Source: Gloeobacter morelensis MG652769
GTDB lineage: Bacteria; Cyanobacteriota; Cyanobacteriia; Gloeobacterales; Gloeobacteraceae
Assembly: GCF_021018745.1 (NCBI RefSeq)
Contig: NZ_CP063845.1
Coordinates: 2,480,001-2,544,000 of the forward strand
Direction of reading: 5' to 3'
Length of the DNA: 64,000 nt
In this document: one piece after another, positions 1 through 64,000 of the stretch
How the letters are laid out: each line of letters opens with the position of its first letter
How positions within the stretch are numbered: the first letter of the stretch is position 1
Notes under the pieces: generated by a model
What the model was told of the DNA's origin: nothing
The model's database searches: none
What the model saw: the letters and a program-made list of their open reading frames with translations, nothing else
Translations under genes and position numbers: made by a program

Positions 1-47
1 GTTTGGCAGCAGCAGCGGCGGTGCCCTCACCAGTAAGGTTTGCCGCA

Positions 48-908
48 ATGCGCAGTGCAATTAGACGCCCGCACGGGCAGCGGGGTTTTACGCTCGTGGA
101 GGTGCTGGTGGCGACGGTGCTGCTGGCGCTGTTTCTGGCGGCGCTCGCCCCGATGCTCTCAGCTGCCGCCCTGCTGCGCAGGCAACAGGAACTGATCGCA
201 GAGGCCACCAATCTCGCCCAACTCGAAATCGAAGAAATTCGCCGCTCCTGGTCGGCCCTCGAAAACCGTGGGCTGGGCTCCCGTCAGAATGTGGGCGGCC
301 TGGTACCCACCGCCATGCGCGACCGGCTCGTGCCGCTACCGCGGCCCTGCGTCCTGAGTGAAGTCGAGTACGAAGGCTGCAAGTACCCCGAACCGGTTCC
401 CCCAGGACCGCTGCCGCTCACGGCCTCCCAGAACTACCCCTTCGACTCCGACGGTTACGAAGTGACCAGTCCGGACCCGAGCGGCGAAGGGGCGGACGAT
501 CTCTATCTGTACGACATCAACCGCGAGCCGCCCGACTCGCCGCGCTCGGCGGGCTTCACCATGGCGGGGGTGCGCGGCCCGAGAACCTATCGGTTGCAGA
601 TCTTCTGGGGCTACGCTCCCGGCTCCGCCACCCCCGCCGTCGCCTTAGACGATCCCCAGTGGTACCGGCAGGAGGTGGTGCGGGTGGTGGTGCGCCTCTA
701 TCTGGCGGGCAAGGACGGCGATTTGCCGGTGGACGGCGACGGCAACCCGACCCGGCTCACCCGGGCGGTGCGGCCTTTGATCACCGCGCGCAGCGAGGAG
801 GTGGCCGACACCCGCTCTGCCGCCAACGACCCGGAGACCCCGCCGGTATTTAGCCCCCTCGCCCCGCTGGCCGTTCTGAGCGCCGATATCGCCAGGAGCT
901 ACCAGTGA
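48..908 (+). CDS. hpsB: HpsB-like prepilin-type pseudopilin
   Basis: A 286-residue prepilin-like protein. A short basic leader (RRPHGQRG) is followed by the GFTLVEV processing site and one hydrophobic helix, so it should be cleaved by prepilin peptidase PilD and assembled at the inner membrane. The rest is a soluble, acidic, proline-rich domain without catalytic motifs. I chose the ATG at 48 because it gives a normal short leader; an in-frame TTG at 3 would add 15 residues and the reading frame may continue outside the window. It overlaps the next pseudopilin gene by 4 bases (GTGA), indicating translational coupling. Gene order (PilV/GspI-like, GspH-like, PilW-like) matches the cyanobacterial hps pseudopilin set for polysaccharide secretion or motility; the HpsB assignment is family inference. 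Confidence 0.8.
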   Translation: MRSAIRRPHGQRGFTLVEVLVATVLLALFLAALAPMLSAAALLRRQQELIAEATNLAQLEIEEIRRSWSALENRGLGSRQNVGGLVPTAMRDRLVPLPRPCVLSEVEYEGCKYPEPVPPGPLPLTASQNYPFDSDGYEVTSPDPSGEGADDLYLYDINREPPDSPRSAGFTMAGVRGPRTYRLQIFWGYAPGSATPAVALDDPQWYRQEVVRVVVRLYLAGKDGDLPVDGDGNPTRLTRAVRPLITARSEEVADTRSAANDPETPPVFSPLAPLAVLSADIARSYQ

Positions 909-1480
909 GACGCCTGGCCCTCGGCTTTACGCTGCTCGAACTGGTGATCGTCATGGCCCTGGTCGGTTTGCTCGCCAGTTTCGGAGCGGTGTCGGCCTAC
1001 GGCCTGTTGCAGTCGCGCCGCTTCGACAGCGGCGTGCAGGAATTGGCCCTGGCCGCCCGCAAGGCCCGCACCCGCGCCCTCGAATCGTCGGAGACCTACA
1101 CGTTCGAATTCAGCCTGCACGACCCGGACCGCAACGCCGATCCCGACGATCCGCCGGATCACTACGCGCTTTACCGGGGCGCTGAGCGTCCGGCTGTACC
1201 CGATTGGCGGCCTTTGCCCCAGCGCATCTGGATCTACCGCACCAGCGTTCCGGGACCGCCCTACCGCTGGACCTTCGACGAGCGCGGCACGGTGAGCCCC
1301 TCCCAGATCGGCACCGTTGTACTTCAGGACGGCGACCAGCTCGATGCTAGCCTCGCAGCAGCCACAGATCTGCCCGGCTACCTGCGCAGCCGCGCGAGCA
1401 ACCCCAACGGCGCGAGCCGGGGGGTGATCATGAATACCTATCTGGGCAAGATCAGCGTCGTCTCGGTGGGAACGCTCTGA
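905..1480 (+). CDS. GspH/FimT-like pseudopilin
   Basis: A 191-residue minor pseudopilin. Residues 8-30 carry the prepilin signature GFTLLELVIVMALVGLLASF with the conserved glutamate at +5 of the mature form. Central residues (GVQELALAARKARTRALES) resemble the GspH/FimT helix and strand domain. It starts with GTG inside the previous stop codon and overlaps the next gene by one base (TGATG), so all three genes form one operon. It should sit at the inner membrane as part of a pilus or pseudopilus tip complex. The sequence alone does not separate type IV pilus from type II secretion use. Confidence 0.8.
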   Translation: MRRLALGFTLLELVIVMALVGLLASFGAVSAYGLLQSRRFDSGVQELALAARKARTRALESSETYTFEFSLHDPDRNADPDDPPDHYALYRGAERPAVPDWRPLPQRIWIYRTSVPGPPYRWTFDERGTVSPSQIGTVVLQDGDQLDASLAAATDLPGYLRSRASNPNGASRGVIMNTYLGKISVVSVGTL

Positions 1481-2445
1481 TGCGCAACCGCCGCGGCCTG
1501 ACCTTGCTCGAACTGTTGATTGCGGCGGTGATTGGTCTGTTGCTGGTGGGGGCTGTGACCTACACTTTCACCAGCTTCGGCAAAAATGCCCTGGTTGAAA
1601 ATGCCGTAAGCGACGTGCAGATGGATCTGCACAGCGCCCTCGGATTGATGACCGACGAATTGCGCCAGGCCCGCTATATCTACAACACCGACCCTGAAAG
1701 CAGTGCTACTGATCGTTTGCGCCTTGAGCCGGTCAGCCCGACGCTCGCCACCGAGGAGACGACGCTCGCTTCTGCGAATTTTGACAAAAGCCGGTTGGTG
1801 CAGGCCAACTCACCCGGCTTTCGGATCTTGCTGGCTTTCTGGGTGCCCACGGTGGCAGGCACGGGCCGCCTCGGGGAGCGCGCCTCTCCCGCGGGCCGGG
1901 GAACACCGCTCGCTTTCAACCTCGATAGCGGTGCTCTGACCGCCTGGGGCTCCGCCAATTCGATTCCGGCCTACAACCTGATCGTCTACTACGTCACCGA
2001 CCCGCCGCCCGGTTCCGCCTGGAATGGCCCGCGCATCCTCGAGCGCTGGGAATCGGAACCTGTACCGATCCGCTACGACGAATTTGCCCAGGCAGAAAAT
2101 TCCACCCGCTTCCTTGACCTTGCCACCTTCGATGCTACCGCTGCTCCGCCGGTGGACGGCGTGTTCCTGCGCAACCTGCCGCCGGCCGATGGGGCAAGTT
2201 TCGCCCTTGCCGATTTTCTCGATGCCGACAAGGGAATCGAGGTCCGGTACCTGAGCGCCCAGACCGTGCAAATCAGCCTGCGGGGCAGCCTCGCAGGCAG
2301 CCAGGCCGATCGCTATCTAGCTGCCACCGATTCGACGGCCCAGACGTACTTGCGCGAGAATGCGGGCGACGCCCTCGACTTTACGACCACCGTCGTCGCC
2401 CGAAACGTCTGCACCGCCAACGCCATCTGTGTGAAAGATCCCTGA
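1480..2445 (+). CDS. hpsC: HpsC-like pseudopilin (PilW type)
   Basis: A 321-residue protein with an N-terminal prepilin helix (RRGLTLLELLIAAVIGLLLVGA) and a long C-terminal domain. The stretch DVQMDLHSALGLMTDELRQARYI is typical of PilW-like or HpsC minor pilins. It is the last of three tightly coupled pseudopilin genes; its ATG overlaps the previous TGA by one base. The likely role is in a pseudopilus complex in the cell envelope. No terminator hairpin is obvious in the 11 bases before the convergent neighbour. HpsC is the best family match from size, order and motif; PilW is the alternative name. Confidence 0.78.
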   Translation: MRNRRGLTLLELLIAAVIGLLLVGAVTYTFTSFGKNALVENAVSDVQMDLHSALGLMTDELRQARYIYNTDPESSATDRLRLEPVSPTLATEETTLASANFDKSRLVQANSPGFRILLAFWVPTVAGTGRLGERASPAGRGTPLAFNLDSGALTAWGSANSIPAYNLIVYYVTDPPPGSAWNGPRILERWESEPVPIRYDEFAQAENSTRFLDLATFDATAAPPVDGVFLRNLPPADGASFALADFLDADKGIEVRYLSAQTVQISLRGSLAGSQADRYLAATDSTAQTYLRENAGDALDFTTTVVARNVCTANAICVKDP

Positions 2446-2456
2446 GCGGCCAGGTT

Positions 2457-2990
2457 TCAGCCGCCTGCCAGGTCAAGCCCGGTGCTGTCGGGCGGGTTGC
2501 TGCTGGATGGCAAGAACGCCTCCGGGCTTACCGCAAAACCCACATCCGCGCCGTGACGGTTCAAGATGGCCAGTGCGTCGGTGACGCGAACCCCGAGCGC
2601 CTGCACTGTGACCAGGGTGGAACCTCGGGCAACTCCCTGCTCGAAATGCCTTGCCTCCGCCTCAGGGATGCCCATACCCGTGAGCAGTTCCACCAACTTA
2701 TCCGCAAGGGCGGGCTCGCGGGGACTCACCAGATTGACGATGGTGCCGAGGACGCCGCTGCCACCCTCGGCGGCTTCTTCGACCGTCTGCGTACCGGTCG
2801 CGTTGATCAGTTCGCGCTGTTCCTGCCGCTCGGCGAGCGCCACCCCAAGCGTATCGAGGTTGAAACCGTTCGCGTCGAGATCGACGATGGCGGCTTCAGC
2901 GCTGCGCCGGTCCACAAATAATCCGGCCAGCGTGCCCCGTTCCATCAGATCGGGGGGCAACGAAGTCAACGGCTCGCGGGGTGTCTCCAT
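2457..2990 (-). CDS. general-stress-type domain protein
   Basis: A 177-residue soluble protein. Residues 24-60 (AGLFVDRRSAEAAIVDLDANGF) look like the YflT/general-stress N-terminal fold, and residues 90-150 hold the matching second part (LADKLVELLTGMGIPEAEARHFEQG, then STLVTVQALGVRVTDALAIL). Longer in-frame extensions exist, but the ATG at 2990 is preceded by a strong GGAGGAAAT site. The gene converges on the pseudopilin operon. A disrupted relative with the same two-part layout lies at 56464-56894. The function of the family is unknown; a stress-linked role is suggested by name only. Confidence 0.72.
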   Translation of the reverse strand: METPREPLTSLPPDLMERGTLAGLFVDRRSAEAAIVDLDANGFNLDTLGVALAERQEQRELINATGTQTVEEAAEGGSGVLGTIVNLVSPREPALADKLVELLTGMGIPEAEARHFEQGVARGSTLVTVQALGVRVTDALAILNRHGADVGFAVSPEAFLPSSSNPPDSTGLDLAGG

Positions 2991-3126
2991 AATTTCCTCC
3001 TGTATGGCCTGGGGACAATGCTTTCCATCGTCGCGATAGCCCTGCACGGGCAGGCTCTGCCCAAGGGAGGAAAGCACCGCTGTGCCTTGCCGGAAGGGTT
3101 TGCGGGCCGCTGTGGCCGATGCTCGA

Positions 3127-3477
3127 CTATTCGTGGACCAGAATGTTGAGCAGGCGGCCAAACGGGTCACGAACGTAGAAACGTCGTACTGCCCACGGCT
3201 CCCGCGTCGGGCCATATTCAACCTTCAGCCCTTTAGCGACGACCCGCTGATGGACCTCGTCAAGGTCGTCCACTTCGATCGACAGGTCCGGCACGGGAGT
3301 TCCCGATCCGCCCTCGCTGGCGATGCTGATCTGCGGCGCAGATTGAGCGTTGGCGGCGAACGTCATGATCCAGCCTTGGTCCATGACCAAGTGCAATCCG
3401 AGAACGTCTGCATAGAAGGCAGCAGCCTGCTCAACCTGGTCAGCTGCGATGTTAGCTACAATGCGCTTTACTGCCAT
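3127..3477 (-). CDS. VOC (glyoxalase-like) protein
   Basis: A 116-residue single-module vicinal-oxygen-chelate protein. It starts with VKRIVANIAADQVEQAAAFYADVLGL, the usual first beta-alpha-beta, and ends with RRFYVRDPFGRLLNILVHE, the usual last strand. Family members bind a metal through paired modules, often as dimers, and act as glyoxalases, dioxygenases or resistance proteins. The substrate cannot be read here. The ATG at 3477 has a GGAGGAA site; an upstream extension in the same frame lacks one. It is next to another VOC gene on the same strand, separated by about 145 bases. Confidence 0.82.
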   Translation of the reverse strand: MAVKRIVANIAADQVEQAAAFYADVLGLHLVMDQGWIMTFAANAQSAPQISIASEGGSGTPVPDLSIEVDDLDEVHQRVVAKGLKVEYGPTREPWAVRRFYVRDPFGRLLNILVHE

Positions 3478-3621
3478 CGGTTCCTCCAAAAAACAGGTAC
3501 AGCTCCGAGTCCGAAATGAGTAGCGGAGGCACGCCATGTTCAGCCACTCGGACTCATGGCGCCACGGCGTAGACATAGTGCTCATCTTTGTTGAGCATGG
3601 CCTGCTGATTTCAACCGAAAA

Positions 3622-3975
3622 CTACGGCTGAAGCGGTTTCCAGAGACCGATAGTATTGCCTTCGGGATCGCTCATCCAGGCGAAGTGACCGCTGCCGGGC
3701 ACCTCCATCGGCGGGACGCAGGCCTTGCCTCCGAGGGACTCGGCCTTGTCGAGAGCAACCTGCAGATCTTCGACCTGTACGTAAAAGGTTACGTAATTGT
3801 AGGGTTCGTGGCCGAGGGAGTTGATCATGCCCTGGATACCTGCCTCGCTGCCGGTGCGGATGCTCACTGCCGGGCCTTCGGGCAATCCGTCCCAGCCGAA
3901 CATCTGCGCGAAAAATGCGGCGGTCTTGCTGCTGTCGCGGCAGCCGATCTCGAAATAGACAACAGGGTTACCCAT
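3622..3975 (-). CDS. VOC family protein
   Basis: A 117-residue VOC-fold protein with the classic start GNPVVYFEIGCRDSSKTAAFF and end SGHFAWMSDPEGNTIGLWKP. The DPEGNTIGLW motif is typical of the bleomycin-resistance/glyoxalase superfamily. The ATG at 3975 has an AAAGGAG site at good spacing. It lies upstream of the other VOC gene on the same strand and may be co-transcribed with it. Substrate unknown; probably a cytosolic dimer. Confidence 0.84.
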   Translation of the reverse strand: MGNPVVYFEIGCRDSSKTAAFFAQMFGWDGLPEGPAVSIRTGSEAGIQGMINSLGHEPYNYVTFYVQVEDLQVALDKAESLGGKACVPPMEVPGSGHFAWMSDPEGNTIGLWKPLQP

Positions 3976-4234
3976 CTGAATCGCTCCTTTGCCTGACAAG
4001 GCGTATCGTTTGCGGTTGCTGTCGCCTTGGGCTGCGACAGCAACAGACTATCACGAAATATGGACAAAAGATCATATCTAGGTACCCAAATTGGCGACGC
4101 TTCCTGCTGAGCCGATTAATCTCCGCGTGCTCGCGCAGCGGCCGTGCGGCGGTTGTGCCGTCCCCACGGACGAGCGTGTCGATGACCTCCTGGTGCAAGC
4201 GGGCTGCTGAGCGCCATTCGGCTACCTTTGAAAC

Positions 4235-4456
4235 ATGAAGCAGGGAGAGCCCGTGGACACCGAAACCCGCAAACGTGCCGGCTACGACGAGGACTTCCAT
4301 GCCTGGGCGTTTGAGCAGGCAACGCTTTTGCGCGAAGGTCGCCTGGACAAGCTGGATCTTGAAAACCTCGCCGAGGAGTTGGAAAGCTTGGGCAGATTCG
4401 AACGCCGAGCGCTCGAAAGCCGGTTGGAGGTATTGATTGTGCATTTGCTTCTCTAA
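4235..4456 (+). pseudogene. DUF29 family protein, C-terminally truncated
   Basis: The first 73 residues of a DUF29 protein (ETRKRAGYDEDFHAWAFEQA, then LENLAEELESLGRFERRALE). Family members are usually about 140-160 residues and continue as LLKWxxQP after HLL; here a stop follows HLLL directly. A transposase fragment lies 33 bases downstream, so an IS event probably removed the second half. The GTG at 4253 with an AGGGAGAG site is an alternative, better-placed start. DUF29 has no established function but is abundant in cyanobacteria and near mobile DNA. Confidence 0.65.
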
Positions 4457-4489
4457 CCTACCCCCCTGTAGAACTGTCAAGTTCAGAGT

Positions 4490-4570
4490 ATGGGTTGGAT
4501 CAAAATAAGCGAACGCGATCTGAAACGGATCGAAGTGCTGAGCGAGGTGCTCGCAGGTTCTCACGTTTGA
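4490..4570 (+). mobile_element. ISNCY-type transposase N-terminal fragment
   Basis: A 26-codon reading frame beginning MGWIKISERDLKRIEVLSEV and stopping after LAGSHV. It matches the conserved beginning of ISNCY-like transposases, where the next residues should form the helix-turn-helix. The rest of the element is missing, so it is a dead remnant. It abuts the truncated DUF29 gene and overlaps the end of the opposite-strand AraC gene by ten bases. The family is assigned from memory of that N-terminal motif. Confidence 0.5.
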
Positions 4571-5523
4571 GCACGAAGCATCATCAGGCGATATCCACTG
4601 GGTGAGATCCCGGCCCAGCGCTTGAATGCGATTGAGAAGGCTGCTTCTGATCGGTAACCCACTCGGCCGGCCACGGTTCCAATGTTGCCGGTTCCATCGA
4701 GCAGCAGACCGGCAGCGACGTGCATGCGCCACGCGGTCAAATAGCAAATAGCTCCCTGGCCTACCAGAGCGCTGAATCGCTGCGCGAAGACGGCTCTCGA
4801 ACAGCCCGCCTCTTCGGCAAGCGCCTGCAATGTCCAGCGGCGCTCCGGTGCAGCGTGCATGCAAGAGATGGCACGCCCGACAAGAGGGTCCATGATGCCG
4901 CGCATCCAGCCGACGGAATTGTGAGAGCCCATAGCCAGGTACGCGCGCAGAGACTGCATAAAGAGCAGGTCGGCGAGTTTAGCTATCACCAGATTTGCTC
5001 CTGGCTGCTCCTCCGCAAGCTCCTCCGCTATGGCGTTTAGGGTCATCTTCAACCACGATCTATTGCAGTCCGTTGCGCCACGGATGACAAGCACAGGTGG
5101 CAATGCGGTGAGTAGAGGGTTTCTGCGTGGGTCACCGAAGGAGAAGATGCCAACGAGGATCACGCTTTGCGAGCCGCCGCCGCCATGCTGGAGGCGGACT
5201 ATGCTTCGATAACGCATACCGGGCTCCCATGGCTCGACGCCCGCCTCGGCGAGCAGCGATACGAGCGCAACCGGAGGTGCACTTGCGCAGTCGGCACCGG
5301 TAAGCTCATGAGGCTCTCCGCTTGGCAGCACCAGGAAGTCTCCTTCGTTTAGGTCGTGAGCGTTGTTCGCGGTCTCGATGCGGGCCTTGCCAGCGAGCAC
5401 TGCGTAGAACGGTGCGACAGTACTCGCGCTTTTCTGAATGCGAAAAGGCTCGGTTGCCTCCAGCCGGCAGAAGAGGCAGCTTTCCTGGCGCAGATCAAAG
5501 AGAAGCTGATCGAGTACATCCAT
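4561..5523 (-). CDS. AraC-family regulator with cupin domain
   Basis: A 320-residue regulator. Residues 1-190 form an AraC-binding cupin domain (ASTVAPFYAVLAGKARIE and FLVLPSGEPHEL); the C-terminal ~100 residues carry two helix-turn-helix motifs (WTLQALAEEAGCSRAVFAQR and VAGRVGYRSEAAFSIAFKRW, then GISPSGYR). It is divergent from the SDR oxidoreductase gene at 5642, an arrangement common for a regulator controlling its neighbour. I start at the ATG at 5523, giving MDVLDQLLFDL, the usual N-terminus of this subfamily; upstream in-frame starts exist. The effector is unknown. Confidence 0.83.
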   Translation of the reverse strand: MDVLDQLLFDLRQESCLFCRLEATEPFRIQKSASTVAPFYAVLAGKARIETANNAHDLNEGDFLVLPSGEPHELTGADCASAPPVALVSLLAEAGVEPWEPGMRYRSIVRLQHGGGGSQSVILVGIFSFGDPRRNPLLTALPPVLVIRGATDCNRSWLKMTLNAIAEELAEEQPGANLVIAKLADLLFMQSLRAYLAMGSHNSVGWMRGIMDPLVGRAISCMHAAPERRWTLQALAEEAGCSRAVFAQRFSALVGQGAICYLTAWRMHVAAGLLLDGTGNIGTVAGRVGYRSEAAFSIAFKRWAGISPSGYRLMMLRAQT

Positions 5524-5641
5524 AGCAAGACGCTCGCGAATGAAAGACAGACGCACACACATAGACAGTCTGTTTTTCTGAAGTCTAAGGTAAAGCAGTA
5601 ACGCAGGACGTCTATTCAGAACAAAAGCACAAGGAGAGCCA

Positions 5642-6574
5642 ATGCGGATATTTGTCACTGGGGCGACCGGGTATATCGGTGGCGTTGTAACGGAGCGAGC
5701 GCTCGCTGAAGGTCACGCGGTATACGGGTTGTCGCGCAATGAAGAAGGTGATGCGAAATTGAGAGCGCTGGGTGCGACTCCAGTGCGCGGAGAGCTGGCC
5801 AGCCTGGACGTACTTCGGCAGGAGAGCGCCCAAGCTGAGGCTGTGTTGCACCTGGCCTATATTCACGACTGGGGCATGGACTACGCGGAGATTCTGCGCA
5901 TTGATGCGGCGGCGGTGGACGCATTGGGCGAGCCTTTACACGGAACCGACAAGGCATTGGTGATCACCTCAGGTACGGCGTTCGTTGACCCGGATCCGGC
6001 GGGTGGTGAGACCACGGAGGATTCACCACTGTCGCGAACCTTCGTCCTGAAAGACCGCATCCGTTCTGAGCGTCACGCACTGCGCCTGAGCGAAAGTGGT
6101 GTCCGGGTGAGTGCGATTCGTCTGCCTCCTTATGTCTACGGACGCGGCGGCAGCACCTTTGTGCCGATGCTGATGCAGATGGCTGTCAAGGCCGGCGAGT
6201 CCGTCTACGTCGATGATGGACATATGCGCACCTCAGATGTGCACGTGGATGATGCGGCGACGCTGTTTCTGCTCGCTGCGAGAGAGGCGAAAGCCGGTGA
6301 CGTCTTCAACGGCACCGGATCGACAACCGTCACCTTACGGGAGTTGGCCGAAGCGATCGGAGCGGCACTGAAACTTCCAGTGCGCTCAGTCAGCCGCGAA
6401 GAGGCGGAGGCACTATGGGGCCAGTTCCTGACGGCGTTTGTTCAATTCGAAAACCGGCCGTCTAATCGCAAAGCAGTTCAGCAACTGGGATGGCAGCCAC
6501 AAGGAATCGATATGCTCACGGATATCCGATCAGGGTCGTATGGGGAGCTGGCGGAAAAACTGCGGCAGGGCTAA
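5642..6574 (+). CDS. extended SDR NAD(P)-dependent epimerase/reductase
   Basis: A 310-residue Rossmann protein. Residues 1-15 hold the extended-SDR nucleotide site MRIFVTGATGYIGG (TGxxGxxG). Further features are HLAYIHD, VITSGTAFV, and a YVYGRGG-like segment near the substrate loop. The catalytic YxxxK is not obvious, which fits the atypical extended SDRs. An AAGGAGAG site precedes the ATG. It is divergently paired with an AraC regulator, the likely control unit. The substrate is probably a small carbonyl or sugar-like compound, but that is not established. Confidence 0.83.
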   Translation: MRIFVTGATGYIGGVVTERALAEGHAVYGLSRNEEGDAKLRALGATPVRGELASLDVLRQESAQAEAVLHLAYIHDWGMDYAEILRIDAAAVDALGEPLHGTDKALVITSGTAFVDPDPAGGETTEDSPLSRTFVLKDRIRSERHALRLSESGVRVSAIRLPPYVYGRGGSTFVPMLMQMAVKAGESVYVDDGHMRTSDVHVDDAATLFLLAAREAKAGDVFNGTGSTTVTLRELAEAIGAALKLPVRSVSREEAEALWGQFLTAFVQFENRPSNRKAVQQLGWQPQGIDMLTDIRSGSYGELAEKLRQG

Positions 6575-6616
6575 AGTGAGTGGCCAACACACATTCTTTC
6601 CAGTCAGAGTGACAGA

Positions 6617-6710
6617 ATGGATGCAGACGCGCGGAAACGACTCCGCTGGATAGAGTTGTTCCGCAAGAGTGAAAATCAGAGTTTGACCTGCTTGAAATGC
6701 GGCATCTCGA
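6617..6710 (+). mobile_element. HTH-type transposase N-terminal fragment (IS481-like)
   Basis: An open frame beginning MDADARKRLRWIELFRKSEN and continuing SLTCLKCGIS. This is the conserved opening of IS481-like helix-turn-helix transposases, in which the recognition helix follows CGIS. Here the sequence switches abruptly at about 6709 into an IS256 fragment. It is a remnant and cannot encode an active enzyme. Confidence 0.45.
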
Positions 6711-6897
6711 TTACGACGGCACCCCCCATTCGGGGGGCAGGTCGACCCGCAAACTATTGTCGGTGAAGGCGGTTTGCTCAAACAATTAACTAAGGCGGTT
6801 ATCGAACGGGCTCTCGAAGCCGAGATGGAAACCCACCTCTGACGGAGTTGAGCAATCGAGGCTTGAGGGTGGGTTTGCCTCCGGTAGGTCCACACTC
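6709..6897 (+). mobile_element. IS256-family transposase remnant with internal deletion
   Basis: One frame reads QVDPQTIVGEGGLLKQLTKA, then VIERALEAEMETHL and a stop, the N-terminal signature of IS256/mutator transposases. The DNA then jumps to LTELSNRGL, a motif that belongs more than 100 residues later, so the centre is deleted. The segment from GATTACGAC at 6709 to GTCGGTGAA is almost identical to 51459-51516, showing that both remnants come from the same element type. A CCCCCC-ATTC-GGGGGG hairpin lies at 6722-6737. Confidence 0.7.
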
Positions 6898-7047
6898 GGG
6901 TGGGAGTGCGGCGGGGGCAATCAAGGCCACTCAGACACCGGATTGAGAACAAGCGGCGCGCGGTTTCCACCACAGGCAGTTTCCCGGCGTAAAGTTTTGT
7001 GGCAAGACTGGGATAACAGTCGCCGCCACAGACAGAATATCCCGTCT

Positions 7048-7221
7048 ATGAGTACGTCAAGAGCCATTGCAACCCTCTCGAAAATGGACCCTGCGGCCCC
7101 CGATCCGGTTGCTTCACAGGCGGTGGTGCTGGCGTTCTTGCGCGCACGGCTTACCGAGGAAGAAACCCGCGACCACGAGCGTTCCATCGTGTCCGCGACC
7201 AGGCGGCGCAAAGCTTCTTAG
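7048..7221 (+). CDS. possible small protein (57 residues)
   Basis: An ATG-started frame giving a 57-residue basic protein with a predicted helix (VASQAVVLAFLRARLTEEET) and a basic tail. It ends 28 bases before the GTG of the DUF2993 gene, so it could be co-transcribed. No family recognised and no clear ribosome binding site. It may be a chance frame in GC-rich DNA. Confidence 0.35.
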   Translation: MSTSRAIATLSKMDPAAPDPVASQAVVLAFLRARLTEEETRDHERSIVSATRRRKAS

Positions 7222-7249
7222 AACACACTGGATACACAGGAAACAGACC

Positions 7250-8353
7250 GTGGCAGAGCAAGGGCAAGGACCGGCGGAGCGGGCGCTCAACCGGGCGGTG
7301 GAACTGGGCATCGAGAACACCTTGCAGGAGGTCGAATCGGTGGAGGTGAACGTTCGGACCGATCCGCTCAAAGCGATTGCCGGCAAGGCCGACTCCGTCT
7401 CCGTACAGGGTCAGGGCCTGGTGATCGACGCGCAACTGCGCGTCGAAACACTGGAAGTGCAAAGCGACGGCCTGACGGTCGAGCCGCTCGCAGCGCTGTT
7501 CGGCAAGCTGAAGTTGCGCGAGGCGGTTAATACCACCGCCCGGGTGGTGCTCACCGAGGCGGACATCAACCGGCTGCTCGCCTCGTCCTCGGTGCGGGGC
7601 AACCTCCAGAATCTGGCGACCCGCGCCGACGGGCAGACGGTGAACGTGGCGGTCGATGTGCTCCACATCCATCTGCACCAGAGCGGCCGGCTGCAACTAA
7701 CAGTCGAACTGCTGCTGCACGAATCCGGCCGACGCGAGCGGTTGACCCTGGCAGCTACACCCTGCCCCGGCGAACGGGAAAGTAGCCTGTGTCTTCAGGA
7801 TGTGCGCGTGCAGTTCGGCCACATCGCGCTGGCGTTGCTCGATCTCAAGCCTGGCGAGGACGAACTGGCGGTCGAGGCCGAGGTGCATTTCGACCCAGAA
7901 TCGCGCGACGATACCAGCGCCGGGGTCGATATCCGCTCCGGCAGCCTTGCGTTTGCCCGTATCCGGCTTCCCCATGTCGAGCGTGCCCTGGCCCGCGTGC
8001 TGCTGCCGCTTGCGGGCATCAACGGTTTACTCGCCTCCCCCTGGGTACAGGGCAATTTGCAGATGCTCGCGCTACAGCTCGGGGAGCGTTCAATTGCAGG
8101 TGCAATCGAACAACTCGCGATGCGCCTCCAACCCGGCTTGCTGGAGCTGGAAGGCATATTTTGCGAGGCGAAGGCTGCCAGGCGCACTCCTTTGAAACTC
8201 CAGGCAGCCACCTGTGCGGGTAGCGGGGCGCTGAATTTTTTGCACCTGCGCCTCGGCGCGGCCACACTCGCAATCGGTATCGAGACTTGCAAAGTGGAGG
8301 CCGGCAAGCTTACCCTTGGCCTGGCGATTCACCCTTCGCCCCCGCCGGACTGA
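7250..8353 (+). CDS. LmeA/DUF2993 phospholipid-binding-like protein
   Basis: A 367-residue protein of the DUF2993 (LmeA-like) family. Typical features are AERALNRAVELGIENTLQEV at the start and NTTARVVLTEADINRLLASS. A second, similar module appears at residues ~245-360 (RVLLPLAGINGLLASPWVQG), so the protein is an internal duplication. Mycobacterial LmeA binds phospholipids in the periplasm, but no signal peptide is visible here, so the location is uncertain. I chose the GTG at 7250 because the region upstream in frame lacks family similarity. No close operon partner downstream; a Uma2 gene follows after 150 bases. Confidence 0.75.
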   Translation: MAEQGQGPAERALNRAVELGIENTLQEVESVEVNVRTDPLKAIAGKADSVSVQGQGLVIDAQLRVETLEVQSDGLTVEPLAALFGKLKLREAVNTTARVVLTEADINRLLASSSVRGNLQNLATRADGQTVNVAVDVLHIHLHQSGRLQLTVELLLHESGRRERLTLAATPCPGERESSLCLQDVRVQFGHIALALLDLKPGEDELAVEAEVHFDPESRDDTSAGVDIRSGSLAFARIRLPHVERALARVLLPLAGINGLLASPWVQGNLQMLALQLGERSIAGAIEQLAMRLQPGLLELEGIFCEAKAARRTPLKLQAATCAGSGALNFLHLRLGAATLAIGIETCKVEAGKLTLGLAIHPSPPPD

Positions 8354-8503
8354 TCCGCATCCCCGGCGCCAGCAGCGCGCCTTGTTCTGCCCCATTGAGG
8401 CAGCACTCCCATCCCCCTGTCCTGTTTCCGAATCGGGCGCAATGCCCGCCAAGCGCTCAGTACGAGTTTGCTATCTTGATGGCAACGCTGGAGGCTCAAG
8501 GTA

Positions 8504-9145
8504 ATGTTGACGGCGGCACTACCGCAGACAGGCGAGCAACGCATCTGGCTGGAGGGAATCAGCTGGGAGACTTTTGGGCGGCTCCTTGACGAGTTGGCAG
8601 AAAGCCGGGCAATCCGCCTGGCCTATGACCAGGGGGTGCTGGAGATCATGAGTCCTCTCAACATCCACGAAAAAATCAAAAAACTGATCGCGCGATTTAT
8701 CGAAGCCTGGGCTGACGAGATGGACATTGCGGTGGAAGGCATAGGCTCGTGGACCCTGCGTAGGCCGGATCTGGCCAGAGCGATCGAACCCGACGAGTGT
8801 TACTACATAGCGCACCAGGCAGAGATTCTCGGCGTCGAGCGCATCGATTTGCAGGTGAGCCCGCCGCCGGACCTGGCAGTCGAAGTGGATGTTTCCAGCT
8901 CCTCGCGTGTGCGTCTGGCGATTTACCGGCGGCTGGGGATACCGGAGGTATGGACTTGGCGCGGCCAGGGATTGATCGTCCAGCACCTAATAGACGGAGA
9001 GTACGTCGAGGCGGACTACAGCCGGGTGCTGCCGGGTTTTGCGGTGCAACAACTGAATAGCCTGGTGTTGCGTGGGCTGGAAATTGGACAATCCGCCGCT
9101 GTGCGCGAGTTCAAGCAGCAAATCCGCGCGCGCGCGAACCCCTGA
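8504..9145 (+). CDS. Uma2 family (DUF820) putative nuclease
   Basis: A 213-residue DUF820/Uma2 protein. It has the family start (EQRIWLEGISWETFGRLLDE), LEIMSPLNIHEKIKKLIARF and the active-site region PPPDLAVEVDVSSSSRVRLA, where the E/D pair belongs to the PD-(D/E)XK-like fold. Such genes are highly amplified in cyanobacteria and their biological target is unknown. Nuclease activity is predicted from the fold only. It is the first of three Uma2 genes in the window; the others are at 33230 and 34530. Confidence 0.82.
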   Translation: MLTAALPQTGEQRIWLEGISWETFGRLLDELAESRAIRLAYDQGVLEIMSPLNIHEKIKKLIARFIEAWADEMDIAVEGIGSWTLRRPDLARAIEPDECYYIAHQAEILGVERIDLQVSPPPDLAVEVDVSSSSRVRLAIYRRLGIPEVWTWRGQGLIVQHLIDGEYVEADYSRVLPGFAVQQLNSLVLRGLEIGQSAAVREFKQQIRARANP

Positions 9146-9238
9146 TGTCCGGTGGCTGTCCGGTCGCACCGATGCGGTTGTGGCACACCCATTGCGCCGC
9201 CTAGTAGTGGGGGGTACCTCCCCGTCGGTGGCTCGCCT

Positions 9239-10033
9239 ATGCAAAAATTTGCCCGTATCCAAATCCTCGGTCTCGTGTTTGCCGCAGGTCTGCTGCTGGC
9301 CGCCGCCGCCGCCGCCCAGCAGGCGCCCAAGCCTTTGCAAACCTACGTCAACGACCTGCTCGCCTTTATCAAGAGCGTGCAGGATTCGACCTACGAAACG
9401 ATTAGCGCCAGCTACCAGGAGCAGATGGAAGCCCTCTACGGCGAGCTGGAAGATCTCGATTTCGACGATTTTCTCGGGGAACTTGGTCTACCGGATACCT
9501 TCGCCCTTGGACTCAGCCTCAACGAGGACGACAACGGCGACCCGTTCAACCTCGGTCCTTTTGCCCCCCGGGCGCTGATGCGCAATCTGGTGACCCGCGA
9601 GAGCAACCGCGCCCTGGCGCGCGCCACCCAGACCGACCGGCTCTCCGCCGAAAGCCAGACGCGCATCCAGAAGAACAACGACCAGTTTCATACCAAGCTC
9701 AAAGATTCCGCCAACCGCGCCGTCACCTACGCGAGCACCGCCGAGGCCGCCCCCTCCACCCAGGACGCCCTCAAGCAGATGAACCAGCAGATGGCCCTGG
9801 TCAATACGTCGATCGTCTCGACCTCGCTCGAATCGCTCAAACTCCAGACCGATTTCGTGGGCGGCCTGGGCAACCTCCAGATGCTCGTCTCCGATGTCGG
9901 CGAAGCCTTCGACGAACAGGTGCGCGACCGCTACCACCAGCGCTCGCAGCAGGCCCTCGCCACCGCCGCCGCCGCCTTTGCCGCCGGCGAAACCTTCGCC
10001 TGGAAAACTTCGACCGCCGAGGCGCCCCGGTGA
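9239..10033 (+). CDS. exported T4SS accessory protein (VirB5/TrbJ-like)
   Basis: A 264-residue protein with a signal peptide (residues 1-27: MQKFARIQILGLVFAAGLLL, then an Ala-rich stretch and AAAQQA) and a mostly helical, Gln/Ser/Ala-rich body (residues 120-230), as in VirB5/TrbJ proteins. It overlaps the following multi-pass membrane gene by 4 bases (GTGA). A second protein of similar character is encoded at 41424 in the main T4SS operon. I chose the ATG at 9239 because it gives a clean signal peptide; the longer form at 9152 does not. T4SS assignment comes from context plus general features, not from a diagnostic motif. Confidence 0.55.
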   Translation: MQKFARIQILGLVFAAGLLLAAAAAAQQAPKPLQTYVNDLLAFIKSVQDSTYETISASYQEQMEALYGELEDLDFDDFLGELGLPDTFALGLSLNEDDNGDPFNLGPFAPRALMRNLVTRESNRALARATQTDRLSAESQTRIQKNNDQFHTKLKDSANRAVTYASTAEAAPSTQDALKQMNQQMALVNTSIVSTSLESLKLQTDFVGGLGNLQMLVSDVGEAFDEQVRDRYHQRSQQALATAAAAFAAGETFAWKTSTAEAPR

Positions 10034-11133
10034 GCTTACTTTTCGCCTGGACCACCCCGGATAGCGCCGCGGAAGGGCTCGCGCAGTTCGCCCAACAGGC
10101 GGCCTCCCAGAATCGCTTGTACTGGGACGGCCTGTGGCAGAGCCTGTTTAGCAGCGGCCTGTGGCGGGGTCTGGAGGCGGCGGCCGGGGTGGTGGCGGGG
10201 CTGGCGCTGCTGGTGTGGGGGGCATTTTTCTTGCGCGGCCTCATCGAAGAGGATTCCACCCCCGCCCTGTCGGAACTCCTCTGGCCCTTGCTGGTGATCT
10301 TTGGGCTGGTACACACCGGCAGCGGCACCAGCAACCTGGCAGGTTGGATCAACTCCGCCCGCACCGTGCCTTACACTCTGGTGGACATCGTCTCCAACTA
10401 CAGCGGCCGGGAGCTGACCACGCTGTCCACCGCCACCGGACCGCTCGATCTGCACGACACCATTTTGCTGGCCGAGTACCGGGTGGGCATGGAGCAACTG
10501 GTGCGCAATCTCTACAACCAGTGCGCCACGCTGCCGGTGGGCCAGTTCAAACCTTGTCTGGCGGAGCGCCGCGGCGATGTGCGGGCCGTCCTCGCGGTGG
10601 TGCGCTCGCGGGTGACTACCAGCGAAGCGTTCGAGAGCGCCGCGCAAGAAATCGACCAGGTCTTCAGCGGTACTATCGATCCCTACACCGCCGTGAGCGC
10701 CACGCGCGCCCTGTTTGCCCGCGACGCCACCGTCGACGGGTGGATGGTCATGCTCCTCTCGTGGCAAAAAAACACCGTGCCGACTTTGGAGTATGCGCTG
10801 ATGGTCTCGGCCACCCTCGCACCGCTGTGCCTCGCCGCCAGCCTATTGCCCGTGGGCAACCGGTCCATCCTCGGTTGGGCGGCGGGCTTCGCCGGCATCT
10901 GCACCGCCTACTTCAGCTACTACATCCTGCTGGGGCTGGGTGCCCATAACTATGTCTTCAATCTCGGTTTTGGCCTCGACGGCACCGCCTTCTTGATGAA
11001 GACCTGCCTGGTGGATCCGCTCATCGCCCTGGTGCTCGGCATCGGCAGCACCCGCAGCCTGTTGTGGGGAGGTGGATACCTGCTGACATCGCCCCACGGC
11101 TATGGCTTCGGGCTTTTGCGCCGCGGGAGCTAA
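10030..11133 (+). CDS. multi-pass membrane protein, VirB6/TrbL-like
   Basis: A 367-residue inner-membrane protein. Predicted membrane segments are about residues 47-70, 83-98, 255-277, 280-302 and 328-348, with a soluble loop at ~105-250. The size and topology fit the VirB6/TrbL channel family. Its GTG is coupled to the upstream exported coiled-coil gene, and an intrinsic terminator lies about 200 bases downstream, so these two genes are a transcription unit. VirB6-like proteins form part of the inner-membrane pore. No sequence signature is decisive; other polytopic families remain possible. Confidence 0.5.
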   Translation: MSLLFAWTTPDSAAEGLAQFAQQAASQNRLYWDGLWQSLFSSGLWRGLEAAAGVVAGLALLVWGAFFLRGLIEEDSTPALSELLWPLLVIFGLVHTGSGTSNLAGWINSARTVPYTLVDIVSNYSGRELTTLSTATGPLDLHDTILLAEYRVGMEQLVRNLYNQCATLPVGQFKPCLAERRGDVRAVLAVVRSRVTTSEAFESAAQEIDQVFSGTIDPYTAVSATRALFARDATVDGWMVMLLSWQKNTVPTLEYALMVSATLAPLCLAASLLPVGNRSILGWAAGFAGICTAYFSYYILLGLGAHNYVFNLGFGLDGTAFLMKTCLVDPLIALVLGIGSTRSLLWGGGYLLTSPHGYGFGLLRRGS

Positions 11134-11332
11134 AAAGCGTAAAGCCCTCCGCGACAAAACGCGCAAGGGCCGACGCATAGAAAAAAAGTGAGGGGCTAGA
11201 CTTATCCTGGAAGGGGGGAGAATGCAGGCATGTGTTCAATGTACCTCCCCTGTATGGGGGAGAAAAGGGGCTTGTTGTTAAGTTTTGCGAAGCCGCTGTT
11301 TCGGCCTTCTCACCTCTACGCAGAGTATGAAA

Positions 11333-11358
11333 GAAGGGGCCTTGGCGGCCCCTTTTTT
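11333..11358 (+). terminator. intrinsic terminator after the 9.2-11.1 kb T4SS pair
   Basis: GGGGCC, a TTGGC loop and GGCCCC are followed by six T residues. It lies about 200 bases after the membrane gene and just before the convergent Bax inhibitor gene. On the minus strand the T-tract is weaker (TTCTTTC), but it could also slow transcription from the other side. Confidence 0.8.
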
Positions 11359-11384
11359 ATCGTCAATTTAGCGGAGATTGACCA

Positions 11385-12068
11385 TCAGTCGCGGCTGCCG
11401 CCGCCGAAGATGCGCAGGAACGCCAAAAACAGATTCAAAAAGTTGAGATAGAGGCTCAAGGCGATCTGGCCGGCGGTCTGGCCGAAGCGGTTGTCGCGGG
11501 CAATGTTGAGGTCGTAGGCGGTGAAGGCCGTGAAGACGATCACCGTCATCCAGGAGATCACCAGGTCGGTCACGGGTGACTTCAGCCAGAAGACATTGAG
11601 CAGCGAAGAGATGACGATGCCCAGCACCGCCATGATCAAGATACTGCCCAGGTTGCTCAAATCCCGCTTGGTCGTCCAGCCGTAGATGGCACCGGCGCCG
11701 AAGGTGGCGCCCGCCGCCGCCAGGGCCTTGAGCACGACCGCCTGCCCGACGCTGGTGGCCAGATAGATGGCCGTGATCGGGGCAAGGACCAGACCTTCGA
11801 CGACAGCAAAGACAAATAGCAAAATTAGCGAGAGATTGTCAGCGTTTTTTGACCAGGAACGGACAGTGCCAATCGCCAGCAGCAGGCCGAGCTGCACAAT
11901 CAACAGCGGCCAAAACCAGGCGTCGATGCCGGGCAGGGCGGCCGCCCACCAGGAGACCGCTCCGGTGAGGGCGAGGGAGATGCCCATCGCCGCAAACGCC
12001 CCGGGCAGGTTGGAGGCGCGCTGCTCCCGCTGTCTGTTGAGGCCGGAAGCGTCGGGGTAACTGTACAT
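11385..12068 (-). CDS. Bax inhibitor-1/YccA family membrane protein
   Basis: A 227-residue protein with about seven membrane helices. It shows family features such as LLFVFAVVEGLVLAPITAIY, TTKRDLSNLGSIL and FTAFTAYDLNIARDN near the C-terminus; the acidic residue in the AYD segment is part of the proposed pH-sensing pair in BsYetJ-type channels. Bacterial members conduct calcium or act as stress-related membrane proteins. It is single, convergent with the T4SS pair, with its own upstream region against exonuclease III. Confidence 0.88.
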   Translation of the reverse strand: MYSYPDASGLNRQREQRASNLPGAFAAMGISLALTGAVSWWAAALPGIDAWFWPLLIVQLGLLLAIGTVRSWSKNADNLSLILLFVFAVVEGLVLAPITAIYLATSVGQAVVLKALAAAGATFGAGAIYGWTTKRDLSNLGSILIMAVLGIVISSLLNVFWLKSPVTDLVISWMTVIVFTAFTAYDLNIARDNRFGQTAGQIALSLYLNFLNLFLAFLRIFGGGSRD

Positions 12069-12167
12069 TGCGTGATGCCCTCGGAATCATCGTCGATATC
12101 TTAACATTTGGCGATATTCTGGGGACTCACCCCGCGACAGAATCCCGGGGGTGGTAGCCTCGAAGAC

Positions 12168-12944
12168 ATGTCCAACCTGACCGTCGCCACCTGGAACGTC
12201 AATTCGATCAATGTCCGCCTGGGGGGGGTATGCGCCTGGCTTTCGGCACACCGGCCGGAGGTGCTCTGCCTGCAGGAGACGAAGGTGCCGGATGAACGCT
12301 TTCCGGTCGCCGCCTTTGAAGCGCTGGGCTACGCAGTCGCCTTCGCGGGCCAAAAAGCTTACAACGGGGTCGCTATTGTCAGCCGCAAACCCATCACCGC
12401 CGTGCACCGCGGTCTGCCCGGCGACGAGGCGGAGGCCCCGCGTAGGCTGATCGCCGCCACCGTCGAGGGCACCCAGATTATCAACGTCTACGTCCCGAAC
12501 GGTTCGGAGGTGGGTTCCGAAAAATTCGCCTACAAGCTGCTCTGGCTGGAGCGCCTGCGCCAGTACTTGCACGCCGACTTCGATCCAAAAGAAGCGGTGC
12601 TATTGTGCGGAGATTTCAATATCGCTCCAGAGGAGCGCGACGTCTGGGATCCCAAGGCGGTGGCAGGGAAGGTACTTTTTCATCCCGACGAGCACGCCGC
12701 CCTGGAGCGCATTCGCACCTGGGGTTTTATCGACGCTTTTCGCCTGCACTCGCTGGAAGCGGGTCAATTCAGCTGGTGGGACTACCGGGCGGCGGCTTTT
12801 CGGCGCAACCTCGGTATGCGCATCGACCACATCTGGGTGAGCGGCCCGCTTGCCGAGCGCTGCTCCGCCTGCTGGATCGACGCGCAACCGCGCGCCCAAC
12901 CCTCGCCCTCCGACCACGTACCGGTGGCGGCCAGCTTTTGTTAG
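12168..12944 (+). CDS. xth: exodeoxyribonuclease III
   Basis: A 258-residue AP endonuclease / 3-prime exonuclease of the ExoIII class. Visible motifs are TVATWNVNSIN, CLQETKVPD (metal-binding glutamate), CGDFNIAPEERDVWDP and the catalytic end SPSDHVPV. It repairs abasic sites in the cytoplasm by base-excision repair. The ATG at 12168 is the family start; an upstream in-frame ATG at 12108 would add 20 unmatched residues. It is divergent from the Bax inhibitor gene. Confidence 0.93.
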   Translation: MSNLTVATWNVNSINVRLGGVCAWLSAHRPEVLCLQETKVPDERFPVAAFEALGYAVAFAGQKAYNGVAIVSRKPITAVHRGLPGDEAEAPRRLIAATVEGTQIINVYVPNGSEVGSEKFAYKLLWLERLRQYLHADFDPKEAVLLCGDFNIAPEERDVWDPKAVAGKVLFHPDEHAALERIRTWGFIDAFRLHSLEAGQFSWWDYRAAAFRRNLGMRIDHIWVSGPLAERCSACWIDAQPRAQPSPSDHVPVAASFC

Positions 12945-12956
12945 GGTGTCTGCGGC

Positions 12957-13130
12957 CTAGGCGGCCGGACGGACGAGCACCGGCGGCAGGGTATAGACCT
13001 CACCTGCTCCCAACTGCTGGACGGCTTGTAGAGCAAGGGCCATCTGGAAGAAGACCGCCAACAACACCGCGATGTGAATGGCCAACTCCAGCCAGAGCGC
13101 CGCCTCGTTTGGCCTGCGATTGACGATCAT
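12957..13130 (-). CDS. small single-helix membrane protein
   Basis: A 57-residue protein with one hydrophobic helix (LELAIHIAVLLAVFFQMALA). A second ATG at 13142 would add four residues. It ends 12 bases after the convergent exonuclease III gene. No known family. Its reality rests on the compact helix and an otherwise empty interval. Confidence 0.45.
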   Translation of the reverse strand: MIVNRRPNEAALWLELAIHIAVLLAVFFQMALALQAVQQLGAGEVYTLPPVLVRPAA

Positions 13131-13251
13131 GATGCACACCAAACTGGATAGATCTGTTATCGCCTATACATATGCGCCGCGGATCTAAAACGCTAAGAAT
13201 CGCTGTGCTTCCCAGAGTGGTTCAACGCGAGAAGTTTAATTTCTGTTGCAC

Positions 13252-13638
13252 CTAGCGGCGGATAGGGCTGCCGTGGTGGTGCAACAGGTACCAGGATCCG
13301 CCTAGACGCTCGAAGACGTTGGTCGCCATCGACTGCGCGCTGGCACTCTGCCCGCCCGCCGCCTGCAGTACCTGCTCCACCAGAACGAGGTAGGCGAGTG
13401 TCCCCTGCACTTCACAGGCGAGGACTTCCGTTTCGATTTCGATGTAGGCAGTGACTTTAAAAATTTGCTCCCACGACTGGCGAACCGCACTCCAGCCGCG
13501 CAGCGCCGGCCGGCCGGGGTGGATGCAGAGACTCACCGCGCCCTGTGACCAGACAGCAGCCATCGCCTCTATGTCGCGCTTCTCAAACGCCCGATAAAAT
13601 GCAGCGTTCGCGCCCAGTACCGCCTCGCGCTCGTCCAT
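13252..13638 (-). CDS. SnoaL-like / NTF2-fold protein (DUF4440-like)
   Basis: A 128-residue NTF2-like protein with the recognisable opening ANAAFYRAFEKRDIEAMAAV and the middle SLCIHPGRPALRGWSAVRQS, ending LGGSWYLLHHHGSPIRR. This fold covers enzymes and ligand-binding proteins; this subfamily (CIHPG) is common next to housekeeping genes and has no proven reaction. It lies 9 bases downstream of nrdR on the same strand, so they are probably co-transcribed. Confidence 0.78.
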   Translation of the reverse strand: MDEREAVLGANAAFYRAFEKRDIEAMAAVWSQGAVSLCIHPGRPALRGWSAVRQSWEQIFKVTAYIEIETEVLACEVQGTLAYLVLVEQVLQAAGGQSASAQSMATNVFERLGGSWYLLHHHGSPIRR

Positions 13639-13647
13639 CGGCCCGCG

Positions 13648-14166
13648 TCAGTCGGCGGGCTGATCGTGCGCGGCGGCCAGCCGCTCCAGGCGGGCTTTGA
13701 GCGAATCGAGTTCGGCGTTCGCTTCGAACGTTTGCAGTTCGCTCACAAAATCGGCGACACCCTTGAACTTGCGGTAGACCGAGGCGAAGCGGACGTAGGC
13801 CACCTCGTTGAGGGGCTTGAGTAGACCGAGGACCATCTCGCCAACCTCAGCACTGGTCACCTCGCGGCTGGAGCGCTGCTGTAACTCGGCCTGCAGATCG
13901 TCGACGAGTTGCTCGATGAGTTCCGCCGGCACGTCGGTCTTCTCGCAGGCGATCATCACCCCACGCAGCACCTTCGAGCGATCGAACGCTTCGCGCCGCC
14001 CGTTGCGCTTGATCACGACTGTTGGGACAAATTCGATGCGCTCGTAGGTCGTGAAGCGCCGTCGGCATTGTTTACACTCGCGGCGGCGGCGCACGCTCTC
14101 CCCCTCCTCGGCCAGACGGGACTCGAGGACACGGTTGTCAGAGTACGAGCAGAATGGGCAAAGCAT
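13648..14166 (-). CDS. nrdR: transcriptional repressor NrdR
   Basis: A 172-residue NrdR. It has the N-terminal zinc ribbon (CPFC at 3-6 and CKQC at 34-37), the [17 protein letters not shown] motif and the ATP-cone domain ([20 protein letters not shown]). NrdR represses ribonucleotide reductase genes in response to ATP/dATP. It sits between a single-helix membrane protein and a SnoaL-like gene on the same strand with gaps of about 9 bases, which indicates an operon. No ribonucleotide reductase gene is in the window. Confidence 0.95.
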
Positions 14167-14175
14167 AATTACCGA

Positions 14176-14625
14176 CTATTGAATCAGTTCCTTGGGGCAA
14201 TCCGGTCCACCCGAGACATATTGTTGCAGAAGTTTACACCAGCGGGCGGCCAGCCCCGTCTCGGTAAAGGGTATAGATATTTGCTGGCCGGTATCGAGGG
14301 CGAGCTGCAGCGCGATGCGCCGGGCCTTGGCGGGCGGAGCGTCGGGACTGGCCGGCCGGCCGTCGACAGCGAGGGCGACGCTTCTAACCGTTTGCAGCGA
14401 GATTTGTTGAAGTGCGGCCGGCCCCTGGCGGGTCGGTTTGCCCCAGACCAGCCGGTCGCCCCGGCGGCCAAGCATCGCAAATACGTCGTACTTGGCGTTG
14501 TCGAAATCTTTGGCCCAGTGGCTGTAAGCCTGGACTTTTTGATATTCGTTCCAACCCGCCCAACTCAAAAAGCTAAACAGAGCGAGCAAGGGCAACCAGA
14601 TCAGGGCATGCACCACGCGCAGCAC
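14176..14625 (-). CDS. hypothetical membrane-anchored protein
   Basis: A 149-residue protein with an N-terminal membrane helix (HALIWLPLLALFSFLSWAGW) and a soluble part of about 120 residues. The soluble part contains RRGDRLVWGKPTRQGP and the final strand ISIPFTETGLAARWCKLLQQ. It is encoded 9 bases upstream of nrdR in the same direction. The family is not recognised. The gene looks real because its codon choice resembles its neighbours and it is tightly packed. Confidence 0.62.
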   Translation of the reverse strand: MLRVVHALIWLPLLALFSFLSWAGWNEYQKVQAYSHWAKDFDNAKYDVFAMLGRRGDRLVWGKPTRQGPAALQQISLQTVRSVALAVDGRPASPDAPPAKARRIALQLALDTGQQISIPFTETGLAARWCKLLQQYVSGGPDCPKELIQ

Positions 14626-14643
14626 CGGAAAGATATCTTCATT

Positions 14644-14919
14644 TTAACCGGCATCCTGCCGCACTTGATGGCCATCGTCACCCACGCACTCACCCCGCGC
14701 CAGAAGGGCCCCGGCAGGCTGGGCGTCGGCCATCGCCATCGCCAGCACCTGGTCGATGCGTCGCAATTCGGGCCTGTAGGCGACCAGGTTGCGCAGACAG
14801 CGCTCATCGAGGCGCGCGGCCACCGCTGGCCAGCGGTCTAGCACGCGGCCGAGCGACGGAAGGCAAGGGCCGGAGCAAAGCGCAGGGCGAAGCGTACCCT
14901 TGCCTGTAGGAGTGGCCAT
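14644..14919 (-). CDS. possible small hypothetical protein
   Basis: A 91-residue frame with codon use like its neighbours (strong GC at third positions) and a plausible helical segment (WPAVAARLDERCLRNLVAYR, then RRIDQVLAMAMADAQ). It lies 18 bases upstream of the next gene of the nrdR operon. No family recognised. The first 25 residues look less protein-like, so the true start may be further in. Confidence 0.42.
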   Translation of the reverse strand: MATPTGKGTLRPALCSGPCLPSLGRVLDRWPAVAARLDERCLRNLVAYRPELRRIDQVLAMAMADAQPAGALLARGECVGDDGHQVRQDAG

Positions 14920-14986
14920 GGTATGGTCTGCGGTTTGGAGGGGGAATGCTCCGGGCTCAGCGAAGTGCTCGGAACGTTGAATGTGT

Positions 14987-15112
14987 TCATTCAGAGTCTT
15001 CTAGTAAGGGGTAGGACAAACCGGTTATCTCGCTCAATTGCTCCAGGATATAGCTGGCACCGTCGTTGTTTTCGGCTTAGAGGGCAGCCCGGGCCTCTTC
15101 TAGGGTTGTCAT
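14987..15112 (-). pseudogene. small gene with an in-frame stop
   Basis: An ATG preceded by an AAGAGGGGA site gives MTTLEEARAAL, then TAA, then AENNDGASYILEQLSEITGL and YPLLEDSE in the same frame before a final TGA. Read through, it would be a ~41-residue helical protein. Either a nonsense mutation killed it or only the distal part is translated. No family recognised. The rest of the interval 14920-15340 shows nothing I can interpret. Confidence 0.35.
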
Positions 15113-15340
15113 TCCCCTCTTACTCCTACGCCCTCAAGCGCCTCGCAACGCTACTGCGGCTGCAGACATCGTTCGATTTCGCCCCATCTTCGGGGCAGCT
15201 ACTGGAGCAAGGCCATCCGCTCTCGACGATCTGCCGAAGATGGCACAATGTTAAGATTCCGCAATACTTAAGCTGTGATTTTTGTGATCGTCTCTGGGGA
15301 GGCAGGGTGCAAAAGCGGTAAGTTGAATCGCCTTTTTGAA

Positions 15341-15778
15341 ATGAACCGACCGCCCAAGCGCAAAGGATTGGCGATGGCCCCGCAGCCCGTTGTACCCGAA
15401 GCGAACCCATTCAAGCGCCCCCCTCGCATCCCCAAGCGCCTCACCGGCGAAGCGCGCTGCAAACGGCCGGCCCAGCAGTTGCGCAGCCATGTCATCTCAA
15501 TTCGGCTCAACGAGGCGGACTATCAAAAAGTCAAACAGCTCACCCGCCAGGAGCACGCCTCGATTAGCGCCTACTGTCGGGAGATGGCCCTGCGCAAAAA
15601 AATCAAAGAAATCCCGACAGACCTGCACCGTGAGCGCTGGATGCAGCTGGGCCTCTTGGGGGCACAACTATTGGATCTCAAAGAAAGTGCCCCCGACAAC
15701 CTCGAAAATCTGGTCGAACGGACAGTCACGGAGATCAAGGCGCTGCGCGCGGCTCTGTTTGGCATGCCGCCCGGATGA
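15341..15778 (+). CDS. mobC: MobC-like relaxosome accessory protein
   Basis: A 145-residue basic protein. The centre (SHVISIRLNEADYQKVKQLT, then ISAYCREMAL) is the ribbon-helix-helix-like MobC signature of plasmid mobilisation accessory proteins, and the tail is a helical segment (NLENLVERTVTEIKALRAAL). MobC-type proteins bind the transfer origin and help the relaxase open the DNA. The start at 15341 follows a frame change in composition; a longer version from 15275 seems unlikely. It overlaps the relaxase gene by 4 bases (ATGA). Confidence 0.75.
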   Translation: MNRPPKRKGLAMAPQPVVPEANPFKRPPRIPKRLTGEARCKRPAQQLRSHVISIRLNEADYQKVKQLTRQEHASISAYCREMALRKKIKEIPTDLHRERWMQLGLLGAQLLDLKESAPDNLENLVERTVTEIKALRAALFGMPPG

Positions 15779-16242
15779 TCGGCAATGTCACCACCGGCAA
15801 AAATTTTGGGGGGCTGATCGGCTATTTACTCAAAAAAGGGCACCAGTGCTCGATCCTGGGCGGCAACGTGCTGGGGCGAACCCCCAAAGAGATCCGCCAG
15901 GAATTCGAGCAGTGCAACCGCCTGGCACGCCACATCGGCAAACCCTGCATGCACGTGAGCTTGAGCGCCCGTCCCGGCGAGCGCATCGACCGGCAGCAAT
16001 GGCTGGCGATGGGCCGAGACTATCTAAGGCTGATGAGCATAGACCCGGATAAGCATCTTTATCTCATCGTGGAGCACCGGGATCGACCCCACCCGCACGT
16101 TCACCTGATAATCAGCCGGATTAGTACTGACGGCTCGGTCTACCACAACCACTGGGACGCCTACAAAACCAAGGCCGCCGCCGCCATTTTGACCGAAAAG
16201 TACGGACTGTGGCCAGTTCCCGACGGCCGCAGCGGGACCTAG
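15775..16242 (+). CDS. relaxase/mobilisation nuclease domain protein, short
   Basis: A 155-residue relaxase catalytic domain. Residues 5-25 (VTTGKNFGGLIGYLLKKG) include the candidate nucleophilic tyrosine, and residues ~100-116 (EHRDRPHPHVHLIISRI) hold the three-histidine metal site. Relaxases nick the transfer origin and stay bound to the 5-prime end. Family members usually have another 100-400 residues; here a stop follows the catalytic domain, so it is either minimal or truncated. It is translationally coupled to mobC. No coupling protein (VirD4) is visible in the window. Confidence 0.78.
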   Translation: MIGNVTTGKNFGGLIGYLLKKGHQCSILGGNVLGRTPKEIRQEFEQCNRLARHIGKPCMHVSLSARPGERIDRQQWLAMGRDYLRLMSIDPDKHLYLIVEHRDRPHPHVHLIISRISTDGSVYHNHWDAYKTKAAAAILTEKYGLWPVPDGRSGT

Positions 16243-16280
16243 AGCAGGGGTCAGGGGTGAGAATGCAATTTAAAATCGCA

Positions 16281-17003
16281 CTAAGCGTCCGCTGCAACTA
16301 CCAGATCCGGGTACAGGTGCCGCCATCCTTCGAAGGGCACCGCTTCGCGTATTTGCCCCAATACCAGCGGCTCGCGCGCCAGGACCGCCAGGCACTCGAA
16401 CGGGCACTGGCGCTCGAAACTGGCCGTCGAAATGTGCTCTTTAAAGGCCAGAAACGGCGTCACCTGCGTAAAAGTAAACATCACGCTGACGGTGAAGCGG
16501 TCGAGGGTAGATTCCTGCACCCGCCGCAATACCGCGTGGGCGGGGCGGGTTGAATTTTCCGGGCACCAGAGCACCAGCACCTGATTGAGTTCGGCGCTGC
16601 AGTACAGCGCACCGAGGTGAGCGTCGAGACCCGCTTCGTGCAATCCCTCGGAAGATAGCAGCCCGTAACCTCTCAGGGCCAGTTGGCGGACGATTTCGCT
16701 TTTGAGTAGATGCTCTCGAATCGCCGTTTCAGAGTCGGGCGGCAGGGGCTGGTCGAGTGCCTGCGCTCCCCGCCAGGTGAGCACATAGCAGTGTCGGGGT
16801 AGCCCCAGGCTGAGGCAGGCGGCTTCGCGCGGAAAGGGCAACAACCGAATGAAGCCGTTGTCGACCAGCTGTTTGAGCCGATCGCGAAAGCGGGAGTTAT
16901 CCTTACCCCGATCCCAGATCTGGTGGGTCAGTTGCAGAGCCGTCGCCGCTCCACAGCGCCACAACAATTCCAAAATGCGGCGATCGCGATCACTATGGCG
17001 CAC
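16281..17003 (-). CDS. replication-relaxation-like winged-helix protein
   Basis: A 240-residue protein with an N-terminal winged helix (DRDRRILELLWRCGAATALQ, then RFRDRLKQLVDNGFIRLLPF). A degenerate C-terminal domain follows (HCYVLTWRGAQALDQPLPP), as in the replication-relaxation family found on plasmids and conjugative elements. It is convergent with the relaxase gene (39-base gap) and followed upstream by another protein of the same kind. The function is unknown; DNA binding is inferred. Confidence 0.65.
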   Translation of the reverse strand: MRHSDRDRRILELLWRCGAATALQLTHQIWDRGKDNSRFRDRLKQLVDNGFIRLLPFPREAACLSLGLPRHCYVLTWRGAQALDQPLPPDSETAIREHLLKSEIVRQLALRGYGLLSSEGLHEAGLDAHLGALYCSAELNQVLVLWCPENSTRPAHAVLRRVQESTLDRFTVSVMFTFTQVTPFLAFKEHISTASFERQCPFECLAVLAREPLVLGQIREAVPFEGWRHLYPDLVVAADA

Positions 17004-17073
17004 AGCAATTTTCTCCTCATATCGAATCCGCTCTGGCGTCAGGGGTCAATTCAAGCTTCCTGAGGCCTGAAAA

Positions 17074-17697
17074 CTAGAACACAGACCATCCCAACTGCTC
17101 AATGTCATAGAGCTCGTTAAAACAGAAGTTATGGTTGTGCAATCGTTGCATTTGCTTGTTTCCGTAGCAGAACCACCAGACTTTTAATTCGCGATCGCGC
17201 CAGTCGTTCAATTTGGTGCGGATCACAGCGGGGTGATAACCCCGGTCCACTTCGACGGCGACGGTGGGCTCGTCTGCTTCGAGCACGTACATGTCCGGTT
17301 GCTGGAGGGTCGATCTGCTCACACCCTGTGCAACGATGTTGCAGTATTCGCTCAGCAGCCGGTAGCCGGCTTCAGCCAGGCGAAAGCGCGTCTCGCCCAC
17401 CAGCAGGGTGTGGCGGAACTGGGCCGCTGATCCGGGGGTGCTGGGGATCTCGCGCAGGGGCAGGCTTGCCTGGTTGGAGACGATTGCCGCTCCAAGGGGG
17501 GTGAGGTAGCAGCAGGCGATCGGTCGGCCCCGGCCGATCGTGTAGTTGCAGCGGCGGATCAGACCCTGGTCGTGCAGCTGTTGCAGCCGGTGGTAAACGC
17601 GGTGGCCGTAGCGCGCCACCAGTTGCCGGGTTGAAGCAAGGCGGTCGATCGCTAAATCGATCATCAAAGGTGGCAGGGATTTCACTTTTTGCCCCAA
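17074..17697 (-). CDS. replication-relaxation-like protein with nuclease-like tail
   Basis: A 207-residue protein. An N-terminal winged helix (STRQLVARYGHRVYHRLQQL) is followed by CYLTPLGAAIVSNQ and a C-terminal part with DMYVLEADEPTVAVEVDRGY and ELKVWWFCYGNK. The D-(x)n-ExD pattern resembles the replication-relaxation family, whose C-terminal half has a PD-(D/E)XK-like fold. It overlaps the upstream membrane gene by 16 bases and so belongs to its operon. Role unknown; its place beside a relaxase suggests an element-maintenance job. Confidence 0.62.
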   Translation of the reverse strand: MGQKVKSLPPLMIDLAIDRLASTRQLVARYGHRVYHRLQQLHDQGLIRRCNYTIGRGRPIACCYLTPLGAAIVSNQASLPLREIPSTPGSAAQFRHTLLVGETRFRLAEAGYRLLSEYCNIVAQGVSRSTLQQPDMYVLEADEPTVAVEVDRGYHPAVIRTKLNDWRDRELKVWWFCYGNKQMQRLHNHNFCFNELYDIEQLGWSVF

Positions 17698-18305
17698 AAT
17701 TCCGGTCGGTTGTTGCTGCAGTAGAACCGCCGAGGTTTAGCGTCGATGTCGTCGGTGGCCGACTGGTTTTTGACTTCGCCAAATAGCAGCATCTCGTTGC
17801 CTTTTTTGCGATAGACGCCGATAAAATCAAACAGGTTTTGGACGGTTTTGGAGCTTCCCAGGGCGCCCGCCAGAAAAGGGACCGAGGCGAACGGACCGCC
17901 GGAGCTGACCACTTGATTTTGAGCAAGGCGAAATTGCAGGTGGCCGCGGCTATCCAGGGTGCCTTTGATCACTCCCGGATCGCCGTCCAACAGCAGCAAG
18001 TCGCCCCCCAGGTGGATGCCCGACTGGCTGAGCACCAGTTGGTAATACAGCGGCGGTAGATTGGCAAGCTGGCTGTAGCAGTAGTACTGCCCAGTGAGAT
18101 CTGTGGTCGGCCGCGGGGGGAGGGCGGCCTTTGGCGCAGGGGGCCGCTCGTCGGTAGGCGTCGATTGGGCAGCGTCGGTGCGCGCTGCAGCCAACAGTTT
18201 GACCAGCAGTACGATTGCTGCCAGGCCCACACAGGCGGCGGCGGCCCACAGCACCATCGTCCGCACCGTGGGGCCGCTTTTTGGCCCGTTGATCAAGTCC
18301 GCCAT
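17682..18305 (-). CDS. single-pass membrane protein of mobilisation locus
   Basis: A 207-residue protein with one membrane helix near the N-terminus (VLWAAAACVGLAAIVLLVKL), a proline-rich linker and a soluble domain with two cysteine-containing strands (TGQYYCYSQLANLPPLYYQL and RRFYCSNNRPEFWGKK). It is the first gene of a three-gene minus-strand operon with two winged-helix proteins. Topology resembles VirB8/VirB9-like envelope proteins, but no motif supports that. Family not recognised. Confidence 0.55.
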   Translation of the reverse strand: MADLINGPKSGPTVRTMVLWAAAACVGLAAIVLLVKLLAAARTDAAQSTPTDERPPAPKAALPPRPTTDLTGQYYCYSQLANLPPLYYQLVLSQSGIHLGGDLLLLDGDPGVIKGTLDSRGHLQFRLAQNQVVSSGGPFASVPFLAGALGSSKTVQNLFDFIGVYRKKGNEMLLFGEVKNQSATDDIDAKPRRFYCSNNRPEFWGKK

Positions 18306-18414
18306 TCTGGCTGTCTAGAAAGCTCCATTGCACCGATGGCGAATTTGGGCGCTGCGCTTGCGGGTTGGTGGCGATTTTGGGTTTTGTCAGGAGGGGTGGG
18401 TGGTTTGGTGGGGG

Positions 18415-18650
18415 GGGCTTTGGGAGTTGGCTGTGCACGACGCTCTGTGGGTGCGAGAGGCGGAACCCCTTCGGGTTCCCCTCTCGCGCTCTCCAGCCTC
18501 CCCGCGTCGGGGGCGTGCTACCCCCGACACCCCCAGATTGGAGCGGGCACGGACGGGCACGAGGTTGGGTGCGTTGGATGAGTTTACTTTTCCAGGGCCT
18601 GCACGCGTTGCGTGGCGACTGCGGCAACGAGCTGAGTGTGCGGGGTGCCT
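18415..18650 (+). repeat. hairpin-rich dispersed repeat, copy A
   Basis: About 235 bases that reappear in inverted orientation at 22205-22445. Two strong hairpins are present: 18455-18485 (GAGAGG...CCTCTC around a CTTC loop) and 18507-18527 (TCGGGGG, loop, CCCCCGA). A shared GGCCTGCACGCGTTGCGTG segment lies near its end. The ORFs that cross it look like shadows, because the identity between copies is in DNA structure and not in one preserved frame. Function unknown; a MITE-like or structured-RNA element are the two options. Confidence 0.72.
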
Positions 18651-18674
18651 GAAAAAGTCAATTAATTTTGATTT

Positions 18675-18881
18675 CTATATACTCTCCGCCCACGCCAGGC
18701 AGGCGAGCACCGCCGCCGGGCATAGTAGTACCAGTGGAATGGCGCCGCAGGCCCAGAAGGGCATCTGGCCGGTATGGGCCGCGTAGCCTAAAGTGGCGCA
18801 GGCGGCAAGGGTAATGGCGATGCCGGTGGCACCGGCGAGAATCTGGAGGCGGCGCCGAAATTCGTGTTGGGAAGGGAGCAT
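18675..18881 (-). CDS. small two-helix membrane protein
   Basis: A 68-residue protein with two hydrophobic helices (GATGIAITLAACATLGYAAH and FWACGAIPLVLLCPAAVLAC) joined by a short loop. The ATG at 18881 has a GGGAGC-like site; a longer frame to 19088 has no support. It lies just outside repeat copy A and is divergent from the SpoIID-like gene. No family recognised. Confidence 0.55.
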   Translation of the reverse strand: MLPSQHEFRRRLQILAGATGIAITLAACATLGYAAHTGQMPFWACGAIPLVLLCPAAVLACLAWAESI

Positions 18882-19077
18882 CGCAAATTTTTGGGCGGGC
18901 CGACGGGTTATCTGCCTCGCTTTGCCACTTATCGGGCAGGAGACGAGCACGGTGCTCGCCAGTTCGCCGATGTTTTCCCTCCTGTGGGCGTGTTTTGCAA
19001 AAGTGTGCCCGGGGACTGCCCTGATGGGTTGAAATGAGCGACTGCACGGGTGTATGCGCAGGCGACCGGCAATTTCT

Positions 19078-19881
19078 ATGTTCTTCAAATCAGCAAGTTG
19101 GCTGGCCGGGTGGGTGGCGGTGGGCCTGGGTCATTGTGAGCAGGCCCGGGCTTTTGCTTTGCGGGTGCTCGTCGAAGGCCCCAGTGCGCAGATCTCCGTA
19201 GCGGTCTCCGCGCCGGTTGACTATCGTCAGGACAATGGGGTGAGTGTGACCCTCAGTCCCGGACAATTCTTTGAGGTCAACCGCCACAATCTGGGTATGT
19301 TGAATCTGCCCGATGCTGCTCTGGCCCTGGTGGGCGGCCGGTGGTACCCGGAGGGAATGCGCTTTATCCGGCTTGGAGATGGAGTCGCAGCGATCAACCT
19401 CGTCGATTCGGAGAGTTATCTGCGCGGGGTGGTGCCCCGGGAGATGCCGGGAAGCTACCACCACGAAGCGCTCAAAGCCCAGGCGATCGCAGCGCGTACC
19501 TACGCCCTGACCAGTTGGCGACGGCGCAAGCACGGTCCCCACTACGACCTGGTGGATACGGTCATCGACCAGGTCTACGGCGGTTATGCCCGCTACGACG
19601 CGCGCAGCGGTAAAAGCCAGTGGTTGACAGACTCGCGCACCGACCGGGCGGTAGCGGAGACCCACGCTCTGGTGCTCGATTATTCACAAGTCGAAGGCAA
19701 CTACCGTGCCTGGGGCATCGCCGGGTGGACTAACTTTGGTGATTATCAATTGCCGGTACCCAAAGGCCGGATGCTCAGCCAGCAGGTCTCCCAGCAGATG
19801 GCCCGAACCGGCTGGAACTGCGCTCAGATCCTCTGGTACTGGTACCGCTCAGGAATCTATCAGTTGCCGAAGGAGGTGTAA
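19078..19881 (+). CDS. SpoIID/LytB-domain protein
   Basis: A 267-residue exported protein. An N-terminal signal peptide (MFFKSASWLAGWVAVGLG) is followed by a SpoIID domain with the signature LRGVVPREMPGSYHHEALKA and QAIAARTYAL. SpoIID is a lytic transglycosylase that cuts glycan strands from which peptides have been removed; cyanobacterial relatives act in cell-wall or septum remodelling. Here the C-terminal third differs from the usual GGxTE region, so activity is uncertain. I chose the ATG at 19078 over 19054 because it leaves a proper signal peptide. A structured leader element begins 17 bases after the stop. Confidence 0.8.
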   Translation: MFFKSASWLAGWVAVGLGHCEQARAFALRVLVEGPSAQISVAVSAPVDYRQDNGVSVTLSPGQFFEVNRHNLGMLNLPDAALALVGGRWYPEGMRFIRLGDGVAAINLVDSESYLRGVVPREMPGSYHHEALKAQAIAARTYALTSWRRRKHGPHYDLVDTVIDQVYGGYARYDARSGKSQWLTDSRTDRAVAETHALVLDYSQVEGNYRAWGIAGWTNFGDYQLPVPKGRMLSQQVSQQMARTGWNCAQILWYWYRSGIYQLPKEV

Positions 19882-19897
19882 ATCGTTTTCAGACAGA

Positions 19898-20070
19898 CAG
19901 CCATCTGGCTGGTGGGCGCGGCTCCAATAAAGCGCATCGGGAGTTGATCCCCACGCAGGTTGTCCTGCTGTGCAAGACCGCACCTTGAAAACCGAATCCG
20001 ACCGAGGACGACCCGACCGTCCAGACCGAAGTATTGCCTGAGGCGATGCTTCCGTCTGGACGGCAGGGTC
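19898..20070 (+). promoter_or_regulatory. structured leader element, copy E1
   Basis: Ordered parts: hairpin CAGCC-ATCT-GGCTG (19898-19911); GGGCGC plus GGCTCC (19914 on); CTGTGC, a six-base loop and GCAC forming a small hairpin at 19970-19983; then CTTGAAAACCGA to 19995; then a long stem at 20010-20070 (22 base pairs with one mismatch and two G-U pairs around a TGA loop, closed by GACCC/GGGTC). The same order occurs at 44826-45005 (+) and 32987-33151 (-). It lies 95 bases ahead of the 384-residue orphan gene. Confidence 0.7.
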
Positions 20071-20165
20071 AGACTATTTCACCAACGAAGTAGGCTTTCC
20101 ATTTCCCCCAGAAAGGCCGGCAACCGTCCGCGCCATTGTTCACCTCGTTCATTAATTCCTGACTT

Positions 20166-21320
20166 ATGAAACCTACTATTTTTGGTGTCGAGCCCTCCCA
20201 CTACTTTCCAATGAATTACGCGATCCAAGCTCTTGAAGAAGAAAGTGCTCCGGCAGCGGATGCCACTTTCACATTCGACGCTATGTTCCGAATTCCTGAC
20301 ACAATTCCGGAACGGCTGGTCCTCAAAGATTTGCATTTACCCGCCAGAATAAGCACTTTGCGGAATGTGGGTTCTGTAGACGCTAGAGTCATTGAAAAAC
20401 TCGAAGCCACGCAGAGCATCGGTGCCCTGATTGGTGCCTACGACAGAACCTTTGAGAGACGTGCTCTGATGATTGTTTTGCCGAATGCTAACCTGCGAAT
20501 CAGGTATAGCCCCCACCGCGGCAACCACTGGCAACACCTCTCATCTCTTGAAGGTCATGGAGCACAATGGCTGCGCAAACTTTGCAGCGAGGGCGAGTAT
20601 GTTGGTTTACAGTACCTGGCAATCCCTGCATATACGGTCGCAGCAGACCGTCTCTGGTTATCCGTCAGACAGAGTTACATCGATAACCACACCACCAACT
20701 TCGTCGAGCGATTGATCGCTCGGGTACCAAAGCTTTTGTACCTGTGTGCCGCAGATGCAAAACAAGGGGCGGGGGCAAACCAACTCTCTCGCCATATCCT
20801 AAAGGAACACCCAAATCATGCATTGACTGTGCGGGTCCGACCTGACGCACAGACCCTTTGGGCAGACCCCAGACAGCACGCAACCCTTGTTGAGGCGGAT
20901 ATCGAAGCAGCCATCCGTAAGGTCATTCTTGAAAAGCGGGTAATCTGCATTCCTGTAAATACCTACGGACAGTTCATCACGCTCTCAGGTAGCACGCCTC
21001 AAGAAAAAGAGTGCAGCAAAGCACTGCAAGAAATCCTCCATCCATCGCTGTCTTTTCTGATGCGTTCAGCCCGAACTTATACCCAGACCACAGTAGCGCA
21101 GATTCTGAAAGATCACCTGCTCAGGCGGGCAATCAATTCTGAATCAAAAGCTGCCCAAGAGGCGGAAGCATTGCATACCGAAGACACAGGGAACTTATGT
21201 ACCAGTCTCATAGAGGAAGACCTCACAGATGATGGAGGAGACGCGGCACTTGAGGGCATAGCTGACAAGCAGAAGCAGCCGAAAAAGCGGCGCACAAAGC
21301 GGGCCGCTGAGTCCGCATAA
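20166..21320 (+). CDS. orphan protein of 384 residues
   Basis: A soluble protein of mixed composition with lower GC at silent sites than its neighbours. Residues ~40-300 look globular (ERLVLKDLHLPARISTLRNV; GAYDRTFERRALMIVLPNAN; RVPKLLYLCAADAKQGAGAN). The last 40 residues are charged and end in a lysine/arginine-rich tail (KQKQPKKRRTKRAAESA) that may contact nucleic acid. No membrane helix, signal peptide or known motif was found. The gene is flanked by long hairpins on both sides: leader E1 upstream and 21339-21389 downstream. Function unknown; transfer from elsewhere is plausible. Confidence 0.7.
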   Translation: MKPTIFGVEPSHYFPMNYAIQALEEESAPAADATFTFDAMFRIPDTIPERLVLKDLHLPARISTLRNVGSVDARVIEKLEATQSIGALIGAYDRTFERRALMIVLPNANLRIRYSPHRGNHWQHLSSLEGHGAQWLRKLCSEGEYVGLQYLAIPAYTVAADRLWLSVRQSYIDNHTTNFVERLIARVPKLLYLCAADAKQGAGANQLSRHILKEHPNHALTVRVRPDAQTLWADPRQHATLVEADIEAAIRKVILEKRVICIPVNTYGQFITLSGSTPQEKECSKALQEILHPSLSFLMRSARTYTQTTVAQILKDHLLRRAINSESKAAQEAEALHTEDTGNLCTSLIEEDLTDDGGDAALEGIADKQKQPKKRRTKRAAESA

Positions 21321-21338
21321 CCCCGGTCGGATCGGCGG

Positions 21339-21389
21339 TACGGTTAGCGCAGATCCGGAAAGAATTTTTCTTTCCGGATCTGCACCGTA
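21339..21389 (+). terminator. long hairpin after the orphan gene
   Basis: A perfect 14-base-pair stem (GCAGATCCGGAAAG with CTTTCCGGATCTGC, loop AATTTTT) is closed outside by TACGGT/ACCGTA. It begins 18 bases after the stop at 21320. There is no T-tract after the stem, so it may protect or terminate the transcript rather than act as a classic intrinsic terminator. Confidence 0.55.
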
Positions 21390-21519
21390 TAGCAAAAATC
21401 TAATTTGTAGCGAGATACATGTTTATATAAATGCACCTATCCCTAGAATGGGCACACCAGCCCGCCCCAATGCCCACCACCCCATCACCCCACCCCTGAC
21501 CGGCACGGACGAGGCAACG

Positions 21520-22179
21520 ATGAAATTCTCCACACCACCTGCCCAGACCTCCTTCAACCCCAGTCGATGTGCATCGATGGACGCTGAAACTCCCGCACCC
21601 GCGCCGCAGCCGCCCGAGCATCTCTCGGCAGAAATCACGCAGCTTCTGGCGGGTTGGCACAAAGGTGATCGCCGGGCCATCGCCGAACTGACGCCGATTT
21701 TGTACTCTCAGTTGCGCATGCTCGCCCGTCGTCATCTCTACCGCGAACGGGCGAACCATACACTGCAACCTACCGCCCTGGTGCACGAGGCGTACTTTCG
21801 CCTCGTCGAGCAGACCCGCGTGCACTGGGAGAACCGTACCCAGTTCTTCTCAGTCGCCTCGCTGTTGATGCGGCGCGTCCTTGTGGACTATGCCCGCGCC
21901 CAGGGGGCGATCAAGCGCCAGGCAGGCACCCAGAAACTGGCCCTCGATGAAGCTGTGCACGTCCCGAGCCAGGGGCGTCCGGTCGATTGGCTGGCCCTCG
22001 ACGAAGCCCTCGACGAACTGGCCCGCATCGAACCCGAGTATAAGCGGGTGGTTGAATTGCGCTATTTTATGGGGCTCACGATCGAGGAAGTAGCAACAGT
22101 CATGGAAATCTCCCCCGCCACCGTCAAGCGCTACTGGGCCCAGGCGCGCACCTGGCTGAAGCAGCAGCTGGTAGATTAA
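21520..22179 (+). CDS. ECF-type sigma-70 factor
   Basis: A 219-residue ECF sigma factor of the Sigma70_ECF (PF07638-like) group. Diagnostic stretches are LYRERANHTLQPTALVHEAY (region 2), DYARAQGAIKRQAG and, in region 4, YFMGLTIEEVATVMEISPAT then VKRYWAQARTWLK. It directs RNA polymerase to a special promoter set. No anti-sigma gene is next to it, and this group often lacks one. The ATG at 21520 has a GAGG site; ATGs at 21448 and 21577 are in frame. It ends 25 bases before repeat copy B. Confidence 0.85.
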   Translation: MKFSTPPAQTSFNPSRCASMDAETPAPAPQPPEHLSAEITQLLAGWHKGDRRAIAELTPILYSQLRMLARRHLYRERANHTLQPTALVHEAYFRLVEQTRVHWENRTQFFSVASLLMRRVLVDYARAQGAIKRQAGTQKLALDEAVHVPSQGRPVDWLALDEALDELARIEPEYKRVVELRYFMGLTIEEVATVMEISPATVKRYWAQARTWLKQQLVD

Positions 22180-22204
22180 GACTCAGAATTTTATTGTTAT
22201 TTTT

Positions 22205-22445
22205 AAGACGCCCTGCGCACTCGCCTCTGTGCCGCAGTTGACACGCAACGCGTGCAGGCCCTGGAAGAATAAACCGAGCCAACGATCACCATCTCGTTCC
22301 TGTCCGTGCCCCCTCCTATCTGGGGGGTGTCGGGGGTAGCACGCCCCCTGACGCGGGGAGGTTGGAGAGCGCGAGAGGGGAACCCGAAGGGGGTTCCGCC
22401 TCTCGCACCCACAGATTGTCGTGCAAAGCCAACTGCCAAACCCCC
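22205..22445 (-). repeat. hairpin-rich dispersed repeat, copy B (inverted)
   Basis: The reverse complement of this stretch aligns with copy A (18415-18650). It keeps both hairpins (the GAGAGG/CCTCTC stem and the CGGGGG/CCCCCG stem) and the GGCCTGCACGCGTTGCGTG segment, with scattered changes and short indels. Between the copies lie the SpoIID-like, orphan and sigma genes. Divergence between the copies suggests an old event or different source copies. Confidence 0.72.
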
Positions 22446-22509
22446 AGATCAAATGCGCCCCCAGAACCGCATGCAAAGCCCACCGCCAGACACCCAGATC
22501 AAAACCGCT

Positions 22510-23418
22510 TTAAAGATACGCCTTGAAGATCCGGCTGGCTAAAATATCTGCTGCCTCAATCGTCATCAAATCCACCACCGCCAGCGGCTCCCCCATCCTG
22601 GCAAATAGACGGTTCGCCTGGCGTTTACGAAATTCGTCGATGGCATTTCGGATGCTGCGGGCATTGGCAAAGTACGTCAGCCGCGTGCACCGCTCGATAT
22701 ACCGTCTGAAGGCTTCTTCGGCTGCGGCACCAAGGCGGTACTGCTGGCGGGCGAGCATCAGAGCACCGATCGCAAACAACTCCTCATCGGTGTAATCCGG
22801 AAAAGCGACATGATTATCAATTCGGGAAGCAAGCCCCGGGTTGGCATCAAAAAACCGCGCCATCCGGTCTTTATAGCCCGCGACGATGACCACAAATTCG
22901 CCGCGGCGATTTTCCATCGCCTGCAGAAGCGTCTCGATCACCTCGCTGGTCTGATCGCGCTCACCGGCAGCCTGGTGTAGATAGTACGCTTCATCGATAA
23001 ACAGCACCCCACCCACCGCCTTATCGATCACCTGACCGGTGCGTCCACCAGTCAGGTCGGTGCGGCTAGCGGCGATCATATGGCCCTTTTGAATGTACCC
23101 AAGGCGATGCAAAATACTGGCCATGCGCAGAGCAACCGTCGTCTTGCCGGTGCCGGGCTTGCCGGTAAAGGACATGTGCAGGCCGGGAGCTTCAGAGGTC
23201 ATACCCAGTTTGCGGCGGGTGCGATCGATGAGCAAAAAGGCGGCGATTTCGCGAATGGCGGTTTTTACTGGCTGCATGCCGACGAGATCCCGCTCCAGTT
23301 CATCCAGGATGGCCTGGACCGCCGATCGGGCATACTCAGCCTGCAGATCCACCGCTTCGCCCGCCCCAGCAACCGCTGCGACCGAGGATGAACAGCCCGC
23401 AAATAATTCGGTTCGCAT
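22510..23418 (-). CDS. cbbX: CbbX-like AAA+ ATPase with shortened pore loop
   Basis: A 302-residue AAA+ protein close to CbbX, the activase of red-type Rubisco. Walker A is GKPGTGKT (86-93), Walker [13 protein letters not shown] (136-147), and the arginine-finger region is [20 protein letters not shown]. Between DLTG (121-124) and AVGG (134) about eight residues are missing relative to the usual VGQYIGHTAPK region, so the aromatic pore-loop tyrosine is absent. Cyanobacteria mostly use form IB Rubisco, and no Rubisco gene is near. The ATG at 23418 was preferred over a TTG at 23463. Confidence 0.82.
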
Positions 23419-23481
23419 AGATAAATAGATGCTCAAACGATCGGTTCTAACTCTAAGGGGCAAAATTCAAGGCCAACTCGT

Positions 23482-23685
23482 TCAAGCAGCCCGCTCGAAG
23501 GCATGGACCGGTTGCTCCAGAGCAACCGGTTCTGCGCACGGCACCAGCAGAATATCGAGTTGCTCCAGTGACAAAAAGCCCAACTGCCAGGCCACCAACG
23601 GCAGATGATCCCCGCCGCAGCGCGCGGCTGCAACGCGGCCGACAACCTCGAATTGCTGTGCGGAAAGCAGCGTGTTAAGCGACAT
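23482..23685 (-). CDS. small hypothetical protein
   Basis: A 67-residue protein (SLNTLLSAQQFEVVGRVAAA; PLVAWQLGFLSLEQLDILLV) with amphipathic helices and no membrane segment. The start at 23685 has a GGAA site; in-frame upstream ATGs would add up to 49 residues. It is 63 bases upstream of the CbbX-like gene on the same strand and may share its transcript. It is divergent from the FHA gene across an inverted repeat. Unknown family. Confidence 0.45.
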   Translation of the reverse strand: MSLNTLLSAQQFEVVGRVAAARCGGDHLPLVAWQLGFLSLEQLDILLVPCAEPVALEQPVHAFERAA

Positions 23686-23833
23686 AAAACAGTTCCAAAA
23701 AACACATTTGTCCATTGCAGCCACCACCACAACCTGTGATGGGTGCTTACTCAATAGAAGACGCGCGAAACAGCCTTCAATCGGCTCAACACCCATCAAA
23801 AAATACAGGATGTAAACCCCATCCCGGAACAAA

Positions 23834-23896
23834 CCCCCGGTGCGATCGCAATTTTTTGAGCACCGTACGGTTCATCGCGCACGATCGCACCGGGGG
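23834..23896. promoter_or_regulatory. 15-bp inverted repeat between divergent genes
   Basis: CCCCCGGTGCGATCG (23834-23848) and its perfect complement CGATCGCACCGGGGG (23882-23896), 33 bases apart. The palindrome ACCGTACGGT lies in the loop. The left arm includes a HIP1 octamer. It sits between the minus-strand gene starting at 23685 and the FHA gene at 23952, so it is a candidate shared operator or a transcript hairpin. Confidence 0.5.
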
Positions 23897-23951
23897 TCTG
23901 CCCTCTAGCTCTACAGAATGTTTCCACCTTCGAGCCCCCCGGGTGACCCCT

Positions 23952-24452
23952 ATGCCCATCCTGCAGATTGATGCCTTTTCAGCGCTCTATAAAGCGATAA
24001 GCGCCGTAGTTCGACCGATACCGGCTGCTGAACACCCGCCGCAACCCCTACCGCTGAGCGCTGCAAGGATACAGGCGAACCCTTCCCACCCTTACGCCAC
24101 CTATTTGCAGGACGCCGTGGCAGCACTGATCTATCTGGGCACCAATACCCGCCTGGAACTGCCCCTCCAGAGCGCCGTCTATATTGGCCGGGCCAACAGC
24201 CAGATTCCACCGGATATCGATGTAGGCAACGCCCCCGACTCGGCCTACGTCTCGCGCGTGCACGCGGTCATCCGGCTGATACCGGGTGGTACCTATACTC
24301 TGGAGGACGCAGGCAGCGCCAATGGCACCTACCTGAACGGCGAAGCGCTCAAGCCGGGCGCGCGCTTCCGGCGGCCGCTGGTATCGGGAGACATCATCGC
24401 CCTGGGTAAAGGGGAGCGCTGCCGGTTTATTTTTGTCACCGACGACAGCTAG
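23952..24452 (+). CDS. FHA-domain protein
   Basis: A 166-residue protein with a C-terminal forkhead-associated domain (residues ~70-160). The motifs are VYIGRANSQIPPDID, SRVHAVIRLIPGGTYTLEDA and GSANGTYLNGEALKPG (G-R, S-R-x-H and N-G signatures). FHA domains bind phosphothreonine and pair with Ser/Thr kinases; none is in the window. About 70 N-terminal residues have no known motif. The ATG at 23952 fits; the extended frame to 23715 crosses the inverted repeat and is unlikely. Confidence 0.87.
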   Translation: MPILQIDAFSALYKAISAVVRPIPAAEHPPQPLPLSAARIQANPSHPYATYLQDAVAALIYLGTNTRLELPLQSAVYIGRANSQIPPDIDVGNAPDSAYVSRVHAVIRLIPGGTYTLEDAGSANGTYLNGEALKPGARFRRPLVSGDIIALGKGERCRFIFVTDDS

Positions 24453-24644
24453 TGCAGTGCAAAACACTCGCCTTGATCCTGACCTGAGGCTGTGACTTTC
24501 CGGCCAGCTTCGCTTTACCCAGGGCGCGGCTCTGCAGCTGTCTATTTGCCCATCCGACCCCGCCGGATGGGCTGTTCCACTTCGAAATCCCCAAAACGAA
24601 ACAGGTTTGCTTTGATCTCATTCGGCGCAAATAGCGGTCTAAGC

Positions 24645-24697
24645 AGGCGCGCAACGGGCGATCCGCATCGGATCCCCGCATGGCGCGCCTGTTTTTT
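24645..24697 (+). terminator. terminator after the FHA gene
   Basis: AGGCGCGC pairs with GCGCGCCT around an inner GGGCGATCCG-CAT-CGGATCCCC hairpin, followed by a T-rich run. A second hairpin (GCCCATCCG/CGGATGGGC at 24548-24572) lies between it and the FHA stop. It separates the convergent FHA and PH-domain genes. Confidence 0.7.
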
Positions 24698-24704
24698 GCG
24701 TCGC

Positions 24705-25301
24705 TCAATCTTCAAAGTCGCCCGGATCCTCCAGATAACCCGCCACCTGCGGCTCCTGCAGTTGCCTGCGGCCGGGACGGCGCTGCAGGGCGGGGCGCAC
24801 CGTCATCTTGCGCCGCTCCGAAGCTGTCAAGATCGCCGCCTCGGTCGCCTCCAGAGCTTCGATCCATTTCAATTCGAACTCAGAGTCCTCCCCGGCCGTT
24901 TCGACAAAGATGGTCCCAAAGTCAAAGCCCAGCACTTTGGAAGATTCGACGTTCTGCAAATTGCTCAAATCGACATTGCGCCGACAGGGAGCGAGCACCC
25001 CGGCGCGGGTAACCAGGCGGTGGGTGGTGAGCACGTAGGCGGTGGTCAGCCAGCACAACCACTGCCAGCCGGTGAGGGCTGCTCCCCCCAAAGTCAACGC
25101 GAGCCCGAGCGGCACAGCGTAATCGATCATCTGCGGCGCAATCAGCCCGGCGAGCGGTAGCGAGGTGATCCCGGCGATGAGCACCGAAGGACCGGTGCTC
25201 ACGTACATCCAGACAAAAGGCCGGATCTCCAGCAGAACCGATTCGTCGTCGAAGAGCTTGACCCGGGCAATGTTGGTGGTCTTGGCGGTGAATTCTTGCA
25301 T
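24705..25301 (-). CDS. bacterial PH-domain membrane protein
   Basis: A 198-residue protein with two membrane helices near residues 35-60 and 65-85 and a bPH_2 (YdbT-like) domain. The domain shows TTAYVLTTHRLVTRAGVLAP, RRNVDLSNLQNVESSK and LGFDFGTIFVETAGED. Such proteins are membrane associated and of unknown role. The C-terminal 40 residues are basic and flexible. It is convergent with the FHA gene and 39 bases upstream of the next minus-strand gene. Confidence 0.82.
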   Translation of the reverse strand: MQEFTAKTTNIARVKLFDDESVLLEIRPFVWMYVSTGPSVLIAGITSLPLAGLIAPQMIDYAVPLGLALTLGGAALTGWQWLCWLTTAYVLTTHRLVTRAGVLAPCRRNVDLSNLQNVESSKVLGFDFGTIFVETAGEDSEFELKWIEALEATEAAILTASERRKMTVRPALQRRPGRRQLQEPQVAGYLEDPGDFED

Positions 25302-25340
25302 GGCGAGCCTTGAATAAAAGTACTGGCGCAGACTACCGGT

Positions 25341-26138
25341 TCAGTCCCGAGTGGAGACTTTGCCCTGAGGACCGATCCACACGAGTGTCTCGACGGCGGG
25401 CGGCCAGGGAAAAGGGCCGGCCCAGTAGGTGCAGCCGGGTCCGCAGGGAGTGCGCACGTACAGCTCGAAGTACCCCTTGCCCTCTACTTCGTCCACGCGC
25501 GTGTGCTTGATTTTTTGTTTGCCGTTGCAGACGACCGACTGCCCGACTTTGAAGCGCTGGGCCGCAGGCAGCGAAAACTCCGTAAAGCCGTTGAAATCGA
25601 AATTGACGTGATCGACCAGTTGGCCCAAAAAACAGCTGCTCAGCCCGAGGCTTTCCACCGTGTTGAGCCCGAGGCCAGGAATGTCGGCCAGCGGTATATC
25701 GGTGATGTCGGGAATCTTTTCTAGGGCCAGTGAGCCCAGACCGGCAAGCGAACCGATGGGACTATCCAGAAACCCGGCAGGCAAATAGCCCTGCGCTACA
25801 GCCTGGGACAGGGTGAGATTCCGGCAGGCGGCCGCCACCGGGCAGCTCGACTTGAGCGAGGGCACATCTTTGAGCAGCACCTTTGAAAGCCCCGGAAAAT
25901 CGCGCACACTCACCCCGCCCGCCCCGGCAATCTGCCCTAACTGCAACTTCTCAGAGCCGGGCAGGTACTGCAGCGACAGGGTCTGCAGCGCCTCGGGCAC
26001 ATCCTCTAAAAGCACCTTGCCCGGATCGACCGCCGGCGGTCCTGCCGCCCGCACCGCCAGCGAAGCGGCTCCCCAGGCCGCAACCGCCAGCGCCGCCGCC
26101 CACATCGGCAGCTTGCGGGCCATTCTCGGTATGTTCAT
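25341..26138 (-). CDS. secreted protein with degenerate leucine/proline repeats
   Basis: A 265-residue exported protein. A signal peptide (RKLPMWAAALAVAAWGAASL) is followed by repeated short units ending in IPGL or VPSL (FPGLSKVLLKDVPSLKSSCP; PLADIPGLGLNTVESLG), then a cysteine-bearing beta-rich domain (VVCNGKQKIKHTRV; TPCGPGCTYWAGPFPWPP). The family is unknown to me. Its signal peptide puts it in the periplasm or outside. It could serve the T4SS nearby, but only loose context supports that. Confidence 0.62.
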   Translation of the reverse strand: MNIPRMARKLPMWAAALAVAAWGAASLAVRAAGPPAVDPGKVLLEDVPEALQTLSLQYLPGSEKLQLGQIAGAGGVSVRDFPGLSKVLLKDVPSLKSSCPVAAACRNLTLSQAVAQGYLPAGFLDSPIGSLAGLGSLALEKIPDITDIPLADIPGLGLNTVESLGLSSCFLGQLVDHVNFDFNGFTEFSLPAAQRFKVGQSVVCNGKQKIKHTRVDEVEGKGYFELYVRTPCGPGCTYWAGPFPWPPAVETLVWIGPQGKVSTRD

Positions 26139-26411
26139 AAACCGTACCTGCGTGGAAAGATCTCAAACCATTCGAGGGCGATTCGTGGGCTGCCGGGTGG
26201 AAAGTGGAGCAGATTATTTCTTTATATAAGTTTATCTAAGCACCCAGATTGGCTCAGCAAGAGCATTTGAGCAACTGGAAAAACTTCGCGAAGAAAAAAA
26301 TCGCCGGCTTGTGAGCCGAAATGCGCCGGTGCTGCGCGCTTTTTTCTCGAGAGCGTTGCGCAACGGCTTTCACTATTTGCCTCACTGCCGTCGTTATATG
26401 GAACCTGACTT

Positions 26412-27089
26412 ATGAGCTTGCAACAGGCATGTCCAGAAGCCGCTTCAGCCCCTTTGCGCCGCGACGCCATGAGCGCCGCCATTCGCCGCACCCTCACCCC
26501 CGAAGTGGTCCGCTATCTGTGGAGACGCCTGCGCGGTTTCGGCTACGCCAGAACTATCGAACGCGACGAAATTGATCAGTACATTCAAATTGCCGCCTGG
26601 AAGGTCCTGCAGAGCGAACCGGAACTGGCGGGCCAGACCCATATGGTGGGCATCAAGATCTACAACAAACTGCTCGACCTGCTGCGCAACAGCGGTCGGG
26701 AAAAATTGGGCATGGGCCTGCGCAAGCAGACCGCCCGCTTCTGGCAGCAGACCGTTCAGGGCCTCAATCTGGATATTGGGGTGCGGGTGTACTGCCTGAA
26801 TGTGACTGCGACGCCTATGGACAAACTGGCGCGCGAGACGGTGCGCCGAGAACTGGTTGTGCAGTTGCACGCCCTGGGTAGGACAGCCCGCGGAGCCCAA
26901 CTGCAAAGCAAACTCCTGCGCGCCCGCGCCGAGCGGCTTACCACCCTGGTGGTGCGCTCGAAGCGGGTGCTCACACCGCTGGTGCGCCTGGCGGCCGAGG
27001 AGATGGGATCGTCCCTCGAAGGCATCCGGCTTTTTCAAGAGGCGGTCGAAGACTTCCAGCAGGAGCGGGGCGTCTCGCTGTGCGCTTGA
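26412..27089 (+). CDS. sigma-70 region-2-like protein, degenerate
   Basis: A 225-residue protein. Residues 50-100 (EIDQYIQIAAWKVLQSEPEL then YNKLLDLLRNSGREKLGMGL) resemble sigma-70 region 2 (the ...D..Q...W ... I..N...D..R pattern). The following helical part lacks a clear region 4. A last helix (LEGIRLFQEAVEDFQQER) ends the protein. It overlaps the GT-C gene by 10 bases, indicating coupling. The sigma link is inference; a plain helical DNA-binding protein is possible. An in-frame ATG at 26469 is an alternative start. Confidence 0.5.
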   Translation: MSLQQACPEAASAPLRRDAMSAAIRRTLTPEVVRYLWRRLRGFGYARTIERDEIDQYIQIAAWKVLQSEPELAGQTHMVGIKIYNKLLDLLRNSGREKLGMGLRKQTARFWQQTVQGLNLDIGVRVYCLNVTATPMDKLARETVRRELVVQLHALGRTARGAQLQSKLLRARAERLTTLVVRSKRVLTPLVRLAAEEMGSSLEGIRLFQEAVEDFQQERGVSLCA

Positions 27090-28672
27090 TCTTTAGAGCC
27101 GGTGGAAAAAGTCTCCAGTTTTCGACGCTGGCGGTTTTCGTCTGCTTCGGCGCTCTGTACGCACTTGTGCAGTCTTCGGCCTCCTGGAACGATCCGGACG
27201 GCTTCTACCACGCCCGGATGATCGATTTTTTGGGCAAGGGCGAACTGGTGCGCCACTTTCGCTGGTTGCCCCACACGGTGCTGGAGCAACACTTCAGCAA
27301 CCAGCACCTGCTCTACCACCTGCTGGTGGTACCCCTCAGTTGGGTATGGCCGGTACCGGTGGCGATGAAAATCTTCGCCGCCACCACCGCCGCCGCCGCC
27401 GTCGCCGCTCTGTATGCCGTCCTGCGCCGGGTGGGAGCGCCGGTGCCTTTGCTGTGGGCTTTGTGCTTCGGCCTGAGTGCCCTGGTGGCCTACCGGCTCA
27501 ACCTGCCCAAAAGCGACGCCCTCGCCGTGCTGTTGCAACTGGGGGTAATCGCCGCCTGGTGGTGGACAGGCCGCGCCCGGCCGGTGCTGCTGGTGGCCCT
27601 GGGCTGGATTTATGGTCTTACCCACGGCAGCTGGCCGATGGCGATGCTGATTGCTCTACTTGCTACCGGCGCCCGGGTGGCCACTGCTCCTGCTGGCCAG
27701 GGGCGCGCCGCGCTGCGCCGGGAGGCACCGGCCCTTGGGGCCACCGCGGTCGGGCTTGCTGCCGGGATGGTCCTCAATCCGTACTTTCCGGCCAACGGCC
27801 AGTGGGCCTGGTATCAAATCGTCGAGATCGCCGTGCTGGGGGGGAATGCCGGGGTGCAGGCGGGGGCTGAGTGGTACCCGCTGCCGTGGAGTCTGCTTAT
27901 CAGCGGCTGCGCGCCGCTGCTGGTGGCGGTTGGTGCCGGGCTCGCCCTCACCTGGCAGGCCCATACAAGCCGGCGGATCGATTGGTGCACCCGGGAAGGT
28001 TGGCTGGCATTGTTTTTCGGACTGTGTGCCGGGCTTACCTGGGCGATGACGTTGCGCTCCGGCCGCCATGTGGTCTACGGCTCGCTGTACCTGGCACTTT
28101 TTGGTGGGGCGCTATGGCGGTTGCTTGCTGTGCAGGCACCGGTATGTTTGGAGCAGACCCGCGCCTGGATGGGGGTTCATCGCTGGCCCACCCGGCTGTT
28201 GGCGACAGCGCTCGCCGCCGCTTTGCTGTACAACCCGGTATTGCTGTGGCAAAGCCGCCACGGCACCCCCTGGAACTATCTGCAACGAGCCGCCGCTTAT
28301 CTGGAGTCCCACTCCCGCCCCGGCGAGCTTGTCTACAACTGCAGCTTCGATGTCTTTCCAAAGTTGTTTTACTGGAACGCTCATAACCACTACCTTTCCG
28401 GCCTCGATCCGCGCTTTTTCTACCAGCGCCACCCGCAAGCGGCCCTGGCCTACGAAAAGCCTGAGCCCTCGCTGGCGCAACTGGTGAACTTGATGGATCG
28501 GTTCGGGGCGCGCTATGTGCTTATCGAACTGGATGGTCCGCGACCGATGAAGCATCTGCAGAGCGCCCTGCGCGCCAATAGTCGGCAAGTGCGGCTGGTC
28601 TATCAAGATTCTGAAGCGCTCATCTACGAGCGGGCAGGCAGTGCACAGCAGCCTCGGCCCCCTGCCCTCTAA
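27080..28672 (+). CDS. GT-C-type polytopic membrane protein
   Basis: A 530-residue membrane protein with about ten helices. Early residues include NDPDGFYHARM (37-47), a first-loop DxD-like motif seen in STT3/AglB-like and other GT-C glycosyltransferases. A C-terminal soluble domain starts near residue 400 (AYLESHSRPGELVYNCSFDV). It should use a polyprenyl-phosphate sugar donor at the membrane. A GTG start overlaps the preceding sigma-like gene, and a polyprenyl-phosphate-sugar synthase-like gene follows after about 120 bases. Acceptor unknown. Confidence 0.65.
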   Translation: MRLIFRAGGKSLQFSTLAVFVCFGALYALVQSSASWNDPDGFYHARMIDFLGKGELVRHFRWLPHTVLEQHFSNQHLLYHLLVVPLSWVWPVPVAMKIFAATTAAAAVAALYAVLRRVGAPVPLLWALCFGLSALVAYRLNLPKSDALAVLLQLGVIAAWWWTGRARPVLLVALGWIYGLTHGSWPMAMLIALLATGARVATAPAGQGRAALRREAPALGATAVGLAAGMVLNPYFPANGQWAWYQIVEIAVLGGNAGVQAGAEWYPLPWSLLISGCAPLLVAVGAGLALTWQAHTSRRIDWCTREGWLALFFGLCAGLTWAMTLRSGRHVVYGSLYLALFGGALWRLLAVQAPVCLEQTRAWMGVHRWPTRLLATALAAALLYNPVLLWQSRHGTPWNYLQRAAAYLESHSRPGELVYNCSFDVFPKLFYWNAHNHYLSGLDPRFFYQRHPQAALAYEKPEPSLAQLVNLMDRFGARYVLIELDGPRPMKHLQSALRANSRQVRLVYQDSEALIYERAGSAQQPRPPAL

Positions 28673-28793
28673 GTCGTAGAGGCGGCGGCTGCCGCAGACC
28701 GCTTCGCCTTTGAGAATTGTCAACTGCCGAAAGTCCAACGTGCCGTCGGGGAGCCACTCCCACGGCACCACCCCTCCTTTGGAGAAGATTGCC

Positions 28794-29540
28794 ATGTCGA
28801 ATACGTCGATGACCCTCGTGGTACCCGCCCGCAACGAGGCCGCCCATCTCGACTGGGTATTGCCCACCGCCCACGCCGCCCTGCCCGCCAACACCCTGCT
28901 GGTGCTCGCCGACAGCGCTTCTACCGACGACACCCCGGCGGTGGCCCGCTCCTGGCTCGCGCACCTTCCCAACCTGCGCTACTGGCGCGCCGAGAAGCCC
29001 GGCAAAGGTCTTGCCGTCCGCGAGGCGTGGCGCGCCTTTCCGGCCGACTATCTGGCGTTTATGGACGCGGATCTGGCTACGGATCTGGCGGCTTTGCCGC
29101 GGCTGAAGTCCGCCCTCGACCGGGCCGACCTCGCCATCGGCAGCCGCCGCCATCCCCTGTCGCGGGTCCAGCGGCCGCTGCTGCGCCGGCTGGTCTCCCG
29201 CTGCTTTGGAGGGGTACTGCATAGCTATTTTCCAGACCTACCTTACCGGGATACGACCTGTGGCTTCAAAGGGATACGCGCGGAAGTTTTCCGGCAACTG
29301 GAGCCGCTGGTATTGAACGAACAGTGGTTTTTTGACACTGAGCTGGTGCTGCACGCCCACTGGCAGGGCCACGCCGTGCGCGAACTGGCCATTCGCTGGC
29401 GCGAAGAGCCGTCGCGCCCTTCGAGTGTGCATCTGCTGCGCGTCAGCTGCGAGTATCTCCAGGAGCTGAACCGGCTTTGCCGGTTGCGGCAGATAACGCC
29501 CCCGGCACACCATAAAGCGCAGGCGACGGTTTTGCGCTGA
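28794..29540 (+). CDS. GT2 glycosyltransferase, DPM1/ALG5-like
   Basis: A 248-residue GT-A enzyme. Key motifs are LVVPARNEAAHL, DSASTDDTPAV, EKPGKGLAVREAW and AFMDADLATDL (DxD metal site), then TTCGFKGIRAEVFRQL and WFFDTELVLHAH. This set is typical of dolichyl- or polyprenyl-phosphate sugar synthases. It would make the lipid-linked donor used by the GT-C protein encoded upstream. The ATG at 28794 has a GGAG site nine bases ahead. No C-terminal membrane helix is seen, so it is probably peripheral. Confidence 0.85.
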   Translation: MSNTSMTLVVPARNEAAHLDWVLPTAHAALPANTLLVLADSASTDDTPAVARSWLAHLPNLRYWRAEKPGKGLAVREAWRAFPADYLAFMDADLATDLAALPRLKSALDRADLAIGSRRHPLSRVQRPLLRRLVSRCFGGVLHSYFPDLPYRDTTCGFKGIRAEVFRQLEPLVLNEQWFFDTELVLHAHWQGHAVRELAIRWREEPSRPSSVHLLRVSCEYLQELNRLCRLRQITPPAHHKAQATVLR

Positions 29541-29556
29541 GCACAGCACAAGCCAG

Positions 29557-29592
29557 GTGAAGCAGCACCGGCATCAGCTGGTGCTGCTTCAC
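29557..29592 (+). terminator. hairpin after the GT2 gene
   Basis: GTGAAGCAGCACC pairs perfectly with GGTGCTGCTTCAC (13 base pairs). There is no long T-tract afterwards. The remainder of 29593-29858 holds another imperfect hairpin at about 29750-29786 and no gene I can support. Confidence 0.5.
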
Positions 29593-29858
29593 TGTCTTCG
29601 GGCAATACCAAAAAACATCATGGTCCCCGAGCAAATTGTGCAATCAGCAGCGTCCGCTTTGCCCAACATCCGTGTGCCCTGCCGCCGCAGCAACGTCCGT
29701 CCCAGCTTGCCGTGTCATTGCAAGTTCTCCATCGATGCCCTTCTGCTTCCTGGGGCGCAACCGTTCGTCGGTGCGCCCCCCAGGACACGTATTTCTGTCA
29801 CTCACTACTGCTGAACCACAGCCCCGCAGTTTACCTGCAATTCCATCTGGAGAAAACC

Positions 29859-31580
29859 ATGCATCAAGATCAACATCTTCCCGAAACCACCGCTGCCGAT
29901 CTCGAAGCGCAATTGCCCGTTCGCCCAACTTCCTCCCACAGTCGCCGCGCCTTTTTAGGCCGCCTCGGTGCCGTCACCGCCGCCTCGGCGGCGATGGGCC
30001 TCACCGGCCCCGCCTTAGACGGCAAACCCGCCGCCGCCCGCGCCGCCGGTTTTTCCGGAGCCACCAGCTTCGCCCGCCGCCGGGCGCAGGCTTTCAACCT
30101 TCGGGTGGCGGCGGCCAGATTCCAGAAAGACCAGTTCTCTTTTAGCCACCCCGACAATGGCGATGAGGCTCTTTATGCCGATCGCAATTACTTCGCCAGC
30201 TACAGCAAAGGTCTGCCCCATAACGATCTGGGCGAGGTGGACCCGCAAGCTTACCGGGCATTGCTCAAGGCGATCCGATCGGGCCGCTTCGAGGATTTTG
30301 AGGCGATCCCGCTCGGGGGTACCAGGAAGCTCGACAACCCTGCTGCTACCTACTCCTTTGAACTGGAAGGTCAGGACGCCTGGGGATTGACGCTTCCGCC
30401 GGTGCCGACTTTCGCAAGCGCCGAATTCGCTGCGGAGGTGGTGGAAAACTACTGGGCCGCTCTGGTGCGCGACGTTCCCTATGCAGCTTACGACAGCGAT
30501 CCGCTCATTGCGGCGGCGTGCGAAGATCTCTCCCGGTTCTCCGATTTTCGTGGTCCTAAAGACAACGGCCGCGTCACCCCCGCAACTTTTGCCCGCACGG
30601 GTCTTCCCGGTGAATTGAGCGGGCCGCTCGTCTCGCAGTTGCTGCTGTACGATATTCCTGCGATTGGTCCCCGGGCGCCGGTCACCCAGAAGGGCCTCTT
30701 CCAGGTTGCAGGGGCGGAGTTTCTGACCACCTACGCCGAGTGGCTCAACGTCCAGAGGGGAAATTCCGGCTCCGGCAAATCATCTTCCGACACCGAAGCC
30801 AGATACCTCTACAACGGGCGGGCGCAGGGAGATTACCAGCGCGGCGCCACCTCGGTGCAGTTTGTCGGCGACGTGGGCCGCATCCTCTGGGATCTCGGCA
30901 GCGAGGCGCTCGATCCGGCCAATCCTTATCTCAACTCCCGCACCCAGGATCCTGCGGCCACCTTTGGGGAAGCGGATTTGCTGGGTCTTATCGCGCTGGT
31001 GGCGAACCTGGCGGGCAAAGCCACCCTGTTTCAAAAATGGATCGTCCATCGGCGCCCGCGCTCGGAGGCGGCGGGTGGCCGGGTGCATAACCAGCTCATC
31101 GGCGCGGCCAACTATCCGTTCAACTCCGAGCTATTCGATTCTTCGGTATTTGAGCAGGTCTTCAGCCGCTACGGTACATACCTGCTGCCCACACCCCAGC
31201 CCTCCGGCGCCGGCCTGGAGCCGTCCTATCCCCCAACTTCAGTTATCGTCACAGCCGGAGCGGCGACCTTGATGAAGGCGTTTTTCGACGAAGCCTATGT
31301 GCTGCCCGACCCGGTGGTGCCTTCCGCCGACGGCCGGTCGCTGGAGCCCTACCAGGGCTCGGAGGCGCTCACGATCGGAGGCGAATTGAACAAGATGGTC
31401 GGCAACGACGCCTACGCCCGGCTGTGGCGTACCGGCCACTACCGGTCTTGTTCTGTGGCGGCAATTCAACTTGGGGAGGCGATCGCATTGAACGTGCTCA
31501 AGGGTAGAAAAGCCCTGTACGGCGAACCGTTCGCAGGTTTCACCCTCACCCGGTTTGACGGAACGACGGTCACCATCTAA
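29859..31580 (+). CDS. vanadium-dependent haloperoxidase homologue, Tat-exported, degenerate active site
   Basis: A 573-residue protein. A twin-arginine signal (SRRAFLGRLGAVTAASAAMG, near residues 28-47) precedes a vanadium haloperoxidase/PAP2 fold. The first vanadate motif has Lys393 in FQKWIVHRRPRSEAAGG, where the usual R-x-R-P-E reads R-P-R-S-E. The second motif, normally YP(S/A)GHA, reads YPPTSV at 457-462, so the acid-base histidine is replaced by serine. His527 in TGHYRS is retained. ATG at 29859 has a TGGAGA site. Activity is doubtful; it may have a new ligand or be decaying. Confidence 0.83.
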   Translation: MHQDQHLPETTAADLEAQLPVRPTSSHSRRAFLGRLGAVTAASAAMGLTGPALDGKPAAARAAGFSGATSFARRRAQAFNLRVAAARFQKDQFSFSHPDNGDEALYADRNYFASYSKGLPHNDLGEVDPQAYRALLKAIRSGRFEDFEAIPLGGTRKLDNPAATYSFELEGQDAWGLTLPPVPTFASAEFAAEVVENYWAALVRDVPYAAYDSDPLIAAACEDLSRFSDFRGPKDNGRVTPATFARTGLPGELSGPLVSQLLLYDIPAIGPRAPVTQKGLFQVAGAEFLTTYAEWLNVQRGNSGSGKSSSDTEARYLYNGRAQGDYQRGATSVQFVGDVGRILWDLGSEALDPANPYLNSRTQDPAATFGEADLLGLIALVANLAGKATLFQKWIVHRRPRSEAAGGRVHNQLIGAANYPFNSELFDSSVFEQVFSRYGTYLLPTPQPSGAGLEPSYPPTSVIVTAGAATLMKAFFDEAYVLPDPVVPSADGRSLEPYQGSEALTIGGELNKMVGNDAYARLWRTGHYRSCSVAAIQLGEAIALNVLKGRKALYGEPFAGFTLTRFDGTTVTI

Positions 31581-31644
31581 ACGCTGTACATCAGTGCTTC
31601 AGGAGTGCCGATATCACCAAACCGGCACGAGCGGGAGCAAAAGG

Positions 31645-31687
31645 CGGAGGTTCGGATATAAGCACATCTGTGCATCCCGAACCTCCG
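31645..31687 (+). terminator. hairpin after the haloperoxidase gene
   Basis: CGGAGGTTCGG pairs with CCGAACCTCCG, enclosing a smaller GCAC/GTGC stem. It lies between convergent genes ending at 31580 and 31710. No T-tract follows. Confidence 0.5.
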
Positions 31688-31709
31688 TCACCAGGCTCAC
31701 CCGCAATCT

Positions 31710-31955
31710 TCACCGGACGTCAGAAGAGCCTTTTACATATCTGACCCGGCAGCCCAGGTTGGCTACCGAGAGCGATTCGGCCAATTCAGCGGCCATTTCC
31801 TTCCCGTCTAATCTGGGAAGGAAAATGAGCGAGCAGTGCGAGTTGCCCGAGAGGCACAGACCCCTCTGCTCGGCAAAATCGGCCAAAAACCTGACCAGCT
31901 GCTTTGTGAGTTTTGGGTGGCGTATTTCCACCCTGTCATAGGATTGTTGATCCAT
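31710..31955 (-). CDS. small hypothetical protein
   Basis: An 81-residue protein (DRVEIRHPKLTKQLVRFLAD; GNSHCSLIFLPRLDGKEMAA). The ATG at 31955 has an AGGAGAG site at good spacing, which decides the start over the longer frame to 32018. It resembles a small sulfur-carrier or ferredoxin-like fold in size but has no recognised motif. Neighbours give no clue. Confidence 0.55.
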   Translation of the reverse strand: MDQQSYDRVEIRHPKLTKQLVRFLADFAEQRGLCLSGNSHCSLIFLPRLDGKEMAAELAESLSVANLGCRVRYVKGSSDVR

Positions 31956-32354
31956 TCGATTGACTCTCCTTTTGTTCTTGCCCTTCAGGCCCGGCAGCCA
32001 GCCGGGCGTGAAAGGCAATGAGGTTATCCGTTCTTGAAGATTGTCAAGGTGCAGCTGCAGGGCAGGCTACCGCCAAGGATAAAAATCGATGCACACTCTC
32101 GGAGCCGCGCCCGTCGCCAAACCGAAGTTTATCGCATGTCTTCAAGATAGAATAGGGCAACCAGCGAAGAACTAAACACAGCAAAGTTGCGATCAGCTTT
32201 CTAAGCATTAAAATAATTATCTTTGCACTTTATCAGAATAGTTAAATAGCAGCCAGAAAAGCAATGAATGCTTTCTGGCTGCCGTCGGATCGAACCTGGA
32301 GCCGGACACATGAGACTGAATGACGAACTGGTCAGCACCAGCCGCATTCAAGAT
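31956..32354. other. AT-richer gene-free stretch
   Basis: No convincing gene. It holds a small hairpin at 31989-32007 (GCCCGGC/GCCGGGC) and a larger one at 32250-32281 (CAGCCAGAAA with TTTCTGGCTG) that may end the minus-strand pentapeptide transcript. Base composition is lower in GC than the flanking genes. Confidence 0.4.
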
Positions 32355-32927
32355 TTAGCTGACTTTACTCCAACGGAAATCAACACCCCTTGTGAGCGCA
32401 TTAGTTAGAGTAGCACCTTCGAGGTTTGCACCATCGAAGGTCGCGTTGCTGAGATTGGCGTCCTGAAAATTGGCGCCCCGAACATCTGCGCCACGGAGAT
32501 TGGCACCGCTGAGGTCGGAGCATAGAAAGGACGCTCCTCGTAGGTCTGCACCTACAAGGAATATCTCAAACATTCGCGCCCCATTAATACGACAGTCTCG
32601 CATATCTGAAGCCGAGGCTTTAACCTCACACAGATCTGCGAAACTCAAGATGGCTCTGAGCAGTTTTGCCCCAACCAAATTGGCACCCGTCAACTTGGCA
32701 GTTCGCAAAAATGCATCGGTGAGATCTGCGCCGACAAAATTGGCACCTGTGAGGATTGTTGCGTTAAATTTGGCACCGGAAAGGTTGGCGCCAGTAAAAT
32801 CGGCACCAATTAGATTTGCTCCGGTAAATTTGGCACCGGCAAGATCGGCGCAAGTGAATTTTGCACCGGTCAAGTTTGTGCCGGTAAAGTCGGCGAGGGC
32901 AAGGTCCTGCCCAATAAAATTCTGCAT
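32355..32927 (-). CDS. pentapeptide-repeat protein
   Basis: A 190-residue protein built almost entirely of A(D/N)LxG/A-type pentapeptides (ADFTGTNLTGAKFTCADLAG; ANLVGAKLLRAILSFADL), which should fold as a right-handed quadrilateral beta-helix. Some family members mimic DNA and inhibit gyrase; most have no known job. The start at 32927 has an AAAGGAG site. Structured leader copy E3 lies 59 bases upstream. Repeats run to about residue 180 without a separate domain. Confidence 0.88.
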   Translation of the reverse strand: MQNFIGQDLALADFTGTNLTGAKFTCADLAGAKFTGANLIGADFTGANLSGAKFNATILTGANFVGADLTDAFLRTAKLTGANLVGAKLLRAILSFADLCEVKASASDMRDCRINGARMFEIFLVGADLRGASFLCSDLSGANLRGADVRGANFQDANLSNATFDGANLEGATLTNALTRGVDFRWSKVS

Positions 32928-32986
32928 AAGCTCCTTTGCTCTTTTCGTTGATCCCGGTCAGCAGAAGCAAAGCTAAACTTTTGCTC

Positions 32987-33151
32987 CACCGCCCGGAGGC
33001 GAAAGCCGGAAGGGGCGACCCTCGGCGCCGGGCGGTGAATGGGATTGTGTTCGGTCTCGGTTTTCAAGGTGCGACCGCACAGCCACTGCTGCTGTGGGAA
33101 GTCTTCCGTTACTCGTTTTCGAAGGAGCGCCCGCTGCAAATCCGTTTGCAG
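32987..33151 (-). promoter_or_regulatory. structured leader element, copy E3
   Basis: Read on the minus strand: hairpin CTGCAAA-CGGA-TTTGCAG (33151-33134), GGGCGCTCC, then CTGTGC-GGTC-GCACCTTGAAAACCGA (33082 down to 33057), then a long stem CACCGCCCGG/CCGGGCGGTG (33037-32987). The order and the core box match E1 and E2, although the outer stem sequences differ. It precedes a pentapeptide-repeat gene. Confidence 0.7.
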
Positions 33152-33229
33152 GTGAATCATTCTAAAGATGGCAAGGTATGCACCTGCTTTTGGCCAGGAG
33201 CATCGAAAAAATAGGTGCTTCTGTGCAGT

Positions 33230-33895
33230 TCAAGCTTCCGGGTCGATGCCGAGGGAACGTAGCTGTGCAGCCAGACGTTCCGCCCGCTGCTCCGCTTCCT
33301 GCGTCCGCTCTTCAGGGGTCGGATAGCGACACCCCGACTCGTCGTACCAGTACAGCCACTCGCGTTCGATACCCTGATCGACACCCCGCTCCGCCCCGAT
33401 CGCCAGACCCACCTCCGGCAACCAGACCGGATTTCCCTCCAGACGCACGTACTCCCCGCCTTCCAGCCGATATACCTCGAAGCTCTCCTTCACCTGTCGC
33501 AGCGCGTTGTAGATCACGTAGTAGCGCACCCCCAACTCGGCATAATCGAGCTTTTTCTGCCGATACTCGCTGCGCCGGGTGCGCGAGACGACTTCCAGGG
33601 TCAGCACCGGCACCACTTTTTCTTCCCACAGCACGTAGCTGCGCCGCAGATTCTCGTCTTTGACCCGCGGCACGCCGAGGGCGAGAAACCCGTCCGGCAC
33701 CACCGGAGTATCGTCCGGATCGAAGTAGATGCCCATGTCGGTACCCCAGAACCAGTCCCGGCGCTCCGCCCAAATCGAGGCGAGCAGACGTTTGAGCAAA
33801 CCGGGAATCAGGTCCTGCAGTTCGTTGTCCACGGGGGTGTCGTCGGAGTCCGGCAACTCGTCGGCGGTGGGAAGCCGGGTGTGCGGGTCGAACAT
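33230..33895 (-). CDS. Uma2 family (DUF820) protein, tandem copy 1
   Basis: A 221-residue Uma2 protein with the active-site pattern DPDDTPVVPDGFLALGVP, PVLTLEVVSRTRRSEYRQKK and YAELGVRYYVIYN (D...E.V..K layout of PD-(D/E)XK-like enzymes). It is nearly identical to the protein encoded at 34530 apart from residues 4 and 66 and the C-terminal ~25 residues. The upstream flank GTGCACCCTGAACGCGCC is also shared, so the duplication covers more than the gene. Function in cells unknown. Confidence 0.85.
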   Translation of the reverse strand: MFDPHTRLPTADELPDSDDTPVDNELQDLIPGLLKRLLASIWAERRDWFWGTDMGIYFDPDDTPVVPDGFLALGVPRVKDENLRRSYVLWEEKVVPVLTLEVVSRTRRSEYRQKKLDYAELGVRYYVIYNALRQVKESFEVYRLEGGEYVRLEGNPVWLPEVGLAIGAERGVDQGIEREWLYWYDESGCRYPTPEERTQEAEQRAERLAAQLRSLGIDPEA

Positions 33896-33974
33896 GGTGC
33901 ACCCTGAACGCGCCTGTTACTCAGTCTATCCAGATTCAACGCAAAAACTGAAAAGGATGCTTGCGAAGCTGTGG

Positions 33975-34343
33975 CTATTCTGCAGTTCCATGTCCACGTG
34001 GAAACCGCTCTAATTGAACGCAACAAGCGGCGGCTGTGGGCAGAATACTAATTTCATAGCCGCTGCAAAACTGTTTGCTAGAAAACTGAAAAGCGGGGGT
34101 CAAAAAGTGCGAACACTTTTTGACCCCCGCTTGGTCGCACCATGACAACCAAAACGCGAGCGCCCAAGAAAGCTGGGCGCCGGTAAGATTCGCCCTAGTG
34201 AGGTCGGCACCTCGACGATCTGCCCTGAAAAAGTTTGCAGATATTAATACGGCATACTTCAGCGATCCGTATTCCAAAAATTCTGCACCTCTTAAAGAAG
34301 CGCCTTGGAGGACCGCCCCAATGATCTGGACTCCCCTAAACAT
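33975..34343 (-). pseudogene. pentapeptide-repeat gene fragment
   Basis: Residues 1-65 are pentapeptide repeats (FRGVQIIGAVLQGASLRGAE; ADLTRANLTGAQLSWALAF). After that the frame continues through unrelated sequence that contains a perfect 19-base-pair palindrome (34091-34132), so the gene is probably broken there. A partial copy of the leader element lies upstream at 34395-34439. Its product, if made, would be a short beta-helix with a non-native tail. Confidence 0.6.
34091..34132. repeat. perfect 19-bp palindrome
   Basis: AAGCGGGGGTCAAAAAGTG, a CGAA loop and the exact complement. It falls inside the tail of the broken pentapeptide frame. It could be a bidirectional transcription stop or an inserted palindromic unit; no other copy was seen in the window. 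Confidence 0.6.
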
Positions 34344-34394
34344 AACGGAGATCCAGACTGGGACCGAGCCGGGGAAGATTAGAAATGGATTTCA

Positions 34395-34439
34395 CTTCAC
34401 CTTTATCGAAGGGGCGCTCGCTGCAAAATTAGTTTGCAA
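34395..34439 (-). promoter_or_regulatory. partial leader element, copy E4
   Basis: On the minus strand the 5-prime hairpin (TTGCAAA...TTTGCAG) and the following GAGCGCCCC segment match E3. The GCACCTTGAAAA core is missing. It lies upstream of the broken pentapeptide gene, so leader and gene seem to have decayed together. Confidence 0.4.
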
Positions 34440-34529
34440 GGCAACTCTTTCCAAAGAGGGCAGAGGATCCACCCGCTTTTGACCGACAGGACGAGAATAA
34501 AATTACCTTTTTGCCAGAGAATAGCCTGC

Positions 34530-35216
34530 TCAAGCGTCCGGGTCGATGCCGAGGGCGCGCAGGCGTGCGGCCAGCCGCTCCGCCCGCTCCCGCTCAAGCT
34601 CGGCACTGCGCAGGGCGGCCTCCACCCGCTCTTCAGGGGTCGGATAGCGACACCCCGACTCGTCGTACCAGTACAGCCACTCGCGTTCGATACCCTGATC
34701 GACACCCCGCTCCGCCCCGATCGCCAGACCCACCTCCGGCAACCAGACCGGATTTCCCTCCAGACGCACGTACTCCCCGCCTTCCAGCCGATATACCTCG
34801 AAGCTCTCCTTCACCTGTCGCAGCGCGTTGTAGATCACGTAGTAGCGCACCCCCAACTCGGCATAATCGAGCTTTTTCTGCCGATACTCGCTGCGCCGGG
34901 TGCGCGAGACGACTTCCAGGGTCAGCACCGGCACCACTTTTTCTTCCCACAGCACGTAGCTGCGCCGCAGATTCTCGTCTTTGACCCGCGGCACACCGAG
35001 GGCGAGAAACCCGTCCGGCACCATCGGAGTATCGTCCGGATCGAAGTAGATGCCCATGTCGGTACCCCAGAACCAGTCCCGGCGCTCAGCCCAAATCGAG
35101 GCGAGCAGACGTTTGAGCAAACCGGGAATCAGGTCCTGCAGTTCGTTGTCCACGGGGGTGTCGTCGGAGTCCGGCAACTCGTCGGCGGTGGGAAGCCGGG
35201 TGTGCGAGTCGAACAT
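34530..35216 (-). CDS. Uma2 family (DUF820) protein, tandem copy 2
   Basis: A 228-residue Uma2 protein, almost the same as the one at 33230: changes are P4S, V66M and a seven-residue longer, charged C-terminus (EAALRSAELERERAERLAAR). DNA identity is close to complete over roughly 630 bases and extends upstream of the start codon. The copies are direct repeats separated by the broken pentapeptide gene. Same predicted PD-(D/E)XK-like fold; biological role unknown. Confidence 0.85.
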   Translation of the reverse strand: MFDSHTRLPTADELPDSDDTPVDNELQDLIPGLLKRLLASIWAERRDWFWGTDMGIYFDPDDTPMVPDGFLALGVPRVKDENLRRSYVLWEEKVVPVLTLEVVSRTRRSEYRQKKLDYAELGVRYYVIYNALRQVKESFEVYRLEGGEYVRLEGNPVWLPEVGLAIGAERGVDQGIEREWLYWYDESGCRYPTPEERVEAALRSAELERERAERLAARLRALGIDPDA

Positions 35217-35268
35217 GGTGCACCCTGAACGCGCCTGTTACTCAGTCTATCCAGTAGGAAGCGGACGC

Positions 35269-36465
35269 TTACGGCTTATCGAGCGACACCTGCGCGCCAC
35301 CGCGCGAAGCGCCACGGATCCGCCGGCACTGCGCAGCCTGGCGTTGTTCAAAGGAGTGGGTAAGCGCCGGGGCGCGATAGCCAGGCTCGCCAATAAACCG
35401 CCCAGGATCGAGCTTCCAACCCATCGCCCCACCCACCCAGCGGCCGAGAGACGCCGCCACCGGCGGACAGACGGCATTACCCACCTGCCGGTACTGTTGC
35501 AGGCGCGCGATCGTGTCCGGCCAGATGAACGTATCGGCAAAACCCTGCAGACGGGCCGATTCGCGCACCGAGATCACCCGGTCATAACGATGGTGAACCG
35601 GCCTGAGGGGTGTGAAATTGCCGTGACCGGCGCGCAGGGTGTAACCGGGACGATGGGGGTGCAACCGATCCTGAAATGATCTCGGGCAGCGCTCGCCGGG
35701 GGCGAGGCGGGCAAAGGCGGCGAGCATACCTTCGCTGTGGAAGGTCGGTTCGTGATTGAAAATCTGCTGCGCCTGCAAAGTGGTCACATCCGGCAGGTCG
35801 TCCAGCGCGTCGCTGACGGTTCGATAGGGAGCAACGAGCCCCGCCCGCGCGAACAGTTGAGCAGGATCGGCGTGGGTGGGCGTGGGTGGAAAGCGCCTGA
35901 GGGTACCGCCGCGCAACCCGACGATAAACAACCGCTTGCGCAGCTGCGGCACCCCATAATCGGACGCGGCGAGCACAGCGCACTCGACTTGATAGCCCAG
36001 AGCGCGCAAGCCCGTCAGCAACCGGGCCAGGACAAAGCCATTCTCCACATTTTGCAGATTCGGCACATTCTCCAGGATGAACGCCGATGGGGCCAGCTCG
36101 CCCACAAGACGCTCAAAATCGAACAGCAGCAAGCCGCGGCGGTCCGCCAGACCCCGCCGATGGCCGGCGATGCTGAAAGCCTGGCAGGGCGGACCACCGA
36201 CGACCAGATCCACCGATTGCAGCGTAGCTATCTCCAGCAGTTCCACACCGCTGACGCGACTGAGGTCTACTCGAAAACTCGTGGCACCGCGATAGTTGTG
36301 GTTATAGTTGTAAGCTTCAAGGCAGTGTCTGTCCTGGTCGAATCCGGCTCGTACTGCCAGTCCCGCATCGAGCAGTCCGCTCGAAAAACCGCCGCAGCCG
36401 CAGAACAGGTCGATGACGGCCGGGGGCGCTTCGCTCGCGCCAGAAACAAAAAGCTCGTTCACCAT
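35269..36465 (-). CDS. DNA (cytosine-5) methyltransferase, solitary
   Basis: A 398-residue C5 methyltransferase with the motifs in order: I DLFCGCGGFSSGL (19-31), IV GGPPCQAFSIAG with the nucleophile Cys94, VI ENVPNL, VIII QLRKRLFIVGL, and IX/X ESARLQGF with QVGNAVCPPVA. The target-recognition region lies at about residues 190-300. No restriction gene is adjacent, so it may be an orphan epigenetic enzyme. Cyanobacterial orphans often methylate CGATCG (HIP1 core), but specificity cannot be read here. The last 50 residues after motif X are unusual and basic. Confidence 0.9.
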   Translation of the reverse strand: MVNELFVSGASEAPPAVIDLFCGCGGFSSGLLDAGLAVRAGFDQDRHCLEAYNYNHNYRGATSFRVDLSRVSGVELLEIATLQSVDLVVGGPPCQAFSIAGHRRGLADRRGLLLFDFERLVGELAPSAFILENVPNLQNVENGFVLARLLTGLRALGYQVECAVLAASDYGVPQLRKRLFIVGLRGGTLRRFPPTPTHADPAQLFARAGLVAPYRTVSDALDDLPDVTTLQAQQIFNHEPTFHSEGMLAAFARLAPGERCPRSFQDRLHPHRPGYTLRAGHGNFTPLRPVHHRYDRVISVRESARLQGFADTFIWPDTIARLQQYRQVGNAVCPPVAASLGRWVGGAMGWKLDPGRFIGEPGYRAPALTHSFEQRQAAQCRRIRGASRGGAQVSLDKP

Positions 36466-36473
36466 CGAATGCC

Positions 36474-37649
36474 CTAGATAAATAGCTCAAATTCAAAAAA
36501 GGTCGCAAGCAACAGGCAATTGAGCAGCAGCAGCGCAGGCACGAGGGCCACCAAAAGGCCGGGGCGAGAAAGCCATCCTGCCCAGAGCGCGTAAGCCGGA
36601 AAGATTACCAGCAGGTAGCGGCTCAGGCTCTCCAGGGGCACCGGTGCATCGACGCGCTGCTTGAGCAGAAAAAAACCGAGGGCCACCCAGCCGTAGACTA
36701 CGTACTCGCGCGGCAATCGGCGGCGGCCGAACCACAGCGCTCCTGCAAAGCTGAAGAGCATCACCCAATGGACGAACATGCGCGGATCGCCGTAGCGGAT
36801 GGTGGCAGTTGCGGCAGCGGCGAGATTCGCCAACGGAAAGACAGTCGCAGTCCCCCAGTGCGCTCCGTAAACCTCAGAAGAAGTGGGCAAACCCTGAAAT
36901 CTCAGCCAGCCCGTAAACAGGGCGAATCCCGCCACCCCCAAAACAGGAGCGACCAAGGCTGTGCGCTTGCCGCTACGCCAGGCAAGCATCAACAGGACCG
37001 GCACCGCCAACAGACCCGCCGCCTTGGTGAGGGCTGCGAACATCGCGAGGATTCCGGCTGTAGGCCATTTACCGCGGCGCATCCAGTAGAAGCTCCAGAC
37101 GATCAGCCCGAGGAGCAACCCATCGGCGTACCCGGCCCAAAAAACGCAGCCAAAAGGACACAGCGCCGCAAGCACCACCGCCCGGCGGGCCACAGTCGGC
37201 TCGTAATCGAGTAGCAGCAGACGGTGCAGACCCCAGAGCGCCAGAAAAATGGCCACGCTCGCAACCAGCAGGGCGGCAGCGGTTGGGGAGGGCACAAATC
37301 CGTTCAACAGACGAATGGCAAGCGGATAGAGCGGGTAGAAGACCACCGACTTGGCAAGGTCGTAGCCGTGCTCGGCGATGCGCTGATACCAGAGCGTATC
37401 GAAGCGCGACCACATGCCCACCAGCAGGTACTCCAGGCTTGCAGCAGGCGGCGGCAGGTTTTCGGTCAGGTCGTTGCTGCGCACTGCCGCAGGCACGTAC
37501 TTCAAAAACGGCAAGTACACACAGGCAAATCCGCAATAGAAAATCCGCAAAGCCACCGTCAGCAGAAATGCCATCAGCGCAGGCGGCAACGGACGCGTCG
37601 CGGCAAGCGGGCAATTTGCGGCAATAGCAGTAACTGGAGTGGTATGCAT
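36474..37649 (-). CDS. PIG-V-like GT-C mannosyltransferase
   Basis: A 391-residue membrane protein with about nine helices. The early-loop motif MWSRFDTLWYQRIAEHGYDL is typical of the PIG-V/GPI-mannosyltransferase family (GT76-like), followed by FYPLYPLAIRLL. It would transfer a sugar from a polyprenyl-phosphate donor at the membrane. The start at 37649 is the first ATG before the conserved part; the frame to 37769 overlaps the T4SS operon promoter region. It lies 8 bases upstream of the methyltransferase gene and may share its transcript. Confidence 0.78.
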   Translation of the reverse strand: MHTTPVTAIAANCPLAATRPLPPALMAFLLTVALRIFYCGFACVYLPFLKYVPAAVRSNDLTENLPPPAASLEYLLVGMWSRFDTLWYQRIAEHGYDLAKSVVFYPLYPLAIRLLNGFVPSPTAAALLVASVAIFLALWGLHRLLLLDYEPTVARRAVVLAALCPFGCVFWAGYADGLLLGLIVWSFYWMRRGKWPTAGILAMFAALTKAAGLLAVPVLLMLAWRSGKRTALVAPVLGVAGFALFTGWLRFQGLPTSSEVYGAHWGTATVFPLANLAAAATATIRYGDPRMFVHWVMLFSFAGALWFGRRRLPREYVVYGWVALGFFLLKQRVDAPVPLESLSRYLLVIFPAYALWAGWLSRPGLLVALVPALLLLNCLLLATFFEFELFI

Positions 37650-37858
37650 AAGCAAACGGCACCGGCCAAAGGGGTGGAAAAAGCAGGATGCGGTGAGACT
37701 GGACTTCCACCCCGCCCGCAAGTAGGGCAATTTCAGAAAGGTCGAATGCAGGTTGATTTCGACAATCACAAAAACAAAAAATGCGAATTTTCCAAGGGGA
37801 TTGCCCTTTGCAGAGGTGAGGAAGGAGCAAACCGTTCCCCTTCCTTGATGAGGAAATA

Positions 37859-38233
37859 ATGTCTGCTATTGCTATCTTCAACCGTTTGAACCTGCCGGTA
37901 ATTTACAGCACTTTGAAAAAGTTCTCCCCCGCTTACGCCACAGCCGCCCTCAGCGTGATGCTTTTGTCCAATCCGGCCGCAGCCCAGCTTTCCAACCAGA
38001 TCCAGGGGGAGCTGAACAACCGTCTGCCCAACGCCGCCCTCGGTTATGCCACCTCGATGAACACCCTGGTGCAGTTTTTGCTGTGGGTGCTGGCGGTGGT
38101 GCTGGTGGCACTGTGCGGCTTCGGTGTGGTCGAAGGGATCAACGGCCGCGGCTGGAATAAAGCGTTCGCTTCGGTGGTCGGCTCGGTATCGATTGCCATC
38201 CTGGTCGCCGTCGTGCTGGAGGCCACGAAATAG
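37859..38233 (+). CDS. VirB2/TrbC-like pilin subunit
   Basis: A 124-residue protein with a long signal-type N-terminus (residues 1-42, ending NPAAAQ) and two later hydrophobic segments (LVQFLLWVLAVVLVALCGFG and VVGSVSIAILVAVVLEA) separated by a short basic loop (EGINGRGWNKA). That is the VirB2/TrbC pilin layout. It is first in a five-gene operon with VirB3-, VirB4-, VirB5- and VirB6-like genes. Pilins form the extracellular fibre or channel lining. A GAGGAA site precedes the ATG. Family call rests on topology and order. Confidence 0.72.
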   Translation: MSAIAIFNRLNLPVIYSTLKKFSPAYATAALSVMLLSNPAAAQLSNQIQGELNNRLPNAALGYATSMNTLVQFLLWVLAVVLVALCGFGVVEGINGRGWNKAFASVVGSVSIAILVAVVLEATK

Positions 38234-38235
38234 CG

Positions 38236-38595
38236 ATGAGCTCCTCCCTGCCGACGGTCAAATTCGAGGCGTTCTGGGACGAGCAGGCGACGCTCACGAC
38301 GGGTTTCGGCAACATCTCGCTCAAGCTTGAGACCATCGCCGGTCTGGTGGTCTCGGTGGGCCTGGGGTATCTGGTCTGGAACATCGTGCGCTTTCCGGTC
38401 TATCTGCCGATGGTCCGCTTCGACTTCGGGGTGATCGGACCGCTCGTCTGCTCGCTGCCTTTTTTCTTGAGCTACAGGCTCGCCACCCTCCAGCGCTCCT
38501 TCTTTGAGATCTGCGAGGACCTCCTCGGCGTGCTGGTGCTGCCGCGCGTCGTCCCGGAGCCGGACGCCGAACTTGTTCCCCTGGTCATCGATTAG
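38236..38595 (+). CDS. VirB3-like membrane protein
   Basis: A 119-residue protein with two hydrophobic segments (GLVVSVGLGYLVWNIVRFPV and FGVIGPLVCSLPFFLSY). The gene lies 2 bases after the pilin gene and 95 bases before the VirB4 gene, exactly where VirB3/TrbD/TraL sits. VirB3 is a small inner-membrane protein that works with VirB4. No strong sequence signature, so the assignment is positional. Confidence 0.62.
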   Translation: MSSSLPTVKFEAFWDEQATLTTGFGNISLKLETIAGLVVSVGLGYLVWNIVRFPVYLPMVRFDFGVIGPLVCSLPFFLSYRLATLQRSFFEICEDLLGVLVLPRVVPEPDAELVPLVID

Positions 38596-38689
38596 CCCGC
38601 CGCCAATCGATCCTCTGCCCAGGTCGTAACCGTTCAGGCCGCGCTGTGCGCCGGTCGGCGGGGACGACCCTCTTCTATAGGAGAAAACG

Positions 38690-41431
38690 ATGGGTCTTGT
38701 CTCCAAAAAGTCCTATCAGAATTCGGATCTGTGGGACATCCACGCGCTGCCGTCCGGGGCAGGAGCGTATATCCTCAGCAACAACGGCAGGCCGCTCTAT
38801 CAGGTGGGCTTTGAGTTGTCGGGGGTGCGCCTCAGCCAGTCGGACGCCGAACTGGACGGCATCTACCAGAAACTGGTCGCCTTGATCAACGCCCTGCCCC
38901 CCGGCACGCGCGTGCGGGTCATCCATCAAATAGACGCCAACCTCAAAGAAACCCTCGATCAGTTCGAGGGCGAACTCGCCCGCGCCGCCCTGCCCGACCA
39001 CGCCCGCTACTTTATCGGCCAGAACAAACTGCACGTCGAAACGCTCCTCGCGCGCGGGCGGGTAATCCGCCGGCGGCTGGTGGTGCTCTTTACGTTCGAT
39101 CCCAACGGCCTGGTCAACGCCCGGCAAAATTTTGTCCAGAAGCTCGCCCTGGTGGGGGTGGACTGGTTTTACACCGCCCTTGGGGGGGCCTCCCGCTTCG
39201 ATCAGATGACCCGCGAGGTCTTCGAGCAATCGATGCGCGAACTGGACGAATTTCGCGATCTGTGCTTACGGCTTTTGCGCACCAGCGGCATGGCGGTGCT
39301 TTCGCTGGGGCCGGGCGAACTGTGGAAACTCAGTTTCGAGCGCAACCATCCGCTTACGGCCAAAACCCAGGGGGTGCCGCCCCTGCCGACCGACTGGCGT
39401 GAGGACGAAAGGCTCGCTGCTGAAAAAAAACAACTGCCGCTCTATTCGACCCCACGCGAACTGGTCTACTCGCAGGAGCCCAGCTTTCAGCCGGATCACG
39501 TCTATCTCGACGGCAAGTACGCCGGTGTGGTCACCCTGCGCAGCAAACCCAAACAGGGCACCTTCCCGGTCTTGATGGGGCAGCTGTTGCAGTTTTCTTT
39601 CGATTACGAGGTGGTGGTCGATCTGGTGGTGGCCGAACCCAACCAGGCGCGCGGCCGCCTTGCGCTGCTTGAGAACACGATCGTCGCCAACATCAACACC
39701 GCCAAGACCGTAGCCGACGTCAACCAGCAAGAAAAACTCGAAGAAATCCGCGACGCCAAAATCCGCCTCACCCGCAACCGCGAAAAAATCGTCACCCTGG
39801 GCATGGCGGTTATCCCCAAGGCCGACTCGACCAAACAACTGGACGAGTACTGTCATCTGATCGAAAACGTATTCACCAACATGAGCGAAGCGGTGGGTCT
39901 GCGCGAGCGCAACCTCGCCTGGCAGGTCTGGTGCCAGAGCGCCCCCGATTCGGCCAACCCGATGGCCCGACGGCGCACCCACTCCAGTTCGCGCGCGGCA
40001 GTGCTCATGCCCCTCAATGCCCCCAAAAAGGGCGACCGCAAGCCGCTACTCACCTTTTTGACCCCTTCGGGGGATCTCTACAAGTTCAATCCCTTCGACG
40101 GCAGCAATCCCAACTTCAACATGGGCATCTTCGCCCAGTCGGGCCACGGCAAGAGCGTCATGGTCTTCATGTTGCTGATTGGCGCTCTGATTGAAGAAGC
40201 GCTCATCACCATTCTGGATGTGGGCGTGGTCGAGGGGGGAGGCACCTACAAACCCCTGTGCGACCTGGTGGGCGGCTCCTACGTGCAGTTCGGTTCAGGC
40301 TCCATCGCCATCAATCCGCTCGAACTGCCGATCGACTTGATTCTCGATGAATTCGACGAGGAAGATTTCGGCGATCCGGCCGATCAGTTTGCCCCGCCCA
40401 CACCGGCGCAAATCTATACGCGGGTGCGCGAATACATCAAAGCGCTACTCTACGTGATGATTACCGGCGCTAAAGACAACGCCCACGAGCAGATCATCAT
40501 CGGCAAGCTCAACCAGGCTCTGGCCGAATTTTACGCAGACCCGGTCATCCGCGATCGCCTTCGGGCCGCCCACAAAGGCGGTATGGGCTCCGCCGCCTGG
40601 CGGCGCTATCCGACGCTGTCCGACTTTATTGAATTTATCCCTTACCGGGGCGCAGACGACGAGGTGGCCGAACTGATGAGCCTGGTGCTGCGGGGAACGT
40701 ACTGTTCGGGTCTTGAAGGGGCTATCTTCAATCGCCCCAGCAACATCGATCAAAGTGCTCCCATGCTGGTATTCGACCTTAAAGACGTGCCCCAGTCGAT
40801 GTTCGAAGCGGTGGTGGTGGCTACCAACGGTGCGGCGGTGCGCCGCTCCTACCGGCGCGACGGCAAGCTCAAGTTCGTCGTGGCCGACGAGGCCGGGGTG
40901 CTCCTCAAGCGGCGCGTTGTGGCCAGTCTGATTGCTGAGCTGTTTGCCACCGGCCGCAAATCGGGCATCTCGACCGCCTTTGTCGCCCAGGACTACGCCC
41001 AGGCGATGCGCTCAGAAGCCTGGTCGGATCTCAAGGCGAATATGAACAACGTCTTTTTTGGGGCCTGCTATCCCCAGACCCTCGAAACGGTCGGACAGCA
41101 AATGCAGATGCCCCGCGAGATCGTCCAGGAACTGGCCGGTCCCGCCTTCAAGCGCAACCGCCTCGAAGGCTACTCGCCCTGGCTGCACGTCAAAGGCGGC
41201 AACGAGTACGAGGTGGTCCACTGCGTGCCGCCCATCAGTCTGCTGTGGCTTGCAGCGAACGACCCGCGCGAAACCGCGATCAAAAAGCAGTACCTGCAGG
41301 CGGTGCGCGACCCGTACACCGCCCTCAAGCTGCTTTCTGCCGACTATCCGCAACTGGCGGAAGGCGGCAAGCAAAACACCTATTTGGACCAGTTCATCCG
41401 GAAATATCAGGAGGCTATTGCCCATGCCTAG
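38690..41431 (+). CDS. virB4: VirB4/TraC-family T4SS ATPase
   Basis: A 913-residue conjugation ATPase. The N-terminal ~420 residues are a TraC/VirB4 domain; Walker A is SGHGKS (484-489), Walker B KFVVADEAG (728-736), followed by VAQDYAQAM typical of TraC-like proteins. VirB4 energises pilus assembly and substrate transfer at the inner membrane. The ATG at 38690 has a good AGGAGA site. The gene overlaps the next by 8 bases. This is the strongest evidence for a T4SS in the window. Confidence 0.9.
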   Translation: MGLVSKKSYQNSDLWDIHALPSGAGAYILSNNGRPLYQVGFELSGVRLSQSDAELDGIYQKLVALINALPPGTRVRVIHQIDANLKETLDQFEGELARAALPDHARYFIGQNKLHVETLLARGRVIRRRLVVLFTFDPNGLVNARQNFVQKLALVGVDWFYTALGGASRFDQMTREVFEQSMRELDEFRDLCLRLLRTSGMAVLSLGPGELWKLSFERNHPLTAKTQGVPPLPTDWREDERLAAEKKQLPLYSTPRELVYSQEPSFQPDHVYLDGKYAGVVTLRSKPKQGTFPVLMGQLLQFSFDYEVVVDLVVAEPNQARGRLALLENTIVANINTAKTVADVNQQEKLEEIRDAKIRLTRNREKIVTLGMAVIPKADSTKQLDEYCHLIENVFTNMSEAVGLRERNLAWQVWCQSAPDSANPMARRRTHSSSRAAVLMPLNAPKKGDRKPLLTFLTPSGDLYKFNPFDGSNPNFNMGIFAQSGHGKSVMVFMLLIGALIEEALITILDVGVVEGGGTYKPLCDLVGGSYVQFGSGSIAINPLELPIDLILDEFDEEDFGDPADQFAPPTPAQIYTRVREYIKALLYVMITGAKDNAHEQIIIGKLNQALAEFYADPVIRDRLRAAHKGGMGSAAWRRYPTLSDFIEFIPYRGADDEVAELMSLVLRGTYCSGLEGAIFNRPSNIDQSAPMLVFDLKDVPQSMFEAVVVATNGAAVRRSYRRDGKLKFVVADEAGVLLKRRVVASLIAELFATGRKSGISTAFVAQDYAQAMRSEAWSDLKANMNNVFFGACYPQTLETVGQQMQMPREIVQELAGPAFKRNRLEGYSPWLHVKGGNEYEVVHCVPPISLLWLAANDPRETAIKKQYLQAVRDPYTALKLLSADYPQLAEGGKQNTYLDQFIRKYQEAIAHA

Positions 41432-42440
41432 TTTTTGGAGCGTCCTGCTGGGGGTCGCAAGCCTCGTGCTCGGCGAGAACCTCGATGAAAATCTCCAACA
41501 GGTCAACACTTCGTTCGACCAACTGCTCAACCAGGGCGTATTGAGCCCGTCGCTCACATCAGCCGCCGCCTCGGTCAACGGCAACTTCAATGAATTGTCG
41601 GCGGTATTGGGCATCGAAGACGCCCTGGGTAGTGCGTCGCTCGAAGAACTCAAAAAGCTCAAAGTGATCATCCCCGATTCGGTGCTCACCCAGTTGGAAG
41701 CCGCCGTCGGCAAGCGCTTCGGTCCGCTTGCCTCGGTATCCGATTTTGCGATGCCGATGTCGCGTGCTGCGGCCCGCCGGGTGACCGAATCGATGATGTT
41801 TGCCGAGGTGAGCGACCCGGCCACCGGCGACGTCAATCCGCCCTTTATGTCGGCGAGCGGGTCGGCCAAGCGCGCCGAGGCCATTCAAAATCTCAACAAC
41901 GCCGAAATTCAACTGCAAGATCAGGTGAGCAACTGGCAGCAACCGGCGCTCGGCAATGCCCTGGGCGCCTATACCGCCGGCCGCAGCGCCATCGATCAGA
42001 TGCCCGCGGTCACCGCCGGGGCGATGAGCGCCGTGAGCGCCGCCGCCACCGCCGCCCAGTCGCTGCCTTCGACCCAACTGGTGCTCAAAGAAATTGCCAA
42101 AGAACTGGAGGCGATGGGTCAGTTGCACTCGGACATTGCCAATCAGCAGGCCGCCTCCACCAGCCAGGAATTGCAGGCGCGCTGGGAAGCTACCGACGCC
42201 GAGCGCACCGCCGCCAACGTCAATATGTTCAACGCCCGCCTGCTGACCGAACTGTTGAAGCGCCAGGCGAGCGCCCTGGAGTTTCAGGGCCAGTCGATCA
42301 TGGCCCTCAATCAGATCGGCGCCATCGGCGATGAGTATCTACAAAAAGCGGCTTACGAAAAAACGACCTCGATGGAAGGCGCGCTCGATGTCGCCGGGTT
42401 GGTGCGCACTTCGGCCAAAAACCCCGCCTTCGGCAGCTAG
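41424..42440 (+). CDS. helical T4SS protein, VirB5/TrbJ-like
   Basis: A 338-residue protein. The N-terminal 18 residues are a weak signal peptide (PSFWSVLLGVASLVLG), and the body is helical and rich in Ala, Gln and Ser (NLNNAEIQLQDQVSNWQQPA; RLLTELLKRQASALEFQGQS). It overlaps the VirB4 gene and precedes a VirB6-like gene, which is the VirB5/TrbJ position. I start at the ATG at 41424 because upstream codons in the same frame lie inside virB4. It resembles the exported protein at 9239 in composition and layout. Confidence 0.62.
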   Translation: MPSFWSVLLGVASLVLGENLDENLQQVNTSFDQLLNQGVLSPSLTSAAASVNGNFNELSAVLGIEDALGSASLEELKKLKVIIPDSVLTQLEAAVGKRFGPLASVSDFAMPMSRAAARRVTESMMFAEVSDPATGDVNPPFMSASGSAKRAEAIQNLNNAEIQLQDQVSNWQQPALGNALGAYTAGRSAIDQMPAVTAGAMSAVSAAATAAQSLPSTQLVLKEIAKELEAMGQLHSDIANQQAASTSQELQARWEATDAERTAANVNMFNARLLTELLKRQASALEFQGQSIMALNQIGAIGDEYLQKAAYEKTTSMEGALDVAGLVRTSAKNPAFGS

Positions 42441-42449
42441 GAGATCGCC

Positions 42450-44726
42450 ATGTACCACCTGATTGGCGCCGCCCCGACGGGGCCTGCATCGCTGAGCGTC
42501 ACCTCCGGCGCCATCAAGGCGATCCAGGACGCGCTGCTGACGATGACCACGCTTTTTGAGGCGGGGTTGCTGCCGACAGTCCGTTCGATCGGCCTCGGTT
42601 TTGCGATCATCATGTTGCTCATTTACCTGGTCAAAACCTTCTGGAGCTACAGCACCGGCGAATCGAACAGCCTGCCGATGCCCATCGGCACGGCGGTCTT
42701 TCGCTTTGCCCTGGTGCTGGTGCTGCTTACCGGCGGGGCGACCGCCAGCCAGGTGGGTCTACCCAAAGGCGACGGCACCGGCGGCTCCATCCCCAGCCTC
42801 GCCCCCGGTGAGGTCGCCCCCGGGGACAATTACACCGCCATCGCCTGGGGCATCTCCGCCTTTGGGCAAGGAGCTTTGGCGGCGGCAGAAAACGGAGCGC
42901 TCAAAGCCCTCAACGACGCGCGCCAGAACTGGAAAGTCGCCGTCCAAAAACCCGATCCGACCGTAGGCGGCGTACCGCAGACCGAAACGGAGACCAGCGG
43001 TAACCGGGGCGGTTCGACGGTGGACAGCACCGAACAGGCCGGAGCGGCCACCGTCGATACCTCCAAAGACGTCTCCAGCCAGACCCCCACCCAGCAGCCG
43101 GGCAACAACAACCCGATCGCCGGCGCGAAAGAATTTGCCAAACAGATCCTCTCCGGCTGGTCCACGACTTTAGCCGGGGCGGTGATCGACCTGCTGCAGA
43201 TGCTGCTTGGTCCGATCGTCTTCATGTTCATGATGATTCATCATCTGATTTTGCTGGTGCTCTGGGTGCTCGGGCCGCTGACGGTCGGTCTGATGATGTA
43301 CGACACCCGATACTTCAAAAGCTGGATCGAGCAGTACGTCCAGGTCAGCCTCTGGCCGCTCATCACCGAACTGATGATCGGCATGGTGGCCTTCATGCGC
43401 GAAGGAATCAACATCGACAGCGCCAACCCGGCCGGCCCCTGGATCTCGGTGGCCTTCACCCTCGCCATCATGATTGGCCTGTTGTGGGTACCGAAGATGG
43501 CCCAGTTCTCCGAAGGACTGGCTGCCAGTGCCGGCGGAGCCCTGATGGGTGCGGCGGTGGGCACAGCGGCGGCGGCGACCGGCGCCGGGGTGGCAATGGC
43601 GGGTGCTGCCGCCGGTTTTGCCGGCAGCGCCGCCCTGAGCGCCGGGGTAAACGCCGCCACCGGCAAAAGTTTCGCCTTCGGCTCCGGAGGGCGCTTCATG
43701 CAGCGGATGGCCGACGGCAAATTCACCCAGGACCGCGCCGCTTCCTACAGCGCAGGCATGCAATCTGAGTACGCCAAAGATCCTTCCGGCAAAGTTGGCC
43801 AGGATTATGCTTCGGCCAGACAGAGCGGCTTTAACGGCAGCGTCGATGAATGGATCGGCAAGCAGGCCCAGCAGCAGGCCACCCAGGAGCTGCGGCAGCG
43901 GCAACTCGAGCGCTCCAGCAGCACCGGTCTTGGGGCCGTACCCGGCCGGGTGGGGGCGGCGGCGGCCGCAGTAGCTCAAAGCCCGCTCGGCAAAGGGATC
44001 TCCGCCGCGGCGGGCTATGCGGCCGAAGGTGCGAAGGAAGTAGGCGGAGTAATCGCCTCAACGCCGGTGGGCAAAGCCGTCGCTGCCGCCCCGGCCCGGG
44101 CCTCGGAGGCGGCCCGGGCGGTGGCTGAAAGTCCGGCAGGCAAAGCTGCAGGCAAAGCTGCACAAAATGTGGCGGCTGTTCCGGGCAAGGTGAGAGAGGC
44201 AGCAGGGGAAGTGGGCAGTGTGATCGCTTCCACTCCTGTGGGCCAGGTGATTGCTTCTGCCGCCGGCAAAGTGGTCGAAGCGGCCCAGAAGATCCGCGGG
44301 GGCGGTGACGACGACGACAAAACCCCCCCTCCCTCCGGCGGCGAGAGCTCCGGCTCCCCTACGACCGGCCGCCCAGAAGGCGGCGAGCCCGGCACTTCCC
44401 CAGCCGGCGAATCCCCCCCGACCCAGCAGCTCAATATCCCTATCCCTTCCAGCCCCCAACCGGCTGGGGAGAACAGCAACAGCGCTTCCACTTCGACCCC
44501 GACCAGCCCCTCCCCAGAAACCAGTACCCAGAACCCCTCCAGCAACCAGGAAAACCCCACCTCCCCGCCGAGCATCCTCCAGACCCCCCCCCTCAGCGTG
44601 GGCCCATCCCCCGAGCAACCGCCCCCTGCGCCTCCTGCCGCCGAGAACAACGCCCAGAGCGGCGAAGAACCCCAGCGGACCCGACGCGATCCGAGGCGCA
44701 ACTGGAAAAAAGGCAAGAGCGAATAG
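42450..44726 (+). CDS. VirB6/TrbL-like channel protein with long disordered tail
   Basis: A 758-residue protein. Residues 1-360 form about six membrane segments (for instance LGFAIIMLLIYLVKTFW, VIDLLQMLLGPIVFMFMMIH and PWISVAFTLAIMIGLLW) as in VirB6/TrbL/TraG-N proteins. Residues 370-590 are Ala-rich with imperfect repeats (GVIASTPVGKAVAAAPARAS; SVIASTPVGQVIASAAGKVV). The final ~140 residues are Pro/Ser-rich and end in a basic tail (RTRRDPRRNWKKGKSE). It is last in the operon, followed by a terminator. Confidence 0.72.
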   Translation: MYHLIGAAPTGPASLSVTSGAIKAIQDALLTMTTLFEAGLLPTVRSIGLGFAIIMLLIYLVKTFWSYSTGESNSLPMPIGTAVFRFALVLVLLTGGATASQVGLPKGDGTGGSIPSLAPGEVAPGDNYTAIAWGISAFGQGALAAAENGALKALNDARQNWKVAVQKPDPTVGGVPQTETETSGNRGGSTVDSTEQAGAATVDTSKDVSSQTPTQQPGNNNPIAGAKEFAKQILSGWSTTLAGAVIDLLQMLLGPIVFMFMMIHHLILLVLWVLGPLTVGLMMYDTRYFKSWIEQYVQVSLWPLITELMIGMVAFMREGINIDSANPAGPWISVAFTLAIMIGLLWVPKMAQFSEGLAASAGGALMGAAVGTAAAATGAGVAMAGAAAGFAGSAALSAGVNAATGKSFAFGSGGRFMQRMADGKFTQDRAASYSAGMQSEYAKDPSGKVGQDYASARQSGFNGSVDEWIGKQAQQQATQELRQRQLERSSSTGLGAVPGRVGAAAAAVAQSPLGKGISAAAGYAAEGAKEVGGVIASTPVGKAVAAAPARASEAARAVAESPAGKAAGKAAQNVAAVPGKVREAAGEVGSVIASTPVGQVIASAAGKVVEAAQKIRGGGDDDDKTPPPSGGESSGSPTTGRPEGGEPGTSPAGESPPTQQLNIPIPSSPQPAGENSNSASTSTPTSPSPETSTQNPSSNQENPTSPPSILQTPPLSVGPSPEQPPPAPPAAENNAQSGEEPQRTRRDPRRNWKKGKSE

Positions 44727-44740
44727 CATACCCCACAGAC

Positions 44741-44766
44741 TCCCGGCCCCCGCCGGGATTTTTTTG
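44741..44766 (+). terminator. intrinsic terminator of the main T4SS operon
   Basis: TCCCGGC, a four-base C loop and GCCGGGA are followed by seven T residues. It lies 15 bases after the VirB6-like gene, so it closes the five-gene operon. Confidence 0.85.
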
Positions 44767-44825
44767 ACGAGCATCGACAGCGAATCTGTCAGGAATTGCC
44801 CTTCTAGAGATTGAAGACAACCGAT

Positions 44826-45005
44826 CCGCTTGTATGGCGGCTCGCTGGGCGCAGCTCCAGAAAAAAGCGCAACGAACCCGATTCCACCAGCAGCAGTCTG
44901 CTGTGCGTGCTGCACCTTGAAAATCGAGATTCAACCGAGCACAGCCAGGCCGATCGGACCAAGGAATCCTGCATCAGGATTCTTCGCTCTGATCGGTCCG
45001 GCCAG
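44826..45005 (+). promoter_or_regulatory. structured leader element, copy E2
   Basis: Parts in order: hairpin CCGC...GCGG (44826-44840), GGGCGCAGCTCC (from about 44847), CTGTGC-GTGCT-GCACCTTGAAAATCGA (44901-44927), then a composite hairpin (AAGGAATCCTG/CAGGATTCTT inside CGGACC/GGTCCG). The order and core match E1 and E3. It ends about 95 bases before a pentapeptide-repeat gene and follows the T4SS terminator. Confidence 0.7.
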
Positions 45006-45099
45006 GTAGCACTGCTACTTCCATCAGCGGCAATGTGGGAATCTCTCACATCACCCGGGCCTTGTCAAAACTGTTTACCATAATCAAGGCTCTAATCCA

Positions 45100-46221
45100 A
45101 TGTCTAACATCGTTACCGTCGCTCAAAAACTACCTGCTAAACTACAGCTTCCTGCAGATATAAAAACAATGCCGGAAGAAATTTCCAACTACGAGAATTG
45201 GGATTTAACTCGAATGCCTAATCTCAACCTCCGTTTGGAAAACACTGCTTGGGGCAATTTCAATAATGCCCAAATGCAGCGCCTCAACATGGCAGGCTGC
45301 GATCTGCGATGTGCAGAATTTACTGGTGCCAACCTCGAAGGTGCAAACCTCAGTGGTTCCGACCTGCGGGGTGCAAAATTACAAGGTGCTAACTTAACTG
45401 GTATAAACTTGCACGGAGCAGATCTAAGTCACGCGGATCTTCGAGATGCGTTGCTTAGCCGAGCCACGCTAGTAAGCGCCGTATTGCAGGGAGCGAACTT
45501 AGAGAACGCTACCCTCGAAAGCGCCAATCTCTACCATGCCAATCTTGGGGCAACCATCCCTGAAGATCTTGATCTGACGGGTGAAACAACCCTTTCTTGG
45601 ACCCTGGTTCTTCCCGGGGGAGCTAATTTACTGAACGCCAACCTCAAAGGCGTCAACTTGAGCGGGGCGAACTTGAGCTTTGCTCAGCTAGGCTTCGCCG
45701 ATCTCAGCGGCGCAACCCTTACAGGTGCTGTCGGAATCGGTGCCAGCTTTTTTAGGACTAACTTAAGTCGCATACAAGCTGGTGAACTCATCTTGACGCG
45801 AGCTACGCTAACCCGGGCAAACCTCGCCGGGGCGTACCTGCGCGAAGCGATACTTCGACAGTGCGAGATGTCGCGCTGCAACTTGAGCGGACGAGTTGAT
45901 CTTTACGAAGCAAACCTCGTAGAAGCAACGATGGTAGGAGCCGATCTGACAGGCGTCAGCCTGACTTTTGCAAACCTCACCAGGACAGATCTCAACAGGG
46001 CGCAAATGGCTGGAGCAGAGCTATTCGAGGCAACGCTTTGTGGCACAATCCTCGACGGTGCCGACCTGAGAGAAGCCAACCTATGGACCGATATTTCTCA
46101 GGTCGATCTAAGCGGTGTGGAGTTGCGGCAAGGGGTAAAAATTAAACCCCAAGCCGTTGATGCTGCCACTCGCCCGGTGCCTCCACCACCAGTGGGTTTG
46201 CGCAGGCGCTGGGTGGACTAG
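45100..46221 (+). CDS. pentapeptide-repeat protein
   Basis: A 373-residue protein. About 45 non-repeat residues are followed by A(N/D)LxG pentapeptides across residues ~60-345 (ANLEGANLSGSDLRGAKLQG; ANLKGVNLSGANLSFAQLGF), interrupted by a ~20-residue loop (TIPEDLDLTGETTLSWTLVL). The right-handed beta-helix is expected to be soluble. The last 25 residues are proline-rich. It is preceded by leader E2. Codon use is lower in GC than the T4SS operon. No enzymatic motif. Confidence 0.88.
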   Translation: MSNIVTVAQKLPAKLQLPADIKTMPEEISNYENWDLTRMPNLNLRLENTAWGNFNNAQMQRLNMAGCDLRCAEFTGANLEGANLSGSDLRGAKLQGANLTGINLHGADLSHADLRDALLSRATLVSAVLQGANLENATLESANLYHANLGATIPEDLDLTGETTLSWTLVLPGGANLLNANLKGVNLSGANLSFAQLGFADLSGATLTGAVGIGASFFRTNLSRIQAGELILTRATLTRANLAGAYLREAILRQCEMSRCNLSGRVDLYEANLVEATMVGADLTGVSLTFANLTRTDLNRAQMAGAELFEATLCGTILDGADLREANLWTDISQVDLSGVELRQGVKIKPQAVDAATRPVPPPPVGLRRRWVD

Positions 46222-46397
46222 TGTTTGCCCGGCTTGAATCCGATTGATAGTTGCAGCATTGCAGAGGTTCGGTCTTCGACTGGGCCTCTGCTTTTTGGTT
46301 TTTGGAGGGCTTCTGATTTTCCTTGCACGTCTGATTGGACAAACAAATACATCAATAATTCGGGCTACAATGAGTGCGTCTATCGAGGTGGGTACAG

Positions 46398-46586
46398 ATG
46401 ACGCCTGCTCAGGCGGTTGCTGCTTTGACTGCCTGTGTTAACTTGACTGCTATGTACCTGGCCATCTACCTGGTGCGCATTGACGAGCGTACGGGTAAAG
46501 TCTTTATTCTTGCCGGAGACAACTTTCAGGTGTTGGTAGATCGCAACGGCGCCCTGGAGTATCCTAATGAGTCCGACGAATTTTGA
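46398..46586 (+). CDS. DUF6888-family small protein
   Basis: A 62-residue protein with the family core ACVNLTAMYLAIYLVRIDER, then TGKVFILAGDNFQVLVDRNG. A GAGG site precedes the ATG at 46398. It overlaps the DUF6887 gene by 20 bases, the usual arrangement of this cyanobacterial pair. Function unknown; the two-gene overlap is reminiscent of toxin-antitoxin modules, but nothing in the sequence proves that. Confidence 0.7.
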   Translation: MTPAQAVAALTACVNLTAMYLAIYLVRIDERTGKVFILAGDNFQVLVDRNGALEYPNESDEF

Positions 46587-46764
46587 ACAGATGACCACTG
46601 CCCAACTGCGCGCCTACGTGCTTGAGCACCGCGACGATGAAGCAGCTTTCCATGCCTATATGGATCGCCTTTACGCCGCACCGAAGACGGCGAGCTTCCC
46701 CGCAGGCGGTGACGTGCGAGCACAAATCGAAGAGGTACTTCGCCGCAGGCGCGGTGAGCATTAA
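46567..46764 (+). CDS. DUF6887-family small protein
   Basis: A 65-residue protein with the signature NFEQMTTAQLRAYVLEHRDD then EAAFHAYMDRLYA, diagnostic of DUF6887. It overlaps its DUF6888 partner. The same frame stays open after the stop (from AAGAKHTEASSAGF to YFSLPGSSGSLL, ending about 46970), hinting at decayed coding sequence just downstream. Role unknown. Confidence 0.75.
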   Translation: MSPTNFEQMTTAQLRAYVLEHRDDEAAFHAYMDRLYAAPKTASFPAGGDVRAQIEEVLRRRRGEH

Positions 46765-47066
46765 GCAGCCGGAGCCAAGCACACAGAAGCTTCCTCGGCA
46801 GGCTTCCAAGGTTCAACAATCACTGAAGCTGCCGGCGATACAGTTGCCTGGCCGGAGCCCCCGACTCCAGTAGAGCTACGCCGAAGCCGGGTAGCGTACA
46901 GGCCTGCGGGGTCGGGTAGTTACTTCTCGTTGCCAGGCAGCAGCGGTTCGCTCTTGTAGCGGCTATCCGCTTTTGGGTCTTGAGGGCTTCTGGTTACTGA
47001 CATCGGCTGCAAAAAGCGGTTCTGCCCTTGCCAGTTGAGTGATAGAAGCCAAGGAGAAGATTCGCG
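46765..47066. other. gap with a coding remnant
   Basis: No intact gene. A frame continuing after the DUF6887 stop (WPEPPTPVELRRSRVAYRPA, then GSGSYFSLPGSSGSLL) looks like the tail of a lost protein. An AAGGAG site at the end belongs to the next gene. Confidence 0.3.
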
Positions 47067-47507
47067 ATGAGCCGCCTGGGTCTGGACCTTAAAGCTCTTA
47101 AAGATATGCCGGGGGCCGCCGAGCGCGCCCGCAACCTTTCTGGTGAGCGGCTGACGATTGTGGCGCTGAGTGTCGCCCTCGGGACTATGACGCTGCTGTG
47201 GCAGAGCGAAAGACTCAAACCAGCCCCCAGCTTCGTTGTCACCCAGGAAGGTTCGATTGCGGCCGCCAGGCCCACCGATCCGAATCTGCGCACTCCCGAA
47301 GAAATCAAGGTGTTTGCCGAGCGCACCTGGCGCGGTCTGTACGGCTGGAACTACGATCTATCACCTAGTCTTTGCGAATGCAAGAAAATGTATTGGCAGC
47401 GCTTCAAACCATCTGCCCGAAAGCGCACTTCAAAGGAGCGAACACTACTGCGAGCAACCCCCGAAGCCGCTCGCTCCACCAAGGGCGGCAATAAAAAATG
47501 CAAATAA
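47067..47507 (+). pseudogene. VirB8/TraE-like gene, truncated
   Basis: Residues 1-95 give a one-helix membrane protein (LTIVALSVALGTMTLLWQSE) followed by RTPEEIKVFAERTWRGLYGW, a pattern of VirB8/TraE-like T4SS proteins (membrane anchor, then the start of the periplasmic domain). After LYGWNYDLSP the sequence turns into a basic, cysteine-bearing tail (CKKMYWQRFKPSARKRTSKE) unlike the family, so the periplasmic domain is lost. The 47-52 kb region is full of IS elements. The VirB8 link is inference and moderate at best. Confidence 0.42.
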
Positions 47508-47553
47508 GGGAAGAATATATTGAGGTAACGGAATTTGAAACATAAAACTCTTG

Positions 47554-47814
47554 TTAGCAACTCCAAATAACATCAGTCAGGATTGCTTTAGTGAAGACAG
47601 TATCCTGAAGGACGGCTCCGATAAAACATGCCCCAGTCAGATCGGCTCCAGTAAAGTCTGCATTGTGGAGGTAAGCACAGGAAAAGTCTGCCCCCTTCAA
47701 AACTGCTCCCCTAAAGTTTGCATGAGCCAGAAATGCGCTCGTAAAGTTAGCTTCGGACAGTTCTTGACTGTCAAAGTCTGCTTTGATTAGCATGCCGTAT
47801 CTGTAGTCGTGCAT
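47554..47814 (-). CDS. short pentapeptide-repeat protein
   Basis: An 86-residue protein of about twelve pentapeptides (ANFTSAFLAHANFRGAVLKG; ADFSCAYLHNADFTGADLTG). Intact, with a small N-terminal cap (MHDYRYGMLIKADF). A CGTGGGA/TCCCACG hairpin lies about 35 bases upstream of its start (47846-47872) but it does not match the E-type leader. Confidence 0.8.
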   Translation of the reverse strand: MHDYRYGMLIKADFDSQELSEANFTSAFLAHANFRGAVLKGADFSCAYLHNADFTGADLTGACFIGAVLQDTVFTKAILTDVIWSC

Positions 47815-47941
47815 TGATAGGTTTTCTGTTTTGAGGATAAAAGTCGTGGGACATGGGGTATCCCACGGACTGCTGAAGTTATTAATGCCGCGGTTGTTGA
47901 GCCTATAAACGGTTACTCAGCTGTTCGGAAAATAGGAGCAG

Positions 47942-48325
47942 TTACTCTCGATCGCGGCGATAGTTAAGGTAAAAACTCTCTACGATCTGCGCCAGCTCAT
48001 CTACTCCTTCTTCAAGAATCCTGAATACTGGTAACTGAGTTCTTTCAATGAGATTGCCCTTGTGTTCGAGCAATTGAGCTGTGGTACAGTTTTGATTGTT
48101 TAGAGTGATTGCCAAAGGGTCGGCACCAAACAATCGCAACATTGCAAGCTCATCTTCAATCGGTCTAATCTGATACTGAATATCTTCTAGACCATCATAG
48201 AAGAGCCTGCCAGGGGCATGCTGGATGATCGCTGCTTTTGCATTGCACGAGATAATAATCTCTGAGCCAAAAGGTGCCGGCGGATAGAAATGCGCTCCCT
48301 GACCTTCTTCAAGGGGTGACAGACA
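47942..48325 (-). pseudogene. DUF1611-like protein, C-terminal fragment
   Basis: An open frame of about 128 codons with no start, cut at its N-terminal end where the IS4 transposase gene begins. It reads EEGQGAHFYPPAPFGSEIII, AAIIQHAPGRLFYDGLED and LRLFGADPLAITLNNQNCTT, then TQLPVFRILEEGVDELAQIV, resembling the DUF1611 C-terminal domain (HxxGR motif followed by a TGLPxxDP-like part). The family link is inference. The missing first half is not elsewhere in the window. Confidence 0.55.
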
Positions 48326-48328
48326 AGG

Positions 48329-49480
48329 CTACGTGACGCTCAGCATCAACCTTGCAGCCCGCAACCCGCGTCGATAGTCCCGGGCTTTGTTCCTACAGGT
48401 GTCTATCAAATTGTCGAGCCAGTCACCCAAACCCAGCACCGCCTGTGCCCAGTGCCAAGCGTACTGGCCAACCCGAAAAGGGCTGTGACGCCGCAAGCGT
48501 CGCTGCTTTTCTTGAACCCTGCCGGTGTACTTGTCCACCCCTATTCGCTCCAGTTGCAGACCGTTGAGCATCGCTGCACTCCAGGCAATCGATGCTAACA
48601 ACAGTACCCGCATCATCCGTTCCTGACTGACGCGTACTTCTTCAAGATGGTAGCCACAGGATTTGACGTCTTTGTGCCAAACTTCGATTCCCCAACGGTC
48701 AGCATACAGCTCAAGTGCTTCGTGTAACTTTGGCCGGTCTGTCAAAATATACCAGCCTTCACCCGGTTGCATATTCCGGATTTTTCGTTTCCAGATACAA
48801 GCAATATTGAACGGCTCGAATCCCTTGTTTTTACGATTTTTGGTGACGCGCACTCCGCCAAGAAACATCGACATTCCAGGTTGTAGTTCCAAAGACTTTA
48901 GCGAGCGAAAGTCTGCACCTTGTTGTCGAATATATTCACTGATTTTTAATCTCAAGCAAAAGCCGGCCTTTCGACTGCGCAACCAATTGGCCAGCTTGAC
49001 ACTGCAAAACTCTCTGTCCCCCAACACCACGACGCGATAGGCAGAAAGTAGAGACAGAACCGGTGAGAGTAACAGTTGTTGGTCTTCGAGGTTACTGTTG
49101 CCAGGATGGTCGAGCAAGGTCCAATTGAGTGGCAAGGCATGTCTATGCCACACCAGGGCCACTGTCAGCACGTTGTAGTGCCACCAGTCGGTGCGGTCGA
49201 TCGCCAGTTTGAGTGTGGTTGTCTTGGAAAAGTGGGTCAGTACCAGGTACAAAACCAATGGGAACCAAGCCTCGAAAATATTGAGTTTGTCGAGGGTGAG
49301 AAAGCGTTGGAGAGCGCGCTTGCGACTGTCGGCAGTGATCGGCAGCGGCAGTGCCTGGGAGAGTTTGCCCAAGGCGAGCTGTTTGTGGGTTTGCAAAGTG
49401 GCGACAAGCAAATGCAAAAACAGAGACTGTCGCGCAGTGAGCAGGTGTGCGAAGAAGGTCTGGTAGAATGCAGGCATCAT
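48329..49480 (-). mobile_element. IS4-family transposase
   Basis: A 383-residue DDE transposase. Motifs are LKLAIDRTDWWHYN (first D), VVVLGDREFCSVKLANWLRS (second D) and LYADRWGIEVWHKDVKSCGY (Y-(2)-R-(3)-E-(6)-K-like signature of IS4). The frame is intact. It is next to the truncated DUF1611 fragment, showing where it inserted. Terminal inverted repeats could not be fixed with confidence. The start at 49480 is the first of two adjacent ATGs. Confidence 0.85.
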
Positions 49481-49541
49481 TGTTTTTTTGGATGGACTTG
49501 GGCGACATCCCAAGTCCATTTTCCTATGTAGGCTTACTGGA

Positions 49542-50584
49542 TTAAAGCAAATATCGCTTGACTGAGTGCCCTTTCTTTGCGAAGCGGTTCTCTATCGCCT
49601 CCACGAGTGCTTTTTCTAGAGCAGATTCTTCAGTAAAGCTTTTTCCTCTCAGTTCATCGTACTTCAAATGTAGCCACTCGCCCTCAATAAGGTTCTGCTG
49701 GGGGCTGTACGGTGCGATAAAAAACATGTGCAACCCTTGCCTATGCCACAACCTCCAGTGCTTCTGGATTTTCTTGCTTTTGTGAATCGATGCATTGTCC
49801 TGAACGATCACGGTCGGCTGGCCCGTCGCCAGAAAATGTCTCCAGGCTTCCCGTGCCTCCTGCTCCATAATCTTCAGATATTCCTCACTCGTAAAGTTCT
49901 TCTTGATCAGGGCATATTTGAAATCTTTGCTCGGTTCCCAAATACCCAAGATGCTCTGACGTTTCGCCGCTTCTTTGGGTTGCTTAATGTGCTTTTGCCG
50001 GCCAATCTTCATCCAGGTGTAGTTGACTGTGCTTTCCCCGTCTTTTCCCGTCTCATCCAGATACTTTAATCGGATGAAACCATCTTCTGCCGACGCTTTG
50101 AGCTCGTCGAGCTGTTTTTGCCTCTCCTGCCGGAGCTTTGGATCCGCTCCACCAGGACTTTTGCGTGTGCGTTTCCAGACGTAGCCATTTTTTTTAGCGC
50201 CCTGCGCAGCGGCACCGCGGACATACTGACCCCGCGCTCCGCCAAAAGCAACTCGGACAACTGCCGAGCGTTGTACGTTTGCTCGTCTTCGAGAATGCGC
50301 TTCTCAAGACAGGCCAAGTCCTCTTGCGTGCATCTTGATTTCCCGCCACGACCGGGAGCTTCATAAAGACCTTCAATGCCACCATCCCACCAACGCTGAA
50401 ACGTCTCACGTATCGTCTGCTGATGGCAATGGAAGAATTCTGCGATGCGAGGTACCGTCCAATCTCTTGCGGACAATCTGAGGGCTTCAGCCCGCTGTCG
50501 AACCCGAGACGGTACCGTACTGTTCTGAGAAAGTGCGAGCAAGGCCAGGTCTTCATCGGCAGAGAGATGGATCTTATGAGGCAT
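49542..50584 (-). mobile_element. IS630-family transposase in two frames
   Basis: The N-terminal frame (50584 to 50066) carries the helix-turn-helix (RDWTVPRIAEFFHCHQQTIR), and the other frame (to 49542) carries the DDE domain (DGFIRLKYLDETGKDGESTV, VIVQDNASIHKSKKIQKHW and APYSPQQNLIEGEWLHLK). The frames overlap around an A8 run at 50188-50195 on the minus strand (CTAAAAAAAATGG), where a -1 shift joins ALKK to NGYVWKRTRKSPGG. Programmed frameshifting is known for IS630 members, so the element may be functional rather than broken. Confidence 0.82.
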
Positions 50585-50713
50585 AGTCTGAAAGATGCGG
50601 CATCCTCAGTATATTCAGTTTTTCCCTATCTTCCTACTTATGTAGCGATGCCTGGAATGCTTGTCCAGTCCGGTTTGTGAGCTACTCTGTCACCCCTTGA
50701 ACCCTCCTACAGT

Positions 50714-51180
50714 ATGTTGCGACGAGTGCTCATGCAAGTCGATTATCAGCAATATGCTACCTGCATCCCTCAATTCTTGAATGTCGAACCCTTGCCTGGT
50801 GAGACGATTGCCCTGGATGGCAAAGTACTCAAGGGTTCTTACTGTGTACAACATATAACCCTAGCAGTGAGCCTCACCCTGCCATTCAGATCGTTCATGC
50901 CTATCTGGTCGAACGCGGCTGGATAGTTGGTCATCAGCAGGTGGGCCAAAAAAGTAACGAAGTTAAAGCCTTGCCCGAGCTGATAGAGCAGTTGAAGTTG
51001 AAGGGAGTGGTGTTCACTTTCGACGCCATCAACACTCAAAAAAACTGCGAAATTATCGTGGCAAGCGAAAATCACTACATCGCCGCGCTCAAGGACAACC
51101 AGCCAAAGCTGTTAGAGCGGGTACGGGAGAACTTTCAGGTTGAAGAGCAATGGGAAAAAGCCCTCCTGAGTTCAAGGTGA
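50714..51180 (+). mobile_element. ISAs1-family transposase remnant
   Basis: Pieces of an ISAs1 (H-repeat) transposase in at least two frames: PGETIALDGKVLKGSYC, IQIVHAYLVERGWIVGHQQV, then SNEVKALPELIEQLKLKGVV and FTFDAINTQKNCEIIVASEN. The N- and C-terminal parts are missing and a frameshift separates the first two pieces. Inactive. Confidence 0.75.
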
Positions 51181-51318
51181 GCAGCAGCCCTTCATGGCAA
51201 AGTCAGCGAGCAGCCGCAAGCGCAGGTTGGCAAAGTTTGTAAAGCCGTAGCCCCGGCGTTTGATTAACTTGATGCGGTTGTTGATGCCCTCCATCACTCC
51301 ACTACTCGATCGACTGAT
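51172..51318 (-). mobile_element. ISL3-family transposase C-terminal fragment
   Basis: The final ~45 residues of an ISL3 transposase: SGVMEGINNRIKLIKRRGYG then FTNFANLRLRLLADF, a hallmark of the family. Everything upstream is absent. It abuts the ISAs1 remnant on the other strand. Confidence 0.72.
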
Positions 51319-51420
51319 AAAATAGTTGGAGTCTGTATAGTAAATTACGCAAGTGATCTTGGCAAGGAAAGTATCATACTGTCTCAGGCAGGAGCAGCTG
51401 ATGACCACCCATACGGGTGG

Positions 51421-52204
51421 CAGGCCATCCGCAAAGAGATCCTCGATGAACTACTCAAAGATTACGACAGCACCCCCCATTCGGGGGGCAGGTCGATCCG
51501 CAAACAATTGTCGGTGAACAAGGCGGTGTACCTGGCACTGGATGTAGACGTGGAGGGCCAGAAGGAGCTAATCGGTATCTGGCTTTCGGCCCCGGAAGGA
51601 GCAAAGTTTTGGTTGGGTTTACTGACGGAGTTGAACAATCGGGGCTTGCGGGATATTTTGATTGCCTGTGTGGATGTTTTGACTGGTTTACCGGAAGCGA
51701 TTGAATCAGTGTACCCCGGTTGTTTGGTGCAGTTGCGTATGGTGCATATGGTCAGGAACTCGTGCAAATATGTATCAGGGAAAGACTGCAAAGCGTTGTG
51801 TGCAGACCTGCGAGCAATCTACGGTGCAGCGAAGACGAAGCAGAATTGCATCTGGGAGGCGTTGGGACAACGCCCCTGGAACTGTTGAGCGAGAAGTGGG
51901 ATAAGCAGTATCCGAGTGTCAGTCGCATGTGGCGAGAGAACTGGGTACGGGTGATTCCAATTTTTCGATTTGGCGAGGACATTCGCAAGGTAATCTACAC
52001 GACGAACGCGATAGAATCACTGAACATGACGATCCGCAAAGAAAGTCAGTCGCAATCACCGGATCATGCCGAATGACGAGTCGGTGACAAAGATGGTGTA
52101 CTTGGCAGTTCAAAACCAGATGAAGAAGTGGACGATGCCGATTCGGGCCTGGCGTCCTGCCTTGAACTGGCTGATGATTGAGTTCGAAGGAAGGCTAAAG
52201 GTAT
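51421..52204 (+). mobile_element. IS256-family transposase remnant
   Basis: Reads AIRKEILDELLKDYDS, then in several frames NKAVYLALDVDVEGQKELIG, LTELNNRGLRDILIACVDVL, WDKQYPSVSRMWRENWVRVI, IYTTNAIESLNMTIRK and QMKKWTMPIRAWRPALNWLM. The block between GTCGGTGAA and CAAGGCGG (about 51516) has lost roughly a hundred codons, and at least two frameshifts follow (near 51840 and 52050). It shares its early segment with the remnant at 6709. Confidence 0.82.
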
Positions 52205-52410
52205 GACAAAATCACTGACACAAAATTCTTGATAGATCCCAGTGGGGAGATCTCGATCCTGCCGACTGCTGTCAACTGTGCAAAAATGCCTCTGCTCACC
52301 AAAAATGCGGAAGAACCACGGTGCGCTCCAAGTACCGGGGAGCCAGGGCACCCACGAGCCGTTCCATAATGATGAGCAGCAGCACATCCGATTCCGCATC
52401 TGCACCAACG

Positions 52411-53100
52411 ATGGAAACCAATCTCCCGACAATCATTTTGCCCGGCTATTTCGGTTCTGCCGGAGAATACGCCCAACTCGCCCGCGCTATCGAAAAAGCA
52501 GGTTTTCCGGCTGCGGTGGTACCGATTCAGTGGTACGGGTGGATCCCCACCCTGGGAGATCGGCCGATGACGCCGGTGCTCAAGTTGCTCAAAGACAGTA
52601 TCGACCGGGCGCTGGCTCGTTATGCTGCCGACCGGGTCAATCTGGTCGGCCATTCGGCAGGAGGCTGGATCGCCCGGTTGCTGTTAGGGGACAAAGAGTA
52701 CGGGCGGCGCACCTGGAACTATCGAGACCGGGTGGCAAGCCTGATCACCCTGGGCACCCCCCACTTGAGCCAAGAAAAATACACCGTCAAGAACATGGGT
52801 TTTGTCAATTCCACCTACCCGGGGGCGTTCTACGGCGATGCGGTGCGCTACGTGTGCGTGGCGGGCAAAGCCGTCTACGGCGAGCGCGGTTCGTTCTGGC
52901 AGAATTTCACCTACCAAAGCTACGAGCTGACCATCGGTCGGGGCGATTGCTGGGGAGATGGGATCACCCCGGTGGAGGCAGCCCACCTCGAAGGGGCCAC
53001 CAATCTGACTCTTGAGGGGGTCTTTCACTCTCCGCGCGGCGGGCGCTACTGGTACGGCTCGGCGGAGCCGCTGCGCGCCTGGATGCCGTACCTTATCTGA
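52411..53100 (+). CDS. alpha/beta-hydrolase, lipase-like
   Basis: A 229-residue serine hydrolase. The nucleophile elbow is VNLVGHSAGGWIARLLLG (GHSAG), the N-terminal strand TIILPGYFGSAGEYAQLARA, and LGTPHLSQE is a common feature of PGAP1-like lipases. The catalytic histidine is probably in EGVFHSPRGG and the acid in GDCWGDGITPVE. Cytoplasmic; substrate unknown, likely a lipid ester. The ATG at 52411 fits the family start, though in-frame starts exist upstream. Confidence 0.85.
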   Translation: METNLPTIILPGYFGSAGEYAQLARAIEKAGFPAAVVPIQWYGWIPTLGDRPMTPVLKLLKDSIDRALARYAADRVNLVGHSAGGWIARLLLGDKEYGRRTWNYRDRVASLITLGTPHLSQEKYTVKNMGFVNSTYPGAFYGDAVRYVCVAGKAVYGERGSFWQNFTYQSYELTIGRGDCWGDGITPVEAAHLEGATNLTLEGVFHSPRGGRYWYGSAEPLRAWMPYLI

Positions 53101-53235
53101 AGCCGGGCGGATCAAAAGCCCGCTTGCTTTGTGGCGTCCGGTTGTCTACACTAGGTAGGTATTGTCGGTTTTGACAAACCGGCTTTTTCTTTGTCGCTGC
53201 ACATCTTAACAGATCCCGGAGGAACGTCGATTTTG

Positions 53236-54198
53236 ATGGAACTTGGCACCCCAGCCCCGACTGCAACGGACATCGGCTTTACCCGCGAAGACTTCGAACG
53301 GTTGCTCTCCCAGTACGACTACCGCTTTAATCCCGGAGACATCGTCAAAGGCACGGTGTTCAGCCTGGAGCCCCGGGGGGCGCTCATCGACATCGGCGCC
53401 AAGACCGCCGCTTACCTGCCTTTGCAGGAGATGTCCATCAACCGCGTCGACGACCCGACCGAGGTGCTGGGAGAAGGGGATACCCTCGACTTTTTCATCC
53501 TCTCCGACGAGAACGAAGAGGGTCAGCTGACCCTCTCCATCCGCCGCATCGAGTATATGAAGGCTTGGGAGCGGGTGCGCAAGCTCCAGTCCGAAGACCA
53601 GACCGTGCGTGCGAAGATCTTCGCGGTCAACCGCGGCGGGGCGTTGGTGCGCATCGAGGGCCTGCGCGGGTTCATCCCGGGTTCTCACCTGTCCACGCGC
53701 GAACCGAAAGAAGAACTGATTGGCGAAGAGCTGCCTTTGAAGTTCCTCGAAGTGGACGAGGAGCGCAACCGCCTGGTGCTCTCGCACCGCCGGGCGCTGG
53801 TGGAGCGCCGCATGAACAAGCTGGAAGCGGGTCAGGTGGTGATCGGCCGGGTGCGGGGGATCAAGCCCTACGGTGCCTTTATCGACATCGGCGGGGTGTC
53901 GGGTCTGTTGCACATCAGCGAGATTTCCCACGATCACATCGAAACGCCACACTCGGTGTTCAATGTCGGGGATGAAGTCAAGGTGATGGTGATCGATCTC
54001 GACGCGGAGCGCGGTCGCATTTCGCTTTCGACCAAGCAGCTCGAGGAGACACCCGGGGCGATGACCCAGGACAAGCAGGCGGTCTTCGACAATGCCGAAG
54101 TGATGGCCGAAAAATACCGCGCCCGCATGGCGGCGGAGGCGGCCGGCAGCGAACCGGTCGAGGAGTTTGACGAAGCGGTGGTCGCCGCCATCGACTGA
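53236..54198 (+). CDS. rpsA: 30S ribosomal protein S1
   Basis: A 320-residue S1 with three S1 RNA-binding domains, at about residues 35-105 (PGDIVKGTVFSLEPRGALID), 120-185 and 200-275 (GQVVIGRVRGIKPYGAFIDI, then GLLHISEISHDHIETPH). Three domains is the cyanobacterial form. It helps mRNA bind the ribosome. The ATG at 53236 is preceded by a GGAGGAA site at slightly long spacing; an upstream frame to 53191 is less likely. The acidic tail (EPVEEFDEAVVAAID) is normal for the family. A terminator follows. Confidence 0.93.
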   Translation: MELGTPAPTATDIGFTREDFERLLSQYDYRFNPGDIVKGTVFSLEPRGALIDIGAKTAAYLPLQEMSINRVDDPTEVLGEGDTLDFFILSDENEEGQLTLSIRRIEYMKAWERVRKLQSEDQTVRAKIFAVNRGGALVRIEGLRGFIPGSHLSTREPKEELIGEELPLKFLEVDEERNRLVLSHRRALVERRMNKLEAGQVVIGRVRGIKPYGAFIDIGGVSGLLHISEISHDHIETPHSVFNVGDEVKVMVIDLDAERGRISLSTKQLEETPGAMTQDKQAVFDNAEVMAEKYRARMAAEAAGSEPVEEFDEAVVAAID

Positions 54199-54241
54199 AG
54201 CTCGCGCGCTTCTGACGGCCAGCATACGGCTTGTTCGTCCC

Positions 54242-54269
54242 AACGCTCCCGTTCGCGGGAGCGTTTTTG
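54242..54269 (+). terminator. intrinsic terminator after rpsA
   Basis: ACGCTCCC, loop GTTCGC, GGGAGCGT and a run of T residues. It stands between rpsA and ribBA, so ribBA needs its own promoter. Confidence 0.85.
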
Positions 54270-54308
54270 GTATCAATGAGAAGTGATCTACTAGTAGGAG
54301 AGAAGAGC

Positions 54309-56009
54309 GTGGCCACTGGTTTTCACTCCGTTCCCGAGATCCTGGACGAATTGCGCGCCGGCCGGGCGGTGGTGGTCGTCGACGATGAGAACCGCGAGAA
54401 CGAAGGCGATCTCATCTGTGCCGCCCAGTTCGCCTCCCCCGAGATGATCAACTTCATGGCCACCCACGCCCGGGGCCTGATTTGCCTGGCGATGACCGCC
54501 GAGCGGCTCGACCAGTTGCAGTTGCCGCTGATGGTGAGCGAAAACACCGACCGCAACCAGACGGCTTTTACCGTGAGCATCGACGCCGGTCCCCACCTGG
54601 GGGTGAGCACCGGCATCTCCGCCGCCGACCGGGCCAAGACCATCCAGGCGGCCATCGACGCGCGTACCCGTGCAGGCGACCTGACCCGCCCCGGCCACAT
54701 CTTTCCGATCCGCGCCCGCGAGGGAGGCGTGCTGAAGCGCGCCGGTCACACCGAGGCGGCGGTCGACCTGGCGCGCATGGCGGGGCTGTATCCGGCCGGC
54801 GTGATCTGCGAAATCCAGAACCCCGACGGTTCGATGTCGCGCCTGCCGGAACTGCTCCAGTACGCCCGCACCTTCAACCTCAAGATTGTCACCATCGCCG
54901 AAATTATCGCCTACCGGCTGCAGAACGAACGCTTCATCAAGCGCGAGACGGTGGCGATGCTGCCTACCGCCTTCGGCAAATTCGAGATTTTTGCCTACCG
55001 CGACACCCTCGACGGCAAGGAACACGTCGCCCTGGTGCGTCGCCCACCCGCGGGGTCGGGTCTTTTTGACGGAGCGCCGCCTTTTGCCGGCAGCGAGGAG
55101 CCGGTGCTGGTGCGCGTCCACTCCGAATGCCTGACCGGCGATACCTTCGGCTCGCTGCGCTGCGACTGCCGCCAGCAGTTGCAGGCCGCCCTCAAGATGA
55201 TCGACCACCACGGCCAGGGTGTGGTCGTCTATCTGCGCCAGGAGGGCCGCGGCATCGGCCTTATCAACAAGCTCAAAGCTTACGCCTTACAAGATATGGG
55301 CCTCGACACGGTCGAAGCGAACGAGCGGCTGGGGTTTGCCGCCGACCTGCGCAGCTATGGCGTCGGTGCCCAGATCCTCAACGACCTGGGGGTGCACCGC
55401 ATGAAGCTGATTACCAACAACCCGCGCAAGATCGCGGGCCTGAGCGGCTACAACCTCGCAGTGGTCGACCGCGTACCCCTCATCATCGAAGAGACCGACT
55501 ACAATTCCACCTACCTCAACACCAAAGCCCAGAAGCTCGGGCACCTGCTGCCGGGGGTGCGGCTTTTGACGCTGGGGGTGCTCTGGCGTCAGACGACCAT
55601 GCAGCCCTACGACCCGGAGCGCTCCAATCAGGTCGAACTGCTGCGCGAACTATTTGGCCAGCAGGATCTGCTCATCCAGGAGGAGCGCCGCCCGGTGGCA
55701 AGCGCCGTCTTCGGGCCGGACGCCGTCGTGGTGCACATCGGGCTCCCCGCCGCAGGCCAGAACCCCAACGCTTGGTATACCGACCCGACCAGTGCTTGCC
55801 GCCGGACGATCTTGGCCGCTTTGGAGGAACTTGTGCAGAACAACCCACCGCAAGTGCTGCAATTTTTGGTCAGCTCCGGGGCCGATCCGCTCAATCACCT
55901 CAGCGAACGCCTCCAGCACCGCGAAGAAGATCTAGCATCCCTGCCGGATACCATCAAAGGACCGCTCTCCCCCGAGACGGTCTACATCTTCAAAGCCCCC
56001 GCCGCCTGA
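54309..56009 (+). CDS. ribBA: bifunctional DHBP synthase / GTP cyclohydrolase II
   Basis: A 566-residue fusion. The N-terminal RibB part has [38 protein letters not shown] and [13 protein letters not shown]; the C-terminal RibA part has [20 protein letters not shown] then DCRQQL (zinc cysteines) and [20 protein letters not shown]. It makes both riboflavin precursors. A C-terminal extension after residue ~440 is typical of cyanobacterial RibBA. The GTG at 54309 follows an AGGAGAG site, which decides the start over in-frame upstream codons. Confidence 0.95.
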
Positions 56010-56098
56010 CCGGCCGGACCATCTTCTTAAAGACTCGTGGAATGACAGAGATGGCAAATAGCTGAATTCCAACCTCAATCACAAAAAATGCATATTGT

Positions 56099-56332
56099 CT
56101 AGGCAAGACGGGCAGTTTCTGGGCATTGGGCAAAGCGCACCAGCCGGGGCGGCCGGGGTGCGCCTACCGACTCAGGCACGACGGTTTTAGCAAGCGGCAG
56201 GGCGAATAGTTCAATCAAGCCGTCCGTCGGGCAGGATTCCCATAACAAAGTCAAGGTACAGTGCCACTCCGTCGAACGACCGCAGTGCGGGCACAAAGTC
56301 GCAAGTTGCAACTTCTGCAGGTGGCTGGTCAT
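56099..56332 (-). CDS. small zinc-ribbon-like protein
   Basis: A 77-residue protein with a CPHC pair (LCPHCGRSTEW) and later cysteines (ESCPTDGL, RFAQCPET) that could bind one zinc. The C-terminal half is proline- and arginine-rich. No family recognised. It is convergent with ribBA. Confidence 0.5.
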   Translation of the reverse strand: MTSHLQKLQLATLCPHCGRSTEWHCTLTLLWESCPTDGLIELFALPLAKTVVPESVGAPRPPRLVRFAQCPETARLA

Positions 56333-56463
56333 GGCTTCTTCTCGATAAGACGTTTTCCATGCTCCTGCCCAGAAACTGGGCGTACCTCTACCGGATGGAA
56401 GATTCCAGAGCCCAGCGAGGCATTCGCATCATCATCATTATGTGCGTGCTGCTTCTTTGCGCT

Positions 56464-56724
56464 TTAGTTTTGAAGCTGGGCACCGTGCCTGCGAAGGATG
56501 TCTTCTACCTGCTGGGGTTGCGATCCAGCTTCGATGAAAACCGCCGCGGCACCTGCCTGGACACTGCTTTGCAGGTAATTTCGGGTCTGCTCGGGCAGGC
56601 GTTGTTTGAGTAAGGCGTAGGCCTGGAGGCGGGCGGAGTTTGCGTCTGGGGTGCGCTCGCCGGTAAAGCGGGTTCCAAGTCCTGTGGCCCGCAGCGCGTC
56701 CCCGGCGGCACCGCCGCCGGCCAC
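56464..56724 (-). pseudogene. general-stress-type domain gene, C-terminal part
   Basis: An 86-residue frame from a GTG start: ALRATGLGTRFTGERTPDAN, then LKQRLPEQTRNYLQSSVQAG and QPQQVEDILRRHGAQLQN. It matches the second half of the stress-type fold seen in the protein encoded at 2457. The ATG with an AGGAG site just upstream (56747) is in a different frame, so a frameshift seems to separate the halves. Confidence 0.5.
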
Positions 56725-56756
56725 CTGCCCGGCGGCTCATCGCTCATCGCTCCTGG

Positions 56757-56894
56757 TTAGCTGTGCCGCATTTCGAAGCCGATTGACTCCTCGGGGATGC
56801 CTGCTCTTAACAGTTCGAGAATGGCGTTCTCCGCTGCGCCCCGGTCGGCGAAAAGCCCCAGAACCGTTTTGCGCCCAGCGCTTTCGTTCTGCAT
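56757..56894 (-). pseudogene. general-stress-type domain gene, N-terminal part
   Basis: A 45-residue frame (SAGRKTVLGLFADRGAAENA, then ILELLRAGIPEESIGFEMRH) that mirrors the N-terminal half of the protein at 2457 (AGLFVDRRSAEAAIVDLDAN). It stops 32 bases before the second half begins in another frame. A GGGGGG-type site precedes the ATG. Together the two pieces look like one ~150-residue gene broken by an indel, or a two-gene split. Confidence 0.5.
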
Positions 56895-57011
56895 GGGGGG
56901 TAATCTCTCTACTCGTATTTGGTCCAGACGCTGACCATTTTCTTGTAGTTGTCGCTGCTGCGAATCCGTCCTAGGGTCAACAACGGTCCTTCTTGTTGGG
57001 GGGGGTTTAAA

Positions 57012-57677
57012 ATGCGTTCCAGAACTGGTAAAGGTATGGTCGATCTAGAGGTTTATCCTCCGGCACGCACTTCCGACACCGACCCGATTCGCGTCGATTT
57101 TTTGCCGACGGGTGCCCTGGGGCTTGCCGGCCGCACCGGGATGTGTTTTGCTCCCGGTAAGCACTGTCTGGGCAAGTTCGCCCTCTGGCGGCGGGATCTT
57201 GAAAAGGATCTCGACCGCCTGCGCAGACATTACGGCTCCCACTGGCTGGTAACGCTGGTACAGGCACACGAACTGGTCGAGTTGAAGATTCCTGATTTGC
57301 TGGAGCGGGCACGGGCCTGGGGACTGACCAGCCGTTGGTTTCCGGTGCGCGACTACGGCATTCCGACTTCGATTGCGAGCACATTGATGCTCGTCGAAGA
57401 CATCCTGATAGCCAACGGCCAGGGCAAAACCGTGGTCATCCACTGCAAAGGCGGCCTTGGGCGCACAGGACTGGTGGCCGCCTGCTGCCTGGTGGCGCGC
57501 GGTTACAGCTACAGCGAAGCCTTTGGGATCATTCGGCGCTCGCGCCCGGGCAGCATCGAGACCGCCGAGCAAGAAGCCTTCGTGCACAAGTTTGCACGCG
57601 CCTACGCCGAGTTGACGGGTTTCGGCGCGTTGCCCCGCCTGCACCCTCCCCTGTACCCCGCCGCGGACGCGCGGTGA
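57012..57677 (+). CDS. dual-specificity phosphatase (CDKN3-like)
   Basis: A 221-residue protein phosphatase. The P-loop is HCKGGLGRTG (144-153) with nucleophile Cys145 and Arg151; the general-acid loop is FPVRDYGIPT (Asp114). The opening (DPIRVDFLPTGALGLAGRTG) matches the CDKN3/KAP-like bacterial group. It would dephosphorylate Ser/Thr/Tyr residues in the cytosol. The ATG at 57012 has a G-rich site; an ATG at 57036 is also possible. Confidence 0.87.
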   Translation: MRSRTGKGMVDLEVYPPARTSDTDPIRVDFLPTGALGLAGRTGMCFAPGKHCLGKFALWRRDLEKDLDRLRRHYGSHWLVTLVQAHELVELKIPDLLERARAWGLTSRWFPVRDYGIPTSIASTLMLVEDILIANGQGKTVVIHCKGGLGRTGLVAACCLVARGYSYSEAFGIIRRSRPGSIETAEQEAFVHKFARAYAELTGFGALPRLHPPLYPAADAR

Positions 57678-57849
57678 GTGGGTGAGCAGCCCACGCTACG
57701 GGCCGGTCTCTGGATAAAACCGAATGGGCAATAACTGCGGGCCCAGTTAGCCTTCGGGGAAAAAATTCCTTTACCCATACAAAAGCCCTGGAGCCATTGA
57801 TTTCGTGGATCAATAATTATGTGCAAGATCCGACGAATTGCACTCCCGG

Positions 57850-59331
57850 CTACCGAAGTGCCGTGAGCACTTCGCGGGCAGCCCGTTCGCCGGACTCGCA
57901 GGCGCCGTTCATGTAGCCTTGGGAGCTGAGGCTGGTGTGCTCCCCGGCAAAGTGGATACCGCCTACCGCCTCCGCCTCGCAACCGGCAATTTCGGTGTAC
58001 TGGCCTGGCAGGTAGCAGCTGTAGCTGGCCTGGATGAACGGGGCCTGGGGCCAGCCGTAGCGGGCGGCTTTGCCGGTGTACTGCCCGGCCAGGCCGACAA
58101 AGATCCGATCGAGATGTTCTACGAACATCTCGGCCCGAGCAGTGAGGGGCTTTGCTAGCAATGCCGCGCCCGCTTCTCCCCCCAAGTAGTTGGTCAGCAG
58201 TCCCGCGCTGCCCGGCTGGCCGGTGCTCGCTTCCCAGCTGAGCAAATAGCTGTCGCCCAGCGTCAGGCCGGTGTGTTTTTGCTCGCGCCACAGGCGCCGC
58301 TGAAAACCGGCGATGAGCTTGGCGTTGGTGCCGTAGCCCAGTTCGGCAATCGCCCGGCGCTTGCGGGGGGGCAAATCCACCTGCAGATCGACTCTGCGCA
58401 GCATTGTGAAGGGCAACGCCAGCACCACCCGGTCTGCCTGTATTTCCTGCACCCCCCCGTTTTGGTGAACGACCAGACGGTAGCTGCCGTCGGTGTGGGC
58501 GCGGAGGGCCTCAAGGGTGCACCCGAAGGTAATGGGCCTGCGCAGGCGCGCGGCGATGGCCCGCGGCACACTGTCGCTTCCCTGGGCGATGCGGTAACGC
58601 TCATCCGCTTCCTCGTCTGTCATCCCAAAGAGCGAAAGCACGTTCAAGGCACTCAGCCGCTCCGGTTCAAGCCCAAATTCGCCCACGCACGAGTAGGCCA
58701 GCAACTGGCGCGCCAGGCCGGTAATAGCCCGTGCATCCAACCAATCGCGGACGCTGAGCCTATCGAGGGCCACCGCCTGCCGGGGACGCACGCAGGTAAT
58801 CGGCCAGCCTCCCAACTGCGCCAGATCGCGGCGGATGACCGGCATGATCGACCCGAGGGCGCTTTGCGCCGAGGCCGCCGAGATGGGCTTTTGATCGAAC
58901 AAATACACTTCCGCCTCAAGCCCTTCCTCCTCAGCAGCCAGGTCAATCAGCGTCAGGCCCAGCTCATGGACCAGCCGACGCAGCGGCCGGTGGCGGGTAT
59001 CAACGAACTCCCCCCCCAACTCGGCTAGTTGCCCGTCCGCAAAATGTCCCCGCAGGCTGAACATGCGCCCGCCGACCCGCTCTGCCGCCTCGATCACCCG
59101 CGCCTCGATGCCTGCCTGCTGCAACCGATAGGCGCACACCAACCCGGCGCAGCCCGCTCCGACTACGACCACGCGCGCCGCGGCCGTCCGGGCCGCAACC
59201 CCCCCCCAGCCTGCAGCGGTCAGAGCAGTGGCAACAAGCAACTCCCGCCGCCCCAACCGCCGCTGCGGTCGGCTGTCGATTTGGTTGTGGAACCATCGGC
59301 GCAGCCGACCGGCTAAAGGAAAACGGGCCAT
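57850..59331 (-). CDS. flavin monoamine oxidase family protein
   Basis: A 493-residue FAD enzyme. A Tat-like signal (LGRRELLVATALTAAGWGG) precedes the dinucleotide site VVVGAGCAGLVCAYRLQQAG, the GG motif ERVGGRMFSLRG and the C-terminal FAD contact GGIHFAGEHTSLSSQGYMNG then ACESGERAA. Family members oxidise amines or L-amino acids, including tryptophan. Export suggests a periplasmic enzyme. The ATG at 59331 is the first that gives the complete signal. Confidence 0.88.
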   Translation of the reverse strand: MARFPLAGRLRRWFHNQIDSRPQRRLGRRELLVATALTAAGWGGVAARTAAARVVVVGAGCAGLVCAYRLQQAGIEARVIEAAERVGGRMFSLRGHFADGQLAELGGEFVDTRHRPLRRLVHELGLTLIDLAAEEEGLEAEVYLFDQKPISAASAQSALGSIMPVIRRDLAQLGGWPITCVRPRQAVALDRLSVRDWLDARAITGLARQLLAYSCVGEFGLEPERLSALNVLSLFGMTDEEADERYRIAQGSDSVPRAIAARLRRPITFGCTLEALRAHTDGSYRLVVHQNGGVQEIQADRVVLALPFTMLRRVDLQVDLPPRKRRAIAELGYGTNAKLIAGFQRRLWREQKHTGLTLGDSYLLSWEASTGQPGSAGLLTNYLGGEAGAALLAKPLTARAEMFVEHLDRIFVGLAGQYTGKAARYGWPQAPFIQASYSCYLPGQYTEIAGCEAEAVGGIHFAGEHTSLSSQGYMNGACESGERAAREVLTALR

Positions 59332-59505
59332 CGTTCGATTGGGTCGCTGGTGGTCAGAATACTTCAAGTTGGTCGCCCGGCCAGCAGCGCACCGCAAACT
59401 GGAGATTTTCTGACTCTTGCTCATCACCCAAAAAAGAGCGCCGCGGCCCGCCAAAGCTTCATAGTTAGATTATTATGTGCATTGTCTCCTGGCATCCTGC
59501 CCAGG

Positions 59506-60150
59506 TTATTTCTTCGCACTCCATTGCGCCCAGGATTCGAACGGGATGCGGGCGACGGGCTTGAAGTCTAGTCCGCCGGCGGGTTCGAACACGACGATCT
59601 CGCCTTCGGCCACATCGGCAAGTTCTTTACCGACGGCATCCTGCAGGTTGGGACGGTGCCCAACAATCAGCGTGTTGGTACCCGCAGCGGGCTTGGTTGC
59701 AAGCAGTTTGCGCAGTTCGGTTGCCCGGCGGCGGGCTTCCAAGGGTGGTACATTTTGAGGCTCCGAGACGTCCAGTGACAGCTCCGCATTGGCAAAACCG
59801 GCAAGTTGGGCCGCTTCTGTGGCGCGGCTGTATTTACTGGAGATCACTTTTCCAATCGGAATCGACAGTGCCCGCATCGATTCACCGGTCGCCTTGGCCT
59901 GGGAGCGGCCCTCTGCGGTCAATTGGCGTTGGGCTTTGGTGTTATCCAGATTCAAGGTGTCGGTATCGGCCTGGGTAGGATCGGTCTTCGGATGGCGCCA
60001 GAATAGGACGTATCCGCCTTTTTGCAGCGAGAAAATAAGAGCTTTATCCTTTGGCGGCACGGTCGTCTGTGCGTCGCCGGTGCGCGCAAGGAGAGCCGCG
60101 GTCAGCAGAGCGCTGAGCATAGCCACTGCATGCCTTCTGGGGGCTTTCAT
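59506..60150 (-). CDS. histidine phosphatase family protein, exported
   Basis: A 214-residue protein with a signal peptide (HAVAMLSALLTAALLART). The histidine phosphatase core has VLFWRHPKTDPTQADTD (RHP in place of the more common RHG), KVISSKYSRATEAAQLAG (second R) and TLIVGHRPNLQDAVG (second H). It is likely periplasmic. Substrate unknown. The start at 60150 is preferred over the extended frame because it makes a clean signal peptide. Confidence 0.85.
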   Translation of the reverse strand: MKAPRRHAVAMLSALLTAALLARTGDAQTTVPPKDKALIFSLQKGGYVLFWRHPKTDPTQADTDTLNLDNTKAQRQLTAEGRSQAKATGESMRALSIPIGKVISSKYSRATEAAQLAGFANAELSLDVSEPQNVPPLEARRRATELRKLLATKPAAGTNTLIVGHRPNLQDAVGKELADVAEGEIVVFEPAGGLDFKPVARIPFESWAQWSAKK

Positions 60151-60411
60151 GGCAAATCCTCGGATGGATGTGAAATTGACCGGATCGACGGACAGATAGA
60201 AAGTAGCGACTAGACAGGGCCGCTTCCGCCGTAGGAGCGAGGCAAGCTTTGGAATGCTGCGTAAGCCCGTCGCTTCCGGCTCTATCCTGCCTCGCTCTGC
60301 CACCTTGATCAAGCCATGGGCTCTTAACCTATCCATGTGCCCTGGCGAACTGAAACAGGTACCCCCTCGGCCTCAAACCGCAGCAGTATGAACATTATGT
60401 GAAAACCGTGT
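60151..60411. other. gene-free stretch with a hairpin
   Basis: No gene. GAGCGAGGCA (60235-60244) pairs with TGCCTCGCTC (60288-60297). It lies upstream of the histidine phosphatase and downstream of the recombinase, so it could be a transcript end or leader. Confidence 0.35.
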
Positions 60412-61035
60412 CTACAACAGCTGAATGGCCGCCGAGACCTGCTCGTCGCTCACTTCGATATAGCGCTGCAGGGCGGCGAGGGAGCGGTGGCCGGAGATGC
60501 GCTGGATGGTACGCAGGCCGACGCCGCTTGCGTGCAGGCGGGTAATGGCGGTGCGCCTGAGGCTGTGGGTACTCGCTCCCTGAATACGGCAGGTCTTAAA
60601 AGCGGCGCGAAAAGCATAATCGACCGTGCGGCGCAGCATTGCAGTACCCGGGGAGGTGCTCTCAAAAACGTAGACCCCCCCGGGCGGGAAGCTCTCCAAA
60701 CAGGCGCGCAGAGCCGGATGCACCGGAATCGAGCGCGTCGAGATACCGCCTTTGGTGCTCGCGCGGCGAAAGGTGATCACCTCCTGCACGACGTAGCGCG
60801 GGCGGCTTTTTTTGCCGACGGTGCGCACCGACCCGGATTCATCGAGTTCGTAGACATCGGCGGTGCGCAGCGAACAGGCTTCACTGACCCGGCAGCCGGT
60901 GTAGAGCATCGCCTGAAACAGGGCCTGGTACTTGGCGTCGATGAACCCTTTTTTGAGGACAGCCTGCACTTCTTTTTCGGAGAGCACCCGGGCCTGGCCG
61001 TGGCGGTTGATTTTCAAGATTTCCTCTTTGTGCAA
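60412..61035 (-). CDS. short tyrosine recombinase/integrase
   Basis: A 207-residue catalytic-domain-only recombinase. The full set is present: Arg49 (YTGCRVSEA), Lys95 (ASTKGG), His157 and Arg160 (HSLRRT), His183 (SGHRSL) and Tyr192 (LQRYIEV). The N-terminal DNA-binding (SAM-like) domain of XerC/D is missing. The apparent start is TTG, preceded in frame by a stop, so the true start is uncertain. Such short integrases occur in cyanobacteria; target site unknown. Confidence 0.82.
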   Translation of the reverse strand: MHKEEILKINRHGQARVLSEKEVQAVLKKGFIDAKYQALFQAMLYTGCRVSEACSLRTADVYELDESGSVRTVGKKSRPRYVVQEVITFRRASTKGGISTRSIPVHPALRACLESFPPGGVYVFESTSPGTAMLRRTVDYAFRAAFKTCRIQGASTHSLRRTAITRLHASGVGLRTIQRISGHRSLAALQRYIEVSDEQVSAAIQLL

Positions 61036-61362
61036 GATTCGGCGATTTCAGGATATCAAAATTGGCGCGCCCTCGTAAAACCTTTGCCCTGAGCGGATCG
61101 CAGCTCTCATTTCCCGAATGTGTAATTTCAGGAAACACAAAAGTTGCTGCAAGTCCACCTGGCAAAGTATTTGAGCTGATTTGAAGGAGGCGATTTCTCG
61201 AAGGCTTCGCACGGTTCGATCGACAGGTGGCTTTAGGCGGCTTGGGGCACAGGTGCGCGCAAGCGCACTAAGCCACCGGGGGTAGACGCGGTCCTTAACT
61301 GCCAGCGGGTGCGGCTGGCCAAATGTCTCGCGGCGCGTGGCCGCCGCTTGGGGGAGCCAAGA
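61036..61362. other. gene-free stretch
   Basis: No supported gene, repeat or strong hairpin. Confidence 0.3.
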
Positions 61363-61788
61363 TCATCCCGTCGGGTCTTCTTTATTTACAAACACCGAGT
61401 AGACCGACGGAGCACCGAGAAAATACCACCCCGCAAGCACCAGATCGCAGATCGCACAGCCGGCGGACGAAGTCGGAACAAAAGGAACGATCGGGTTTCC
61501 ATAAAAGTGATGGAGTACGTCCCAAACCGTATGCAAAACCCAGCCAATGCCGATATAGCGGTAATCGGCCAGACCGCGATAAGCGAGGAAGGTGATCAGC
61601 GAGCAAAAAGCGAACTCCCATAAACCCAATCCGCCGTTCAGATAAGCAGCCCCGGCCCCGGCGAGCACGATGGCGCTAAAGTTGCGGCGAGCAGGTTCCC
61701 GGATGAGTGAACAGGCCGCAATGAATACCATTGCAACCGCAATCGGAGCGATCCACTCCGCAATGCCAAGTTCTGGTGTGGCGTTCAT
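61363..61788 (-). CDS. DUF6010 family membrane protein
   Basis: A 141-residue protein with four hydrophobic segments and the DUF6010 features LAGAGAAYLNGGLGLWEFAF, IGIGWVLHTVWDVLHHFYGN and CAICDLVLAGWYF. Conserved histidines (HTVWDVLHH) are part of the family pattern. Function unknown. It lies downstream of the TetR gene on the same strand and could be under its control. The ATG at 61788 excludes an unrelated 36-residue extension. Confidence 0.82.
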   Translation of the reverse strand: MNATPELGIAEWIAPIAVAMVFIAACSLIREPARRNFSAIVLAGAGAAYLNGGLGLWEFAFCSLITFLAYRGLADYRYIGIGWVLHTVWDVLHHFYGNPIVPFVPTSSAGCAICDLVLAGWYFLGAPSVYSVFVNKEDPTG

Positions 61789-61861
61789 CGATGGTTTTTC
61801 CTTTGCCTGGGGCAAATTTGGTGAGCGGTAAAACAGCAAAGCCGAGAAAAAGCTTTCCCTC

Positions 61862-62482
61862 TCAGCGCAGGCGTTTTTGGGGGCGAACAACGGCAAATCG
61901 CTTCGCGGGAAGCGAGCGACTTACCAGCGCATCGAAGGCCGTCAGTGCCCGGTAGTCGGCACGGTTGTCGCGCAGAAGCCGCGAGGAGGCGTGATGGCTC
62001 AGATAGATCCCGCAAAGTTCCCAGACAAACTGCTCGATATCGAGCTTGGAATCGAGATGTCCAAGTTCCACCGACCTGCGAACGAGGTTCGTCAGCAAAT
62101 TTCGCCAGTATGCTTCCATGGCCACGACCTTGGCGCGAACCTCACCCTCTGCGTCGTCCAATTCAAAAGTGGCCGCCGCCACCGGACACCCCCCCCGCAA
62201 ACCTGCCTTGGTCGTCCACCCAAGCCAGTGCTCGACAAGCGCCTTCAACCGGGGCAAACCTTCGGCCGCCCGCAGTGCCGGCTGGATCACCTGGGCTGCC
62301 GATACCTCGGCCATGCGGTCCAGCAGGGCAATTTGCAGCTCTTCTTTGGAGTGAAAGTGCGCAAATAAGCCGCTCTTCGATACGCCTGCCTGTTGCGCCA
62401 GAACCCCCAGGGTTACGCCGGCTAAGCCCGATTCGCTCAGGAGATCGAGGCCGCTTTGGAGAATACGTTCTCTGGTAGTCAT
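61862..62482 (-). CDS. TetR/AcrR-family repressor
   Basis: A 206-residue regulator. The N-terminal helix-turn-helix is TRERILQSGLDLLSESG, then VLAQQAGVSKSGLFAHFHSK; the ligand domain has LRGGCPVAAATFELDD and SRLLRDNRADYRALTAFDAL. This subgroup often controls an adjacent membrane or oxidoreductase gene, here probably DUF6010 downstream. Two copies of AC(G/A)ACCGGT(T/C)GT lie 39 and 106 bases upstream of the start and are the likely operators. Confidence 0.9.
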   Translation of the reverse strand: MTTRERILQSGLDLLSESGLAGVTLGVLAQQAGVSKSGLFAHFHSKEELQIALLDRMAEVSAAQVIQPALRAAEGLPRLKALVEHWLGWTTKAGLRGGCPVAAATFELDDAEGEVRAKVVAMEAYWRNLLTNLVRRSVELGHLDSKLDIEQFVWELCGIYLSHHASSRLLRDNRADYRALTAFDALVSRSLPAKRFAVVRPQKRLR

Positions 62483-62520
62483 TGGGATCTGCTTTTTTTG
62501 ATGTCTGCGAGAGAGAATAG

Positions 62521-62600
62521 CACGACCGGTTGTATTTTACCAGTTTTGTTCTAAGAAAAGCTTTCCAATAGGCTAGTCGTCATAAGCACAACCGGTCGTG
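62521..62600. promoter_or_regulatory. paired TetR operator sites
   Basis: CACGACCGGTTGT (62521-62533) and ACAACCGGTCGTG (62588-62600) are exact inverted copies, and each is itself an imperfect palindrome around CCGG. They sit just upstream of the TetR gene, consistent with autorepression. Confidence 0.7.
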
Positions 62601-62756
62601 TTTAATGCTCGCGCCGAAGTGTTGGCCCAGTGGGAGCTTTTTGGCTTCTATGATGTTGGGCGCGGCCGCTGCCCTGGCCTCAGTTTTGGGAGCAAGTGCA
62701 CGGCCGCCTGGCGGGCTACCCGCCGTGGAGCGGCCCAAACCAGCCCCGGGGTGTCC

Positions 62757-64000
62757 TTAGCGCGGCCCGCTGAGTTTCCAGTTGGGGTCACTGACCGATG
62801 TCAGCGATACCGAAGCGACAAAACTCGTCCCGTTCATGATCCAAACCACATTTTGACCGGTCGCCTGATTGCGCCAGAGAATATCTACCTTGCCGTCGCT
62901 GTTGTAATCGCCCACCCCGCCGATTTGCCAGTTCAAATCGCCCACAGCCGGCAGGGCCACCGAAGCGATAAAAGCTGTGCCGTTCATCCGCCAGAGGCTG
63001 TTTTGACCCCCGGCCGTGTTTCTCCAGAGGATATCCGCTCTACCGTCCAGACTAAAATCCCCCACTCCGACAATCTGCCAGTTGCGATCGGATACCGGGC
63101 TAATCGCCAAAGAAGCGACATAGCTCGTCCCGTTCATCTGCCAGACGGTGTTGGTGCCGGTGGTAGTGTTTCTCCAGAGAATGTCCGGTTTGTTGTCGCC
63201 GTTAAAGTCGCCTGTGCCGCCGATGCGCCAGGCGAGATCCCCGACGGCAGGAAGAGTAACGGAACTGAGGAAGGTAGCTCCGTTCATCTGCCACAGGGAG
63301 TTGGCGCCGGTGGCTTGATTGCGCCAGAGAATGTCGATTTTGCCGTCGGCGTTAAAGTCGTTTGCCCCGGCAATCTGCCAGTTGGGGTCGGAGACGGGAT
63401 TGACCGCCAGTGAGCGCAGGAAGGTGGTGCTGCTCATCTGCCAGACGGTATTTTGACCGGTGGCCGTGTTTCGCCAGAGGATGTCCGATTGGCCGTCGCC
63501 GGTAAAATCTCCTGAACGGTTGGTAATGTTGAGTAGAACGGCGGCGGTATCGTTAAAGCGGTTGGCGGTTGCTACATCTTGCCGACCATCGCCGTTGAGA
63601 TCTGCAATCGCCACCGAGTACGGCTCCTCACCGCCAGCAAAATTGATCGCTGCCCCAAAACCGCCGCTGCCATTGTTCAAAAGTACCGAAATGCTGTCGG
63701 AATAGTCGCTGCTGGTAATCGCATCGAGATCGCCGTCTTTATCCATATCCCCCAAAGCCAGAGCGTAGGGTTTATCTCGGACCTCGAAGTAACCAAACAG
63801 TGTAAATCCGCCACTGCCGTTGTTTTTAAATACCGAAATATCAGCAAAAAATTCGCTGCTAAAGACCATATCGAGATCGCCGTCTTGATCGACATCGCCC
63901 AGGGCAATGGAATCCCCCCCGCTGCTAAAGTTGATAGGATCGGCGAAGCTGCCGGTGCCGGAATTTTTGAGCACGCTGACATTGTCGTAGTTGGCGGTGA
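62757..64000 (-). CDS. FG-GAP/VCBS repeat protein, partial
   Basis: The C-terminal ~414 residues of a larger protein; the frame is open at the window edge. It has FG-GAP/VCBS-type calcium repeats (GDVDQDGDLDMVFSSEF; GDFTGDGQSDILWRNTATGQ; GVGDYNSDGKVDILWRNQAT). Two kinds alternate: three DxDxDGDxD units at the N-terminal side, then five of about 47 residues with DILWRN and TVWQMNGT. Such proteins are usually secreted and may bind surfaces or sugars. No membrane segment in the part seen. Confidence 0.88.
   Translation of the reverse strand, partial: TANYDNVSVLKNSGTGSFADPINFSSGGDSIALGDVDQDGDLDMVFSSEFFADISVFKNNGSGGFTLFGYFEVRDKPYALALGDMDKDGDLDAITSSDYSDSISVLLNNGSGGFGAAINFAGGEEPYSVAIADLNGDGRQDVATANRFNDTAAVLLNITNRSGDFTGDGQSDILWRNTATGQNTVWQMSSTTFLRSLAVNPVSDPNWQIAGANDFNADGKIDILWRNQATGANSLWQMNGATFLSSVTLPAVGDLAWRIGGTGDFNGDNKPDILWRNTTTGTNTVWQMNGTSYVASLAISPVSDRNWQIVGVGDFSLDGRADILWRNTAGGQNSLWRMNGTAFIASVALPAVGDLNWQIGGVGDYNSDGKVDILWRNQATGQNVVWIMNGTSFVASVSLTSVSDPNWKLSGPR

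Follow-up and report, generated by a model that had tools for sequence, protein, structure and literature searches.

A CbbX-derived AAA+ ATPase lacking pore loop 1 in a cyanobacterium with a form IB-like Rubisco

CbbX, like many other AAA+ unfoldases, is accepted to work by axial threading, the substrate being gripped by an aromatic residue of a pore loop. What, then, does a CbbX relative do when that loop is missing? The question is raised by a gene present on the stretch of DNA analyzed here (the window), 64,000 nucleotides long and taken from Gloeobacter morelensis MG652769 (contig NZ_CP063845.1, positions 2,480,001 to 2,544,000). The gene (22510-23418, minus strand) encodes a CbbX-derived AAA+ ATPase of 302 amino acids without pore loop 1, and its reading frame is open as far as a TTG at 23463. 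Our main reading, to which we give a probability of about one half, is that the product is a functional ATPase descended from CbbX, in which the parts of the pore that grip the substrate were lost and those that handle nucleotides, together with the fold, were kept. A naturally occurring CbbX of this kind, maintained by selection, would reveal what the ring does without threading, and offers a ready test of which actions of CbbX require the pore.

The window protein matches the CbbX of R. sphaeroides over its full length (3syk, E 4.8e-97; 3zuh, E 2e-96), and alignment with these two structures reveals a gap of seven residues that removes the Tyr-Ile-Gly pore loop 1. The region that reads QYIGHTAPK in CbbX is reduced to a short GGR turn, the deletion site lying at residues 121-127 (DLTGGRT; 23038-23058, minus strand). 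An earlier note on this DNA had reported that the pore-loop segment was missing and had put the loss at about eight residues: the loop is indeed absent, its size is corrected to seven, and the peptide quoted there for residues 121-137 was exact in letters and numbering. The same note had described the Walker motifs and the arginine-finger region as conserved, with which motif inspection agrees. Indeed, four motifs, which we take to be Walker A, Walker B, the arginine-finger region and sensor 2, are all in place on the minus strand: GKPGTGKT (residues 86-93; 23140-23163), VLFIDE (residues 138-143; 22990-23007), NPGLASR (residues 193-199; 22822-22842) and NARSIR (residues 252-257; 22648-22665).

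The pore is altered at a second place. Residues 152-157 (22948-22965, minus strand), which presumably form pore loop 2, contain QT where [YF]G stands after Walker B; this replacement is found in both copies of the gene carried by the genome (see below), and the 57 remaining aligned rows all have [YF]G, bar one G-to-A change. Canonical CbbX proteins, of which 38 were compared, share 112 positions at a conservation of 95% or more; the window protein keeps 93 of these and has changed 19. The changes are concentrated around the pore, as 10 of the 13 conserved positions in the two pore-loop stretches are lost (hypergeometric p 3.6e-7, for stretches chosen post hoc). Three positions of the lid, conserved in 37 of the 38 canonical rows, are also changed (R to C, P to T and R to E). 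The lid-bearing subdomain is the one that contains the RuBP site of CbbX, according to one report (PMC5385338), where the R. sphaeroides protein is also described as building spiral assemblies of high molecular weight without RuBP. With the lid altered in this subdomain, the window protein might be imagined as a structural or storage protein, forming a similar assembly poor in ATPase activity. We consider this a rather remote prospect, because a purely structural protein would not need the nucleotide motifs, and the window protein has retained the whole set, from Walker A and Walker B to the arginine-finger region and sensor 2.

To place the deletion among relatives, pore loops were read in each of the 137 rows of a comparison set, from which two fragments (L116 and L143) and several duplicates or loci outside the family (L001, L003, L016, L046, L048 and L069-L071) had been dropped before alignment. 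The gap is found in two rows, which are the two copies of a single genome, and is absent from the other 135. By comparison, the motif [QE]Y[IV]GHTAP[KR]T is carried by 72 of 72 canonical rows, contributed by 30 genomes of family f4 (of 34 f4 matches), both genomes of family f34 and 40 named loci; we judge f4 to be the picocyanobacteria, since named Prochlorococcus loci are among its loci. In the accessible portions of the openly licensed literature on CbbX, we found no description of a CbbX without the pore loop.

Structure prediction suggests what has taken the place of the loop. The AlphaFold monomer of the window protein, computed from a 59-row alignment, has a mean pLDDT of 92.9 and shows a helix (119-122), a four-residue turn and a second helix (127-134), with a pLDDT of about 96 in this block. 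In a control model of the Cereibacter CbbX monomer (38-row alignment), the equivalent block has a pLDDT of 63 and consists of a helix (98-102), a ten-residue loop and a helix (113-120). The solved structures closest to the window model are three CbbX entries (Z 29.4-31.1), the next one scoring 18.1. The model thus predicts, with confidence, that a short ordered turn replaces the flexible protruding loop of canonical CbbX. The pore might still be lined by Arg126 or by other residues, and one may ask whether a flexible client is still threaded, gripped by Arg126, for example, or by the altered stretch after Walker B. Such continued threading would agree with the retention of the AAA+ core and of the ring elements, and with the conservation of pore-side residues between the two copies; we find it doubtful all the same, as the predicted turn is short and ordered with nothing protruding, and as the [YF]G signature is lost too.

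The genome assembly consists of three contigs, of 4,921,229 and 172,328 bases plus a small one, and the 172-kb contig, probably a plasmid, bears the second copy of the gene (L046:17526-18434). The two copies are 92% identical as proteins and 87% identical as DNA over 830 bases (109 differences), and share the identical in-frame gap. By eye, the start of the chromosomal copy has no clear ribosome-binding site, and that of the other copy has GGAGG. A sequencing or assembly error at the window locus has a negligible probability, because the same in-frame gap occurs at two sites, with 109 differences between them over 830 bases. The earlier note had proposed looking for the deletion in relatives, and had linked a full loop in relatives to an error here: the deletion does recur, in the second copy and in none of the compared rows from outside this genome, and relatives outside it do carry the full-length loop, but the error that was to accompany this is ruled out by the second copy.

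Both copies, deletion included, are under purifying selection. Over codons 24-302 the dN/dS between them is 0.061 (24.8 nonsynonymous against 88.2 synonymous differences). Around the gap, in residues 111-145, there are 7 synonymous differences and no nonsynonymous one. Differences at third positions are unevenly distributed (28 of 150 over residues 31-180, and more at the ends), so that one copy may have received the gap from the other by gene conversion; even then, both copies retain an open and constrained frame with the gap. These values bear on the idea that the window gene came from a horizontally acquired cbbX and is now decaying. The genome has no red-type Rubisco, the distribution of the gene is patchy and its branch is long (0.86), all of which a relic would account for, but both frames are open, 93 of the 112 conserved positions are kept and the dN/dS is low. 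A pseudogene is therefore disfavoured, with the caveat of gene conversion, and we regard decay as very unlikely.

Descent from CbbX is clear in the trees. The window pair falls inside the CbbX clade in a quick tree (clade of 94 rows, support 100) as well as in a careful one built with the pore-loop columns excluded (clade of 48 rows, 100/100); in the latter, it groups with picocyanobacterial CbbX (97/91) at the end of a branch 0.86 long. CbbX and SpoVK are the best-scoring sequence families for the window protein. Against the CbbX equivalog model TIGR02880 (cut-off 459.25 bits), the two copies reach 395.7 and 401.9 bits; four of five canonical controls pass (525.1-550.8 bits) and the fifth, L113 from a Chloroflexota, fails with 433.9 bits. 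Against TIGR02881 (stage V sporulation protein K), the window protein scores 226.8 bits, under the cut-off of 422.95. Its distribution is sparse: a protein search at 1e-40 gave no match in the three further genomes that represent the genus and matches in two of the nine from the order, the second of which (G006) carries a different variant, and in a sample of 386 genomes from the phylum, 56 match at 1e-60. Among mobile elements, patterns derived from the window protein retrieved no relative from the viral contigs searched, and the matches found in phage records (11) and plasmid records (267, where the host's own or near records may be absent) are all below 60% identity.

If the gene is maintained, on what does its product act? 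Canonical CbbX serves red-type Rubisco, and rbcL adjoins cbbX in 36 of 40 named canonical loci; the window gene is not adjacent to rbcL. The genome encodes a single RbcL, ending in FEYEAVDKL, two residues beyond the latch Asp (the form names and the position of this residue being taken as described for known Rubiscos). This RbcL is 81-88% identical to those of 11 sampled cyanobacteria from outside f4 and outside the genus, 74-76% to the f4 RbcL measured and 54-66% to red-type RbcL, so the only Rubisco of the host looks like form IB from its sequence. A red-type Rubisco with an extended RbcL tail is absent from the genome, its one RbcL being short-tailed. Past the Asp, the tail has 10-13 residues in every one of the 38 red-type RbcL read, 5-6 in six sampled f4 genomes and 2 in eight f32 genomes. 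The appealing rule that without a red-type tail there is no pore Tyr is broken by one genome (G202), which has a canonical Tyr loop although its sole RbcL is short-tailed and form IB-like: losing the handle does not force the loss of the loop. A relative of that genome (G405; L068 and L217, contig C28) has a red-type rbcL, with a tail of 11 residues, beside a canonical cbbX. The window gene is also a warning that the label 'CbbX', in cyanobacteria whose Rubisco is form IB-like, should not be taken to imply an activase of red-type Rubisco.

Small-subunit-like domains of the host are found in RbcS and, four of them, within one frame of 673 amino acids, which from this arrangement we take to be CcmM-like. 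The genome also has a green-type activase-like gene: a match to the helical domain of green-type Rca occurs in the host, in all four genomes of the genus and in 6 of 9 of the order. It could be supposed that the window protein activates the resident form IB-like Rubisco independently of its pore, the top of the ring docking onto the enzyme and the inhibited sites being opened without threading. Its CbbX ancestry and the presence of this Rubisco are in keeping with such a role, as is the activity of CbbQO without a canonical pore aromatic (PMC4660213). We nevertheless hold it to be unlikely: the Rca-type match is already there, in the host and in all four genomes of the genus, the CbbX derivative is found in just one of these four, and CbbX requires both the pore Tyr and the RbcL tail according to published work.

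Published work also provides the key to our main reading. In bacterial and algal CbbX, the Y114A change leaves ATPase activity intact and abolishes activation, and deletions of the RbcL tail likewise abolish activation by CbbX (PMC5437159); several pore-loop mutants of CbbQ remain active (PMC4660213). From an ATPase-active, activase-dead Y114A and active CbbQ loop mutants, we infer that the ATP cycle and the ring may have been kept in the window protein and axial pulling lost. The steps would be as follows. Pore loop 1 would have been lost by the seven-residue deletion, and [YF]G after Walker B changed to QT. An ATP-dependent ring would still form, unable to pull a Rubisco tail through its pore as CbbX does, and a client would be bound on the surface of the ring and altered by an ATP-driven conformational change, as seems to be the case with the pore-independent CbbQO activases. 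This client would be something other than a red-type Rubisco tail, and maybe not Rubisco at all. The two preserved loop-less copies suggest another job or another way of working. The changed client or non-threading role put forward in the earlier note is thus the best available interpretation, because Y114A loses activase function and the host Rubisco has no red-type tail; function is deduced here from sequence.

Known systems resemble the window protein in part. With CbbX of R. sphaeroides (PDB 3SYK, 3SYL and 3ZUH; TIGR02880) it shares full-length homology, predicted fold, nucleotide motifs and clade, and it differs by the absence of pore loop 1, by QT in place of [YF]G, by a score under the model's cut-off and by a genome devoid of red-type Rubisco. 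CbbQ, of the CbbQO activases, is likewise an AAA+ ATPase related to Rubisco, and it does without the canonical aromatic of the pore (PMC4660213), but it belongs to a separate AAA+ family, 18% identical to CbbX (PMC4633670), requires CbbO and has a pore loop, with Leu. A natural change of the pore motif is described for Nannochloropsis CbbX, whose loop reads FVG (PMC3999925); there, however, the aromatic and the loop length are retained, and the RbcL tail of this alga is of the red type.

A different variant occurs in family f32, which we take to be the Nostocaceae. Of 217 f32 genomes searched, 47 had a match and 38 loops were read: in 38 of 38, Gly replaces the pore Tyr of these CbbX-like proteins (QG[IM]GQT; L049-L067 and L165-L194). 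Like the window protein, they lie in the CbbX clade, have lost the pore Tyr and score under the TIGR02880 cut-off (444.3 and 448.6 bits for the two scanned), and the RbcL of their genomes is form IB-like with a short tail (8 of 8 looked at). Unlike it, they have a pore loop of undiminished length, in which Gly stands for Tyr, and retain FG after Walker B. They group with the cyanobacterial CbbX of f34 (97/90), apart from the window pair. The best tree therefore separates the two kinds of Tyr-less protein and needs two changes of the pore Tyr; a single clade is 9.3 log-likelihood units worse and is not rejected by the AU test (p 0.268), so that two losses rather than one are favoured by the phylogeny, not proven. 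On this basis we would propose tentatively, and somewhat against the odds, that cyanobacteria with form IB-like Rubisco have turned a threading Rubisco activase into a non-threading AAA+ ring, possibly twice (by deletion and the [YF]G change in the window lineage, by Tyr to Gly in f32), for an ATP-driven task on Rubisco or another client. The variant found in G006, a genome of the same order as the host, has an HGMGET loop; its gene (L048) is located on a contig of 4525 bases (C297) and falls within the f32 branch, and transfer or contamination is therefore possible.

The surroundings of the genes were also compared, and no conserved partner pointing to a client was found in these neighbourhoods. 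At 19 f32 loci, the gene is accompanied by a small protein without Pfam match (15 of 19) and an M48 peptidase (11 of 19), neither of which was seen next to either of the two copies of the host. The neighbours of these two copies differ as well. Directly upstream of the window gene is a weak DUF2949 match (23545-23688, minus strand; 25.2 bits for a cut-off of 24.2), which we rejected as a specific partner because the host has 7 such matches and all 9 genomes of the order have some; an FHA-domain gene (23829-24452) lies upstream of it, in divergent orientation. When positions 19000-27000 of the window were compared with the three further genomes from the genus, the matches listed (at most 40 candidates scored in each) were short pieces, most of which belonged to a repeat element, and the gene was not covered by any of them. 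Downstream of the gene lies a copy of this element (22209-22445), together with a gene for an ECF sigma factor (21448-22179). The element, of about 210-240 bases, is present in tens of copies in the host and in 2 of the 3 other genomes of the genus, at 75-91% identity; none was seen in the third (G003) among the matches listed (at most 40 candidates). On the 172-kb contig, a CRISPR-like array (L046:12311-12861) comprises 8 copies of a 37-base repeat with a spacing of 71-81 bases.

Follow-up and report, generated by a model that had tools for sequence, protein, structure and literature searches.

The stretch of DNA analysed here, hereafter the window, comprises 64,000 nucleotides (C1:2480001-2544000) from the genome of Gloeobacter morelensis MG652769 (G000), whose contigs are the chromosome (C1, 4,921,229 bp), a plasmid (C2, 172,328 bp) and the small C3 (8,839 bp). 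As Table 1 shows, the window contains parts of two type IV secretion systems (T4SSs): system A, spread between 15.3 and 47.5 kb, and, at 9.2-11.1 kb, a pair of genes from system B, the other genes of which lie elsewhere on the chromosome.

Table 1. Features of the two T4SSs. Positions without a contig name are those of the window; percentages are identities to genes of plasmid C2.
Feature	Position	Strand	Evidence
System B block II, VirB5-VirB6	9239-11133	+	Profiles
System B VirB5-position protein, 264 aa, signal peptide or N-terminal TM, helical (hydropathy)	9239..10033	+	Profile E=8.6e-18, best match in window
System B, polytopic membrane protein of 367 aa in the VirB6 position	10030..11133	+	Profile E=3.1e-34
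System B block VirB8-VirB10-VirB9-X-VirD4	C1:3207049-3212400 (3.21 Mb)		Whole-genome profile search
System B VirD4 (TrwB/TraG type)	C1:3207049-3208665		TrwB_AAD_bind E=7e-28
System B block muramidase-VirB2-VirB3-VirB4	C1:3418168-3423008 (3.42 Mb)		Profiles
System A region, MobC/NikA-like relaxosome protein	15275..15778	+	PF21983 E=6e-10
System A region, 155-aa MOBP relaxase limited to the nuclease domain	15775..16242	+	PF03432 E=4e-29, full domain
Three accessory genes of system A, in the opposite orientation to C2	16281..18305	-	42-47 % to C2:111187-113109
Short form of the system A protein X, exported, with IPGL repeats	25341..26138	-	42 % to C2:105169-106629; X profile E=2.6e-7
System A VirB2-like pilin	37859..38233	+	TrbC/VirB2 PF04956 E=0.004; 62 % to C2:113238-113633
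System A VirB3-like	38236..38595	+	56 % to C2:113646-113999; position
System A VirB4 ATPase	38690..41431	+	PF19044 (TraG P-loop) E=3e-9; TraC_F_IV E=3e-5; 73 % to C2:114079-116820
System A VirB5/TrbJ-like	41424..42440	+	34 % to C2:116810-117943; position
System A VirB6/TrbL-like	42450..44726	+	TrbL_4 E=0.002; 41 % to C2:117944-120646
System A VirB8-like, truncated, 146 aa vs 238	47067..47507	+	49 % over residues 21-113 only of C2:121594-122310; VirB8 profile E=1e-4
Insertion sequence, DDE transposase, adjoining truncated VirB8	48307..49531	.	PF01609; 100 % over 1225 bp to C2:83937-85161

The five-gene operon that the initial annotation had proposed at 37.9-44.7 kb is real: besides the domain matches, all five genes (37859-44726) have counterparts in identical order at C2:113238-120646. 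The plasmid operon then runs on to C2:127701 with genes resembling VirB8, VirB10 and VirB9, one resembling a site-2 protease, and VirD4 (T4SS-DNA_transf, E=2e-44), while in the window the operon is followed by a pentapeptide-repeat gene, the truncated VirB8, an insertion sequence (IS) identical to a copy on C2 and a second transposase pair. The MobC and relaxase genes, likewise proposed from the outset, are confirmed, the C2 relaxase having 718 residues as against the 155 of the window ORF. A wider plasmid-like block occupies 16.3-27.1 kb, and genes in two stretches, 16.3-18.3 and 24.7-26.1 kb, match C2:103.8-113.1 kb in inverted orientation. System A is thus a gene-by-gene relative of the plasmid system at C2:103.8-128 kb, the match extending over C2:103.8-122.3 kb, but it differs from it in being partly inverted and IS-interrupted, with VirB8 truncated and VirB9, VirB10 and VirD4 missing. 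No close homologue of its VirB4 was found in three other Gloeobacteraceae genomes (G001-G003), and synteny with G001 stops at window position 14845, beside a repeat that in G001 precedes an apparent transposase gene. The matches to C2, the inversions, the truncated VirB8 with its IS and the absence from G001-G003 together lead to the conclusion that system A is a lineage-specific, rearranged, incomplete plasmid-like element. It represents a chromosomal copy, rearranged and disrupted by ISs, of a conjugation system of plasmid type with an intact relative on the 172-kb C2, and probably does not function on its own.

The suggestion that the pair at 9.2-11.1 kb also belongs to a T4SS was borne out, both by profiles made from non-Gloeobacter T4SS operons only (Table 1) and by the neighbourhood of its homologues. 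Those of the VirB6-position protein adjoin a second family of VirB4 in genomes G007, G010, G014 and G020 and at C2:20.8 kb, and an independent plasmid search found another beside VirB4 on a Calothrix plasmid. The pair is present in G001-G004, each of which has one VirB4 other than that of system A. The VirB5-position protein is 98-99 % identical in G001 and G002 and 44 % in G004; for the VirB6-position protein the values are 97-99 % in G001 and G002, 72 % in G003 and 51 % in G004. Chance similarity was considered and rejected. Comparison of the two proteins with Pfam, NCBIfam and PDB profiles gave no meaningful match, the AlphaFold2 models of both products were too poor for use (pLDDT 58 each) and a Foldseek search with the low-confidence VirB6-position model (pLDDT 58) returned no match at E<0.001. 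Since the models were of low confidence, the identity of the pair was decided by sequence profiles and gene order. These support its assignment as the VirB5/VirB6-position unit of a T4SS, the names resting on operon position and topology. Between the two systems, hhalign aligned the VirB6 proteins weakly over 71 columns (probability 8 %), which is suggestive at most, and profile comparison of the VirB5 proteins gave no match.

Whole-genome searches with VirB8, VirB10, VirB9 and VirD4 profiles found one block in G000, at 3.21 Mb with matches spanning C1:3207091-3212340, and one in each of G001-G004, with only VirB9 not found by profile in the G004 block. When profiles from non-Gloeobacter operons were compared with 4660 six-frame ORFs of Gloeobacter loci in G000, G001, G003 and G004, B2, B3, B4, B5, B6, B8, B10, X and D4 each had a single location in every genome; B9 was located in all but G004. 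The system B VirB4 matches a profile of non-Gloeobacter members at E<1e-284; PDB profile searches with the B8, B10, B9 and B4 alignments gave nothing useful. Judged by these profiles, system B is a complete T4SS with VirB8, VirB9, VirB10 and VirD4, whose split is genuine and which does not lack an outer-membrane core. The initial annotation was right that T4SS genes are split, there being three separate system B loci, and that NrdR lies between the units in the window. Its failure to find VirB9, VirB10 and the coupling protein holds for the 64-kb window but not for the genome.

The same three blocks are present in all five Gloeobacteraceae genomes with system B (G000-G004), with differing neighbours, so that its distribution over several loci of the chromosome is conserved from species to species. 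In nine named cyanobacterial plasmids and at C2:15.9-26.5 kb a single operon is found instead, B2-B3-B4-B5-B6-B8-B10-B9-X-D4, of which the three Gloeobacter blocks are consecutive stretches; the nine plasmids were compared with the help of annotation, B2 and X having escaped profile detection in a few. In all five trees (B4, B6, B8, B10 and D4) the Gloeobacter copies are monophyletic with local support of 1.0, although the trees disagree on, or do not resolve, which outside sequence is closest to them; named plasmid VirB4s were included in the VirB4 tree, pCC7120alpha itself not among them. System B is under purifying selection, dN/dS being 0.00-0.34 in every computable comparison of G000 with G001, G003 or G004. 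Its ORFs are open in all genomes read, and the gene set is unchanged over deep divergence. Over about 20-40 kb compared per locus, the T4SS genes are common to the G000/G001 group and G003/G004 while no flanking gene is, except at the VirB4 block, where the genes for the muramidase and for proteins of 131 and 432 aa are also shared and may be members of the block. Because the T4SS genes were kept, as dN/dS indicates, and their flanks are not shared, the blocks have stayed separate, moved independently and been kept by selection.

System B most resembles the MPF_C family of cyanobacterial conjugation systems (pCC7120alpha; plasmids of Nostoc, Trichormus, Tolypothrix and others), having the same VirB4, VirD4, VirB8, VirB10, VirB9, B5, B6 and X and the same gene order within each block. 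Families of the MPF_C type-specific genes (B2, B3, B5, B6, B8, B9 and B10) are found in the Gloeobacter chromosomes, save VirB9 in G004, as is the coupling protein (VirD4/TraG) characteristic of a conjugative system. No VirB11 turned up in system B or in the operons examined from this family. In contrast to the contiguous MPF_C operons of plasmids, system B is chromosomal, divided among three loci 0.2-3 Mb apart and apparently vertically inherited; its X lacks the M23 peptidase, its VirB9 is short (155-176 aa) and three of its genomes have no MOBP or MOBV relaxase. The rvh T4SS of Rickettsiales is a class apart, being of MPF_T type with VirB11 and gene duplications. It is nevertheless similar to system B by description, in that it is vertically kept, of protein-export type and has its genes over several chromosomal loci (PMC3158045, PMC5481527, PMC12102498), although its hosts are intracellular whereas Gloeobacter is a free-living phototroph, and the nearest relatives found for system B are cyanobacterial plasmid systems. 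A further likeness is to the MOBless T4SSs, noted for cyanobacteria by Guglielmini et al. 2011 (PMC3158045), which have a chromosomal VirB4 and T4CP with no relaxase nearby; their definition requires a co-localised cluster, whereas the T4CP and VirB4 of system B are 0.2-3 Mb apart.

Relaxases of the only two families searched for, MOBP (PF03432) and MOBV (PF01076), are absent from G001, G003 and G004; with PF01076 no relaxase was found in operon-bearing control genomes either. G000 has MOBP relaxases on C2, on C3 and elsewhere, and G002 has MOBV matches on a small contig. The absence in three genomes is consistent with a MOBless T4SS of the kind described by Guglielmini et al., for which protein export has been proposed (PMC3158045), and the retention of VirD4 argues against a pure uptake device. 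System B is best read as a domesticated T4SS that probably exports proteins; from sequence, we put it at slightly better than even that the products of the three blocks assemble into one machine and that this serves protein export.

A likely history can be outlined. System B probably derives from the cyanobacterial conjugation family and has been vertically inherited. Two cuts will have divided the ancestral operon into its three blocks (B2-B3-B4 with the muramidase; B5-B6; B8-B10-B9-X-D4), and these probably changed their places on the chromosome independently of one another, from a time before Gloeobacteraceae diversified. The product would most likely be an ordinary envelope-spanning VirB/VirD4 machine, with VirB4 and VirD4 as its power source, VirB8 with VirB9 and VirB10 as its periplasmic and outer parts, VirB5 and VirB6 as its stalk and VirB2 as its pilin. 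We observe that the blocks correspond to a pilin and VirB4 ATPase base, a VirB5-VirB6 stalk, and the VirB8 arches with outer core and coupling ATPase; in the R388 structure VirB5-VirB6 reportedly forms the stalk. With no further need to move as a unit, the system could export substrates chosen by VirD4, proteins being likelier than relaxase-bound DNA. There is perhaps an even chance that it is a domesticated T4SS used to export proteins or to antagonise other cells, its three blocks matching structural sub-complexes, and that it represents lineage-wide scattering outside Rickettsiales, in free-living phototrophs near the cyanobacterial base. The broader explanation, of system A as a remnant and system B as a complete, vertically inherited, split T4SS, we consider likely.

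Among alternatives, system B might be a resident mating machine that still conjugates DNA, moving relaxase-bearing plasmids in trans. The 8.8-kb C3, with its MOBP relaxase, could use it, other relaxases are present in G000 and G002, and the TrwB/TraG-type coupling protein of system B (E=7e-28) is kept under selection; yet G001, G003 and G004 retain the whole system with neither relaxase family, and helping other elements gives a host no obvious reason for retention, so that this seems unlikely. Less probable still is a device for DNA uptake, or a pilus for adhesion, for which the missing relaxases of those three genomes and the related Nostocales operons without VirD4 would speak, the ComB uptake system of H. 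pylori likewise having no VirD4. The Gloeobacter VirD4, however, is kept within the VirB8-VirB10 block under purifying selection, and uptake would not need it. The scattered genes, short VirB9 and missing peptidase domain of X might alternatively mark an old integrated conjugative element in decay, which the open ORFs, dN/dS of at most 0.34 and constant gene set make very improbable.

The initial proposal, by which the operon at 37.9-44.7 kb and the pair, both T4SS genes in the same window, would be parts of one machine without an outer-membrane core, is scarcely tenable and is contradicted by their distribution: the pair occurs in G001-G004, whereas the operon was found in G000 alone. Both units also contain a VirB5 and a VirB6 of their own, the pair's family adjoins a different VirB4 family, and its B8, B9, B10 and D4 lie at 3.21 Mb. 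There are two systems, of different families and inheritance. A core-less T4SS was rejected (VirB8, VirB9, VirB10 and VirD4 of system B are at C1:3.207-3.212 Mb). A complete contiguous T4SS elsewhere had been named beforehand as evidence that would tell against the proposal, and for system A one is found on plasmid C2.

Since a T4SS has to be transferred as a whole, its genes would be expected to lie together, the Rickettsiales being the textbook exception. Among 62 VirB4 places from 156 sampled cyanobacterial genomes, VirD4 lies within 25 kb in 38, the other 24 including Gloeobacteraceae, contig ends and fragments. Scattered T4SSs have been described for Rickettsiales and as relatively rare in other proteobacteria (PMC3158045), and Rickettsia is likewise named as the exception (PMC12102498). 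Literature text searches, with subscription journals mostly outside their scope, brought up no publication dealing with a T4SS of Gloeobacter. In the literature examined, a scattered, vertical T4SS is established for Rickettsiales only, and Gloeobacteraceae would be a separate case in free-living phototrophs: a second, independent one, in thylakoid-less cyanobacteria. Such scattering may be read as a mark of lost mobility and adoption by the host. Related chromosomal operons in Nostocales have lost VirD4 and, taken with Gloeobacteraceae, this suggests repeated domestication of conjugation machines in cyanobacteria. Methods that detect T4SSs as clusters would overlook or misclassify system B. 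In G014, a second T4SS is likewise interrupted between B4 and B5, its parts being 190 kb apart.

Breaks between VirB4 and VirB5 are found in other T4SSs. The second T4SS of one sampled cyanobacterial genome, G014, is split at this boundary, its two parts (L045 and L207) lying 190 kb apart. The break point is the same in a Snowella MAG (L194), where VirB2-VirB3-VirB4 on one strand are followed by VirB5-VirB6-VirB8-VirB8-VirB10 in inverted orientation.

In Gloeobacter, a 432-residue protein matching no Pfam or NCBIfam entry is conserved upstream of the VirB2-VirB4 block of system B, the chromosomal T4SS, in G000 (the genome containing the window) and four other Gloeobacteraceae genomes (G001-G004). 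The Gloeobacter VirB9 is short and was not found in the G004 block. Protein X, encoded between VirB9 and VirD4, carries an M23 peptidase domain in the sampled genome G010 but not in Gloeobacter.

Coordinates of the features discussed
Feature	Genome:contig	Position
300-bp repeat, copy 1	window	33298-33597
300-bp repeat, copy 2	window	34619-34918
ORF containing copy 2	window	34530-35216
AAA ATPase gene	window	22510-23463
AAA ATPase counterpart	G000:C2	147526-148434
Complete plasmid T4SSs	G000:C2	15.9-26.5 kb; 113.2-127.7 kb
Split second T4SS	G014:C41	2.4-6.2 kb; 192.7-201.5 kb
432-residue protein	G000:C1	3423452-3424750
Short VirB9	G000:C1	3209793-3210323
Block in which VirB9 was not found	G004:C129	2692-5148
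Nostocales-type operon	G119:C1	362-372 kb

A chromosomal T4SS operon, ordered B2-B3-B4-B5-B6-B8-B8'-B10-B9, is widespread in heterocystous cyanobacteria (G119 and the Nostocales contigs L115-L193). VirB8 is duplicated and VirD4 absent, the full pattern being seen in 63 of the 80 loci examined. No VirD4 of this family was found anywhere in two sampled genomes, G084 and G099. The VirD4-less operon may be a second case of T4SS domestication, with a role in uptake or in pili.

On the 172-kb plasmid C2 there are two T4SSs, both complete and belonging to separate families. The AAA ATPase encoded in the window is 94% identical at the protein level to its C2 counterpart, far closer than the remaining genes shared by window and plasmid, and this disparity in sequence identity suggests that plasmid and chromosome exchanged DNA recently.

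The window also contains a near-identical (99%) 300-bp repeat, one copy lying within a Uma2-type gene and the other within an ORF of similar size.
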